In this document: positions 1 through 45,532 of the stretch, in pieces
Numbering within the stretch: the first letter of the stretch is position 1
Layout of the letters: the number at the start of each line of letters is the position of its first letter
DNA from: an uncultured Lachnospiraceae bacterium
GTDB lineage: Bacteria; Bacillota; Clostridia; Lachnospirales; Lachnospiraceae
Length of the DNA: 45,532 bases
Direction of reading: 5' to 3'
NCBI GenBank assembly: GCA_947629565.1
Contig: CANREG010000020.1
Span: 1 to 45,532 of the forward strand
Translations under genes and position numbers: made by a program
The notes under the pieces: model-generated
What the model was told of the DNA's origin: nothing
The model's database searches: none
The model's input: the letters and a program-made list of their open reading frames with translations, nothing else

Positions 1-29
1 ATTGGATTTTACGCTAAAAACAGAGAAAA

Positions 30-84
30 AGAAGCTGCCGCTTCACGAATTCTCATTCGTTAAAGCGACAGCCCCTTCTTTTAA
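30..84 (+). terminator. Intrinsic terminator of an upstream gene outside the window
   Basis: A long stem pairs GCTGCCGCTT (34-43) with AAGCG-CAGC (63-72) and, inside it, ACGAAT (45-50) with ATTCGT (55-60). GAAG/CTTC extends the base, and the tail reads CCTTCTTTT. It probably ends a gene located before the window. Its core resembles the terminator at 18053-18097. Confidence 0.75.
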
Positions 85-177
85 TGAGGGGGGGAGAGGA
101 TTTCAGTATAGCAAAAAGCCATACTATATGAAAAGCTCTTACAAATTCGTAGTATAAAATTGGAATGTGAAAAATAT

Positions 178-2784
178 ATGTATAGAATGTATTCATTTTG
201 TGAACAAAATATATGCGTAGGACTGTTAGCCCATGTGGATGCGGGAAAAACCACGCTTTCCGAGGCTTTGCTTTATGAAAGCGGCATGTTAAAAAAGCCC
301 GGCAGGGTGGATAAGGGAGACGCTTTTTTGGATACGGACGCCTTGGAAAAGGCCAGAGGCATCACCATATTTTCCAAACAGGCGGTAATCCGGGACGGGG
401 ATCGGGCGCTTACCCTGTTAGATACGCCGGGTCATGTGGATTTCTCTGCGGAAATGGAGCGGGCGTTGTGGGTTATGGACTATGGGATTTTGGTGATTAG
501 CGGATCGGATGGCGTGCAGGGGCATACCCTGACGCTGTGGCGGCTGTTAGAGCGGTACCGGATTCCTGTGTTTTTGTTTATCAACAAAATGGACCAGCCG
601 GGAACCAGTCAGGAAGCCCTGATGGCTGAGCTTCAGAAAAATTTTGGGGAGGGCTGTGTGGATTTCACCATAAAAGATAAAACTGCATTTATGGAGCAGG
701 TTGCCATGTGTGATGAGGCCGTTTTGGAGGATTATGTATCCGGCAGGGAAATCTGTAATGAGGATATCTGCGGACTGATACGGGACAGAAAGCTCTTTCC
801 CTGTTATTTCGGCTCTGCCCTGCGCCTTGACGGGGTAAAGGAATTTTATCAGGGTATGCTGGCTTATATGAAGGGAGAAGACGGGGAGACGGATTTTGGC
901 GCTAAGATTTTTAAAATTGCCAGAGACGCCCAGGGAAACCGCCTTACCTACATGAAGATAACCGGCGGCGTACTCCGGGTAAAGGATATGCTAGAGGGCG
1001 TCAGTGTCCGGTCAGGCGGCGAGAACCGACAGTGGTCGGAAAAGGTCAACCAGATACGAATCTATTCCGGCGAAAAATACGAGGCGGTGCCGGAGGCGGG
1101 CAGGGGAACGGTCTGCGCCGTTACCGGACTGACAAAAACCTATGCGGGCCAGGGAATCGGCGTGGAAAACGGCTGCGACGCGCCTGTGTTAGAGCCGGTG
1201 ATGACTTACTGCGTGGAACTGCCGCAGGGGACGGACGCAGCGGTGACGCTGCAAAAGCTCCGTCAGTTAGAGGAGGAAGAACCGGGACTTCATGTGGTAT
1301 GGCAGGAGGAAACCCGGTCCATACAGGTTATGCTGATGGGGGAAATCCAGACGGAGATATTAAAAAAGCAGATATTGGACCGGTTCGGCATCGGCGTGGG
1401 CTTTGGGCCGGGAAATATCGTGTATAAGGAAACCATAGCGAGTACCGCAGAGGGCGTCGGTCATTTTGAGCCGCTGCGCCACTATGCGGAGGTACATCTT
1501 TTATTAGAACCGGGCGAGCCGGGAAGCGGTATGCAGTATATGGCGGATTGCAGTGAGGATGTGTTAGACAGGAACTGGCAGCGCTTGATTCTCACCCATT
1601 TAGAGGAGCGGGAGCATGCGGGGGTGCTGACCGGTTCCCCGCTTACGGATGTGCGGATTACAGTGGCGGCGGGAAAGGCCCATGCGAAGCATACGGAGGG
1701 CGGTGATTTCCGGCAGGCTACTTACCGGGCGGTGCGGCAGGGCTTGATGAAGGCGGAGTCCGTTCTGTTAGAGCCATATTATGAATTCCGGTTAGAGATA
1801 CCGGCGGATTGTGTGGGAAGGGCCATGACGGATGTGGAAGGCATGCATGGCTTTATCAAGCCGCCTGTTATCGAAGGGGAACAGGCAGTTTTGACGGGAA
1901 CGGCTCCGGTTGTCACTATGCAGGACTACCGGAGGGAGGTCAGCGCCTATACCAAGGGACGGGGAAATCTGTTTTGCAGCCTCATGGGTTATGCGCCCTG
2001 CCATAATGCGAAAGAGGTTATAGAGCGGCTTCACTACCAGCCGGAGGAGGACCTGGAAAACCCTGCATCCTCCGTATTTTGCAGCCATGGGGCAGGCTTT
2101 ATTGTTCCCTGGAACCAGGTGGAGGAATACATGCATGTGGAGAGCATATTAGAAGGCGACGCCCGGCCAGGAACGGATATGCAGGATGGACCGTTATCAG
2201 AAAAAAGGGAGTTTGACTATTCCATTGACGAGGAACAGATTGCGGAAATCTTAAAGCGCACCTACCACGCCAATGAAAAGGCGTCCAAGCATTACCGGAA
2301 ACCGGCTGCGCCCGCTTCGCCGGTCTCCCATAAGAGTAAGGCAAAGCCGAAGCCCCGGCAAAAGTATCTGATTGTGGACGGCTATAACATTGTCCATGCC
2401 TGGGATGAGTTAAGCGTCCTGCTTGAAGATAACATAGACGGCGCCAGAATGAAGCTGATGGACATTCTCTGCAATTATCAGGCTTTTGTAAAATGTGAAC
2501 TGATTGTGGTGTTTGACGCCTATAAGGTAAAGGGAAATTTAGGGGAAATGTTTGACTACCACAATATTCATGTGGTCTACACAAAGGAGGCGGAGACGGC
2601 GGATTCCTATATTGAAAAGCTGACGCATCAGATTTCTAAGGATTATCAGGTGACGGTAGCCACCTCCGACGGGTTAATCCAGCTAATCACCCGGGGACAG
2701 AACTGCGCCGTCCTGTCTGCCCGGGAATTAAAGGAAGAAGTCAACCGGGTGGAGGAGGCCATCCGGGAATACCTGCAGCAGTAG
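178..2784 (+). CDS. Tet(M)/EF-G-like translational GTPase fused to a YacP/Rae1-type NYN ribonuclease domain
   Basis: The protein has about 868 residues. All GTPase motifs are present: AHVDAGKTT (18-26), RGIT, DTPGHVDF (82-89) and NKMD (136-139). EF-G-like domains II-V run to about residue 690. A Lys/Pro-rich linker (about 700-727) leads to a C-terminal NYN (PIN-like) domain starting at LIVDGYN, with the four acidic residues expected of a metal-dependent nuclease (D734, D780, D809, D831). YacP is Rae1 in Bacillus subtilis, known as a ribosome A-site mRNA endonuclease. Ribosome-protection GTPases also work at the A site, so a ribosome-rescue or mRNA-cleavage role is inferred. The Tet(M) domain IV loop YSPVST is replaced by KAHAKHTEGG, which argues against tetracycline resistance. 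The start is uncertain: no good ribosome binding site is visible, and ATG 178, ATG 187 or TTG 160 are possible. It converges on maf with a 2-nt gap and no terminator. Confidence 0.88.
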   Translation: MYRMYSFCEQNICVGLLAHVDAGKTTLSEALLYESGMLKKPGRVDKGDAFLDTDALEKARGITIFSKQAVIRDGDRALTLLDTPGHVDFSAEMERALWVMDYGILVISGSDGVQGHTLTLWRLLERYRIPVFLFINKMDQPGTSQEALMAELQKNFGEGCVDFTIKDKTAFMEQVAMCDEAVLEDYVSGREICNEDICGLIRDRKLFPCYFGSALRLDGVKEFYQGMLAYMKGEDGETDFGAKIFKIARDAQGNRLTYMKITGGVLRVKDMLEGVSVRSGGENRQWSEKVNQIRIYSGEKYEAVPEAGRGTVCAVTGLTKTYAGQGIGVENGCDAPVLEPVMTYCVELPQGTDAAVTLQKLRQLEEEEPGLHVVWQEETRSIQVMLMGEIQTEILKKQILDRFGIGVGFGPGNIVYKETIASTAEGVGHFEPLRHYAEVHLLLEPGEPGSGMQYMADCSEDVLDRNWQRLILTHLEEREHAGVLTGSPLTDVRITVAAGKAHAKHTEGGDFRQATYRAVRQGLMKAESVLLEPYYEFRLEIPADCVGRAMTDVEGMHGFIKPPVIEGEQAVLTGTAPVVTMQDYRREVSAYTKGRGNLFCSLMGYAPCHNAKEVIERLHYQPEEDLENPASSVFCSHGAGFIVPWNQVEEYMHVESILEGDARPGTDMQDGPLSEKREFDYSIDEEQIAEILKRTYHANEKASKHYRKPAAPASPVSHKSKAKPKPRQKYLIVDGYNIVHAWDELSVLLEDNIDGARMKLMDILCNYQAFVKCELIVVFDAYKVKGNLGEMFDYHNIHVVYTKEAETADSYIEKLTHQISKDYQVTVATSDGLIQLITRGQNCAVLSARELKEEVNRVEEAIREYLQQ

Positions 2785-2786
2785 GG

Positions 2787-3377
2787 CTACGCCTTTAACG
2801 CCTGATACAGTTTTGCAATGGGAAGGCCCACGACATTGTTGTAGTCTCCATGAATTTCCTTTATGTGTACGGCGAAGGGGCCCTGAATGCCATAGGCTCC
2901 GGCCTTGTCGAGACAGTCGCCTGTGGCAATGTAGCGTTTTAACTCGTCGTCCTCAATGGGATAAAAGGTTACATCAGTCTTTTCATGGAACAGGAGGGTA
3001 CGTTTTTCCCCGTCCTGCCGCAGCATGACGGCGATGCCGGTATACACCTGATGCGTCCGGTCAGAAAGCATTTTTAACATATCGAAGGCTTCCTGTTCAT
3101 CCTCCGGTTTGCCAAGGATTTCCCCGTCGTAATAGACAATGGTGTCGGCGCCGATCACGCAGAAATCCTTTCCGGCATAGTCCGCCCGAACCTGCCGGTA
3201 CACATCATTTGCCTTCTGAAAGGCGAGATTTTCTGCAATTTCTCCGGGCGTGTCTCCGTTTATCGTCTCTTCCACCCCGGAAGGCTTTACGGTAAAGGAA
3301 AAGCCTGCCTGTTCTAAAAGCTGCTTCCGTCTTGGTGAGGCGGAGGCTAAAATAATAGGAATCTTTGCATCGATCAT
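2787..3377 (-). CDS. maf: Maf-family nucleoside triphosphate pyrophosphatase
   Basis: The protein has 196 residues, the usual length for Maf. The N-terminal signature SASPRR lies at residues 12-17. A later stretch with GADTIV and GKPEDE matches the catalytic Asp and substrate pocket of the family. Characterised Maf proteins hydrolyse non-canonical or pyrimidine NTPs (dTTP, UTP) to monophosphates and have been linked to septum inhibition. The start is well supported: GGGAGGTG precedes the ATG, and the ATG overlaps the stop of the upstream membrane-protein gene as ATGA. It is therefore the translationally coupled last gene of the moxR operon. Which nucleotide it prefers cannot be read from the sequence. 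Confidence 0.93.
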   Translation of the reverse strand: MIDAKIPIILASASPRRKQLLEQAGFSFTVKPSGVEETINGDTPGEIAENLAFQKANDVYRQVRADYAGKDFCVIGADTIVYYDGEILGKPEDEQEAFDMLKMLSDRTHQVYTGIAVMLRQDGEKRTLLFHEKTDVTFYPIEDDELKRYIATGDCLDKAGAYGIQGPFAVHIKEIHGDYNNVVGLPIAKLYQALKA

Positions 3378-4612
3378 AGTACACCTCCCTGTTTTACTTC
3401 TTCTATGGTAATTTCCTCCTTGCTGTAGCGGGCCTTTTCATACAGCGCGGTAAGCTCGCTGATGTCTTCCTCGCAGGCCCGTTTCACATTGTCGGCTGTC
3501 TCTGCCGGAGTATTGCTTTTAGGGTAAAGCTCCCTTGGATAGGTCTTTATTTTCAGCCGGTAGGCGTGCCGTATCTTCATGGCGTTGTCCGCGCCGAAAA
3601 TGGCCTTGAGCCGGTCTAAGGCGGAGGGTTTCTTAAGCGTTGTCTTCGTTCCCCGGACATTTTGTTTTAAAGTGACAATCTGGTCCGTATCCTTCGCATG
3701 GCGGCTTAGGAAATAGTGGATGAAGCGGAAAATGATTTTATACAGGATAAAAATCACCAACAGCAAAAACAGCACAATGCAGATGGTCTGTAAAATGATG
3801 GCCTGTAATGTGGGGTCTTTCATTTCCTGTAAATCCTGCAGTAGTTCCTGGTCTATGGGCTGTGGCTCCGCCACCTGCCTTTCCGAGGAGAACAGCAGGC
3901 GGATAAAGGCAATGATATACAGTAGGAAATGAATCAGTATTTTTACAAGCTTTAACAAAAGGTCCCCCACGGCATACACGGACTGCTCCAGATGAAATGC
4001 CCGGACAAAGAGGGCAGTCACGAAAAAGGCTAAGGAGATAAACACAATCATGGCAAAGCTGGTGATGACAATCTTATTGACAGGGACGGAGGTGGCGTCT
4101 CTTGTCTTGCCTAGGGTAGTGCTTAAGCCCTCTACGGACAGCCGGAAAAAATGAATCAGGATCAGGCCGATATTGAGGCAGTAAATGATCCAGGACAGGC
4201 TTTCCATATGGTAGGCGGTGACAATGATGTAAATGGTGCCGACAATGATGAATAATGGCCAGGGGGCCTCCTCATAGCGCTTTTCCTCCACCTGTTTCCA
4301 GATGCGTATCCCATGGACATTTTCGGCCACAAAAACGGCAATGTACAGATACCGGTAAGTGGAGACCGGAAAAGGAATCAGAAGGATAGGCGCTAAAAAC
4401 AGGGCGTGGAGCAGCAGATAGAAAAAGGGCTGGTAGCAGTACCGCTCAATCAGCAGATAACCGATTAAGAGCAGGGGAATCCCGATCAGGTATAGCGGCG
4501 CCACAATGCCGTTATTGTATATCGTTAAGAATACGCAGAACAAAATCAGGTACACGCATGCCGTATTTAACAGCCGTCCTATGCTTTTTAACAGAGTGAG
4601 ATTATATTTCAT
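3374..4612 (-). CDS. Multi-pass membrane protein with a DUF4129-like C-terminal tail
   Basis: The protein has 412 residues from the ATG at 4612, which sits at ideal distance from GGGAGGTG and overlaps the upstream gene by 11 bp. A longer in-frame extension to 4762 lies inside the neighbouring gene and has no such support. It shows several hydrophobic spans in residues 1-190, one near 175-205 and one near 280-310. A cytoplasmic tail follows, with the RHAYRLKIKTYPRELYP and ALYEKARYSKEEI segments typical of DUF4129. In many bacteria this position in moxR-DUF58 operons is held by a TgpA-type protein with an extracellular transglutaminase domain ahead of DUF4129. That domain is absent here, and a separate transglutaminase-like gene is read divergently at 6850. 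A partnership is inferred. The biochemical role is unknown. Confidence 0.8.
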   Translation of the reverse strand: MKYNLTLLKSIGRLLNTACVYLILFCVFLTIYNNGIVAPLYLIGIPLLLIGYLLIERYCYQPFFYLLLHALFLAPILLIPFPVSTYRYLYIAVFVAENVHGIRIWKQVEEKRYEEAPWPLFIIVGTIYIIVTAYHMESLSWIIYCLNIGLILIHFFRLSVEGLSTTLGKTRDATSVPVNKIVITSFAMIVFISLAFFVTALFVRAFHLEQSVYAVGDLLLKLVKILIHFLLYIIAFIRLLFSSERQVAEPQPIDQELLQDLQEMKDPTLQAIILQTICIVLFLLLVIFILYKIIFRFIHYFLSRHAKDTDQIVTLKQNVRGTKTTLKKPSALDRLKAIFGADNAMKIRHAYRLKIKTYPRELYPKSNTPAETADNVKRACEEDISELTALYEKARYSKEEITIEEVKQGGVL

Positions 4613-5723
4613 CAGAACGCACCTCCCAAAGCTGTACATCCGGTACGGGAATATATTTATCCGCGGCTTCCGGACAGATAAAGAGCAGATGATGTCCTGC
4701 TTCCCGCTTTTTGCGGCAGGCCAAAAGCAGGCTTTCTTTCCGGTAATTGGAAATGATAACATAGGTGGTGTTGCGGGTATGGCCGGAAAAAACGGAGCCC
4801 GGCCCGGAAAAGAAGGCTAAAAAGTCTGTCATCTCACGGGACAGGTCAAGCGCTGCCAAGGTGCGGAGAAGATGATGAAAATGCTCTTCCCCGGAGCCAC
4901 AGGCTGTGACAACCGGTCCTTCCGTGTGGGGATCAGTCAGGTTGACCGCCAGCCGTACCGCAAGCCCCCGCTTCTCAATGTGGTAAAGCAGGGTGGCGGC
5001 TACCCGGATTAAGTATTCCCTAAGGTCGTCAGAACGCTGTATGGTGTTCGCGTCTAAATTAAGCAGCAGCACAATTTCACTGCTCTGCACAGCAAAATAA
5101 GTGTTTACCATAAGCTGCTGATTCCTGGCAGAAGCCTTCCAGTTGATATAGCGCATGCCGTCCCGGCTGGTATATTCCCGTATGCCCCGGAAGGAAAGCG
5201 GATCCTCAAACAGAGTCTTTCTGGTAAGCTCCCCCATAATGGAGCTTACTAAGGTCAGCGAAAGCCGGTCTGTAAGGGGAGCCGGATACACATAAAGGCC
5301 GGCCTGGTTTTTTAAAATGGAGGCATAGGTCTTGCGCATAAATAAGTCGTGGGCGACCAGGTTGACCGAATCAATCGGGTAGTATCCCCGTTTGGTCGCC
5401 CGGAACGTCTGTTTCCGGATAATGCGCTGGCGGCCCAAAATGGAAAAAATATCATTCCGGTAGTAGTAATCGGACAGAGAGGAATTATCCTCGGACTGGT
5501 ACAAAAACGTCCGGGAGGAATGAAATTTCACATACAGCACAGGCAGCGGCAAAAGCTTCCGGTTCTCAATCTCCTCGGTGAGCTCGATTACCTCGCCAAT
5601 GTGGGCGTGGTTCCGGCTGTAGCTTACGGTAACCTGCAAATCCCTGTCCCAATATTTCTGATAGAGAAAGGATTGCACAAAATATATAATTAGTGCAGTC
5701 ATTACGGTAAGGATATATTGCAT
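4602..5723 (-). CDS. DUF58 domain-containing protein
   Basis: The protein has 373 residues. One hydrophobic N-terminal segment (about 1-18) anchors it to the membrane. A beta-rich region follows, and then the DUF58 signature YINWKASARN near residue 195, preceded by the conserved F.G.REY.. stretch. The C-terminal half resembles a von Willebrand A-type fold, with VLLLNLDANT near residue 217. DUF58 proteins are nearly always encoded beside MoxR ATPases and are thought to act as their targets or adaptors in assembling or activating envelope complexes. AAGGAG precedes the ATG. It lies 11 nt downstream of moxR and overlaps the following gene by 11 bp, so it is part of one minus-strand operon. Confidence 0.88.
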   Translation of the reverse strand: MQYILTVMTALIIYFVQSFLYQKYWDRDLQVTVSYSRNHAHIGEVIELTEEIENRKLLPLPVLYVKFHSSRTFLYQSEDNSSLSDYYYRNDIFSILGRQRIIRKQTFRATKRGYYPIDSVNLVAHDLFMRKTYASILKNQAGLYVYPAPLTDRLSLTLVSSIMGELTRKTLFEDPLSFRGIREYTSRDGMRYINWKASARNQQLMVNTYFAVQSSEIVLLLNLDANTIQRSDDLREYLIRVAATLLYHIEKRGLAVRLAVNLTDPHTEGPVVTACGSGEEHFHHLLRTLAALDLSREMTDFLAFFSGPGSVFSGHTRNTTYVIISNYRKESLLLACRKKREAGHHLLFICPEAADKYIPVPDVQLWEVRSDEI

Positions 5724-5734
5724 AAAGGACTCCT

Positions 5735-6688
5735 TTATCGGTCAAAGTCTTCCGTGGGTACCGGTATGGTTGACATAATATCATCTAAAATGGAATGGGC
5801 AAGGGCCTGTCCTCCGGCTCCATTCAACGTGAGAAGACGGTGTCCAAGGCATGGTTTTACCAGATATTTCACATCCTCCGGGGTTACATAGGAGCGGCCA
5901 TTAATCAGGGCGAGGCTCTGGGAAAGCCGCACTAAGCTTAACATGCCTCTGGGGCTGATGCCCAAAGTTACCTGTCCGTTGTGGCGGGTAGCCTCGACAA
6001 GGTCTAAAATATATTTCCGGATATCCTTGTGCAAATCCACTGCCAAGACAGCCTCCTGCAATCCACTGATCTCCTCTAAGGTACAGACCGCCGTCAGCTC
6101 CTTGGCCATCTGTCCTTCCATAAAACGGTCTAACAGCGTTTCCTCGTCCGCCCGTTCCGGGAATCCCATGGAAATCTTTAAGTCAAAACGGTCTAACTGG
6201 GCCTCTGGTAAAGGGAAGGTTCCCGTGGTCTCAATGGGATTTTCTGTCGCTATCATAAAAAAGGGCTCCATAAGCTTTCTGGTCACTCCGTCGGTAGTCA
6301 CCTGCCGTTCCGCCATGGCTTCTAACAGACAGGACTGGGTTCTGGGCGTGGCCCGGTTAATCTCGTCGGCCAATAAAATATTGGTAAAGACGGGGCCCGC
6401 AATAAATTCAAACTCTTGTTTCTTCTGATTGTACACATTGATTCCGGTCACATCCGTCGGAAGCAGGTCCGGGGTAAACTGCACCCGTTTAAAGCTTCCT
6501 GCGATGGAGGCGGCCAAAGACCTGGCTAACATGGTCTTGCCGGTACCCGGCGTGTCCTCCAATAAAATGTGCCCCTTTGCGAAAAGAGCGGTGAGCGCTA
6601 ACTTAATCTGCTCGTCCTTTCCCACGATTATTTTCTGAATATTTGACATAAGGCGGCTGGCGGCCTCATTTGCTGTGTTTACATCCAT
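5735..6688 (-). CDS. MoxR-family AAA+ ATPase
   Basis: The protein has 317 residues from ATG 6688, which has CAGGAG seven bases upstream. An upstream in-frame ATG at 6760 lies inside the promoter and is rejected. The Walker A motif is EDTPGTGKT (44-52) and Walker B is ILLADEINRA. Sensor and arginine-finger regions are ATENP and LDRF, all typical of MoxR. MoxR ATPases act as chaperone-like remodelers, commonly of von Willebrand A-domain partners. It is the first gene of the moxR-DUF58-DUF4129-maf operon, so the natural client is the membrane complex formed by the next two products. Signals activating the operon are not visible beyond the sigma-A-type promoter at 6732-6760. Confidence 0.93.
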   Translation of the reverse strand: MDVNTANEAASRLMSNIQKIIVGKDEQIKLALTALFAKGHILLEDTPGTGKTMLARSLAASIAGSFKRVQFTPDLLPTDVTGINVYNQKKQEFEFIAGPVFTNILLADEINRATPRTQSCLLEAMAERQVTTDGVTRKLMEPFFMIATENPIETTGTFPLPEAQLDRFDLKISMGFPERADEETLLDRFMEGQMAKELTAVCTLEEISGLQEAVLAVDLHKDIRKYILDLVEATRHNGQVTLGISPRGMLSLVRLSQSLALINGRSYVTPEDVKYLVKPCLGHRLLTLNGAGGQALAHSILDDIMSTIPVPTEDFDR

Positions 6689-6731
6689 ATCATTTACTCC
6701 TGTCAGATCGTTGTCAATAAGTTCTTTTAAT

Positions 6732-6760
6732 ATTTTAATACATTTAAAAAAAATACTCAA
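6732..6760 (-). promoter_or_regulatory. Promoter of the moxR operon
   Basis: On the minus strand TTGAGT and TAAAAT are separated by exactly 17 bp. This places the transcript start about 35-40 nt before the moxR ATG. Prediction by eye. Confidence 0.6.
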
Positions 6761-6776
6761 CTAAATAACATTTAAA

Positions 6777-6805
6777 TTGCAAGATGAGCATAACAATGGT
6801 ACAAT
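6777..6805 (+). promoter_or_regulatory. Promoter of the transglutaminase-DUF1700 operon
   Basis: TTGCAA and TACAAT are separated by 17 bp, ahead of the gene at 6850. It is back to back with the moxR promoter, with only 16 bp between the two -35 hexamers, so a shared regulator could act on both. Confidence 0.6.
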
Positions 6806-6849
6806 CAAAAATATCCTAATTTGGAAAATGATTACAGCAGGGAGATATT

Positions 6850-7959
6850 ATGAATCGCAGTATTGTGTTTTTTTTAATCCTTATCGTGCTGGCTCTTGTG
6901 GCTGCCGGTCTGTATATGAATGTTCCGGAAGTGCAGACGGCAGTGGCAAAGTATACGGAAGAAGACTTTAAGGAAGAAAATATATATTCGGATATGGAAA
7001 GCCTTTCCAAACGGTTAGACAAGGAAATCTTAGACGGTTCCGATTCCTTTACGGTGTATCTGAAGGATATGGACGTGGAGGCTATTAACCAGATCAATGA
7101 ATCTTTAGACGGAATCTTTGGCAGCGGGGAAAGTTATACGGTATCCGGAAATATCGGCAAGACATATGAAAAGGTGACGATTACCATCAGACATTCAGAT
7201 AATTATTATGCCTTGCAGGCCTATCTCAATGATATGCCGGTGCCGGCAGCTAATCCCAAAGCACAGCAATTGTATGAGACAGTGCGCTATATTCTGGACA
7301 CTCAGATTACAACGGATATGACGGATTATGAAAAAGAGCTGGCCTTACATGACTACCTGACTACCCATTGCGTCTACAGCGAGGACACAATGCAACCGCC
7401 GGAAAGTGATATCTACCGGGCCTATGGAGCCTTAGTGAACCGGGACGCAGTGTGCAACGGATATGCGGAGGCGCTGCAGCTGTTGTTTGCCTGCGTAGGG
7501 ATTGAATCTGAATTTGTGGTGGGAACGGCAGACGGTGTGGACCATGCGTGGAATCTGGTAAAGATTGACGGGAAGTGGTATCATTTAGACGCTACATGGG
7601 ATGACCCGCTGCCGGACCAGGGGGCGAAGGCGCTGCATGCCTATTTCAATGTGACGGATGAGATTATGGAGGAAAACCATACCTGGAACAAGGAAGACTA
7701 TCCGCCTGCGTACAGCATGGATGCAAATTTTTATAAGGTGCAGGGTTCCTACTATAATAATTTTGAAACATACAGCAAAGAAACCTATGACGCCATGGTG
7801 AATCAGGGAAACTCCCGATGTGAGGCAGTGGTGGAAGGATATACCGGCAACAAGAGGGATATGCAGTTTTTATTCGATGGAAATTACCGATATAACAGCG
7901 TTAACTGGCAGACTTTTCAGGCTGGCAGTTATTGTGTACTGGTACTGGAAGCACAGTGA
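6850..7959 (+). CDS. Membrane-anchored transglutaminase-like (cysteine protease fold) protein
   Basis: The protein has 369 residues. An N-terminal hydrophobic segment (5-22) with few charges before it looks like a signal anchor, so the bulk would be extracytoplasmic. The transglutaminase-like core holds the expected triad: C202 in DAVCNGYA, H232 in VDHAWN and D247 in HLDATWDDP. Bacterial proteins of this type are usually amidases, proteases or crosslinkers acting on the envelope. Residues 260-369 form a C-terminal extension without a recognised motif. GGGAG lies upstream of the ATG. The gene is divergent from the moxR-DUF58-DUF4129 operon, whose third member lacks the transglutaminase domain usual at that position. 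The separate protein may fill that role, which is inference. Confidence 0.85.
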   Translation: MNRSIVFFLILIVLALVAAGLYMNVPEVQTAVAKYTEEDFKEENIYSDMESLSKRLDKEILDGSDSFTVYLKDMDVEAINQINESLDGIFGSGESYTVSGNIGKTYEKVTITIRHSDNYYALQAYLNDMPVPAANPKAQQLYETVRYILDTQITTDMTDYEKELALHDYLTTHCVYSEDTMQPPESDIYRAYGALVNRDAVCNGYAEALQLLFACVGIESEFVVGTADGVDHAWNLVKIDGKWYHLDATWDDPLPDQGAKALHAYFNVTDEIMEENHTWNKEDYPPAYSMDANFYKVQGSYYNNFETYSKETYDAMVNQGNSRCEAVVEGYTGNKRDMQFLFDGNYRYNSVNWQTFQAGSYCVLVLEAQ

Positions 7960-7970
7960 AGGAGGACAGA

Positions 7971-8453
7971 ATGACAAGACAGGAATTTTTAGAGGAACTG
8001 AAAAATGCATTGAACGGAGAGGTATCTCCGGAGGTGCTGATGGATACTTACCGATATTATTCCACATATATTGACGAGGAGATCCGGAAGGGCAAGAGCG
8101 AGGAGGAGGTTTTAGAGGAGCTTGGCATGCCGGGACTGATTGCCCGCTCGATTATTGCCGCCCAATCCGGGGAGAGAACGGCGGATGTGGAATACACAGA
8201 GGACGGCAGAACCAAAAAGGTCTGGCGCAAACCGTCTTCCGAAAAGAAGGAATCAAAAAATACCACCTATCGGGAGTTTGTGTTTGATTTCAACGCCTGG
8301 TATGCAAAGGTTCTGTTCGTGGCCTTTTTGATTATCCTGATTTTTATCGTGTACTTTATGCTGAAATTGGGTTTCTGGTTCTTGATTACCTTTGGCATCC
8401 CCATTTTACTGGTTCTCGGCATCATCTACCTGATTATCTACCTGATGCAGTAG
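7971..8453 (+). CDS. DUF1700 family membrane protein
   Basis: The protein has 160 residues from ATG 7971, preceded by GAAGGAGGA and 11 nt after the previous stop. A longer in-frame version overlaps the upstream gene and is not needed. The N-terminal helical region begins MTRQEFLEELKNAL and continues through YYSTYIDEEIRKGKSEEEV and LGMPGLIA, the pattern of DUF1700. A basic, polar linker (about 75-105) leads to two closely spaced hydrophobic spans (about 113-135 and 138-160) that end the protein. DUF1700 genes often sit with PadR regulators or DUF4097 genes, but neither is visible here. Function unknown. It is probably co-transcribed with the transglutaminase-like gene. Confidence 0.82.
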   Translation: MTRQEFLEELKNALNGEVSPEVLMDTYRYYSTYIDEEIRKGKSEEEVLEELGMPGLIARSIIAAQSGERTADVEYTEDGRTKKVWRKPSSEKKESKNTTYREFVFDFNAWYAKVLFVAFLIILIFIVYFMLKLGFWFLITFGIPILLVLGIIYLIIYLMQ

Positions 8454-8496
8454 TTTCCGGCTGGTAAAAAAAGGTAGAAAAAATTGAGAAAATTGC

Positions 8497-8525
8497 TTGA
8501 CAAGAACAATGCTTTTTTATATACT
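8497..8525 (+). promoter_or_regulatory. Promoter of the tRNA-Val/tRNA-Met operon
   Basis: A consensus TTGACA is followed after 17 bp by TATACT, about 24 nt before the first tRNA base. This is a strong sigma-A-type promoter, as expected for a stable RNA. Confidence 0.75.
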
Positions 8526-8548
8526 ATAGCTTGTGTCAAACGCACAAT

Positions 8549-8621
8549 GGAATCTTAGCTCAGCTGGGAGAGCATCTGCCTTACAAGCAGAGGGTCACAG
8601 GTTCGAGCCCTGTAGGTTCCA
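8549..8621 (+). tRNA. tRNA-Val (anticodon TAC)
   Basis: A cloverleaf can be drawn by hand. The acceptor stem pairs GGAATCT with AGGTTCC and leaves discriminator A. The D arm is GCTCAGCTGGGAGAGC. The anticodon stem TCTGC/GCAGA carries loop CTTACAA, giving anticodon TAC. The T arm carries GGTTCGAGCC. CCA is not encoded. Confidence 0.96.
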
Positions 8622-8626
8622 TTTAT

Positions 8627-8700
8627 GGCGGGGTAGCTCAGTTGGCTAGAGCATGCGGTTCATACCCGCAGTGTCGGGAGTTCAAATCTCTTCTCCGCTA
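8627..8700 (+). tRNA. tRNA-Met (anticodon CAT), elongator type
   Basis: The acceptor stem GGCGGGG pairs with CTCCGCT, with discriminator A. The anticodon stem TGCGG/CCGCA carries loop TTCATAC, giving anticodon CAT. The stem lacks the three G-C pairs of initiator tRNA, and the first base pair is formed (G-T), so an elongator is preferred. A lysidine-modified tRNA-Ile2 is less likely but not excluded. It lies five bases after tRNA-Val in one transcript. CCA is not encoded. Confidence 0.93.
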
Positions 8701-8706
8701 TTAACT

Positions 8707-8757
8707 AAAGTCCTGCAAGCCTTGATTTTACTGGGTTTGCGGGACTTTAATTTTTTG
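8707..8757 (+). terminator. Terminator of the tRNA operon
   Basis: The stem AAAGTCC-GCAA-CC pairs with GG-TTTGC-GGACTTT around an AT-rich loop, followed by AATTTTTT. Confidence 0.8.
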
Positions 8758-8778
8758 GATCGATACAATATAAAATAC

Positions 8779-8807
8779 TTGAATTGTAACGACATATGCC
8801 TTACAAT
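8779..8807 (+). promoter_or_regulatory. Candidate promoter of the tiny ORF after the tRNAs
   Basis: TTGAAT, 17 bp, TACAAT. The predicted start falls near 8814, just before the AGGAGGTG of the 25-codon ORF. Confidence 0.5.
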
Positions 8808-8831
8808 TTAGACGATAGGAGGTGCTCGATT

Positions 8832-8909
8832 ATGGAAAAGACAGCGACTACGCTTACTGGAGGGATTCCTTTTGCTGTGACTTTGCCCAAAGTGCCTCAG
8901 ATATTGTAA
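8832..8909 (+). CDS. Possible 25-residue peptide
   Basis: The ORF runs ATG to TAA and encodes a peptide starting MEKTATTLTGG and ending LPKVPQIL. Its support is contextual. A full AGGAGGTG (8817-8824) lies exactly seven bases before the ATG, and a good promoter precedes it. I do not recognise the peptide. The same DNA in another frame also reads as a plausible protein tail (DYAYWRDSF ... ASDIVNRLKGE, stopping just after position 8925), so this may be a decayed gene end rather than a live peptide gene. Low confidence. Confidence 0.3.
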   Translation: MEKTATTLTGGIPFAVTLPKVPQIL

Positions 8910-8938
8910 ATAGATTAAAAGGGGAGTAAGATATAAAA

Positions 8939-8947
8939 TGCTATAAT
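8939..8947 (+). promoter_or_regulatory. Extended -10 element before the second transglutaminase-like gene
   Basis: TG-C-TATAAT is a perfect extended -10 element about 44 nt before ATG 8991. No good -35 is seen, as is normal for this class. Confidence 0.45.
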
Positions 8948-8990
8948 CGTTAAGGTTATGCAAAAAATACTTAAGGAGTGGATGATAACA

Positions 8991-9896
8991 ATGCATATAC
9001 AAATAAAAACAGGAAGACATTTTTTACTGGCGGCAGTATTTTTTATTTGTTTATTGCTTAGCGACAAAGCGCAGGCGGCGGAAAAGGGAATATTGCTTGA
9101 CAACAACGGCGCGTTGAATTACGTGTTGAACGGTGTGGCGCAGACGGACTGTTATCTGGCAGTGAGGTCAGAAAATGGGGTAAATGAGATTGTCAAACCA
9201 CTGACTAAGAAAAGCAGCATTTATTATTTTGACCAGACAGGAGCCGGTTCCGTCTATACGGGAACGCATTTTATCTCCATTCAATATAACGGGAGCAGCA
9301 AGATTTATTATTCCCAAAATGGAAAGCTTCTGAAAAACCAGATTGCAGGCAATAAGGCGGAAGGCTATTACTATGTGGATACGACGGGAGTAAGGATTAC
9401 GGATAAGGCTGTTAAGTATGCGGTTCAGTTTGTGAGAAAGCATACGAAGACTTCAGATTCCAATAAGACCAAGCTGAAAAAATGTTATAATTATCTGTGG
9501 AAGCATTATAAATACAGCCGCGTTTACGCTTCTCCCGGTTCAAGGGCGTTAAATCCAAAGGCAGCCGACATGAGCAAGCTTGCAAAGCAGATGTTTAAGA
9601 GCAAAAAGGGAAACTGCCACAGATATGCGGCGTGTTTTGCTTATATTGCAAGGGTATTAGGCTATGACAGCAAGGTGGTAGTGGGAACGGCACCGGGCAG
9701 CGGCGGCAGAACGCCTCATGGATGGACGAAGGTATCTTATAACAAAACCGGGAACAAGTATAAGTGGTATCTCTGCGATCCGGATGCGGAGCTTCATCGG
9801 CTTCATGTATATATGGTCTCTCATCACCCATGGGGAGTGCAAGAAAAGTGGACCTGCACTCTTCAGATAAAAGACGGAAAAGTAAAATGGAAATAA
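8991..9896 (+). CDS. Secreted transglutaminase-like protein with cell-wall-binding-like repeats
   Basis: The protein has about 301 residues. Starts at 8958 and 8982 are also in frame. 8991 is chosen because TTAAGGAG lies 12 nt before it (only 3 nt before 8982) and it gives a clean signal peptide: basic KTGRH, a hydrophobic core, and an AQA-A cleavage site near residue 30. Residues about 75-135 hold aromatic/Gly motifs (YYFDQTGAG, YYSQNGKLLKNQ, YYYVDTTG) resembling the YG repeats of choline- or glucan-binding modules, suggesting surface attachment. The core carries C209 (KKGNCHRYA), H243 (PHGWTKV) and D263 (LCDPDAE), the transglutaminase-like triad. It is the second such gene within 2 kb. A cell-wall amidase or crosslinking role is inferred. 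Confidence 0.85.
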   Translation: MHIQIKTGRHFLLAAVFFICLLLSDKAQAAEKGILLDNNGALNYVLNGVAQTDCYLAVRSENGVNEIVKPLTKKSSIYYFDQTGAGSVYTGTHFISIQYNGSSKIYYSQNGKLLKNQIAGNKAEGYYYVDTTGVRITDKAVKYAVQFVRKHTKTSDSNKTKLKKCYNYLWKHYKYSRVYASPGSRALNPKAADMSKLAKQMFKSKKGNCHRYAACFAYIARVLGYDSKVVVGTAPGSGGRTPHGWTKVSYNKTGNKYKWYLCDPDAELHRLHVYMVSHHPWGVQEKWTCTLQIKDGKVKWK

Positions 9897-9985
9897 TGGT
9901 ATAGGATTTGTCCGGAAATCAATAATATAGATATAGAAGCATTTTATATAATTGTATTCAATTATAGTAACAGGAGGAAGGAAAT

Positions 9986-12895
9986 TTGCATATTCAAAAT
10001 TATCGCGTGTTAAAAGAAGAAATGATTGAGGAGATGAACGGAACCGCATATCTGTTAGAGCATGAGCGGACAAAGGCACGGGTGCTGTTGGTGCTCAACG
10101 ACGATACGAACAAGGTATTCCATATTGGGTTCCGGACGCCGCCCTCTGATGATACGGGGGTGCCGCATATTACCGAACATTCTGTGCTCTGCGGCTCTAA
10201 GAAGTTCCCGGTAAAGGATCCTTTTGTAGAGCTGGCGAAGGGCTCTCTTAATACCTTCCTAAACGCCATGACCTATCCGGACAAGACGGTTTACCCGATT
10301 GCATCGGTGAACGACAAGGATTTCCATAATTTGATGGAGGTGTATTTAGATGCGGTCTTTTATCCCAACACCTATGTCAATGACAAGATTTTAAAGCAGG
10401 AGGGCTGGCATTACCATTTAGAGGAGGAGACGGGCGAGATTACCTACAACGGCGTGGTCTACAATGAGATGAAGGGCGCCTATTCCTCTGCGGAACAGCA
10501 GTTGATGCAGGAGATTCAGAAATCCCTGCTTCCAGATACCACCTATGGCTGTGATTCCGGCGGCGATCCGAAGGAGATTCCCAACCTGACCTATGAGGCG
10601 TTTCTGGATTTTCACAGAAAATATTATCATCCCTCTAACAGCTATATCTATCTTTACGGCAATGTGGATTATGAGAAGGAATTAGAGTTTATTGATAAGG
10701 AATATTTACAGAATTTTGATTATTTAGAGGTGGACTCGGAAATTAAGCAGCAGCCGGCCTTTCCTAACGCAAAGGAGATTACGACAGCCTATGCTTTAGC
10801 GGATGCGGAGGAAGAGGAGAACAATACCTACTTAAGCTACAATGTGGTTGTGGGCAACAGCTTAAACCGCACCCTGAATCTGGCTTTTATGATGTTGGAT
10901 TACGCCCTGATTGACGTGCCGGGAGCGCCCATACGGACCGCTTTGGTGGATGCGGGGATCAGCGGAGATGTGTTCAGCTCCTATGACGATGGCATCCGGC
11001 AGCCGGTCTATTCCATTATTGCCAAGGGCTGCAAGACAGAGGATAAGAAACGGTTTGTTAAGATCATAGAAGCTACGCTTTCCGACATCATTGAGAAGGG
11101 GTTCGAGGATAAGGTATTGCGGGCGGCCCTCAATCATTTTGAGTTTAAGTTAAAAGAGGGGAATTACGGACGGTATCCAAAGGGACTGATGTATGGGCTG
11201 CAGGCGTTTAACAGCTGGCTCTATGACGACGACGCCCCTTTTATGTATCTGCATTTTAACCGGGAATTTGCATTTTTGAAAAAACAGATTGGAACCGACT
11301 ATTATACCAATATTTTAAAGGAATATATTCTTTCTAACAACCACAAGACCATTGTGACTTCCGTTCCCAAAAAGGGACTGAACAAGGAAAATGACGCTAA
11401 TACCGCCAAAAAGCTTAAAGAATATAAGGCTTCCCTTTCCGGGGAAGAGATTAACCGGCTTGTGAAAGAGACAAAGGAGCTTTTGCAGTATCAGTCGGAG
11501 GAGTCGGCGCCGGAGGATTTGGCGAAGATTCCCATGCTGGAGCTTTCCGATATTGGGAAGAAGGCGTTAACCCTTAAGAATACGGAAAAGAAGGTGGAGG
11601 GGATTCCCCTTGTTAGCCATGACATATTTACCAATGGCATTGCCTATGTGGAGTACTATTTTTCCTTGAACCATGTGCCAGTGGAATTACTGCCCTATGT
11701 GTCTTTGTTAGCCGCCCTTTACAAGGAGGTAGATACAGACCGCTTAAGCTATGGAGAGCTGGCCAACGAGATTGATTTAAATACCGGCGGCATCGGTATC
11801 AAGCTTCACTCTATCGGAGTGCAGAAGGAAATGGGCGAGTATAAGGTGGGGATTTCCATTTCCGCCAAGGCGCTTTCAGAAAATTTAAAGAGCGCGCTAA
11901 GCCTGATGGAGGAGATTCTCTTTACCTCCCATGTGACGGACCGGAAGCGGATGAAAGAGGTGTTAGCGGAGCTGGTGTCCCAGTTGAAAATGGGAATCCA
12001 GGACAGCGGCCATATGGCGACAGCGAACCGGGCCTTGTCTTATTTTTCCAAGGGAGCTTATTTGAAGGAGATGATGGAGGGCATTACCTTTTATGAGTTT
12101 GCCAATGCCTTATATAAGAATTTTGACAGCGCCTATGAGGGCGTCTGTGAGAAATTGAAGGCGGCCCTTCATGCTTTTGCCAAGCCGGAGAACCTGATTA
12201 TCTCTTATACCGGCAAGGAGGATATCGAAGGGGAGTTAGCTTCTGCCCTTCGGTCTTTGAAACGGTATATGAATGAGGATACGGAGGATGTGTGCAGCCA
12301 GCAGTTGGAGATTACAAAGAAGAACGAGGGCTTCCGCACGGCCAGCAAGGTGCAGTATGTGGCAACCGCAGGCAATTTTCTGGATAAGGGCTATGCGTAT
12401 TCCGGGGTGTTAAATGTGCTGCAGGTAATCTTTTCGTATGACTATCTGTGGATTAATATCCGGGTTAAGGGCGGCGCTTACGGCTGTATGTGCAGCTTCA
12501 GCCGGGTGGGGGACGCCTATTTTACCTCCTACCGGGATCCCAATCTGCTAAAGACCTATGAGGTTTATAAGAAGGCGGCGGAATATGTGGAGCAGTTTAC
12601 CGCCTCAGACCGGGATATGTTAAAATATATTATCGGCGCCATTGCCAAATTGGATGCGCCGCTGACGCCATCTGCCGAGGGAGCGTATGATTTTGTCTGC
12701 TACTTATCCGGCGTGACGGATGAACAATTACAGACGCACAGGGATCAGGTGCTCGCCGCGGATGTGGAGGCAATCAGAAAGCAGGCGCCGTTAATTCGGG
12801 CAATTACCGATACCGGCATAATCTGCGCATTGGGGGATGAGGATACGCTGGATCAGGAAAAGGACTTATTTACCGAGATGAAAAATTTAGCCTGA
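9986..12895 (+). CDS. M16C-family zinc metalloprotease (presequence-protease/insulinase type)
   Basis: The protein has 969 residues, the normal single-chain length for M16C (PreP/Cym1-like) enzymes. The inverted zinc motif HITEH lies at 61-65, and the third ligand region NEMKGAYSS is at about 160-168. The C-terminal half holds the paired non-catalytic M16 domain, including GGAYGCMCSF near residue 830, matching the R/Y substrate-end pocket of the family. There is no signal peptide, so it is probably cytoplasmic and degrades peptides. The start is TTG at 9986, strongly supported by AGGAGGAAGG, 8 nt upstream. No better ATG exists before the conserved region. It is probably monocistronic or leads into the next gene after about 100 nt. 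Confidence 0.92.
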   Translation: MHIQNYRVLKEEMIEEMNGTAYLLEHERTKARVLLVLNDDTNKVFHIGFRTPPSDDTGVPHITEHSVLCGSKKFPVKDPFVELAKGSLNTFLNAMTYPDKTVYPIASVNDKDFHNLMEVYLDAVFYPNTYVNDKILKQEGWHYHLEEETGEITYNGVVYNEMKGAYSSAEQQLMQEIQKSLLPDTTYGCDSGGDPKEIPNLTYEAFLDFHRKYYHPSNSYIYLYGNVDYEKELEFIDKEYLQNFDYLEVDSEIKQQPAFPNAKEITTAYALADAEEEENNTYLSYNVVVGNSLNRTLNLAFMMLDYALIDVPGAPIRTALVDAGISGDVFSSYDDGIRQPVYSIIAKGCKTEDKKRFVKIIEATLSDIIEKGFEDKVLRAALNHFEFKLKEGNYGRYPKGLMYGLQAFNSWLYDDDAPFMYLHFNREFAFLKKQIGTDYYTNILKEYILSNNHKTIVTSVPKKGLNKENDANTAKKLKEYKASLSGEEINRLVKETKELLQYQSEESAPEDLAKIPMLELSDIGKKALTLKNTEKKVEGIPLVSHDIFTNGIAYVEYYFSLNHVPVELLPYVSLLAALYKEVDTDRLSYGELANEIDLNTGGIGIKLHSIGVQKEMGEYKVGISISAKALSENLKSALSLMEEILFTSHVTDRKRMKEVLAELVSQLKMGIQDSGHMATANRALSYFSKGAYLKEMMEGITFYEFANALYKNFDSAYEGVCEKLKAALHAFAKPENLIISYTGKEDIEGELASALRSLKRYMNEDTEDVCSQQLEITKKNEGFRTASKVQYVATAGNFLDKGYAYSGVLNVLQVIFSYDYLWINIRVKGGAYGCMCSFSRVGDAYFTSYRDPNLLKTYEVYKKAAEYVEQFTASDRDMLKYIIGAIAKLDAPLTPSAEGAYDFVCYLSGVTDEQLQTHRDQVLAADVEAIRKQAPLIRAITDTGIICALGDEDTLDQEKDLFTEMKNLA

Positions 12896-12998
12896 TTTGC
12901 TGCAACACTTTGCCCGGAATCCTTCACTGATAAGACATAGACCATTGCACAGAATGGAAAAAAGTTTGTATCAGGAAGGAATACCGGAGGGAATGCTT

Positions 12999-14195
12999 AT
13001 GAAAATGATGAAAAAAAGAGAACAGGGAAACAGAAAATGGAACGGCAGATGCCTTGCTATAGCGTTGATACTATCCGCCGGGCTTACCGGCTGCGGCACA
13101 GGCAAGCTGTCGGATGACACCGGAATGGCGACAGAGGCCGCCTATGAGGAGGCTGCCGGTTACGCAGCGGAAACTGCCGCTGATTATGAAAGCGGGGAGA
13201 CCGCACAGGAGAATTATGGTCTCTATGACAATGCAGCAGCGAAAGGGGCGGAGGTGCAGTCTGCGCAGGAGGATATGGCTGACGCCGGGGATAACGGCGT
13301 ATCTGAAAATGGAACGTCAGCGCAGGCAACGTCGGAAAGCCGGAATGTTCCCGTTTCTGATTCGAAGAAGATTATCAAGCGATACAACTACAGCTATGAA
13401 ACGGAACAGTTCGATAAGGCGTATGCTTATCTGAAACAGCAGATAGACAGCTTTGGCGGTTATGTAGAATCTTCCAATATTAGCGGAACACAATACCGCA
13501 GCCTGAATTTAGTGGCAAGAATACCTGCAGATTCCAGCGAAGAGTTTACCGGGCAGTTAGGGAGTCTTGGCACATTGATTTCCCAGTCGGAGTCCGCAGA
13601 GGATATCACATTGCAGTATGCGGATACGGAAAGCCGGATTAAGTCCTTAAGGACAGAGCAGGAACGGTTAAATGCCCTGCTTGAAAAAGCGGATAACTTA
13701 GACAGTATTATTACTTTGGAGAACCGGCTGACGGAGGTCCGCTACGAGCTGGAAAATTACCAGTCCCAGAAGAACCTGTATGACGACCGGGTTTCCTACA
13801 GTACGGTTAATATCTATTTAGAGGAAGTCGTGTATACGGTGGAGGTGGATCAGGACAGCGTATTTTCCCGGATTCGGGCGGGACTTCAGAGCACGTTCCG
13901 GGATTTGAAGATGGATGCGGCAGATTTTGTTGTGTGGTTTGTGGTAAACCTCCCGTATATTATTATCTGGATCATTATCATATGCATCACAGTTAAAGTG
14001 ATAAAGCGGATCATCCGGCGAAGAAAAAAGAAGAAGGAAGCCCGCAGAAAAGAGCAGAATCAGGAAAGTAGAAATCTTGTATTGCAGGAGGAGCAGGAGG
14101 ACAGCAAAAATTCTGTGCTGTTCGAGGCGCAGGAGAAAACTCAAAATCCTGTATCGAAGGAGGCACAGGAGGCAGAGAAGACGGAGGACCAATAA
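12999..14195 (+). CDS. DUF4349 lipoprotein
   Basis: The protein has 398 residues from ATG 12999, with GGAGGG about seven bases upstream. The lipobox LTGC ends a short signal peptide near residue 30. An acidic, Ala/Glu-rich segment follows, then the DUF4349 domain (about 120-300) with FGGYVESSNISG, LVARIPADS and a coiled coil around TEQERLNALLEKADN. A transmembrane span (about 310-333) and a very basic KRIIRRRKKKKEARR stop-transfer stretch come next. The tail is low-complexity and repeats LV/VL-EAQE units. A protein with both a lipid anchor and a C-terminal span would place the coiled coil outside the membrane. Function unknown. The stop lies 17 nt before era, so co-transcription is likely. 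Confidence 0.87.
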   Translation: MKMMKKREQGNRKWNGRCLAIALILSAGLTGCGTGKLSDDTGMATEAAYEEAAGYAAETAADYESGETAQENYGLYDNAAAKGAEVQSAQEDMADAGDNGVSENGTSAQATSESRNVPVSDSKKIIKRYNYSYETEQFDKAYAYLKQQIDSFGGYVESSNISGTQYRSLNLVARIPADSSEEFTGQLGSLGTLISQSESAEDITLQYADTESRIKSLRTEQERLNALLEKADNLDSIITLENRLTEVRYELENYQSQKNLYDDRVSYSTVNIYLEEVVYTVEVDQDSVFSRIRAGLQSTFRDLKMDAADFVVWFVVNLPYIIIWIIIICITVKVIKRIIRRRKKKKEARRKEQNQESRNLVLQEEQEDSKNSVLFEAQEKTQNPVSKEAQEAEKTEDQ

Positions 14196-14212
14196 AGGAT
14201 AAAGGAGCGGAT

Positions 14213-15112
14213 ATGGAACAGTTTAAATCAGGCTTTGTAACGATTATCGGCAGGCCCAATGTGGGAAAGTCCACGCTGATGAATCATTTAATTGGGCAGA
14301 AGATTGCCATTACGAGCAATAAGGCTCAGACCACCAGAAACCGGATTCAGACGGTGTACACCTGCGACGAGGGACAGATTGTGTTTTTGGATACGCCCGG
14401 CATCAACCGCGCCAAGAACAAGCTGGGGGAATATATGCTGAGCGCGGCGGAGAATACCTTGAGGGAAGTGGATGTGATTCTCTGGCTGGTGGAGCCAACT
14501 ACCTTCATTGGCGCTGGGGAGCGGTATATTATTGAAAAGCTGAAGAAGGTACATACGCCTGTGATTTTAGTCATCAACAAGACGGATACGGTGGAGGAGG
14601 AAGCGGTCTTTCAGGCCATAACCGCCTACAAAGAAGTCTATGATTTTGAAGAGATTGTTCCGGTATCCGCCCTTAAGGATAAGAATACGGATGAATTGCT
14701 CCGCACCATTTTTGAGTATCTGGAGGAAGGCCCCCGGTACTATGACGAAGATACCGTAACAGACCAGCCGGAACGGGCCATTGTGGCGGAAATGATCCGG
14801 GAAAAAGCGCTGCGGTGTTTAGACCAGGAGATTCCCCATGGCATTGCCGTGTTAATTGACCGGATGAAGGACCGAAAGGGAACCAATATTGTGGATATCG
14901 ACGCCACCATAATCTGCGAGCGGGATTCCCACAAGGGCATTATTATCGGCAAGCAGGGCGCCATGCTTAAGAAAATAGGCTCTCAGGCAAGAAAAGACAT
15001 GGAGCGGCTTTTAGATACAAAGGTAAACCTAAAGCTGTGGGTCAAGGTAAAGAAGGATTGGCGGGACAGCGAATTTTTGTTAAAGAACTACGGCTACCAG
15101 AAGGAAGAGTAG
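14213..15112 (+). CDS. era: GTPase Era
   Basis: The protein has 299 residues, the standard Era length. The G1 motif is GRPNVGKS (13-20), G3 is DTPG near residue 62 and G4 is NKTD near residue 121, with the Era-specific KAQTTRNRI switch region. A C-terminal KH domain includes IIIGKQGAMLKKIG, which binds the 3' end of 16S rRNA. Era is essential for 30S maturation. AAAGGAG lies upstream of the ATG. The order era-recO is widely conserved in Bacillota, and here the two are 81 nt apart with a small GC-rich hairpin (CCGGAC/GTCCGG) but no T-tract between them. Confidence 0.97.
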   Translation: MEQFKSGFVTIIGRPNVGKSTLMNHLIGQKIAITSNKAQTTRNRIQTVYTCDEGQIVFLDTPGINRAKNKLGEYMLSAAENTLREVDVILWLVEPTTFIGAGERYIIEKLKKVHTPVILVINKTDTVEEEAVFQAITAYKEVYDFEEIVPVSALKDKNTDELLRTIFEYLEEGPRYYDEDTVTDQPERAIVAEMIREKALRCLDQEIPHGIAVLIDRMKDRKGTNIVDIDATIICERDSHKGIIIGKQGAMLKKIGSQARKDMERLLDTKVNLKLWVKVKKDWRDSEFLLKNYGYQKEE

Positions 15113-15193
15113 GGCTAATCCGGACAGCGGCGTCCGGCAGGCTGAAAAACGGATGGCATTTCGTATTGTCCGAAGCAGGCAGGGGAAAAACAG

Positions 15194-15934
15194 ATGAAGG
15201 AAAAGATTGAGCTTAGGGGGATTGTGTTAAGCAGTATGGCAGTGGGAGATTATGATAAGCGTCTGGTGCTGCTCACAAAAGAGCGGGGGAAGATTACCGC
15301 CTTTGCCAGAGGGGCCAGGAAACCAAACAGCCCTTATCTCGGTATCAGCGAACCCTTTAATTTTGGGAAGTTTACTGTGTATGAGGGCTTTGACGCATAC
15401 CGGCTTGCAGGCGGGGAGATTAAGGAGTATTTTTCAGACGTCAAAAAAGATATTGAAGCGGTCTGCTACGGCACATACTTTTGCGACATTCTGGAATATA
15501 TCAGTGTGGAGGGTGTCGGAGACGCCAACATATTAAATCTGCTCTATGTCTCCTTAAAGGCTCTGATGAATCCAAAGATTCCAAACCCTTTAATTCGAAG
15601 GATTTTTGAACTGCGGCTGCTGGCCTTTGACGGGGAGGAAATGTATGCATTTTCCTGCGTGAAATGCGCAAACGACGAGGTGTCGGCATTTTATCCGGCT
15701 GGGGACGGACTGGTATGTAAGAGATGTAACGAGCGTTTACAGGGGACGAAACCTTTAAATGAGACGACGGTCTACACCCTGCAGTATGTTCTTTCGGTTC
15801 CGCTTAACAAGCTTTATCATTTTCAGGTTTCCGAGTCGGTGCAAAAGGAGTTTGATGAGGTTGTTGACCAGTATTTCAGGCGGCACGTTACAAAAAAATT
15901 CAATTCTTTGCAAATTCTTGAGGCTTTGTCTTGA
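15194..15934 (+). CDS. recO: DNA repair protein RecO
   Basis: The protein has 246 residues. The N-terminal OB-fold holds LRGIVLSSMAVGDYDK and LTKERGKITAFARGARK, the family signature. A zinc-binding segment follows in the C-terminal half with two CxxC pairs (CVKC near residue 156 and CKRC near residue 176). RecO loads RecA onto SSB-coated single-stranded DNA with RecR. AGGGG lies upstream of the ATG. The end of the gene overlaps a good promoter (15931-15959) for the following lipoprotein, so downstream genes are probably transcribed both by read-through and independently. Confidence 0.96.
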   Translation: MKEKIELRGIVLSSMAVGDYDKRLVLLTKERGKITAFARGARKPNSPYLGISEPFNFGKFTVYEGFDAYRLAGGEIKEYFSDVKKDIEAVCYGTYFCDILEYISVEGVGDANILNLLYVSLKALMNPKIPNPLIRRIFELRLLAFDGEEMYAFSCVKCANDEVSAFYPAGDGLVCKRCNERLQGTKPLNETTVYTLQYVLSVPLNKLYHFQVSESVQKEFDEVVDQYFRRHVTKKFNSLQILEALS

Positions 15935-15959
15935 AATATTATAAATTCTCTAGTAAAAT
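15931..15959 (+). promoter_or_regulatory. Promoter of the lipoprotein-glyQS unit
   Basis: TTGAAA, 17 bp, TAAAAT. The -35 hexamer contains the recO stop codon. The predicted transcript starts about 35 nt before the ATG at 16003. Confidence 0.6.
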
Positions 15960-16002
15960 AGATGCGGTCATAATTACGGAATGAAACAGGGAGAGATGAA
16001 AG

Positions 16003-16587
16003 ATGCATAAGATGAGAAGATTTCAGATAATCGTTATGTCTGCTTTGCTTATATGTGTGCTTTCCGGCTGCAACAATTACGCCAAAGAATATGATAAGAA
16101 TACCTTAGTGGTAAAAGGCAACGGTTCTTTAGTTGAAGTGGCAGTGGAGAGTTTTGCGGATTCTTCGGTGCAGCCGGAGGATTTGAACGCCTATATTGAC
16201 GAGCAGATCGATGCTTATAATGAGGAGCAGGGTAAGAAGGTGGTAAAGAACCAGTCCATTGACACCGAGGATATGAGTAAGGTAAAACTGGTGCTTTCCT
16301 ATAAGGATATGGAAGCCTATAATGGATTTAATCTGTTGGACTGCGTATTAGATGACTTCTCCAATGTGGATGGAGACCGGATAAAAGGGACTTATACCGC
16401 AGCGGACGGAAGCAGCGTGAAAGCCGCTGATTTGGACGTCGGGGATAAGGCGAAGGTGCTGATTCTTTCAGAGGCAGCCAATGTGGTGGTAAAGGGAGAG
16501 ATTCTCTACTATAATAAAGAAGTAAAAGTAAAGAATGATGTGGCGTCTGCGACAGGAAAAGGTGACGCAGTTATCATTTTTAAATAA
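16003..16587 (+). CDS. Small lipoprotein of unknown function
   Basis: The protein has 194 residues. The signal peptide (MRRFQIIVMSALLICVLSGC) ends in the lipobox LSGC, so the mature protein would be lipid-anchored from about Cys22. The mature part is acidic and beta-strand-rich, with no motif I recognise: LVVKGNGSLVEVAVESF near the start, KVKLVLSYKDMEAYNGF in the middle and GKGDAVIIFK at the end. It lies between recO and glyQS and shares a transcript with glyQS (gap 21 nt). A link to either neighbour's function is not evident. GGGAGAG precedes the ATG at suitable spacing. Confidence 0.85.
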   Translation: MHKMRRFQIIVMSALLICVLSGCNNYAKEYDKNTLVVKGNGSLVEVAVESFADSSVQPEDLNAYIDEQIDAYNEEQGKKVVKNQSIDTEDMSKVKLVLSYKDMEAYNGFNLLDCVLDDFSNVDGDRIKGTYTAADGSSVKAADLDVGDKAKVLILSEAANVVVKGEILYYNKEVKVKNDVASATGKGDAVIIFK

Positions 16588-16608
16588 AGAAAAAGGCAGG
16601 ATATAAGC

Positions 16609-17997
16609 ATGGAAAAGACAATGGATAAGATTGTGGCGTTGGCAAAGGCGAGAGGATTTGTATATCCCGGTTCGGAAATCTATGGCGGACTGGCCAATAC
16701 ATGGGACTACGGCAATCTTGGAGTAGAGCTTAAGAATAATGTAAAGAAAGCATGGTGGAAAAAATTCATTCAGGAGAACCCTTATAATGTGGGTGTGGAT
16801 TGCGCAATTTTGATGAATCCCCAGACATGGGTGGCCTCCGGTCATTTGGGAAGCTTTTCCGATCCGCTGATGGACTGTAAGGAATGTCATGAGCGGTTTA
16901 GGGCTGACAAGCTGATTGAGGATTATATGGCGGATAAGGGGATTACCCCAGAGGGAACGGTGGATGCATGGTCCCATGAGCAGATGGAGGAATACATCAA
17001 TACCAATGAGATTCCCTGTCCCTCCTGCGGAAAGAGAAATTTTACGGATATCCGGGAATTTAATCTGATGTTTAAGACCTTTCAGGGCGTGACAGAGGAC
17101 GCTAAGAATACGATTTATTTGAGACCGGAGACGGCGCAGGGGATTTTCGTGAATTTTAAGAATGTGCAGCGGACCTCAAGAAAGAAGATTCCTTTCGGTA
17201 TCGGACAGATTGGCAAGTCATTCCGGAATGAGATTACGCCGGGTAACTTTACCTTCCGTACCAGAGAATTTGAGCAGATGGAACTGGAATTTTTCTGTGA
17301 GCCGGATACCGACCTTGAATGGTTTGCCTACTGGAAACAGTTCTGTATTGACTGGCTTAAGGATTTGGGCATGAATCCGGAGGAGACGCGCTACAGAGAC
17401 CATGAGAAAGAGGAGCTTTCTTTTTATAGTAAAGCTACAACGGATATTGAGTATCTGTTCCCATTTGGCTGGGGAGAGCTTTGGGGAATTGCCGACCGTA
17501 CTGATTACGACTTAACCCAGCACCAGAATACCTCCGGCGAGCCGATGGATTATTTTGATGACGAGAAGAAGACCAAATACATTCCTTATGTGATTGAGCC
17601 GTCTCTTGGAGCCGACCGGGTAACGCTGGCGTTTTTGTGCTCCGCCTATGATGAGGAAGAATTAGAGGGCGGCGATATGCGAACGGTACTGCATTTCCAC
17701 CCGGCGTTAGCGCCTGTGAAAATCGGCGTGCTGCCACTGTCAAAGAAGCTGAATGAGGGCGCGGAAAAGATTTATGCGGAGCTTTCCAAACTTTATAACT
17801 GTGAGTTTGACGACAGGGGCAATATCGGAAAGCGCTACAGACGACAGGATGAGATTGGCACTCCGTTCTGCGTGACTTACGATTTTGAGTCGGAAGAAGA
17901 CGGGGCAGTCACTGTCAGGGACCGGGACAGCATGGAGCAGGAGAGAATTAAGATAGAAGATTTAAAGGCATATTTTGAAAAGAAATTTGAATATTAA
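16609..17997 (+). CDS. glyQS: Glycine--tRNA ligase (alpha2 type)
   Basis: The protein has 462 residues, the usual size of the homodimeric class II enzyme found in Clostridia and eukaryotes rather than the alpha2beta2 form. Class II features are visible: [20 protein letters not shown] near the start, motif 2 around [19 protein letters not shown] and motif 3 in [13 protein letters not shown]. The C-terminal anticodon-binding domain begins at [14 protein letters not shown]. Cys pairs CKEC and CPSC (about residues 90 and 139) may bind zinc. No T-box leader is visible upstream. The gene is read from the lipoprotein promoter and is closed by the terminator at 18053-18097. Confidence 0.97.
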
Positions 17998-18052
17998 AGA
18001 CAGAATATGAAAGACGGATAACTGTGGAATACCGGTTATCAGGGAAAAGAAA

Positions 18053-18097
18053 AGGGCTGCCGCCTGACGAAAGAATCGTTAAGCGGCAGTCCTGTTT
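18053..18097. terminator. Bidirectional terminator between glyQS and the PocR-domain gene
   Basis: An 11-bp stem AGGGCTGCCGC/GCGGCAGTCCT (one G-T) has inner ACGA/TCGT pairs. The plus-strand tail is GTTTTC and the minus-strand tail is CCCTTTTCTTTT, so it can serve both convergent genes. The core (CTGCCGC ... ACGA ... TCGTTAAGCG-CAG) is close to the terminator at 30-84. Confidence 0.8.
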
Positions 18098-18158
18098 TCA
18101 CTTTGTTTGTATGTATCATTGATATCAATATTATGCTGCATGGAATGTCAATATCGTG

Positions 18159-18935
18159 TTACTTGAGAGATTCCAATTCCTTGATGGTGCCGGTCAGCTC
18201 CTTTAAGGAGAGTTTGATGGATTTGTTGATCTCGCCGGAATTGACAGCCAGCTTTCCAACCTCGGCGGCAACAACGGCAAAGCCCCGTCCAAATTCACCG
18301 GCTCTTGCCGCTTCTATGGAAGCGTTCAGGGATAAGATATTCTGCTTACTCTCAATCTTATCAAGCTGAAGCGACTTTTCATTAATCTCGCGAATCAGGC
18401 TGGCAGCCTGTTCAATATCCGCATCCATCTTCTCAATCTTCTTCACATCATTCTGCTGCTGATAATTGGAATTGACCATCATATTCACGACATCGCCCAA
18501 AAGCTGCGCAGCAGCCTTGATGGACTCTTCGGAGCGAACCGGAACGCGATGAAGCGCCTCTAAATAGCTGTCCTCGGGAACACCTAATTCTTTTGCAATC
18601 TTTCGGAACTTGTCATCGTCAGGCTCCTCCGGAAGAACCTGTCCGCCGATGACAGCGCCCACCTTCTGTCCGTTCACGATAATGTCGCGGCTGAAATCCA
18701 TGAGCCCCGCATGACAGAAATAGGTACCTGTACATTCGGCATCGCATTTCTGGCAGCGCTTGGCGCCTTCCTCTGATCCTCTCGTATATTTCATACAGAA
18801 ATCATTAAAATTAATGGCTTTTGTAAAATACTCCCCGTTTGCGTCTACCCCGATAGTGGCAAGCCCTGTTGCATTGGACCAGTCCTCCATTAATTTTTCC
18901 AGTTGAGGAATGTCCAAAAAATCTCTGATATCCAT
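18159..18935 (-). CDS. Soluble PocR-domain protein with a short chemoreceptor signalling segment
   Basis: The protein has 258 residues with no transmembrane segment or signal peptide. Residues 1-165 match the PocR-type sensory domain, with a Cys-rich patch C47, C61, C64, C68 and C74 plus H75 that could bind a metal, cluster or ligand. The C-terminal part carries the methyl-accepting chemotaxis tip ([15 protein letters not shown] ... [15 protein letters not shown], about 198-229) but lacks the long methylation helices and HAMP. This suggests a small cytoplasmic receptor or an adaptor that couples to CheW/CheA arrays. No other chemotaxis genes lie in the window. GGATGGAG precedes the ATG. Confidence 0.86.
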
Positions 18936-18991
18936 AGTATAACTCCATCCTTTCCCCTGTCATTCTCCATAATAAATAAATTAATAGCTAT

Positions 18992-19020
18992 ATTATACAA
19001 AAAAACTGGTAAAATTGCAA
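18992..19020 (-). promoter_or_regulatory. Promoter of the PocR-domain gene
   Basis: On the minus strand TTGCAA and TATAAT are separated by 17 bp, giving a leader of roughly 50 nt before the ATG at 18935. Confidence 0.6.
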
Positions 19021-19090
19021 CAAAATATATATGAAATCTGCTGTTTACATAATTTTTTAACAAATTTACCAAAAAAATGTTATTTTATGG

Positions 19091-19119
19091 TTGACATAAA
19101 GAGTCAGCTTTGTTATTAT
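19091..19119 (+). promoter_or_regulatory. Promoter of the NlpC/P60 hydrolase gene
   Basis: Consensus TTGACA, 17 bp, TATTAT. The predicted start is near 19126, leaving a leader of about 75 nt that contains the WalR-like box. Confidence 0.65.
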
Positions 19120-19136
19120 TGCCTTAGTGCTAAATT

Positions 19137-19153
19137 TGTAACAATTTTGTAAC
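19137..19153 (+). promoter_or_regulatory. WalR (YycF)-type binding box
   Basis: Direct repeat TGTAAC-AATTT-TGTAAC fits the published WalR consensus TGTWAH-N5-TGTWAH exactly. It sits in front of a cell-wall hydrolase gene, the classic WalR target class. It lies about 11-27 nt downstream of the predicted start, so it would repress that promoter or activate a second, weaker promoter further down. Confidence 0.55.
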
Positions 19154-19201
19154 AGTTGGATGAAGATTTTGTTGATTTAATTAAGAAGAGGTATATTGAT
19201 T

Positions 19202-20509
19202 ATGAAAAAGAGTATTGTCAGAGGCTCAATGTTGACAGTTGCGGCACTTTCTATTATGTTAGGCGGTACGGCTTATCCTTCTAGCGGAAATGTTCGGGAT
19301 AAGGTTACGGAGACGCCTGTTATTATAAGTAAGGCAATCCAGAACAGTTCGACAGAGACAAAGGCAATTTCCAAAGGTATTGCAGTACAGGATGTGGCAC
19401 AGGTTACCACAGAACAGCCGGTAACAGAGCAGCCGGTGACAGAACAGCCGGTAACAGAGCAGCCGGCGGAGATAGTAGAGCTTGAGACAAAAGAAGCAAA
19501 GGTAGAAAGCAATCAGGTAGTTGCCAATATTGACAGTTATTTAAATATACGTGCGGAGGCTTCAGAGGAAGCTCAGGTGGTAGGTAAATTTTATACGGGA
19601 AATGTCGGTACGATTGTAGAACGCGGTGACGAATGGTCATTAGTTTCTTCCGGCAATGCATATGGATATGTAAAGAATGAATATCTGCTTTTTGGAGATG
19701 CAGCAGAGGAATATATTGAGAGTAACTGCGACCAGGTAGCAAAGGTGACGGCAGACACTCTGAATGTTCGCGCAGAGGAATCCACAGATAGCGAGGTTAT
19801 AACTCTTTCTGACCAGGGAGATGCGCTGACGGTATTAGGACAGGATAATGGTTGGTTTAAAGTTGCGGTATCTTCTGAAGAAGTGGGTTATGTATCAAGT
19901 GAATATGTGTATATTGATTATGTATATGAGACGGCTGTGACAATTGAAGAAGAGCAGGCGGCTGCCGAAGCAGAGGCTCAAGCTCAGGCGGAAGCACAGG
20001 CACAGGCAGAGGCCCAAGCTCAGGCGGAAGCACAGGCAACTCAGACAACAGAGGCGCCGAAGACGGAAGCTCCAAAGACAGAGGCCCCAAAGACAGAGGA
20101 GCCTAAGCAGGAGAAAAAGGAAGAGACAACAGAAGCTCCGAAAGAGGAGACTGTAAGCGGAGATGGACAGGCAGTTGCAAATTATGCAGTTCAGTTTGTC
20201 GGCAACCCATATGTATATGGTGGTACAAGCTTAACGAATGGAGCTGACTGCTCTGGCTTTGTACAGTCAGTATATAAGCATTTTGGATATTCCCTTCCGC
20301 GTGTGGCGGCAGATCAGGCCGGTGCGGGAACCGCAGTAAGTACTGACAGCTTGCAGCCGGGTGATTTGTTGTTCTATCATGGCTTTGGACATGTGGCGAT
20401 TTATATCGGCGGTGGACAGGTTGTTCATGCAAGTAATGCGAAGACGGGAATTAAGATTTCCGATTACAAGTATTCGCCGATTGATAAAGCGGTTCGGATT
20501 ATTAACTAA
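19202..20509 (+). CDS. Secreted cell-wall hydrolase: two SH3b domains and NlpC/P60
   Basis: The protein has 435 residues from ATG 19202 (AGAGG ten bases upstream). A TTG at 19196 is only four bases from it and is disfavoured. A signal peptide covers about residues 1-25. A TEQPV repeat (four copies) precedes two SH3b domains (about 105-165 and 178-240: YLNIRAEASEEA, TLNVRAEESTDS). A repetitive Ala/Gln/Glu linker and APKTE repeats follow. The C-terminal NlpC/P60 peptidase has Cys in GADCSGFVQ, His in GFGHVAIYIG and a further His in VVHASN, so the catalytic set is complete. It should cut peptide stems of peptidoglycan, probably as a D,L-endopeptidase. The gene stands alone, with its own promoter and terminator and the WalR-like box. 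Confidence 0.93.
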   Translation: MKKSIVRGSMLTVAALSIMLGGTAYPSSGNVRDKVTETPVIISKAIQNSSTETKAISKGIAVQDVAQVTTEQPVTEQPVTEQPVTEQPAEIVELETKEAKVESNQVVANIDSYLNIRAEASEEAQVVGKFYTGNVGTIVERGDEWSLVSSGNAYGYVKNEYLLFGDAAEEYIESNCDQVAKVTADTLNVRAEESTDSEVITLSDQGDALTVLGQDNGWFKVAVSSEEVGYVSSEYVYIDYVYETAVTIEEEQAAAEAEAQAQAEAQAQAEAQAQAEAQATQTTEAPKTEAPKTEAPKTEEPKQEKKEETTEAPKEETVSGDGQAVANYAVQFVGNPYVYGGTSLTNGADCSGFVQSVYKHFGYSLPRVAADQAGAGTAVSTDSLQPGDLLFYHGFGHVAIYIGGGQVVHASNAKTGIKISDYKYSPIDKAVRIIN

Positions 20510-20537
20510 TTTACTTATATAATATTATGAAAAAGCG

Positions 20538-20569
20538 GGAGCTGTTGATTTATTCAGCAGCTCTTTTTC
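20538..20569 (+). terminator. Terminator of the NlpC/P60 gene
   Basis: The stem GAGCTG-TTGA pairs with TCA-GCAGCTC around a short TTTAT loop, followed by TTTTTCT. Confidence 0.8.
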
Positions 20570-20644
20570 TATGCTCGAAAAAAAGAGAAAAAAATGATAT
20601 TTGGTAAACTTTGAAAAAATAGATAAATTTTGGAAAAAAGTCTT

Positions 20645-20672
20645 TTGAATTTTGTGTATTTTGTGCTATAAT
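20645..20672 (+). promoter_or_regulatory. Promoter of ppdK
   Basis: TTGAAT, 16 bp, TATAAT with an extended TG-C. It gives a leader of about 70 nt before the ATG at 20748 and fits strong expression. Confidence 0.65.
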
Positions 20673-20747
20673 AACATACAGACTGTGGACAGGTTCCATT
20701 TACCTTGTCCTGGTAAAATTATCAAACACTTAGGAGGTATAGAACAA

Positions 20748-23381
20748 ATGGCAAACAAATGGGTATATTTGTTTAAAGAAGGCGACGCATCAATGAGAAA
20801 CCTTCTTGGCGGTAAGGGGTGTAACTTGGCGGAGATGACCGGCTTGGGTATGCCAATCCCACAGGGATTTACAGTTACAACAGAAGCCTGTACAGATTAT
20901 TATAATCAGGGCAAACAGATTTCAGAAGAGATTCAGAAGCAGATTTTTGATGCTTTGGAATGGTTAGAGGAGCACAATGGCAAGAAGTTCGGTGATACAG
21001 AAGATCCGTTACTGGTTTCTGTTCGTTCCGGCGCCCGCGCATCCATGCCAGGTATGATGGATACGATTCTGAACTTAGGTCTGAATGATGTAGCAGTAGA
21101 AGGCTTCGCAAAGAAGACCGGTAATCCGAGATTTGCTTACGACTCTTACAGAAGATTTATTCAGATGTACTCTGATGTAGTTATGGAGGTTCCAAAGTCA
21201 TTCTTTGAGAAGAAGATTGACGAGATGAAAGAGAAGAAGGGTGTTACCTATGACACCGAGCTGACTGCAGAGGATTTGAAGGAGTTGGCAGAGCAGTTCA
21301 AGGCCATCTACAAGGAAGCAATGAACGGCGAGGAATTCCCACAGGATCCGAAGGATCAGTTGATGGGAGCTGTTAAGGCGGTATTCCGTTCATGGGATAA
21401 CCCACGTGCTATCGTTTACAGACGTATGAACGATATTCCGGGTGACTGGGGAACTGCTGTTAACGTACAGACCATGGTATTTGGTAACAAGGGTGAGACA
21501 TCAGGAACCGGTGTTGCATTTACCCGTAACCCATCTACCGGTGAGAAGGGTATCTTTGGTGAGTACCTGATTAATGCACAGGGTGAGGACGTGGTTGCCG
21601 GTGTTCGTACACCACAGCCGATTACCCAGTTAGAGAAAGATTTACCAGAATGTTACAAGCAGTTCATGGAGCTGGCTATGAAGTTGGAGAACCATTTCCA
21701 TGATATGCAGGATATGGAGTTTACCATCGAGGAAGGTAAGTTGTACTTCCTGCAGACACGTAATGGTAAGAGAACCGCTCCGGCTGCAATTAAGATTGCC
21801 TGCGATTTGGTTGACGAGGGACAGATTACAGAGGAAGAGGCTGTATGCCGTATTGAGGCGAAGTCTCTTGACCAGTTGCTTCACCCAACATTTGATGCAG
21901 ATGCACTGAAGGCTGGCGAGGTAATTGGTACTGCGCTTCCTGCTTCACCGGGAGCTGCAGCAGGTAAGATTTACTTTACCGCAGATGACGCTAAGGAAGC
22001 TGGTATTGGCGGACGTGGTGAGAGATGTATCTTAGTTCGTCTTGAGACCTCTCCGGAGGATATCGAGGGTATGCATGCATCCCAGGGTATCCTGACAGTT
22101 CGTGGTGGTATGACCTCTCATGCAGCTGTAGTTGCGCGTGGTATGGGTACCTGCTGTGTATCAGGCTGCGGCGACATTAAAATCAATGAAGAAGAGAAGT
22201 ATTTCGAGTTAGGCGGATATACCTTCCACGAAGGAGATTACATTTCCTTAGACGGTACAACAGGTAAGATTTACAAGGGCGATATCAAGACAGTTGAGCC
22301 TTCTATCGGCGGTGATTTTGGCCGTGTTATGGCTTGGGCTGATAAGTACAGAAAGTTAAAGGTTCGTACCAATGCAGATACTCCTGCAGATACGGCTAAG
22401 GCTGTTGAGTTAGGTGCTGAGGGTATCGGTCTTTGCCGTACAGAGCATATGTTCTTTGGTGAGGACAGAATTCCTAAGTTCCGCCGCATGATTCTTTCTG
22501 ACACTGTAGAGCAGAGAGAGGAAGCCCTTAAGGCAATCGGCGACTTCCAGAAGGCAGACTTCAAGGCTATGTACAAGACTCTTGACGGAATGCCAATGGT
22601 AGTTCGTTTCTTGGATCCACCTCTTCATGAGTTCGTTCCGACTGAGGAGGAAGATATCAAGGCATTAGCTGAGGATATGGGAATTACCGTAGACGAGGTT
22701 AAGGCTAAATGTGATGCTCTTCATGAGTTCAACCCAATGATGGGACATCGTGGATGCCGTCTTGCAGTTACCTATCCGGAGATCGCCAAGATGCAGACCA
22801 GAGCCGTTATGGAGGCAGCGATTGAGGTTGCTGAGGAGACCGGCAAGGCTATCGTTCCAGAGATTATGATTCCGTTGGTTGGCGAGGAGAAAGAGCTTAA
22901 GTTTGTTAAGGATGTAGTTGTAGAGGTTGCTGACCAGGTTAAGAAAGAGAAGAATTCCGACATGAGATATGAGGTTGGTACGATGATCGAGATTCCAAGA
23001 GCTGCTCTTACAGCAGATAAGATTGCTGAGGATGCTGAGTTCTTCTGCTTCGGTACCAACGACCTGACACAGATGACATTTGGTTTCTCTCGTGATGATG
23101 CTGGTAAGTTCTTAGATTCTTACTATCAGAACAAGATTTTCGAGTCTGATCCGTTTGCCCGTCTTGACCAGACTGGTGTTGGTCAGTTAATCCAGATGGC
23201 AGTAGAAAAGGGCCGCAAGGTTCGTCCGGATTTAGGACTTGGTATTTGCGGTGAGCATGGTGGAGATCCTTCATCTATTGAGTTCTGCCACAAGGTAGGT
23301 CTTAACTATGTATCATGTTCTCCATTCCGTGTGCCTATCGCAAGATTGGCTGCTGCACAGGCTGCAATTAACGACAAATAA
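20748..23381 (+). CDS. ppdK: Pyruvate, phosphate dikinase
   Basis: The protein has 877 residues from ATG 20748, preceded by TAGGAGGT. The N-terminal ATP-grasp domain begins GGKGCNLAEMTGLGMPIPQG. The swivelling phosphohistidine domain has GGMTSHAAVVARGMG with the catalytic His at about residue 458. The C-terminal PEP/pyruvate barrel includes GLCRTEHMFF, GHRGCRL, FGTNDLTQMTFG and GICGEHGGD. It interconverts pyruvate + ATP + Pi and PEP + AMP + PPi, and in Clostridia it serves PPi-linked glycolysis. Codon choice is clearly more biased (GGT, GTT, CGT, AAG) than in neighbouring genes, which indicates very high expression. The gene stands alone between its own promoter and terminator. Confidence 0.98.
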   Translation: MANKWVYLFKEGDASMRNLLGGKGCNLAEMTGLGMPIPQGFTVTTEACTDYYNQGKQISEEIQKQIFDALEWLEEHNGKKFGDTEDPLLVSVRSGARASMPGMMDTILNLGLNDVAVEGFAKKTGNPRFAYDSYRRFIQMYSDVVMEVPKSFFEKKIDEMKEKKGVTYDTELTAEDLKELAEQFKAIYKEAMNGEEFPQDPKDQLMGAVKAVFRSWDNPRAIVYRRMNDIPGDWGTAVNVQTMVFGNKGETSGTGVAFTRNPSTGEKGIFGEYLINAQGEDVVAGVRTPQPITQLEKDLPECYKQFMELAMKLENHFHDMQDMEFTIEEGKLYFLQTRNGKRTAPAAIKIACDLVDEGQITEEEAVCRIEAKSLDQLLHPTFDADALKAGEVIGTALPASPGAAAGKIYFTADDAKEAGIGGRGERCILVRLETSPEDIEGMHASQGILTVRGGMTSHAAVVARGMGTCCVSGCGDIKINEEEKYFELGGYTFHEGDYISLDGTTGKIYKGDIKTVEPSIGGDFGRVMAWADKYRKLKVRTNADTPADTAKAVELGAEGIGLCRTEHMFFGEDRIPKFRRMILSDTVEQREEALKAIGDFQKADFKAMYKTLDGMPMVVRFLDPPLHEFVPTEEEDIKALAEDMGITVDEVKAKCDALHEFNPMMGHRGCRLAVTYPEIAKMQTRAVMEAAIEVAEETGKAIVPEIMIPLVGEEKELKFVKDVVVEVADQVKKEKNSDMRYEVGTMIEIPRAALTADKIAEDAEFFCFGTNDLTQMTFGFSRDDAGKFLDSYYQNKIFESDPFARLDQTGVGQLIQMAVEKGRKVRPDLGLGICGEHGGDPSSIEFCHKVGLNYVSCSPFRVPIARLAAAQAAINDK

Positions 23382-23419
23382 TATGTCAGGCAGACTTTGC
23401 TTGCTGCAATAGCTTTATC

Positions 23420-23465
23420 AGAGGAATATTTAATTCGTAAGGATTAGATATTCCTCTTTTTATTT
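23420..23465 (+). terminator. Terminator of ppdK
   Basis: The 10-bp stem AGAGGAATAT/ATATTCCTCT has an AT-rich loop, followed by TTTTTATTTT. Confidence 0.8.
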
Positions 23466-23574
23466 TATAATCGTTAAAAAGTTAATGTACATGGGTTAAT
23501 GATATCAAAAGAAAATAAGAAAAAGCTGCCAACGAATGGTTGACAGATACGCTTCAGAGAGATGTGAGGATTCC

Positions 23575-23603
23575 TTGAAACCCAAGGGCTTATATGATAT
23601 TAT
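23575..23603 (+). promoter_or_regulatory. Promoter of the two small genes
   Basis: TTGAAA, 17 bp, TATTAT. The predicted start is about 25 nt before the ATG at 23635. Confidence 0.55.
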
Positions 23604-23634
23604 GAACTTATAAAATGAAAGGAGATTTTATAGT

Positions 23635-23937
23635 ATGGTTACATTAACATTTGTATTTAATAAAGATAAAGTAGAAAAAGCTGGTCATACGGAAGATGAA
23701 CTATTGCAGCCGATGAGGGAACATGCACAGAAGTATGGCATTGCTGAAACTGAATATGGGGTGTTTTCTAAAGATGGAGAGGATGCTTTATGTGTTGTAG
23801 GTATGTTTGTTACAGGAATCACACGTTCAAATCTTGAATATATATCTTATTTTGACTGTTGGACATTAGATGTGGATGGGGAGAAAGAAGATTGTATTGC
23901 TGAAACTAAAAAATGGTATCAAAAAAAGGCAAAATGA
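23635..23937 (+). CDS. Unknown 100-residue protein
   Basis: A soluble protein with no signal peptide or membrane span. It begins MVTLTFVFNKDKVEKAG and contains an acid-rich middle and a YISYFDCWTLDVDGEKEDC stretch near residue 70. I do not recognise the family. AAAGGAG precedes the ATG at good spacing, and a promoter lies just upstream, so it is likely expressed. Its stop overlaps the start of the next small ORF as ATGA. The pair sits at the left edge of an AT-richer accessory stretch with a decayed gene, so recent acquisition is plausible. Confidence 0.7.
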   Translation: MVTLTFVFNKDKVEKAGHTEDELLQPMREHAQKYGIAETEYGVFSKDGEDALCVVGMFVTGITRSNLEYISYFDCWTLDVDGEKEDCIAETKKWYQKKAK

Positions 23938-24101
23938 AAATGACAGAAAAAGACAAAGCCGCATGGCTGGTACAGCAATACGAAGAAGCAGAGGACATGA
24001 GCAACAGAGCAGCGATACAAATGGAAAAGGACAACGTACAGATAACAGCGGATATGACACCGGAAGAGGTGATTAGGACAATGGACAAATATTACAAGTA
24101 G
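23934..24101 (+). CDS. Unknown 55-residue protein coupled to the previous gene
   Basis: The start ATG at 23934 overlaps the previous stop as ATGA, the usual arrangement for translational coupling. An in-frame ATG at 23913 lies inside the previous gene. The protein is short, charged and predicted mostly helical: MKMTEKDKAAWLVQQYEEAE and then ITADMTPEEVIRTMDKYYK. The AT- and Lys-rich composition matches its neighbour. I do not recognise it. It could be the small partner of a two-gene module (for example an antitoxin- or immunity-like protein), but nothing in the sequence proves that. Confidence 0.6.
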   Translation: MKMTEKDKAAWLVQQYEEAEDMSNRAAIQMEKDNVQITADMTPEEVIRTMDKYYK

Positions 24102-24103
24102 AT

Positions 24104-24359
24104 TTGGACAAAATTGAACGTATGTACGAGTATGAACTGGAAAATAAAATTCCTCATGCAAAACGTGTCACAGAATGGTTTGGAGACTATGCTATGGCTA
24201 TGATTGCAACCGGAAGATGTATGGAAAAAAGAATTTGAAAATCATATTGAGAATCAGTTGCAAAGTGGAAATATTCTTGCTATGAAAAAGAAAAGGCTGA
24301 TAAATGCTTCATTCTTTAGGGCTCCAATTGCCCCAAGAGAACTCATTTATCAGCTATGA
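24104..24359 (+). pseudogene. Frameshifted remnant of an unknown gene
   Basis: Two protein-like segments follow one another in different frames. The first reads LDKIERMYEYELENKIPHAK ... FGDYAMAMIATGRC and stops at 24236. The second reads WKKEFENHIENQLQSGNI ... FFRAPIAPRELIYQL and stops at 24357. The junction lies at or near GGAAAAAAG (24222-24231), so a single-base change in the A run would join them. A weak TTG (24104) or ATG (24122) could start it. The family is not recognised. A sequencing error is the alternative explanation. Confidence 0.55.
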
Positions 24360-24427
24360 TGGTAGTATGGCATATACATTGGAAAATGTCAAGCATAATT
24401 TAACGCTATCATATTTACAATGATTTC

Positions 24428-24455
24428 TTGATATATTTTTGAAATATTGTATACT
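24428..24455 (+). promoter_or_regulatory. Promoter of the structured RNA
   Basis: TTGATA, 16 bp, TATACT. The predicted start, near 24462, is directly before the first stem of the RNA. Confidence 0.6.
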
Positions 24456-24532
24456 AATATCAGTAGATAAGGAAAGCCACGCAGTGGGGGACTTATCGGG
24501 AGGTCTGACTCCTGCTAATTAATCCGAACTGT

Positions 24533-24636
24533 ATGCAGTACATGAGGGACTGCCGGTTGGCGAGCAACGGTAAAACTCGAAAGCGATGCAGTACGTACGG
24601 GACTGCCGGTTGGCGGACAACGGAAAAATCAGACAG
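24533..24636 (+). repeat. Tandem duplication of a two-hairpin module (53-nt period)
   Basis: ATGCAGTAC at 24533 and 24586, and GACTGCCGGTTGGCG at 24548 and 24601, are offset by exactly 53 nt. Stem bases are identical between copies, while differences fall in loops (ACATGAGGG versus ACGTACGGG, GCGAG versus GCGGA). That pattern fits selection on RNA structure. Confidence 0.8.
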
Positions 24637-24645
24637 AACCTAGAA

Positions 24646-24679
24646 AGAGGTGTTTGCCTGCGGGCACTCATCTCTTTTT
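24646..24679 (+). terminator. Terminator of the structured RNA / attenuator before 24784
   Basis: The stem AGAGGTG/CATCTCT continues into TGCC/GGCA with a short loop, followed by TTTTT. Confidence 0.75.
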
Positions 24680-24783
24680 AGTTATTTTAGGAGGAAAAAA
24701 TAGAACAAAAGATTTATTCAAAGAAAGAAGCTTGAGGAAAAAACAACAATCTGTAAAAGAATAAGATACAGGAGGGGTTCCCT

Positions 24784-25530
24784 ATGAATAAGTTAACAAA
24801 ATGGTATATTGATGAAACTACAGAGTCTTTTGCGTTGGGAGGTTTTGCGGCAAGTGATAGTGAAAGATTCTTAACCGGTACATATGTCTTTACCTCCCAG
24901 ATTGAAACGGTTGAGGTCGATGAGTCCAGCAAGAATTTCATTTTCCATACAATGTCCGGCAGTGAATATGTCTGCTCCTTTGAGGATATCGAATGGACTT
25001 CTGAGTTTGCCGAAGATTCGAGAGATAATCTTGAACGTTTGCATATCTCACGGGCTTTTACAGACGAAGCAATCAAATTAGCCGGCGAAAAAGAAAATGC
25101 TTTGGTTGAACGGTTAGGTAATGAGTTCTCAAATGGAGATTTATATCTTGAAATGGGCGCAGGCGGTATCATAGATGTTCATTTTAAATACATGGATGTG
25201 ATTCATCGTATAAGCTGCCGGGTAAATGTAGGAATGTTTCAGAATTCTTATCTGTACTGCCTGCTGGATGTGGTAGATTTCAGGCATTTTGAATTTAGTG
25301 GCGGTTCCGTAGACACCTATCATATGAGTGATTCGATCAAGCGGCTGGTTGTAGATAATATAGGCAGCAGTCCTGTAACCATTGATCATAAAGTGTATGA
25401 GTCGGGAATAACGGTTACCTGTATCACGGAAGAAAATCATCCGGAAGGGTTGTTTAGCCCTGATTCATTCAATGGAAAGAGTTTATTGTTTCATGATGAT
25501 TTTATGAAAGACACTGACGAGCCGGATTAA
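24784..25530 (+). CDS. Unknown 248-residue cytoplasmic protein
   Basis: The ATG follows AGGAGGGG, a strong ribosome binding site. The protein is acidic, with no signal peptide, membrane span or familiar motif. The N-terminal third is beta-rich (LTGTYVFTSQIETVEVDESS, FIFHTMSGSEYVCSFEDIEW). The middle is helical (LAGEKENALVERLGNEF) and a further beta region follows with YLEMGAGGIIDVHFKYMD and YCLLDVVDFRHFEFSGGS. No promoter is seen between the structured RNA's terminator and this gene, so expression may depend on read-through of that terminator. Function unknown. Confidence 0.72.
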   Translation: MNKLTKWYIDETTESFALGGFAASDSERFLTGTYVFTSQIETVEVDESSKNFIFHTMSGSEYVCSFEDIEWTSEFAEDSRDNLERLHISRAFTDEAIKLAGEKENALVERLGNEFSNGDLYLEMGAGGIIDVHFKYMDVIHRISCRVNVGMFQNSYLYCLLDVVDFRHFEFSGGSVDTYHMSDSIKRLVVDNIGSSPVTIDHKVYESGITVTCITEENHPEGLFSPDSFNGKSLLFHDDFMKDTDEPD

Positions 25531-25577
25531 AGTTATCTCGAGAGATGGAACAAATATAGATTGTTAGCGGAAATCCT

Positions 25578-25606
25578 TTGTGTTTTATGTATAATAATGG
25601 TATAAT
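25578..25606 (+). promoter_or_regulatory. Promoter of the chimeric cyclase gene
   Basis: TTGTGT, 17 bp, TATAAT. A second TATAAT lies 11 bp upstream (25590-25595). The leader is about 55 nt. Confidence 0.6.
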
Positions 25607-25664
25607 GCTATTAATTGTATAACTTGCACAAAATATGTGATGGAATAAAGGATGGAGGTCTCCG

Positions 25665-26420
25665 ATGAAAAGAAAATGGAAGGATAAATTTATAAAACGA
25701 GGATTGGCGTGGATGCTCTGCGTTTTGCTGGTTATGCAGCTTGTGGGCGCGGATTCTCTGATTGCCATGGCAGATAAGGCAGGAGAGATTTTGACCGCGG
25801 AGGCGCAGGAAAGTACCGGAGAAGAAAATACTGCGGAGGCAGCTACTACGGAAAAGACAAAGGCTGCGGAGGAGACCATTACGGAGAAAGCGATTGTAGA
25901 GGAAAGCTTAGAGCCGGAAAAGGTGGTGGAGATATTGAACCATTATCTCAACCTGACCACCAATGCCATTTTCAAAAATCATGGGACGCTGGATAAGTTT
26001 GTGGGGGACGCCACCATGGCTGTGTTTAATTCCCCCATTGATTTGGACGATTATGTATTTAAGGCGGTATGCGCCGCCATGGATATTGTGGAGAGCGGCG
26101 CGGCGCTCGAAGAAAAACTGATGAAGGAAATGGGAAGGACCATCGGCTTTGGCGTGGGCGTCAACTGTGGCCCCGCCGTTGTAGGAAATGTGGGCTGTGA
26201 GTTCCGGATGGATTTTACGGCTATCGGCGATACGGTTAATACCGCAGCCAGGTTAGAGGCCAATGCCAAAAAGGGGCAGGTGTTAATCAGCGACGAGGTA
26301 TATAGGCGCTTAGAGGGCAGGATTACCGCAGAGGAGATTGGGGAGATTCCCTTAAAGGGAAAGTCCAACAAGATATGCGTCTATTCGGTAACGGCTGTGC
26401 AGCGGGAGCAGAAAAACTGA
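25665..26420 (+). CDS. Chimera: surface-protein signal peptide joined to a truncated class III adenylate/guanylate cyclase
   Basis: The protein has 251 residues. Residues 1-35 are a signal peptide (basic KRKWKDKFIKR, hydrophobic core) and residues 36-84 a Thr/Glu/Ala-rich stretch typical of the start of a large secreted protein. From LEPEKVVEILNHYL (about 86) the sequence is the C-terminal two-thirds of a class III nucleotidyl cyclase. The second metal Asp is present in DKFVGDATMAVF, as are GVGVNCGPAVVGNVG and the Asn/Arg of GDTVNTAARLE. The first metal-binding Asp of the D.xGFT block is missing. A secreted half-active cyclase makes little sense, so the likely origin is a deletion fusing two genes, although the reading frame is intact and a promoter and GGAGG site are present. 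It may be non-functional or an assembly join. Confidence 0.75.
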   Translation: MKRKWKDKFIKRGLAWMLCVLLVMQLVGADSLIAMADKAGEILTAEAQESTGEENTAEAATTEKTKAAEETITEKAIVEESLEPEKVVEILNHYLNLTTNAIFKNHGTLDKFVGDATMAVFNSPIDLDDYVFKAVCAAMDIVESGAALEEKLMKEMGRTIGFGVGVNCGPAVVGNVGCEFRMDFTAIGDTVNTAARLEANAKKGQVLISDEVYRRLEGRITAEEIGEIPLKGKSNKICVYSVTAVQREQKN

Positions 26421-26470
26421 TTGAGCAGAAAAACGGATTGAGCAGAAAAACTGACTGAGCAGAAAAAAAC
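26406..26470 (+). repeat. 17-bp tandem repeat, about four copies
   Basis: The unit GAGCAGAAAAACTGATT recurs at 26406, 26423, 26440 and 26457 with few changes. The first copy contains the TGA stop of the cyclase chimera. Because 17 is not a multiple of three, copy-number change would alter the frame after the stop only. Confidence 0.85.
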
Positions 26471-26506
26471 AGGAGCGGAACATTCTATCAGGAAGGGGGA
26501 GAGGGC

Positions 26507-28156
26507 ATGGAAATTTACGAAGAAATCAGCGAGATTTTACTTAGCAACCAGTCGGTTCCCATGTTACTTTGGAGCGGTGAAAAGGGGTGGCGGACAGTTT
26601 GCGAAGGCGGCCTTGCGATTGACGAGGACAGTCTTTCGAAAGACGGTTTATGGGCGCTTAGAGAGATTGTCATGGAAGAGGATTTAAAGCTCTATGACGC
26701 CTTTTTGCAGAAAATCAAAGAATATATAGACGGAGAGGATGCCGCGGCTCCGGAACGGGAAAATTATCTTGAGGAAGCGGTTCATTTAAAGATTGGAGAG
26801 ACATATAGTTATTATAAAATCGAGTGTTATCAGGAGATGGAGAATGCCCATATTATGCGGAAGATGCTTGTCCGTATTCCCGAATTAGAGGCGGAGGACA
26901 TTTACCGGATTCATCTGGCCGAGGTGATTACCAATGATAAGAACCCGGCATTTTTCACCCAGGGCGCAAAGGAATTAATGGACAGGCACCCGGACTGGAA
27001 TTATGCGCTGGTACAGTTTGATGTGGCTAAGTTCAAAATGATTAACGAGCAGTACGGGGAGCAGTTTGGCGATGAACTGATTGAGTTTTTTATCCATTCC
27101 CTGAAATTATTGTGTAATAAGGAGCAGCTTTACACCAGACTGACCGCAGATGTATTTATGATCTTAACGCCCTTTATGAGTCAGGAGGGATTGTTGGAAT
27201 TTGTGGAATATTTAAGGGATCATCTTTCCAGCTATAAAGATATTACCTACCGCTTGGTCTTTGGCATCTGCAAGGTGGCTGACCGTAAGCAAAATCTGAG
27301 AAAATACGGAGACGGCGCGGCGTTAGCCAGACAGAGCATTAAGGAGGACGCCTTAAACCATGTGGCGTTTTACCGGGAGGATATGAAGGACAAAGCCCGC
27401 ATGAACAAATTTATTGAGGACAACATGGAAAAGGCGCTAGAAAACAGGGAGTTTGTCATGTATCTCCAACCCAAATACAGCATTTCTAAGGAGGAGATGG
27501 TGGGCGCAGAGGCCCTTGTTCGCTGGCTTCACCCGGAGCATGGACTGATTCCGCCGATGAGCTTTGTGCCGCTCTTTGAAAAGAACGGGTTTATTGTAAA
27601 AATGGATGCGTTTATCTGGGAGGAGGCGTGCCGGACCATTCGGAAGTGGATGGATGACGGCATGGCGCCCATTCCCATTTCCGTCAATGTGTCCAGAAAG
27701 CATTTAAAGGATGGCTCCTTTGTAGACACATTGAACCGGCTGACAGAGCAGTACGGGATACCCAAGCAGTATTTAGAGATTGAGATTACGGAGTCTGTGG
27801 AGTCAAAGGATGTAAAGGAGGGGGCCAACCTGTTAAAGAAGAGCGGATTCACCCTTTTGATGGATGATTTCGGAAGCGGTTATTCCTCCTTAAATACCCT
27901 GAAGGATACCCAGTTTGATGTGATAAAAATTGACCGGGAATTTTTGCAGGATTTTATCGGTTCTGACAGGGGAAAGACCATTGTGGAGCACACTGTAAAA
28001 ATGACAAGGGAAATCGGCCTTGATTTGGTGGCAGAGGGAATTGAGACAAAGGAGCAGGCCATGTTTTTAAGCGAGTGCGGCTGCGATGTGGCCCAGGGGT
28101 TCTATTATGCCCGTCCGATGTCCGTTGATGATTTTAATAAAAAGTATGCTTTGTAA
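26507..28156 (+). CDS. c-di-GMP phosphodiesterase: degenerate GGDEF plus intact EAL
   Basis: The protein has 549 residues and is soluble. The N-terminal 130 residues resemble a divergent sensory domain. A GGDEF-like domain (about 150-300) keeps the fold pattern (YALVQFDVAKFKMINEQYG) but has RLTADVF in place of RxGGDEF, so it should not make c-di-GMP. The EAL domain (about 305-549) has GAEALVRW, SVNVSRKHL, EIEITESVE, LLMDDFGSGYSS, DVIKIDREF, LVAEGIET and QGFYYARP, which includes the metal ligands and the general base, so it should hydrolyse c-di-GMP. GGGGGAG precedes the ATG. It lies 86 nt after the cyclase chimera, possibly in one transcript. Confidence 0.93.
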   Translation: MEIYEEISEILLSNQSVPMLLWSGEKGWRTVCEGGLAIDEDSLSKDGLWALREIVMEEDLKLYDAFLQKIKEYIDGEDAAAPERENYLEEAVHLKIGETYSYYKIECYQEMENAHIMRKMLVRIPELEAEDIYRIHLAEVITNDKNPAFFTQGAKELMDRHPDWNYALVQFDVAKFKMINEQYGEQFGDELIEFFIHSLKLLCNKEQLYTRLTADVFMILTPFMSQEGLLEFVEYLRDHLSSYKDITYRLVFGICKVADRKQNLRKYGDGAALARQSIKEDALNHVAFYREDMKDKARMNKFIEDNMEKALENREFVMYLQPKYSISKEEMVGAEALVRWLHPEHGLIPPMSFVPLFEKNGFIVKMDAFIWEEACRTIRKWMDDGMAPIPISVNVSRKHLKDGSFVDTLNRLTEQYGIPKQYLEIEITESVESKDVKEGANLLKKSGFTLLMDDFGSGYSSLNTLKDTQFDVIKIDREFLQDFIGSDRGKTIVEHTVKMTREIGLDLVAEGIETKEQAMFLSECGCDVAQGFYYARPMSVDDFNKKYAL

Positions 28157-28340
28157 ACCGAATGGAAGAACGGCTGCAAACAGCCGGTTCCCATATTGTC
28201 CATTGCAGTTTATATGGTTTTAGAAAAAAAGGTGGTTTGAAAAAATTACACGATTTCCTCCTGTCTGCATACAATAGATATGAGGACAAAAACAGCCGGA
28301 ACAGATGAAGTTTGATTATGGCTCCGGCGGGAGTTAATTT

Positions 28341-29132
28341 GTGATTAATTGGTTTGTGGGATTAAATCCGGTCTGGCAGGGATTGCTTGCCACTCTGTTT
28401 ACTTACAGCGTAACCGTACTTGGGGCGTCCCTGGTGTTTTTCTTTAAATCCGTAAACCAGCGGATGATGGATGTAATGATGGGATTTGCCGCAGGCGTTA
28501 TGATTGCGGCCTCTTATTGGTCGCTGCTTGCGCCTGCGATTGAGCTTTCCGAAAGCCTCGGCAGAAACCCGGTTTTTTATGTTTCTGTCGGCTTTGTCTG
28601 CGGAGGGCTTTTTATTATGCTTTCCGATATGCTTTTGGCGGGCAGAACATGCTGCAGGCAGGACAGGAAAAAATGGGTGCGGTGTATCCTGGTTACTACC
28701 GCAGTTACCATGCATAATGTCCCGGAGGGGCTGGCGGTGGGCGTAGCTTTTGGCTGCGCTGCCATAGAGGGAACAAAATCCGCTCTGATGGGCGCAGTCA
28801 TGCTGGCAGTCGGCATTGGCATACAGAATTTTCCGGAGGGCACATGCGTGGCAATGCCCTTGCGGCGGGAAGGCATGTCCCGGTGGAAAAGTTTCGTCAT
28901 CGGACAGTTTTCCGGCTTTGTGGAGCCTATTGCCGGCGTCATTGGCGTACTGGCCGCCCTCAAAGTACAATTAATATTGCCGTTAGCCCTTTCTTTTTCT
29001 GCCGGTGCCATGATCAGCGTAGTATGCTCGGAATTAATCCCCGAATCCTTCCGGGACAGCAAGAATCTGGCTACCGCCGGAGTCATGTCCGGTTTCGTTG
29101 TCATGATGATCCTAGACGTAGCCTTAGGATAA
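28341..29132 (+). CDS. ZIP-family metal transporter (GufA-like)
   Basis: The protein has 263 residues with about eight hydrophobic spans. The metal-site motifs are in TM4 (MHNVPEGLAVGVAFG) and TM5 (GIQNFPEGTCVAMPLR). The Gln at the second site is usual in the GufA-type subgroup. A short charged loop with CCRQDRKK separates TM3 and TM4. ZIP proteins carry zinc or other divalent cations into the cytoplasm. The start is GTG at 28341, supported by GGGAG eight bases upstream, and no other start is near the first membrane span. The stop lies only 7 nt before the giant palindrome, so that element would form the 3' end of its mRNA. Confidence 0.92.
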   Translation: MINWFVGLNPVWQGLLATLFTYSVTVLGASLVFFFKSVNQRMMDVMMGFAAGVMIAASYWSLLAPAIELSESLGRNPVFYVSVGFVCGGLFIMLSDMLLAGRTCCRQDRKKWVRCILVTTAVTMHNVPEGLAVGVAFGCAAIEGTKSALMGAVMLAVGIGIQNFPEGTCVAMPLRREGMSRWKSFVIGQFSGFVEPIAGVIGVLAALKVQLILPLALSFSAGAMISVVCSELIPESFRDSKNLATAGVMSGFVVMMILDVALG

Positions 29133-29139
29133 TCCCTTA

Positions 29140-29680
29140 ACCCTTCAGCCTTCCTATATCCTGTCCGCCCCGTCTGACCGCTGCCCTGCTGTTATCCGCC
29201 GTTTTTTATCTGCGGCTCCGCCAAAGGAAATCTATCCGGTTTTTCCTACACTGGTTTCGGTTTTAAGAAATCCTGCCGCCGTCCGTCCTGCATATTTTAT
29301 TGCACGTGCTCTCGAAGAACTCGCACCGGGAAGGGGTGACTGGGAAACATCTAAAGCCCCTTTGAAAACGCCGGTACTTGCGGAGGGGAATAGAGACTTG
29401 TCTCATGATACAGTCTGAATCCCCCTCCGCTTATGTACCGCTGCGTTTTCAACAGAGCGAAAGCGTGGCTTAAGATGTTTGCCCAGCACCCCAAACCCGG
29501 TGTTCAGACACTTCTCCGCACGTGCATTATGCAGGACCGGACGGCGGCGGATTTCTAAAAAACCGCGTGTCAGGAAAAACCGGATAGATTTCCTTTTTGG
29601 CGGTATGCCGCATATACGCTAAGCGGATAACAGCGGGGCAGCGGTCAGACGGGGGATGCAGCCGTTAGGGGCTGAAGGGT
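29140..29680. repeat. Giant imperfect palindrome (about 540 bp), no coding content
   Basis: The two arms are complementary from ACCCTTCAGCC/GGCTGAAGGGT at the ends to GCGGAGGGG (29380-88)/CCCCTCCGC (29422-30) near the apex. Uninterrupted blocks include 29168-29199 with 29623-29654 (32 pairs, one G-T) and 29226-29247 with 29572-29593 (22 pairs). Further blocks are 29266-29293 with 29529-29556 (27 pairs, two single-base bulges) and 29301-29309 with 29518-29526. By hand I count about 170 base pairs. Between blocks the arms diverge strongly (29151-29167, 29200-29210). The right arm has an extra GC-GAAA-GC mini-hairpin near 29457-29464. It fills the whole gap between the ZIP gene and purE. It could be a MITE-like element, a foldback remnant or a long structured RNA. 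No transposase is present. Confidence 0.92.
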
Positions 29681-29709
29681 ATAAAAATAAAATAAAAGGG
29701 AGAAAAGGC

Positions 29710-29737
29710 TTGCAAAAGATTTTTTATGGTATACAAT
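29710..29737 (+). promoter_or_regulatory. Promoter of purE
   Basis: TTGCAA, 16 bp, TACAAT, starting 30 bp after the palindrome ends. The leader is about 30 nt. No purine riboswitch or PurR box is evident. Confidence 0.55.
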
Positions 29738-29772
29738 GTTATAGAGAAAATGTTGAAAGAAAGGAATAAAGG

Positions 29773-30261
29773 ATGAAGGTTGCGATTATTATGGGTTCTA
29801 CCAGTGATTTGGCCAAGGTGGAACCGGCAGTAGATGTATTGAAAAAATATGGAGTAGAGGTTCAGGTGAGATGCCTGTCTGCCCACAGGGCCCATGCAGG
29901 TCTTTCACAGTTTATTGAGGAGACGAATACAGACGGAACAGAGGTTATTATTACTGCGGCGGGAATGGCAGCAGCCCTTCCGGGAGTTGTGGCTTCCCAG
30001 ACCGTATTGCCGGTTATCGGCGTGCCCCTTTCCGGTTCCGTATTAGATGGTATGGATGCACTGATGTCCATCGTTCAGATGCCGCCGGGAATCCCGGTAG
30101 CTACGGTTGCCATTAATGGCAGCAAAAATGCGGCCTATCTCGCATTACAGATTATGGCGGTTAAGCATGAAAAGATTAAGGACAAGCTGCTTGAGGAACG
30201 AAAGGGAATGGAAGAAGCTGCCATGAAAGCCAATGCGGAGGTCATTGCAAAATTTCAGTAA
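29773..30261 (+). CDS. purE: N5-carboxyaminoimidazole ribonucleotide mutase
   Basis: The protein has 162 residues, the normal class I PurE size. The N-terminal substrate loop is GSTSD (8-12), followed by SAHRAHAGL and the GMAAALPGVVASQTVLPVIG active-site stretch. It converts N5-CAIR to CAIR in purine synthesis. The ATG follows AAAGGAATAAAGG. No purK follows. The next gene downstream is a secreted SGNH hydrolase, so purE is separated from purC and purMND, which lie elsewhere in this window in their own units. Confidence 0.97.
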   Translation: MKVAIIMGSTSDLAKVEPAVDVLKKYGVEVQVRCLSAHRAHAGLSQFIEETNTDGTEVIITAAGMAAALPGVVASQTVLPVIGVPLSGSVLDGMDALMSIVQMPPGIPVATVAINGSKNAAYLALQIMAVKHEKIKDKLLEERKGMEEAAMKANAEVIAKFQ

Positions 30262-30383
30262 ATCATAAAGGAGGAAAGACCGGCGAAGGATAAGGCATTT
30301 CAGGTAACAAAAGAAACGGCTGTAATAGATCTGAAAACCAACAGGTCATGGCAAAATAGTAAATTCAGGAGGATAATAATATT

Positions 30384-31388
30384 ATGGTTACGTTTCGCAA
30401 ATTTTTATTTCATTTTAGCATAGGGTTATGTTTGGTTATGATGTTTTGCGGCAGGGTTTGCGCCACAGAACAATATTCTGATGATACCAACGGGCAGGCG
30501 GCCACAGAACAGACGGCCACAGAACAGACGGCTTCCCGGATAGTAAAGTCATTGGAACAACCGGAGATAACGTCATTGGTTTCAACGGAAAAAGGTGCAA
30601 TAAAGTTACAATGGAAAGCAGTTCCGGATACGGATTACTATGAGGTATATCGCCAGCCGGAAAAGGGTGGCGATTATAAACTGCTTGGCACAACGAAGAA
30701 GTTAAAATATACGGATGAATCGGGGAAACAATATAAGACATATTACTACAAAATCCGGGCAGTAAAACCGGCAGAGCAGGAGAATATTACATATGTCAGT
30801 CCCTTAAGCGCAAGGGAAAAGGGGTATGTCCGAAAGGCTGCCAAAAAGACTGCCTATGTAGGCGATTCTGTCATGACGGGTTTTCGTTCTTATGGCGTAA
30901 TTAAAGACAGCAAATCCCAGAAAATGTTTGCAGAGGTAGGGATTAATACCGGAAAGTTTTATTATGACAGTCCTTTGATGGGCAAGCTCTTAAACTATAA
31001 TCCGGACAGGATGTTTATCATGCTGGGGGTAAACGGTCTTGTGGGAAATCCGGGTGAGGGACATATGGACCGGATCATTGGTTCCTATGATAAGATTTTA
31101 GCCGCCTGCCAGAAGAAAAATCCCCATATGGAGATTATTGTTTTAGGCGTCAGTCCTGTCAGCAGCAGAGCGACGGTAAAAGAATCTTCCGTAAAGAAGT
31201 ATAATCAAAAATTAAAAAAGAAGGTTACCCGGCGTAAGAATGTATATTTTTATGATATGGCAGAATTTATGGCGGATTCCCATGGATACTTAAAGTCCCA
31301 ATACGCAAGCGGGGATGGGATTCACTGGCGCAGCAGCGCATATAAAGATGTCTATAAACATTTAAAAAAGATTGCAAAAGAATTATAA
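30384..31388 (+). CDS. Secreted fibronectin-III/SGNH hydrolase
   Basis: The protein has 334 residues. The signal peptide (basic RKF, hydrophobic core, cleavage near VCA-T) is followed by two TEQTA repeats and a fibronectin-III-like domain (about 58-145: IKLQWKAVPDTDYYEVYR). The SGNH hydrolase domain (155-334) has the nucleophile Ser162 in VGDSVMTG, block III Asn217 in LGVNG, and the C-terminal Asp/His pair in GDGIHW. It is probably an esterase or deacetylase acting on surface glycans or peptidoglycan. AGGAGGATAA precedes the ATG. The gene ends at a strong bidirectional terminator. Confidence 0.88.
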   Translation: MVTFRKFLFHFSIGLCLVMMFCGRVCATEQYSDDTNGQAATEQTATEQTASRIVKSLEQPEITSLVSTEKGAIKLQWKAVPDTDYYEVYRQPEKGGDYKLLGTTKKLKYTDESGKQYKTYYYKIRAVKPAEQENITYVSPLSAREKGYVRKAAKKTAYVGDSVMTGFRSYGVIKDSKSQKMFAEVGINTGKFYYDSPLMGKLLNYNPDRMFIMLGVNGLVGNPGEGHMDRIIGSYDKILAACQKKNPHMEIIVLGVSPVSSRATVKESSVKKYNQKLKKKVTRRKNVYFYDMAEFMADSHGYLKSQYASGDGIHWRSSAYKDVYKHLKKIAKEL

Positions 31389-31401
31389 GAATTAATAAAA
31401 A

Positions 31402-31437
31402 GAAAGGCTCCTGTCGGTTTGCGGCAGGAGCCTTTTT
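31402..31437. terminator. Bidirectional terminator between the SGNH gene and purC
   Basis: The stem GGCTCCTGTCG/GC-GGCAGGAGCC has a GTTT loop. T runs follow on both strands (CCTTTTTC on plus, CCTTTCTTTTT on minus), so it serves the two convergent genes. Confidence 0.9.
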
Positions 31438-31450
31438 CAATAAAATATTG

Positions 31451-32335
31451 TTAAGCGTTTAAGGGATGTCCGGTAATTCTTTCAAAGGCGTCCAGATATT
31501 TATCGATGGTTTTTTGTGCAATGTCTTCCGGCAGCTCCCAGTCGTGGCTGCCCTCATTGGCTTTTAACCAGTCTCTTGCAAACTGCTTGTCAAAGGAAGG
31601 CTGTCCATGTCCCGGCTCATATCCGTCGGCGGGCCAGAAGCGGGAACTGTCAGGGGTAAGCATCTCATCGCCTAAGACAATGTTGCCGTTCTCGTCTAAG
31701 CCAAATTCAAACTTGGTATCCGCAATGATAATTCCCTTTGTCAGCGCATAGTCTGCACATTTTTTGTAAAGGGCGATGGTATAGTCACGAAGTTTTGTGG
31801 CGTATTCCAGTCCCTTGCCGGGAAAATCTTTTTCCAATACATCGATGCTTTTCTCAAAGGAGATATTTTCATCATGCTCCCCAATTTCTGCTTTGGTGGA
31901 AGGGGTGTAGATGGGCTCCGGCAGCTTGTCGGATTCCTTAAGTCCTTCGGGAAGCGTTATGCCGCATACAGTGCCGTTTTGCTGGTAGCTGGCCCAGCCG
32001 CTTCCGGTGATATATCCCCGTACAATACATTCTACCGGCAGCATGGTAAGTTTCTTACACATCATGCTGTTGCCGTCGAAGCGGGGATTTCTGAAAAATT
32101 CCGGCATATCCTTTACATCAGCGGAAATCATATGGTTAGGCAGGATGTCTGCCGTTAAGTCAAACCAGAATTTGGACATCTGGGTTAAGACGGTTCCTTT
32201 CTGATGAATCGTGTTCTTTAAAATGACGTCGAAGCAGCTAATTCGGTCCGTTGCCACCATAATCATGCTGTCGCCGTTGTCATAAATCTCTCTTACTTTT
32301 CCTTCCTTGATTGGTTTCATCTCATTTGCACTCAT
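31451..32335 (-). CDS. purC: Phosphoribosylaminoimidazole-succinocarboxamide synthase
   Basis: The protein has 294 residues, with the longer C-terminal form common in Clostridia and yeast-like PurC. Family motifs are GKVREIYD near residue 12, TDRISCFDVIL, VECIVRGYITGSGW, and DTKFEFGLDENGNIVLGDE with LTPDSSRFW. It joins CAIR and aspartate with ATP to make SAICAR. GAGGT precedes the ATG. It is the only purine gene on the minus strand here. No clear promoter is seen upstream (a TATACT lies near 32375 without a good -35). Confidence 0.97.
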   Translation of the reverse strand: MSANEMKPIKEGKVREIYDNGDSMIMVATDRISCFDVILKNTIHQKGTVLTQMSKFWFDLTADILPNHMISADVKDMPEFFRNPRFDGNSMMCKKLTMLPVECIVRGYITGSGWASYQQNGTVCGITLPEGLKESDKLPEPIYTPSTKAEIGEHDENISFEKSIDVLEKDFPGKGLEYATKLRDYTIALYKKCADYALTKGIIIADTKFEFGLDENGNIVLGDEMLTPDSSRFWPADGYEPGHGQPSFDKQFARDWLKANEGSHDWELPEDIAQKTIDKYLDAFERITGHPLNA

Positions 32336-32433
32336 TTTTTTACCTCACAATCAAAAATATTTACTCAATTACCATAGTATATTTTGGAAAAAAAAGCAAG
32401 AAAAATATAAATGGGATGTATGGTGCAGGGTAT

Positions 32434-32461
32434 TTGATTTAGAGGTGTTTTGTGGTATGAT
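32434..32461 (+). promoter_or_regulatory. Promoter of the J-like/TPR-hscC unit
   Basis: TTGATT, 16 bp, TATGAT with an extended TG-G. The predicted start is near 32468, about 45 nt before the ATG at 32513. Confidence 0.55.
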
Positions 32462-32512
32462 GGAAAAAGATGATTTTGCAGAAGAAATAACCATTGCGGG
32501 AGGGATACATTG

Positions 32513-35500
32513 ATGATCTGGAAGATATTGGGGATTGAGGAGACGAAGGACGAGGAAAAGATTAAAGAGGCGTACCGGAACAGGCTGCATTCCGTAAATC
32601 CGGAGGATGACGAGGAGGGCTTTAAGGAACTGCGCCGCGCCTATGAGGAGGCGGTTGCCTATGCCAACCGCCCGGATACGGAGGACGAGGAAGAGGACGC
32701 CATAGATGACAGCAGAAAAAATGATGTGGACCGCTGGATTGACCGGATTGACCTGATATACCGGGATACGGCCAGCCGGATTGACGAAGACAGGTGGAAA
32801 GAACTGTTAGCGGACCCGGTATGCGACGACCTGGATACGGAATTGGAGGCAGCGGAAAAGCTGTTGGTATATTTTATGTCCCACAGCTTTATGCCGCAGA
32901 ATATCTGGCAGCTGGTGGAGAAACGGTTTCATTATCTGGACAGCTTTGACCAGTTGAAGGAGCGGTTCCCGGAAAACTATCTGGATTATGTGAAATGGCA
33001 GATTGAAAATCCCGGTTTTATCGATTACCGCCTTTTTGACGGAAAGACCGACGACCATCCGGATGATTTTATCAGCAAGCTGTTTGAGTTAAAGAACGCA
33101 TCGGATGATAAGGATTTGGAACAATTAGAGAAATTATTCAGGGAGATAGAACGGTTTGAAATTACCCACCCCTTTACCCGGGTGGAAAAGGCGCGCTATC
33201 ATCTGGCAAAGGAAGAACCCAAAGAGGCACTTGACATTATGGAGGAGCTGGATTTTGAGTATTCGGATAACGCCTATATCGAGCGCATCTATGCGGAGGC
33301 TCTGATTGCCAACGGTAAGGTGGACAGCGCTGAAAAAATTTATGACGCTTTTTTGGAAAGAATGCCGGATGACTATATCGGGCTTTTGGGAAGGGCAAAC
33401 TGCATTTTTTTAAAGGGGAATCCGGAGGAGGCGAAAGAGCAGATTGAGGACATCTTAGAGGACCGGGTGCAGGATACGGACAGTCTGGAGCTTCTTGATA
33501 CAATCAACGAGGTGTTAGTTGATAAATACGAGGCGCAGCTAAAGGAGAATTTCGACAGGGATATATGCTTTAAGCTGGGCTGGTGCTATTATCAGCAGAA
33601 GAAGTTTGACGAGGGAATCCGGCTGTTAGATAAGCTAGAGCAGGGGGAGGATTATGACTATGTCAATCTGCGCTGCCGCCTGTATCTTGCCAATGAGGAT
33701 TATGACAAGGCGTATCCGTTAGCCTTAAAATGGTTACAGATCATTGAGGAAAGTCCGGACGACGGCACAAGGGAGATGACAAAGAGAAAGCAGCGGTTGT
33801 CGTTGGCGTTATTTTCCGTAGGGGTATGCGTCTGGGAAAGGGCGGCTTCTTTAGCGGAGGACGAGAAGGAAGAAAAACAACATTCTGCGGCGAAGTATAT
33901 TAAGGAGGCTCTGGAAAAAGAGAATAATCTTTTAGTAAAGCTATCTTATATGGAGCAGCTCGCGCGTTTCTATTTAGATGCGGGAAATTATGAAAAATGT
34001 ATTGATATCTGTACGGAAATCATTGAAAAGGACCGGGGATTTTTCCCTGCCTATGTACACCGCCAGAGAGCAAATTACAAGCTGAAAAATGCAAGGGAGG
34101 TCATCGACGATTATTTTGCCTGCCAGGAGCTTTATGCGGCTTATGCGCCGCCCTATCATCTGGCGGCGGAAGTGTTCTTCGCTTTTGACCAGTATGAGGA
34201 TTTGGAAAAGGTCTTAGCGGCGGCGAAGGAAGCGGGTCTGGAAAGCCATACGCTGGAGCTTTACCGGATTCAGGATATCCATTACAAAGAATTTTCCAGA
34301 GAAAATGTAAAGATTGCCCTGCAGGCCATGATTGCCCTTCAGAAAAAAATAAAGGAGCTGCCGGAAGGGGAGGAAACGGATATTGAGGACTTAGCCAACC
34401 TAGAACGGGAGCATGCGGTCCTTTACTGGGATTTAGACGAGACGGACAAGGCGTTAGCCATTGTGGAGGAATATCTGCAGGGGCATAAGGACGATCTTAC
34501 CATGATGAATCTAAAAGCGGATATCCTTCTGCGGGAGGAACGCTATGAGGAAGCGCTCAGGGTGTGCCGGCGGTTAGCGGAGGTATTGGAGCCGGATAAT
34601 CTCTATGCCGAACTGAAATTGGGGAACTGCTATGAGCGCAAGGGGAAGTATCGCGATGCGATAAAACACTACAATGCCATACTTGAAAAAAATGAAAACT
34701 TCCAGCCGGCGCTGAGAAGAATGATGTACCTGTACAGCTTTTTGAGCAACAGGGAAAACAATCTGAAAAAATGCCGTCAGGGAATTGCCTATGCCACCCG
34801 GTTTATCGAGGCAGGCGGCGGGGCAGAGGGCTATGTAGAGAGGGGCAACCTCTATATTGACGTGTATGAGCTGGAAAAAGCGGTGGAGGATTGCCGCAAG
34901 GCCATTGAGCTGGACGAGGACGCCTACTATGCCTATAACAATCTGGGCTGCGCCCTTTTGAAGCTCCGCCGGGTAGAGGAGGCGGTTCCGCCCTTAAAGC
35001 ATGCCATAGAGATGGATCCGGAAAAGGATCATCTGCCTTATCTGAATCTGGCGGAGTGCTATCTCCTTTCCGGAGAATACGATAAGGCCATCGACGCCTA
35101 CAACGGCGCGTTAAAGCTTCACCCGGGGGTCTTTAAATGGCAGGAGGAGATTGCATCCCTTTATGTGAAAAAGGGGGAGTATGACAAGGCGATATCAATC
35201 TACCGGAAAAGAATGGACGAACTGAAAAATCCCGGTGACGTAAAGAGATTTCTGGCGAAATGTTTTGGAACATTTTTGAGTGAAGAAAAGAAAGAGGAGA
35301 TATGGGAATATGAGACGGAGCTTTTAAAAATTTATAAGAAACTGGGGAATATATACCGGAAGGCCGGTAATACTGAAAAGGCGGAGTATTATTTCAACCT
35401 TATCTGCCGGCGATGGAAGAATCCGTCGGTTGACCGGTACGCTTTTTCGGAGCTGGAAGAGGCAGGCGAATATTTCCGGGAAAAGGGCGACTTTAAAACT

Positions 35501-35959
35501 GCGGCCCGGATTTTGTCGGAGGGACTTAGGGTAAACCGGCCGAATTCCTTAGAGAGGAATCATCTGCATTTTACCTGCGCCACTGTGCATTTTGAAGAAA
35601 AGAAGAAGGAGGAGGCAGCTTTAGAGGCGAAGGTGTTTTTAAAGGGGATTTTTGATTATTACGGCGGGGAGGACAAATATCTTGCAGACGCCCGTTATCG
35701 GCCCGCCAGACTTTATAATATTGCCATTATGTATATCTGTATGGGCGATTTGGATAAGGCCGGAAAATATCTAAAGAGAATCGCTTCCTGCAATTTATGC
35801 GTTATGTGCGAAAACGCCGGCTGCTTTGAATATTATTTTGGACTGGGGCTGATTGCAGAGCTTAAAGGGGATAAGGAACAGGCAGGGCAGCTTTACCGCA
35901 GGGCGTTGGAAATAGAGAAGGATTATCCGTGCTGTGCCCGGCATTTGAAAAACTTATAG
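32513..35959 (+). CDS. J-domain-like/TPR protein, probable HscC co-chaperone
   Basis: The protein has 1148 residues. GGAGG lies nine bases before ATG 32513. The first 55 residues have the helix pattern of a J domain (WKILGIEETKDEEKIKEAYR ... GFKELRRAYEEA), but the HPD tripeptide that triggers Hsp70 ATPase is replaced by Asn-Pro-Glu (29-31). The rest is a long run of tetratricopeptide repeats, clearest near residues 800-900 (AYNNLGCALLKLRRVEEAV, YLNLAECYLLSGEYDKAI). No signal or membrane segment is present. The next gene is an HscC-type Hsp70, and Escherichia coli also encodes divergent J proteins (DjlB, DjlC) beside hscC, so a dedicated pair is inferred. The TPR array would select clients. 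Confidence 0.87.
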   Translation: MIWKILGIEETKDEEKIKEAYRNRLHSVNPEDDEEGFKELRRAYEEAVAYANRPDTEDEEEDAIDDSRKNDVDRWIDRIDLIYRDTASRIDEDRWKELLADPVCDDLDTELEAAEKLLVYFMSHSFMPQNIWQLVEKRFHYLDSFDQLKERFPENYLDYVKWQIENPGFIDYRLFDGKTDDHPDDFISKLFELKNASDDKDLEQLEKLFREIERFEITHPFTRVEKARYHLAKEEPKEALDIMEELDFEYSDNAYIERIYAEALIANGKVDSAEKIYDAFLERMPDDYIGLLGRANCIFLKGNPEEAKEQIEDILEDRVQDTDSLELLDTINEVLVDKYEAQLKENFDRDICFKLGWCYYQQKKFDEGIRLLDKLEQGEDYDYVNLRCRLYLANEDYDKAYPLALKWLQIIEESPDDGTREMTKRKQRLSLALFSVGVCVWERAASLAEDEKEEKQHSAAKYIKEALEKENNLLVKLSYMEQLARFYLDAGNYEKCIDICTEIIEKDRGFFPAYVHRQRANYKLKNAREVIDDYFACQELYAAYAPPYHLAAEVFFAFDQYEDLEKVLAAAKEAGLESHTLELYRIQDIHYKEFSRENVKIALQAMIALQKKIKELPEGEETDIEDLANLEREHAVLYWDLDETDKALAIVEEYLQGHKDDLTMMNLKADILLREERYEEALRVCRRLAEVLEPDNLYAELKLGNCYERKGKYRDAIKHYNAILEKNENFQPALRRMMYLYSFLSNRENNLKKCRQGIAYATRFIEAGGGAEGYVERGNLYIDVYELEKAVEDCRKAIELDEDAYYAYNNLGCALLKLRRVEEAVPPLKHAIEMDPEKDHLPYLNLAECYLLSGEYDKAIDAYNGALKLHPGVFKWQEEIASLYVKKGEYDKAISIYRKRMDELKNPGDVKRFLAKCFGTFLSEEKKEEIWEYETELLKIYKKLGNIYRKAGNTEKAEYYFNLICRRWKNPSVDRYAFSELEEAGEYFREKGDFKTAARILSEGLRVNRPNSLERNHLHFTCATVHFEEKKKEEAALEAKVFLKGIFDYYGGEDKYLADARYRPARLYNIAIMYICMGDLDKAGKYLKRIASCNLCVMCENAGCFEYYFGLGLIAELKGDKEQAGQLYRRALEIEKDYPCCARHLKNL

Positions 35960-36012
35960 CTTTATGATATAGTGTTAGTTGCAATTAACAGGAAAAGGAC
36001 TGAGGATGCAAA

Positions 36013-37701
36013 ATGATTATCGGTATTGATTTGGGAACCACAAACAGCCTGGCTGCTTATTATACAGAGGATGGGCCAAAGATTATTCCCAACCGTTTGG
36101 GGAAGAATCTGACGCCCTCTGTCGTCAGCGTTGATGAAAACGGACAGGTTTTCATCGGGGAGACGGCTAAGGAGAGGATGCTGTTATATCCGGATACGGC
36201 GGCTTCCGTATTTAAGAGAAGCATGGGCAGTGAAAAAATATATGAGCTCTCAGGAAAAAAATTTCTTCCGGAGGAGCTGTCTGCGCTGGTGTTAAAGGCG
36301 CTCAAAGAGGATGCGGAAGGCTTTCTTGGCGAAGAGGTGACGGAGGCGGTCATCAGTGTCCCGGCGTACTTTAATGACGAGAGAAGAAGGGCGACCAAGC
36401 GGGCGGGCGAGTTGGCCGGACTTAAGGTGGAGCGGATTATCAGCGAGCCCACGGCGGCAGCCATTGCCTACGGCCTTTATCAGAACCGGGAAAACGGTAA
36501 GTTTTTGGTATTTGATTTAGGAGGCGGAACCTTTGATGTGTCCATTTTGGAGCTGTTTGATTCCATTATCGAGGTCCGGGCCGTTGCCGGAGATAATTTC
36601 TTAGGCGGAGAGGATTTTACGAAAGTCATTGAACAGATTTTCTTTGACAAGAATCCGGAGCTTGACAGGGATTCGCTAAATGAAAAGGAGCTTCGCCATA
36701 TTACAAAACAGGCGGAGAATTTAAAACTCGGCTTTACCGACAAGCGGGTGTCCGATATGACCTGCCGGATTGGGGATAAGACCTATGAGATGAGTTTATC
36801 CATCGAGGAGTATGAGGCCAAATGCGACGAGCTGCTTGACCGGATACGCCAGCCGATTAAACGCAGTCTTTCCGACGCCAACATAAGGCTGAAAGACATT
36901 GACCGGGTGGTGATGGTGGGCGGCGCCACCAAGCTTTCCTTTATCCGTAAATTTGTGGGCAAGCTGTTCCATAACCTGCCGGATACTTCTATCAATCCGG
37001 ATGAAGCGGTTGCTTTAGGGGCAGCCGTCCAGGGAGCTATGAAGGAGCGGAAGGACAGTATTAAAGAGGTGATTTTGACGGACGTATGTCCCTTTACCCT
37101 TGGGACAGAGGTGGTATTAGAAAAGGAAAACGGACGCTTTGAGGACGGACATTTCTGCCCGATTATCGAGCGCAATACCACAATTCCCGCCAGCCGGACG
37201 GAAAGGCTTTACACCGTCCATGACAACCAGACGCAGATTCGCTGCAAGGTCCTGCAGGGGGAGAGCCGGTTTGCCTCTAACAATGTGCAGCTTGGGGAGA
37301 TTAATATCCGGGTGCCTAAGGCGGAGGCCGGTAAGGAGGCTGTGGATGTTACCTATACCTATGACGTCAATTCTATTTTAGAGGTAGAGATTAAAGTGAT
37401 ATCCACCGGCGAGGTGACGAAGCAGATTATCAAGACCAACGCCACGGATATGACGGAAGAGGAGATTAAAGAGAGAATGGAGGCTCTTTCTTATCTGAAG
37501 ATTCACCCGAAGGACAAAGAGGAGAATAAGCTGCTCCTCTTAAGGGGGGAACGGCTTTATGAGGAGAGCATCGGACAGGAGCGTATGCAGATTGAATATG
37601 CCCTGCGGAATTTTGAGAAGGCCTTAGATACCAGAGAGGACAGCGTCATTGAGGGAGCCAGAAGGGAATTTAAGGAGTTTTTAGAGGAGTTTACGGAATA
37701 A
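36013..37701 (+). CDS. hscC: HscC-type Hsp70 chaperone
   Basis: The protein has 562 residues, shorter than DnaK and close to E. coli HscC (556). The ATPase domain is complete: GIDLGTTNSLAAYY at the start, VISVPAYFNDERRRATKRAG, EPTAAAIAYG, FDLGGGTFDVSILE and VVMVGGATKLSFIR. HscC-like features are FKRSMGSEKIYEL and the EVILTDVCPFTLG to IIERNTTIPASR substrate-domain entry. The C-terminal lid is short. GAGG precedes the ATG. It lies 53 nt downstream of the J-like/TPR gene in the same direction with no terminator between, so the two are probably co-transcribed. Clients are unknown. Confidence 0.93.
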   Translation: MIIGIDLGTTNSLAAYYTEDGPKIIPNRLGKNLTPSVVSVDENGQVFIGETAKERMLLYPDTAASVFKRSMGSEKIYELSGKKFLPEELSALVLKALKEDAEGFLGEEVTEAVISVPAYFNDERRRATKRAGELAGLKVERIISEPTAAAIAYGLYQNRENGKFLVFDLGGGTFDVSILELFDSIIEVRAVAGDNFLGGEDFTKVIEQIFFDKNPELDRDSLNEKELRHITKQAENLKLGFTDKRVSDMTCRIGDKTYEMSLSIEEYEAKCDELLDRIRQPIKRSLSDANIRLKDIDRVVMVGGATKLSFIRKFVGKLFHNLPDTSINPDEAVALGAAVQGAMKERKDSIKEVILTDVCPFTLGTEVVLEKENGRFEDGHFCPIIERNTTIPASRTERLYTVHDNQTQIRCKVLQGESRFASNNVQLGEINIRVPKAEAGKEAVDVTYTYDVNSILEVEIKVISTGEVTKQIIKTNATDMTEEEIKERMEALSYLKIHPKDKEENKLLLLRGERLYEESIGQERMQIEYALRNFEKALDTREDSVIEGARREFKEFLEEFTE

Positions 37702-37706
37702 CCTCC

Positions 37707-37735
37707 TTTACAAAAATTGTGATTTTGATTATAAT
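37707..37735 (+). promoter_or_regulatory. Promoter of purMND
   Basis: TTTACA, 17 bp, TATAAT, with a predicted start near 37742. The -10 hexamer overlaps the left arm of the hairpin at 37732-37771. Confidence 0.6.
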
Positions 37736-37771
37736 GGCGTTATGTGCAGACATAGCGTCATTACAATTTTT
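37732..37771 (+). terminator. Terminator-like hairpin overlapping the purM promoter
   Basis: A 14-bp stem (37732-37745 with 37750-37763, two G-T pairs, loop GCAG) is followed by CAATTTTTG. Transcripts reading through from hscC could fold it and stop. Transcripts from the purM promoter start inside the left arm and could not form the full stem. It could instead be a palindromic operator. Confidence 0.55.
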
Positions 37772-37785
37772 GGGAGGATAAAAGA

Positions 37786-38811
37786 ATGGATTATAAGAAT
37801 GCCGGTGTAGACATTGAAGCAGGATATCGCTCAGTGGAGTTGATGAAGGAACATATTAAGAAGACCATGCGGGAAGAGGTGCTTACCAATATTGGCGGTT
37901 TTTCCGGCGCATTTTCTCTGGATAAGTTTAAAAATATGGAGCATCCTACACTGGTTTCCGGAACAGACGGCGTGGGAACCAAATTAAAGCTGGCATTTCT
38001 TATGGATAAGCATAATACCATCGGCATTGACTGCGTGGCCATGTGCGTCAACGACATTGCCTGCGCAGGCGGCGAGCCGTTATTTTTCTTAGACTATATC
38101 GCCTGTGGCAGAAATTACCCGGAAAAGATTGCAGAGATTGTAAGCGGAGTGGCTGAGGGGTGTTCCCAGTCAGACGCCGCGCTGATTGGCGGGGAGACTG
38201 CGGAGATGCCCGGCTTTTATCCCGAAGACGAGTATGATTTAGCCGGTTTTGCGGTGGGCATTGTAGATCAGAAGGATTTGATTACAGGCAAGGACATAAA
38301 GCCGGGAGATGTGCTGGTGGGTATTGCGTCAAGCGGAGTGCACAGCAACGGATTTTCCCTGGTGCGGAAGGTCTTTGAGATGACGAAGGAATCACTGGAT
38401 ACCTATTATGACGAGTTGGGTAAGACTTTGGGCGAGGCGCTGCTTGCCCCCACTAAGATTTATGTGAAGGCGCTTAGGAGCGTAAGGGAGGCGGGAGTGA
38501 AGATTAAGGGCTGCTCCCATATTACCGGCGGCGGCTTTTATGAGAATATTCCCAGAATGCTTCCGGAGGGCGTAAAGGCATTGGTAGAAAAGAACGCCTA
38601 CGAGGTACCCCCCATTTTTCGTCTGCTGGCAAAGACCGGGGATATTGAAGAGAAGATGATGTACAATACCTACAACATGGGAATCGGCATGATGCTGGCA
38701 GTAGATGCGAAGGATGCAGATAAGACGATAGCGGCGCTTAAACAGGCCGGGGAACAGGCTTATGTGACAGGCCGAATAGAAGCCGGAGAAAAGGGAGTAG
38801 AATTAATTTAG
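37786..38811 (+). CDS. purM: Phosphoribosylformylglycinamidine cyclo-ligase
   Basis: The protein has 341 residues, typical for PurM. It begins [20 protein letters not shown], and family motifs include [61 protein letters not shown] and [15 protein letters not shown]. It closes FGAM to AIR with ATP. GGGAGG precedes the ATG. First gene of the purM-purN-purD unit, with purN starting 18 nt after its stop. Confidence 0.98.
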
Positions 38812-38829
38812 GTGAAGTGAGGAGAAGAT

Positions 38830-39456
38830 ATGCTTAAGGTAGCAGTCATGGTGTCTGGGGGAGGAACCAACCTTCAGGCCATAATAGATGCAGTGGAATC
38901 GGAACGGATTACGAATACGGAATTAACGGCGGTAATCAGCAACAACAAGGGCGCTTATGCTTTGGAGAGAGCCAAGAAGGCGGGAATCCGGGATATTGTG
39001 GTTTCCCCTAAGGATTATGAGACCAGACAGGAGTTTAACCGGGCGCTTATAGAAACAGTGGACGCCCTGGAGGTGGATTTAATTGTGCTTGCAGGCTATT
39101 TGGTCGTCCTGCCGCCGGAGATGATAGAAAAGTATGAAAACCGGATTATCAATATTCACCCGTCTTTAATCCCCGCTTTTTGCGGAAAGGGGTATTATGG
39201 GTTAAAGGTTCATGAGGCCGCTTTGGAACGAGGCGTCAAGGTGGCTGGCGCTACCGTTCATTTTGTCGATGCGGGAACGGACACCGGTCCCATTATCTTA
39301 CAGAAAGCGGTTGTAGTGGAAAACGGAGACACGCCGAAGATTTTACAGCAGCGGGTAATGGAGCAGGCGGAGTGGATTTTACTGCCGGAGGCCATTGATA
39401 TGATTGCCAATAACCGGGTGGTTGTAGTCGACGGAAAGACAGTGATTAAGAACTGA
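38830..39456 (+). CDS. purN: Phosphoribosylglycinamide formyltransferase
   Basis: The protein has 208 residues. The N-terminal phosphate loop is MVSGGGTNLQAIIDA. The catalytic segment NIHPSLIPAFCGKGYYGLKV holds the Asn and His of the active site, and the Asp follows in VDAGTDTGPII. It transfers a formyl group from 10-formyl-tetrahydrofolate to GAR. The order purM-purN is conserved in many Bacillota. AGGAGAAGAT precedes the ATG. Confidence 0.97.
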   Translation: MLKVAVMVSGGGTNLQAIIDAVESERITNTELTAVISNNKGAYALERAKKAGIRDIVVSPKDYETRQEFNRALIETVDALEVDLIVLAGYLVVLPPEMIEKYENRIINIHPSLIPAFCGKGYYGLKVHEAALERGVKVAGATVHFVDAGTDTGPIILQKAVVVENGDTPKILQQRVMEQAEWILLPEAIDMIANNRVVVVDGKTVIKN

Positions 39457-39516
39457 GTGAAAATATATGGTTGCAATTCTGATAAATGGTGATAATAGAG
39501 AGCAGGAGGATAAGTC

Positions 39517-40788
39517 ATGAAAGTGTTGATTATTGGAAGCGGCGGCAGAGAACACGCCATTGCCTATTGTGCGGCGAAAAGCAAAAGGGTATCTAAGCTC
39601 TATGCGGCGCCGGGAAATGCGGGTATTGCGAAGTTAGCAGAGTGCGTGGATATTCCGGTAATGGACTTTGAAAAGCAGGTGGCGTTTGCAAAGGAGAACG
39701 CCATTGATTTTGTGATTGTCGGACCGGATGATCCGTTGGTGGCAGGCTGTGTGGACGCCTTTGAAGCAGCGGGAATCAAGGTGTTTGGACCGAGAAAGAA
39801 TGCGGCAATCATTGAGGGCTCTAAGGCATTTTCCAAGGATTTGATGAAGAAATATGGGATTCCGACGGCGGCCTATGAGACCTTTGACAATGCAGATAAG
39901 GCGTTGGAATATTTAGAGACGGCGCAGTTCCCGATTGTGTTAAAGGCAGACGGCTTGGCTTTGGGAAAGGGCGTGCTAATCTGTAATACCTTAGCGGAGG
40001 CAAAGGACGGCGTGAAAGAGATTATGCTGGATAAGCATTTTGGAGACGCTGGCAACCGGATGGTTATCGAGGAATATATGACCGGCAGAGAGGTATCTGT
40101 GTTGGCCTTTTGCGACGGCACGACGATTAAGACCATGACGTCTGCACAGGACCATAAAAGGGCAAAGGACGGGGACCAGGGATTGAATACCGGAGGAATG
40201 GGAACATTTTCTCCCAGTCCGTTCTATACGAAGGAGATTGATGATTTCTGCCAGAAGGAGATATATAATAAGACCATGGCAGCCATGAAGGCGGAGGGCC
40301 GGGCCTTTACCGGCGTACTGTTTACCGGTTTGATGCTGACCGACAAAGGGGCTAAGGTACTGGAATTTAACGCCCGGTTTGGCGATCCGGAGGCCCAGGT
40401 GGTACTGCCCCGGATGAAAAATGATATTATTGACGTCATGGAGGCCTGCATTGAGGGAAGGCTTGACGAGGTGAATCTGGAGTTTGAGGACAATGCGGCA
40501 GTCTGCGTGGTACTGGCTTCAGACGGGTATCCGGTTTCCTACGAGAAGGGATTTCCCATTAAGGGCTTAGAAACCTTTGATAATAAAGAAGGCTACTATG
40601 TATTCCATGCGGGAACAAAGGAAGAAAACGGAGAGATTGTAACCAACGGCGGCCGGGTGCTTGGCGTAACCGCCAAGGGTGAGAACCTGTTAAAGGCAAG
40701 AGCCAACGCCTATGAGGCAGTGGAATGGATTGATTTTCAGAACAAATATATGCGCCATGATATCGGGAAGGCCATTGACGAACAGTAA
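39517..40788 (+). CDS. purD: Phosphoribosylamine--glycine ligase
   Basis: The protein has 423 residues, typical for PurD. It opens with MKVLIIGSGGREHAIAY, followed by the ATP-grasp core: FPIVLKADGLALGKGV, VIEEYMTGREVSVLAFCDG, GMGTFSPSPFYT and LEFNARFGDPEAQVVLPRM. It makes GAR from phosphoribosylamine and glycine. GGAGGATAAG precedes the ATG, and the gene lies 60 nt after purN. purH and purF are not in this window. Confidence 0.98.
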   Translation: MKVLIIGSGGREHAIAYCAAKSKRVSKLYAAPGNAGIAKLAECVDIPVMDFEKQVAFAKENAIDFVIVGPDDPLVAGCVDAFEAAGIKVFGPRKNAAIIEGSKAFSKDLMKKYGIPTAAYETFDNADKALEYLETAQFPIVLKADGLALGKGVLICNTLAEAKDGVKEIMLDKHFGDAGNRMVIEEYMTGREVSVLAFCDGTTIKTMTSAQDHKRAKDGDQGLNTGGMGTFSPSPFYTKEIDDFCQKEIYNKTMAAMKAEGRAFTGVLFTGLMLTDKGAKVLEFNARFGDPEAQVVLPRMKNDIIDVMEACIEGRLDEVNLEFEDNAAVCVVLASDGYPVSYEKGFPIKGLETFDNKEGYYVFHAGTKEENGEIVTNGGRVLGVTAKGENLLKARANAYEAVEWIDFQNKYMRHDIGKAIDEQ

Positions 40789-40803
40789 GAAATGTACGAA
40801 GGA

Positions 40804-40830
40804 GGGGACTGTAATTTGCAGTCCCTTTAT
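40804..40830 (+). terminator. Weak terminator after purD
   Basis: The stem GGGACTG/CAGTCCC has a short TAATTTG loop, but only TTTAT follows. Partial read-through into clpC is likely. Confidence 0.5.
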
Positions 40831-40874
40831 GTCCGTATATCATAGAGAATAAAACAGACAGATTGGAGAATGAG

Positions 40875-43325
40875 ATGAGTCAGAATTATACCAAAAGCGC
40901 AAATAACGCCTTAAAATATGCCAGAAAAATTGCATTGGACTTAACCCAGGAATATGTGGGAAGCGAGCATTTGCTTTTAGGGCTGGTGAAGGAAAAAAAC
41001 GGTCTGGCCTCTGCGGTGTTGACTAAAAATGGAGTGGATGAGGAACGGCTTACCAATCTGACCAGCCAGCTTATGATGGATAACACCAATATCGCTTTAG
41101 CCAATAAGGCTGAGTTTTCCAAGCGGTGCCAGGATATTTTGGAATTAGCAGGAAAGGAAGCCCTGAAATTCAAGGCCAAACAGATCGGAACCGAACATCT
41201 GCTGATTGCGATTATCAAGCATCCGGACAGCGTGGCTTTCCGTCTGCTGACAGCGATGAATATTGCAGTGAATAAGCTGTATTCAGATATTTTAGTGACA
41301 ATGAGTTTGGACCCCGCCACGGTGAAAAGTGAGTTAAACAGCTTAAAGTCCAAGGAGAAAAAAGGAAAATCCGCAACCCCTACCTTAGACCAGTATTCCA
41401 GAGATTTTACAAAGTTAGCCAGAGAGGGCAAGTTAGATCCGGTTGTGGGCAGGACGGAGGAAATGCAGCGCGTGGTACAGATATTAAGCCGCCGCATGAA
41501 GAATAATCCCTGTCTGGTAGGCGAACCGGGCGTGGGGAAGACCGCCATTGTGGAAGGACTCGCCCAGATGATTGTGCAGGGCGAAGTGCCGGAGACGGTT
41601 TTAGGCAAACGGCTGCTGTCCTTAGACCTTTCCGGTATGGTGGCAGGTTCCAAATACCGGGGAGAATTTGAGGAGCGGATTAAAAAGCTGATTGGCGAGG
41701 TGACACAGGTAGGCAATGTCATTTTATTTGTAGACGAGCTGCACACCATAATCGGCGCAGGCGGAGCGGAGGGCGCCATTGACGCCTCCAATATCTTAAA
41801 GCCGGCCCTGTCCCGGGGAGAAATCCAGATGATTGGCGCCACCACAACGGCAGAATACCGGAAATATATAGAAAAGGATGCAGCCTTAGAGCGGAGGTTC
41901 CAGCCGGTGACGGTTCATGAACCCACAGAGGAGGAGGCTGTCGCCATTTTGCAGGGACTGCGCTCCTGCTATGAGTATCATCATGGCATTACGATCAGCG
42001 ACGAGGCGCTAACCGCCTGCGTCAAGCTGGCGGTGCGTTATCTAAATGATCGTTTCCTGCCGGATAAGGCCATTGACCTGATGGACGAGGCGGCTGCGAA
42101 GAAAAAGTTAGGCGCGTCCCAGGTGACTCCGCAGATGAAGGAAGTGGAGCGGGAGTTAGAGGCAAGAAATACAGAGCTTGACCAGTTCTTTATGGAAAAC
42201 GATTTAGAGGCGGCTCATGAGACCAAGCTGGCAATCAAGGTCTTAGAGGAAAAGCTGGAAAAGATGAAAAAGCGGCATGAGGCAGGCAGGAAACAGCAGG
42301 ACCTTGTGCTGAGCGAAGACGATATCGCAGCGGTTGTGGCAGACTGGACCAAGATTCCGGTCAGCAGACTGAAGGAGGAAGAGTCAAAGCGCCTTTTGCA
42401 TTTGGAGGATACCCTGCACAAGCGTGTAATCGGACAAAACGAGGCGGTCGACGCAGTGGCAAAGGCGATCAAGCGGGGGCGTGTGGGCTTAAAGGACCCC
42501 AAACGGCCCATTGGCACATTCCTGTTCTTAGGGCCTACCGGCGTAGGCAAGACCGAGCTTTCCAAAGCGTTAGCGGAGGCAGTGTTTGGTGATGAGAAAT
42601 CCTTAATTCGGGTAGATATGTCTGAGTACATGGAAAAACACAGCGTATCGAAAATGATTGGTTCGCCTCCCGGTTATGTGGGCTTTGAGGAGGGAGGACA
42701 GTTAAGCGAGAAGGTACGGCGCAATCCCTATTCCGTCATCCTGTTTGACGAGATTGAAAAGGCGCATGTGGACATTTTTAATGTGCTGCTGCAAATCTTA
42801 GACGACGGTCATGTCACGGACGCCCAGGGGCGCAAGGTGGACTTTAAGAATACCATTATCATCATGACCAGTAACGCCGGAGCGTCCCGGATTATGGAGC
42901 CGAAAAAGCTGGGCTTTTCCGGAGAAACCTCCGAGGAAAAGAATCATGAATATATGAAAAACGGAGTTATGGAAGAAGTAAAGCACCTTTTTAAACCGGA
43001 ATTTTTAAACCGTATTGACGATACGATTGTGTTCCATGCCCTGACAAAGGAGGAGGTTAAGGAGATTGCCGATTTACTGCTGCGCAATTTTGCAGACCGG
43101 GTGCGTACCCAGATGAAGATCGAATTGAGATATGGCGAGCCGGTGAGGAACTATATCTTTGAAAAGGGCTACGATCCCAAATATGGCGCCCGTCCTTTAA
43201 GGCGTGCTATCCAGAATGAGATTGAGGATAAGATGGCGGAGGAGATATTGGCAGGGAACATTTCTTCCGGGCATACGGTAAGGATTTCCGCGGTAAAGAC
43301 GGGTATCCGGTTCAAGCAGTTATAA
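40875..43325 (+). CDS. clpC: ATP-dependent Clp protease ATP-binding subunit ClpC
   Basis: The protein has 816 residues from ATG 40875, with TTGGAG six bases upstream. The N-terminal repeat domain ([38 protein letters not shown]) is followed by AAA1 with Walker [15 protein letters not shown] middle coiled segment resembles the UVR/M-domain ([20 protein letters not shown]), and AAA2 has Walker [14 protein letters not shown]. ClpC unfolds substrates for ClpP. The usual ctsR-mcsA-mcsB genes are not upstream (purD is), and no CtsR heptad repeat (GGTCAAA) or CIRCE element is visible in the 86-nt gap. Arginine-phosphate targeting genes must lie elsewhere or be absent. Confidence 0.97.
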
Positions 43326-43360
43326 CGACACAAAACAACAATAATTCCAAAAAATTGTGC

Positions 43361-43389
43361 TGGAAAAAATGCGCTATATATAGTATACT
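43361..43389 (+). promoter_or_regulatory. Promoter of the 136-aa gene and radA
   Basis: TGGAAA, 17 bp, TATACT inside an alternating TATATATAG stretch. The -35 is weak. Confidence 0.4.
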
Positions 43390-43445
43390 GATTATATGAA
43401 AAGAACTGCTTTTTTGGTATTATAAAATACAGGAGGATAAGAACA

Positions 43446-43856
43446 ATGGCAGTAGTGACAGAACTGATTAAGGAAGAAAACGGAGCCCTTTGCTTTGGAA
43501 ATTATGAGCTGGCTTCTAAGACCAAATTTGATGGCTTTGATTTTAAAGGGGACAAATATAAGATTAAGACATTTAATGAGATTACCAAACTTGAAAAGAA
43601 CGGTTCCTTTGTGTATGAGTCAGTACCGGGTACGGCGGTTCACGGATTTAAGGCGACGGATTCATTAGTGGAATTTGAAGTAGAGGGTTTGGAGGATTCC
43701 CAGATTACTCTGGAATTAGAGGCCGGACAGGAGTATCTGACAGTAATCGACGGCAACAGCGCAGGTTCTGTTAAGACCAACTTAGGGGGCAAGCTGAATC
43801 TGAGCGTGGAGTTAAACCCGGGACAGAGTTCTACCATACGGATTGAGAAACAGTAG
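43446..43856 (+). CDS. Conserved 136-residue protein of unknown function
   Basis: A small acidic, beta-rich protein (FGNYELASKTKFDGFDFKGD, ITKLEKNGSFVYESVPGTAV, TNLGGKLNLSVELNPGQSS) with no signal peptide or catalytic motif. From memory, close relatives in Lachnospiraceae are sometimes labelled endosialidase. Nothing in the sequence supports that: it is far too short and lacks sialidase features. AGGAGGATAAG precedes the ATG. It sits between clpC and radA, which are adjacent in Bacillus, and is probably co-transcribed with radA (gap 20 nt). Confidence 0.83.
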   Translation: MAVVTELIKEENGALCFGNYELASKTKFDGFDFKGDKYKIKTFNEITKLEKNGSFVYESVPGTAVHGFKATDSLVEFEVEGLEDSQITLELEAGQEYLTVIDGNSAGSVKTNLGGKLNLSVELNPGQSSTIRIEKQ

Positions 43857-43876
43857 ATTAACGGAAAGGAATCATT

Positions 43877-45226
43877 ATGGCAAAGGCAAAGCAGATCTAT
43901 TTTTGCCAGGAATGTGGTTATGAATCCACCAAGTGGCTGGGCCAATGCCCCGGCTGTCGTAATTGGAATACCTTTGTAGAAGAGAAAGTGGTAGGCACTG
44001 GAAAGCGTTCCGGAAAGACGGAGGCTGCAGTGCCTACCAGTATTTTGCAGGTAAATGCTTCGGAGGATACACGCATCGGAACTGGCATGAAGGAATTGGA
44101 CAGAGTTTTAGGAGGCGGAATCGTAAAAGGTTCCATGACATTAGTGGGCGGAGATCCGGGAATTGGCAAATCCACCCTGCTGCTGCAGGTATGCCGGAAC
44201 CTGACCGGGGCAGAGCATAAGGTGCTATATGTATCCGGAGAGGAATCCCTGCAGCAGATTAAAATTCGGGCAGAGCGGCTAGGCGGCTTTAACAGGGATA
44301 TGCTGCTTTTATGCGAGACGGATATGGACGCCATAGAAGGCGCTATGGCAAAGGTTATGCCTGAGGTCGTGATTATTGACTCCATTCAGACCATGTATTT
44401 AGAAGAAGTAGGCAGCGGCGCGGGAAGCGTCTCCCAGGTCCGGGAGGTGACCGGAAGGCTTATGCGCATTGCCAAACAGATGAATATCGCTATATTTATT
44501 GTCGGCCATGTGACGAAGGAAGGTACTGTGGCGGGGCCTAGGACATTGGAGCATATGGTCGATACGGTTCTCTATTTTGAAGGGGAGAAAAATGCCCTTT
44601 ACCGGATTCTTCGGGGAGTAAAGAATCGTTTTGGTTCGACTAACGAGATTGGCGTCTTTGAGATGAAGGATACGGGACTTTATGAAGTGGAGAATCCCTC
44701 TCAGGTTATGTTGAACGGCCGTCCCCTCGACGCCTCCGGTTCCGTGGTGGTCTGTTCTATGGAGGGAACCAGACCGATTCTCATTGAGATACAGGCGCTG
44801 GTGTGCCAGTCTAATTTTAACCTGCCCAGAAGAACGTCAGTGGGGATTGACTATAACCGGGTAAATTTATTAATGGCAGTTTTGGAAAAAAGGGCCGGTC
44901 TTATGCTGGCAGGCAACGACGCCTATGTGAATTTGGCGGGTGGAATGAGGCTAAACGAACCTGCCATTGATTTGGGGATTATTGTGGCGCTGGTATCCAG
45001 CTTTAAAAATGTTCCTGTGGACGCCCATACCATAATCTTTGGCGAAGTGGGATTGGCCGGTGAGGTCCGGGGCGTTTCCATGGTGGCGCAGCGGGTAAAG
45101 GAGGCCGCCAAATTGGGCTTTACTACCTGTATTCTGCCTAAGATTAACTGTGAAGGATTAGAGAAGATAAAAGGTATGGAGCTAAAAGGCGTACAGAACA
45201 TTTCCGAGGTTCTTTCTTACATATAA
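43877..45226 (+). CDS. radA: DNA repair protein RadA
   Basis: The protein has 449 residues. An N-terminal zinc finger CQECGYESTKWLGQCPGC (10-27) is followed by the RecA-like ATPase with Walker A GGDPGIGKSTLLLQ (about 91-104). The RadA-specific KNRFGSTNEIG motif lies near residue 252, and the C-terminal Lon-protease-like domain (about 285-449) contains NLAGGMRLNEPAIDLG. RadA is a helicase that promotes branch migration during recombination and DNA uptake. GGAAAGGAA precedes the ATG. No disA follows, so the Bacillus clpC-radA-disA order is broken here. Confidence 0.97.
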   Translation: MAKAKQIYFCQECGYESTKWLGQCPGCRNWNTFVEEKVVGTGKRSGKTEAAVPTSILQVNASEDTRIGTGMKELDRVLGGGIVKGSMTLVGGDPGIGKSTLLLQVCRNLTGAEHKVLYVSGEESLQQIKIRAERLGGFNRDMLLLCETDMDAIEGAMAKVMPEVVIIDSIQTMYLEEVGSGAGSVSQVREVTGRLMRIAKQMNIAIFIVGHVTKEGTVAGPRTLEHMVDTVLYFEGEKNALYRILRGVKNRFGSTNEIGVFEMKDTGLYEVENPSQVMLNGRPLDASGSVVVCSMEGTRPILIEIQALVCQSNFNLPRRTSVGIDYNRVNLLMAVLEKRAGLMLAGNDAYVNLAGGMRLNEPAIDLGIIVALVSSFKNVPVDAHTIIFGEVGLAGEVRGVSMVAQRVKEAAKLGFTTCILPKINCEGLEKIKGMELKGVQNISEVLSYI

Positions 45227-45244
45227 TATAGAAGCGTTGTTTAT

Positions 45245-45336
45245 AGAAATCCCCGCCGGAGATTTTTGCGTGGCGCACGTGCAAAGAAGTGTGTAAGAAC
45301 AGGGATTGGGGGTGCTGGTTCTTCATAAGCACGTGC
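45245..45336 (+). repeat. Short, diverged relative of the giant palindrome
   Basis: Blocks AGAAATCC (45245), GCACGTGC (45275), AGAAGTGT (45285) and GGGGTGCTGG (45309) occur in the same order and nearly the same spacing as in the complement of the right arm of the palindrome (29482-29556). A second GCACGTGC at 45329 and AAGAAC-AG/CTGGTTCTT give it its own local hairpin. Non-coding, between radA and the promoter at 45384. Confidence 0.6.
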
Positions 45337-45383
45337 AACAAATTGTGCAGAGGGGCGGAATGTCAAAAAAGTGAAAAAAGTGG

Positions 45384-45412
45384 TTGACAAGGGAAAATCG
45401 GTGTGATAAGAT
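45384..45412 (+). promoter_or_regulatory. Strong promoter of a transcript leaving the window (possibly rRNA)
   Basis: Consensus TTGACA, 17 bp, TAAGAT with extended TG-A. The 120-nt leader to the window end has no ORF. It contains a hairpin (GGCGCTG/CAGCGTC, 45425-45445) and a TGAAAATT/AATTTTCA dyad near the end. A stable-RNA operon is a reasonable guess, but no rRNA or tRNA sequence is visible yet. Confidence 0.55.
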
Positions 45413-45532
45413 TAACTTCGTTGCGGCGCTGAAAGTGACAGCGTCTAAGCAGCAGGAACAATGAAAAGTGAATAATGATCAGACAACAAGACAACCCTGA
45501 AAATTCAAAGAGAAATTTTCAAGAGAACGTTT

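Follow-up and report, generated by a model that had tools for sequence, protein, structure and literature searches.

A long intergenic palindrome of Lachnospiraceae, probably an old MITE-like element with arms corrected at the DNA level

ERIC, BOX and REP/REPIN are dispersed intergenic imperfect palindromes, present in tens of copies per genome, and the element analysed here is like them in this respect. It is unlike them in being much longer, in carrying a conserved asymmetric tip and in having no single conserved arm sequence. Integron attC sites, folded single strands with bulged bases, an unpaired spacer and a variable terminal structure, offer another comparison; the likeness to the tip-bearing element is a resemblance only, and no GTT/AAC core motif was noticed in the latter. 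By kind, we regard the elements as MITEs: as MITEs do, they combine small size, many copies and absence of coding capacity with, in related carriers, terminal inverted repeats and target duplications and, for one of the two carrier types (carrier A), an autonomous partner. What is new, and unlike MITEs, is that nearly the whole element is palindromic, that a single tip is found in two types of carrier whose ends are unrelated and whose target duplications differ in length, and that the arms co-evolve within each copy in what appears to be visible arm correction. Template-switch mutation at quasipalindromes is a related process. According to PMC8604942, template switching between inverted repeats homogenises arms and inverts the spacer; according to PMC8794818, it can preserve hairpins through compensatory changes of several bases. 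The element has both arm homogenisation and spacer inversion in common with these quasipalindromes; the difference is that a mobile family provides dozens of natural replicate palindromes per genome. The titles and abstract openings covered, mostly outside subscription journals, contain no description of these elements.

The element lies in the window, that is, the whole stretch of 45,532 nucleotides analysed, at about 29137-29683, between a ZIP gene (PF02535) and purE (PF00731), the latter downstream. Repeat search and folding both bore out the inverted repeat recognised by the initial annotation. It does start 7 nt past the ZIP stop codon (29130-29132), and 29140-29680 holds no ORF of at least 50 aa. 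The proposed folding check gave one long hairpin for 581 nt of the palindrome region, with an RNA MFE of -357.1 kcal/mol; shuffled versions average -183.2 (sd 7.0), which gives z = -24.8, and 0 of 100 shuffles was as good. Three pairing blocks had been described: the one of 32 was recovered as such, that given as 22 measures 25 by repeat search, and the third is indeed bulged, because it is only 74% complementary when ungapped. Mismatches between the arms had been said to cluster, which is real, and the inner blocks are conserved between copies. The parts of the element are as follows, carrier B being a MITE type described below.

29137..29683, plus strand: whole palindromic element, probably a degenerate carrier-B-type MITE, long form (fold, repeats, copies, ends)
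29137..29150, plus strand: probable left terminal repeat TTAACCCTTCAGCC, 11/14 to the carrier-B end GTAACAGTTCAGCC
29670..29683, minus strand: probable right terminal repeat TATACCCTTCAGCC, 9/14 to the carrier-B end, weak alone
29140..29222, plus strand: outer left arm, copy-specific sequence, of low conservation among copies, pairing with the right arm in most
29597..29680, plus strand: outer right arm, copy-specific, complementary to the left arm
29168-29199/29623-29654: arm block 1, 32 nt, 97% complementary (repeat search)
29223-29247/29572-29596: arm block 2, 25 nt, 100% complementary (repeat search)
29261-29294/29528-29561: arm block 3, 34 nt, 74% ungapped (repeat search)
29240..29345, plus strand: inner left arm, conserved, with conserved unpaired blocks (0.78-0.99 per 10-nt bin, 26 copies)
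29486..29590, plus strand: inner right arm, conserved (0.75-0.97 per 10-nt bin, 26 copies)
29346..29479, plus strand: hairpin-tip module common to the family (model R1, 140.5 bits here)
29362..29377, plus strand: tip helix P2, 5' strand TTGAAAACGCCGGTAC, 15/16 P2 pairs changed on both sides
29435..29452, plus strand: tip helix P2, 3' strand, with a conserved 2-nt CT/TT bulge at 29441-29442 (69-tip alignment)
29380..29430, plus strand: apical hairpin, its length and sequence varying between copies (copy comparison)
29457..29464, plus strand: small hairpin P4 with GNRA-type loop GAAA (29459-29462), both stem pairs covarying

The BLASTN count showed the element to be multicopy. Its own genome (2.63 Mb in 100 contigs, 85% complete) gave at least 47 matches at E <= 0.01, a number that counts the element's matches to itself on either strand and is a lower bound, obtained with 40 of 71 candidates scored; the larger matches are 76-87% identical and lie in both orientations. 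The sister species G020 gave at least 41 (40 of 60 candidates scored). Most own-genome loci have a counterpart in G020 with matching flanks, mostly at 92-98% identity. When 97 other genomes were searched with the whole element (at most six candidates scored per genome), the long form was found in G020 only, and two further genomes gave just a 33- or 40-nt match. Multicopy, short and without coding capacity, the element is in these respects a MITE. The dozens of copies in the two genomes rule out a one-copy element. They also, with the family-wide tip, refute a decaying one-off inverted duplication, a most improbable origin to which only the imperfection of the arms would lend itself. At 45311-45350 the window also has a short 80% match to an element arm, possibly a fragment or a chance match.

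Conservation and arm profiles were drawn from 26 fuller copies of the 34 aligned, the 8 partial ones being left out. The inner part (about 29240-29590) is conserved and the sequence outside about 29170/29650 is not. Though copy-specific in sequence and length, the outer arms are mutually complementary in most copies.

The centre of the element (29346-29479) is a module of about 100-140 nt. It is composed of helix P1, a long helix P2 interrupted by a conserved bulge of 2 nt, an apical hairpin that varies, and a further, small hairpin whose loop we take to be of GNRA type. Stable DNA hairpins with similar loops are known. In 69 tips the bulge reads CT (53), TT (15) or CA (1), and the GNRA-type loop is found in 68. 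Both features persist despite the arm correction described below and are therefore probably under selection. We conjecture, as our preferred reading, that the tip could be a structure for mobility or for palindrome tolerance; it may also have a role as RNA. Two further arrangements of the tip were observed: at L154:959-1623 (G173:C59) a unit of 164 bp, with its own tip and stem, is repeated 4.1 times in tandem, and, by eye, a second, different palindrome is nested in the apical loop of tip-bearing elements in G014 (L394, L396).

Covariation between homologous copies, the test suggested by the initial annotation, is present: it reaches 0.454 for the 22-pair tip structure against 0.175 shuffled (0/500 shuffles; MAFFT alignment, 69 of 81 rows used), and collapses when the structure is slid. 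Together with the GNRA-type loop and the conserved bulge, this is what one would expect of a functional structured RNA, a multicopy regulator or processing signal in which selection on the transcript keeps arms and tip paired. A model-fitted alignment, A3 (reduced from 92 to 82 rows by removal of 7 antisense rows and exact duplicates), goes in the same direction, with 142 G-T/T-G cells versus 20 A-C/C-A cells. We dropped this wobble polarity, because the A3 columns are fitted by the model and both the MAFFT alignment (core helices, mismatched cells: G-U 21 vs A-C 24) and the ortholog test presented below give ratios close to 1:1. Nor does the element match any of 4227 Rfam families at gathering thresholds, where the window gave only two tRNAs; with E up to 5, the single hit obtained from L001, L063, L069 and L070 is at chance level and lies outside the element. 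A known Rfam RNA family was rejected for want of a match. Orientation relative to codirectional genes, 32 antisense versus 14 sense in a first set, was 21 versus 26 in a second, and the antisense bias was dropped as not replicated, which again counts against an RNA. The two tRNA genes of the window are adjacent, at 8549-8621 and 8627-8700.

The distribution of the tip was established with a covariance model (R1). All 26 genomes of the genus gave matches, with 78 for the element's own genome, 81 for G020 and between 1 and 67 for each remaining member, some copies being counted on both strands in these totals as the tip is nearly palindromic. Across the family, 101 of 299 genomes have it at E <= 0.01, under stricter filters and with no more than 11 candidates of any genome scored. 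Samples of the order (20 of 246 genomes) and of the class (10 of 391), both at E <= 1e-5, gave positives that are all Lachnospiraceae. An exact-pattern scan of a named genome collection returned 117 stretches; among the 80 listed, labels were Lachnospiraceae bacterium, Robinsoniella, Fusicatenibacter, Acetatifactor (these last three being Lachnospiraceae), Roseburia and Agathobacter, plus one Clostridium, one Clostridiales bacterium and one Mogibacterium MAG (L242, JAFRDH010000020.1), the last label belonging to another family, Anaerovoracaceae, which may reflect mis-binning or transfer. The family name given to tip hosts rests on such collection labels. A scan of viral contigs with one exact tip pattern gave no match, and blastn of one short copy found no match in plasmid and phage records; a phage, plasmid or viral origin thus has no support.

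Relatives of the tip ride on two MITE kinds. Carrier A, in G013, is about 216 bp long; its copies are near-identical, are bounded by TAGGYRNTTGCGAAAC and bear the tip at their centre. Of 7 G013 copies read on both flanks, 4 have target duplications, which measure 9, 9, 11 and 13 bp. At one of these sites (9-bp duplication) the flanks are 233 nt apart, versus 17 in G005 and 14 in G002; G004 has other sequence there and G014 a related element in opposite orientation, because of which loss of the element in G005 and G002 is also conceivable. An autonomous IS with carrier-A ends and without tip was identified at L410:924-2676 (G002:C9; 1.75 kb), the only carrier-A-end pair of its kind found by pattern in G002. 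Its 491-aa transposase has DUF772 above cutoff and DDE_Tnp_1_6 below, and we call it IS1182-like only, because its score against the IS1182 model NF033551, 77.5 bits, is under the NCBIfam cutoff of 270.

Carrier B has the ends GTAACAGTTCAGCC. Exact 8-bp target duplications flank it at L200, L233 and L252, with a tip in all three. These are 3 of the 6 carrier-B pairs shorter than 1 kb; L312, L313 and L270 have the tip without the duplication. The L252 copy (5463-6161; 8-bp duplication AATTTTTA) is a composite carrier-B element of 699 bp, in which the tip hairpin is joined by what looks by eye like another long palindrome. No autonomous carrier-B partner with a transposase-sized ORF was found, and a 1633-bp carrier-B pair in L290 was rejected as an autonomous IS for lack of such an ORF.

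The relatives are thus multicopy, bounded by terminal repeats and target duplications, absent from one site in two congeners and, for carrier A, accompanied by an autonomous IS. The many copies and these features of the related carriers support the non-autonomous foldback element that the initial annotation had listed among its options. In the window copy, 11/14 (left) and 9/14 (right) positions match carrier B, the mean best match of shuffled sequence being 7.8/14. Carrier-B-like ends are found at similar distance on both arms of L035, L040, L043 and L045; many of the 23 long copies examined (11 partial copies of 34 rows were left out) have no carrier-B end. Because its ends TTAACCCTTCAGCC and TATACCCTTCAGCC resemble carrier B and recur in those four copies, the window element is, judged by its sequence, probably an old, enlarged carrier-B-type MITE with degenerate ends. 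Insertion borders gave a mixed outcome: target duplications are present in carriers A and B, and none was seen, by eye, at the window copy. For long-form copies generally, neither a target duplication nor a clean empty site was found, the empty-site comparison covering L040 only. We infer that the window copy arose by transposition of the same kind, its ends having since degenerated and no target duplication having survived.

Another origin for the arms was considered in the light of the secY-adk spacer. Among 20 loci of the genus, five have a tip directly downstream of secY (G004, G014, G007, G013, G005) and 15 have no model match. The G001 secY spacer contains, by eye, a carrier-A-type element with a degenerate tip. 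All five secY-adk spacers folded form hairpins, plain in G002, G015 and G000 and tip-bearing in G004 and G013, and the plain G002 spacer has an outer CGCTAC...GTAGCTG common to the five tip-bearing ones. Within L345-L364, the plain hairpins differ in sequence among the congeners folded. Such spacers would suit an intergenic hairpin domesticated by the host, as a terminator, an attenuator or an RNase III site, that acquired a tip, the arms being native. So would L035 and L043, where pairing extends beyond the terminal-repeat-like sequence, a point which transposition alone does not explain and which stands against our preferred explanation. This extra pairing could come from insertion into a hairpin loop or from later arm extension; in L043 the sequence AAATCCCCGGC is terminator-like by eye. 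The related carriers, however, are mobile and make target duplications. A consensus scan of 29000-29900 gave no terminator-like site at the element (loops of 3-8 nt only; weak evidence), and a promoter-like site for purE lies at 29710-29737, downstream of the element (consensus scan; weak evidence). We therefore hold host domestication to be quite improbable.

A variant of the mobile-element reading would make the tip itself the selfish unit, spreading from hairpin to hairpin and entering the loops of unrelated palindromes such as MITEs and secY-adk-like spacers; we give this a low probability. By analogy, its recognition might operate on a folded single strand, much as for attC, and the 'arms' would be the last palindrome occupied, which we find similarly doubtful.

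The evolution of the arms was followed in 22 copy pairs between G000 and G020 with more than 85% identity; the totals do not include L053/L086 (73%). Where both sides changed, the outcome was another Watson-Crick pair in 54 cases and something else in 3; single changes led to G-T in 37 cases, A-C in 39 and other mismatches in 33, and 3421 base pairs are unchanged. Four of the 22 pairs are at rearranged loci and are not strict orthologs (L048/L093, L049/L089, L041/L091, L052/L092); L048/L049 and L093/L089 were matched the other way round in an earlier locus comparison. The 18 pairs without rearranged loci gave 28 both-sided Watson-Crick, 3 other both-sided, 29 G-T, 32 A-C and 21 other changes. 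With or without the rearranged loci, double changes are far commoner than expected from independent single changes, and the single-change intermediates show no preference for the wobble that RNA tolerates. One boundary class supplied 31 stems that are close relatives (31 of 33 stems of the named set), with 24 distinct left stems among them; here the positions that vary between copies do so on both arms in 2194 cases and not in 855, counted over all copy pairs.

Mismatches read on the plus strand lean weakly, and with opposite sign, in the two sets counted: G-T 89 versus A-C 124 in long-form arms (p 0.02; 12 of 34 rows left out) and 43 versus 25 in family-wide stems (p 0.04; 75 of 99 kept, those below 12 pairs being dropped). 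Rows are not independent, as copies share ancestry, and these p-values are not to be trusted. One boundary class of stems gave 12 G-T versus 4 A-C. Of 25 long copies (9 of 34 rows left out), 19 have the better fold on the minus strand. The family-wide excess and the better minus-strand folding are weak strand leanings of the sort a structured RNA could produce, but those of the tip stems and of the long arms favour opposite strands, and the ortholog pairs stand at 37 versus 39. A structured RNA is therefore, in our estimation, unlikely. Selection on RNA pairing and a double-stranded-RNA regulator, both suggested in the initial annotation, find no support in the arms, since arm mismatches show no consistent preference of G-U over A-C. 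Gene conversion between the arms in DNA, its other suggestion, fared better, being supported by the coordinated arm changes and by inversion in place. Because double changes abound, intermediates show no wobble preference and bodies invert in place, the data point to complementarity being maintained by DNA-level arm correction and not by selection on RNA pairing. Inverted duplication of a host flank, proposed from an arm of L034 reaching into a gene, was rejected as a contig-end artefact: the G020 ortholog L073 breaks the pairing, with 47 one-sided breaks against L034. L034 was left out of the long-form mismatch count and kept in the 22-pair and inversion counts.

Comparison of G000 with G020 at 16 loci collinear on both flanks showed the body of the element to be inverted in place at 6 (L033, L038, L042, L045, L046, L050); the window copy is among the other 10. 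Seven further pairs have fewer than two usable flanks: the body agrees with the one usable flank at L031, L034 and L048 and disagrees at L041, L052 and L053, and L049 has none. By eye, L086 has its apical loop in the opposite orientation to that of L053. These flips could partly be assembly choices, as draft assemblies may choose the wrong orientation. Flanks are apparently exchanged between L041/L052 and L091/L092 and between L048/L049 and L089/L093, which suggests recombination between element copies in the two species.

Taken together, we consider it probable that the element is an old, non-autonomous, transposable MITE-like palindrome whose arms correct each other in DNA. It would belong to a superfamily almost confined to Lachnospiraceae, as far as sampled, in which a conserved tip of about 100-130 nt is carried on palindromic arms ending in the terminal repeats of at least two insertion-sequence kinds, and would be moved in trans by the transposases of those insertion sequences. 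After insertion, the arms of each copy would correct each other. Homogenisation is visible in the pattern of changes itself; the enzymology would be replication-fork template switching or intra-palindrome conversion. Such correction would preserve complementarity, let the sequence drift from copy to copy and flip the centre in place.

The family amounts to a natural experiment in palindrome evolution: a genome offers dozens of hairpins as replicates, the arms of each hairpin change in concert with no consistent wobble preference, and the centres are found flipped from one sister species to the other. The family also cautions that covariation, even where it is strong and would normally be taken to prove a conserved RNA, can arise from DNA repair of palindromes; the count of G-U versus A-C helps to tell RNA selection from DNA repair. 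The tip common to unrelated MITEs also raises a testable question, namely how a hairpin tip benefits a transposon.

One locus had been a candidate for a lineage-specific insertion of the long form, L040, and was rejected, as G020 holds a truncated element there. Beside this truncated element, in DNA absent from L040, G020 has an ORF of 339 aa whose C-terminal part contains repeated units rich in tyrosine and glycine (L422:3720-4739, G020:C35).
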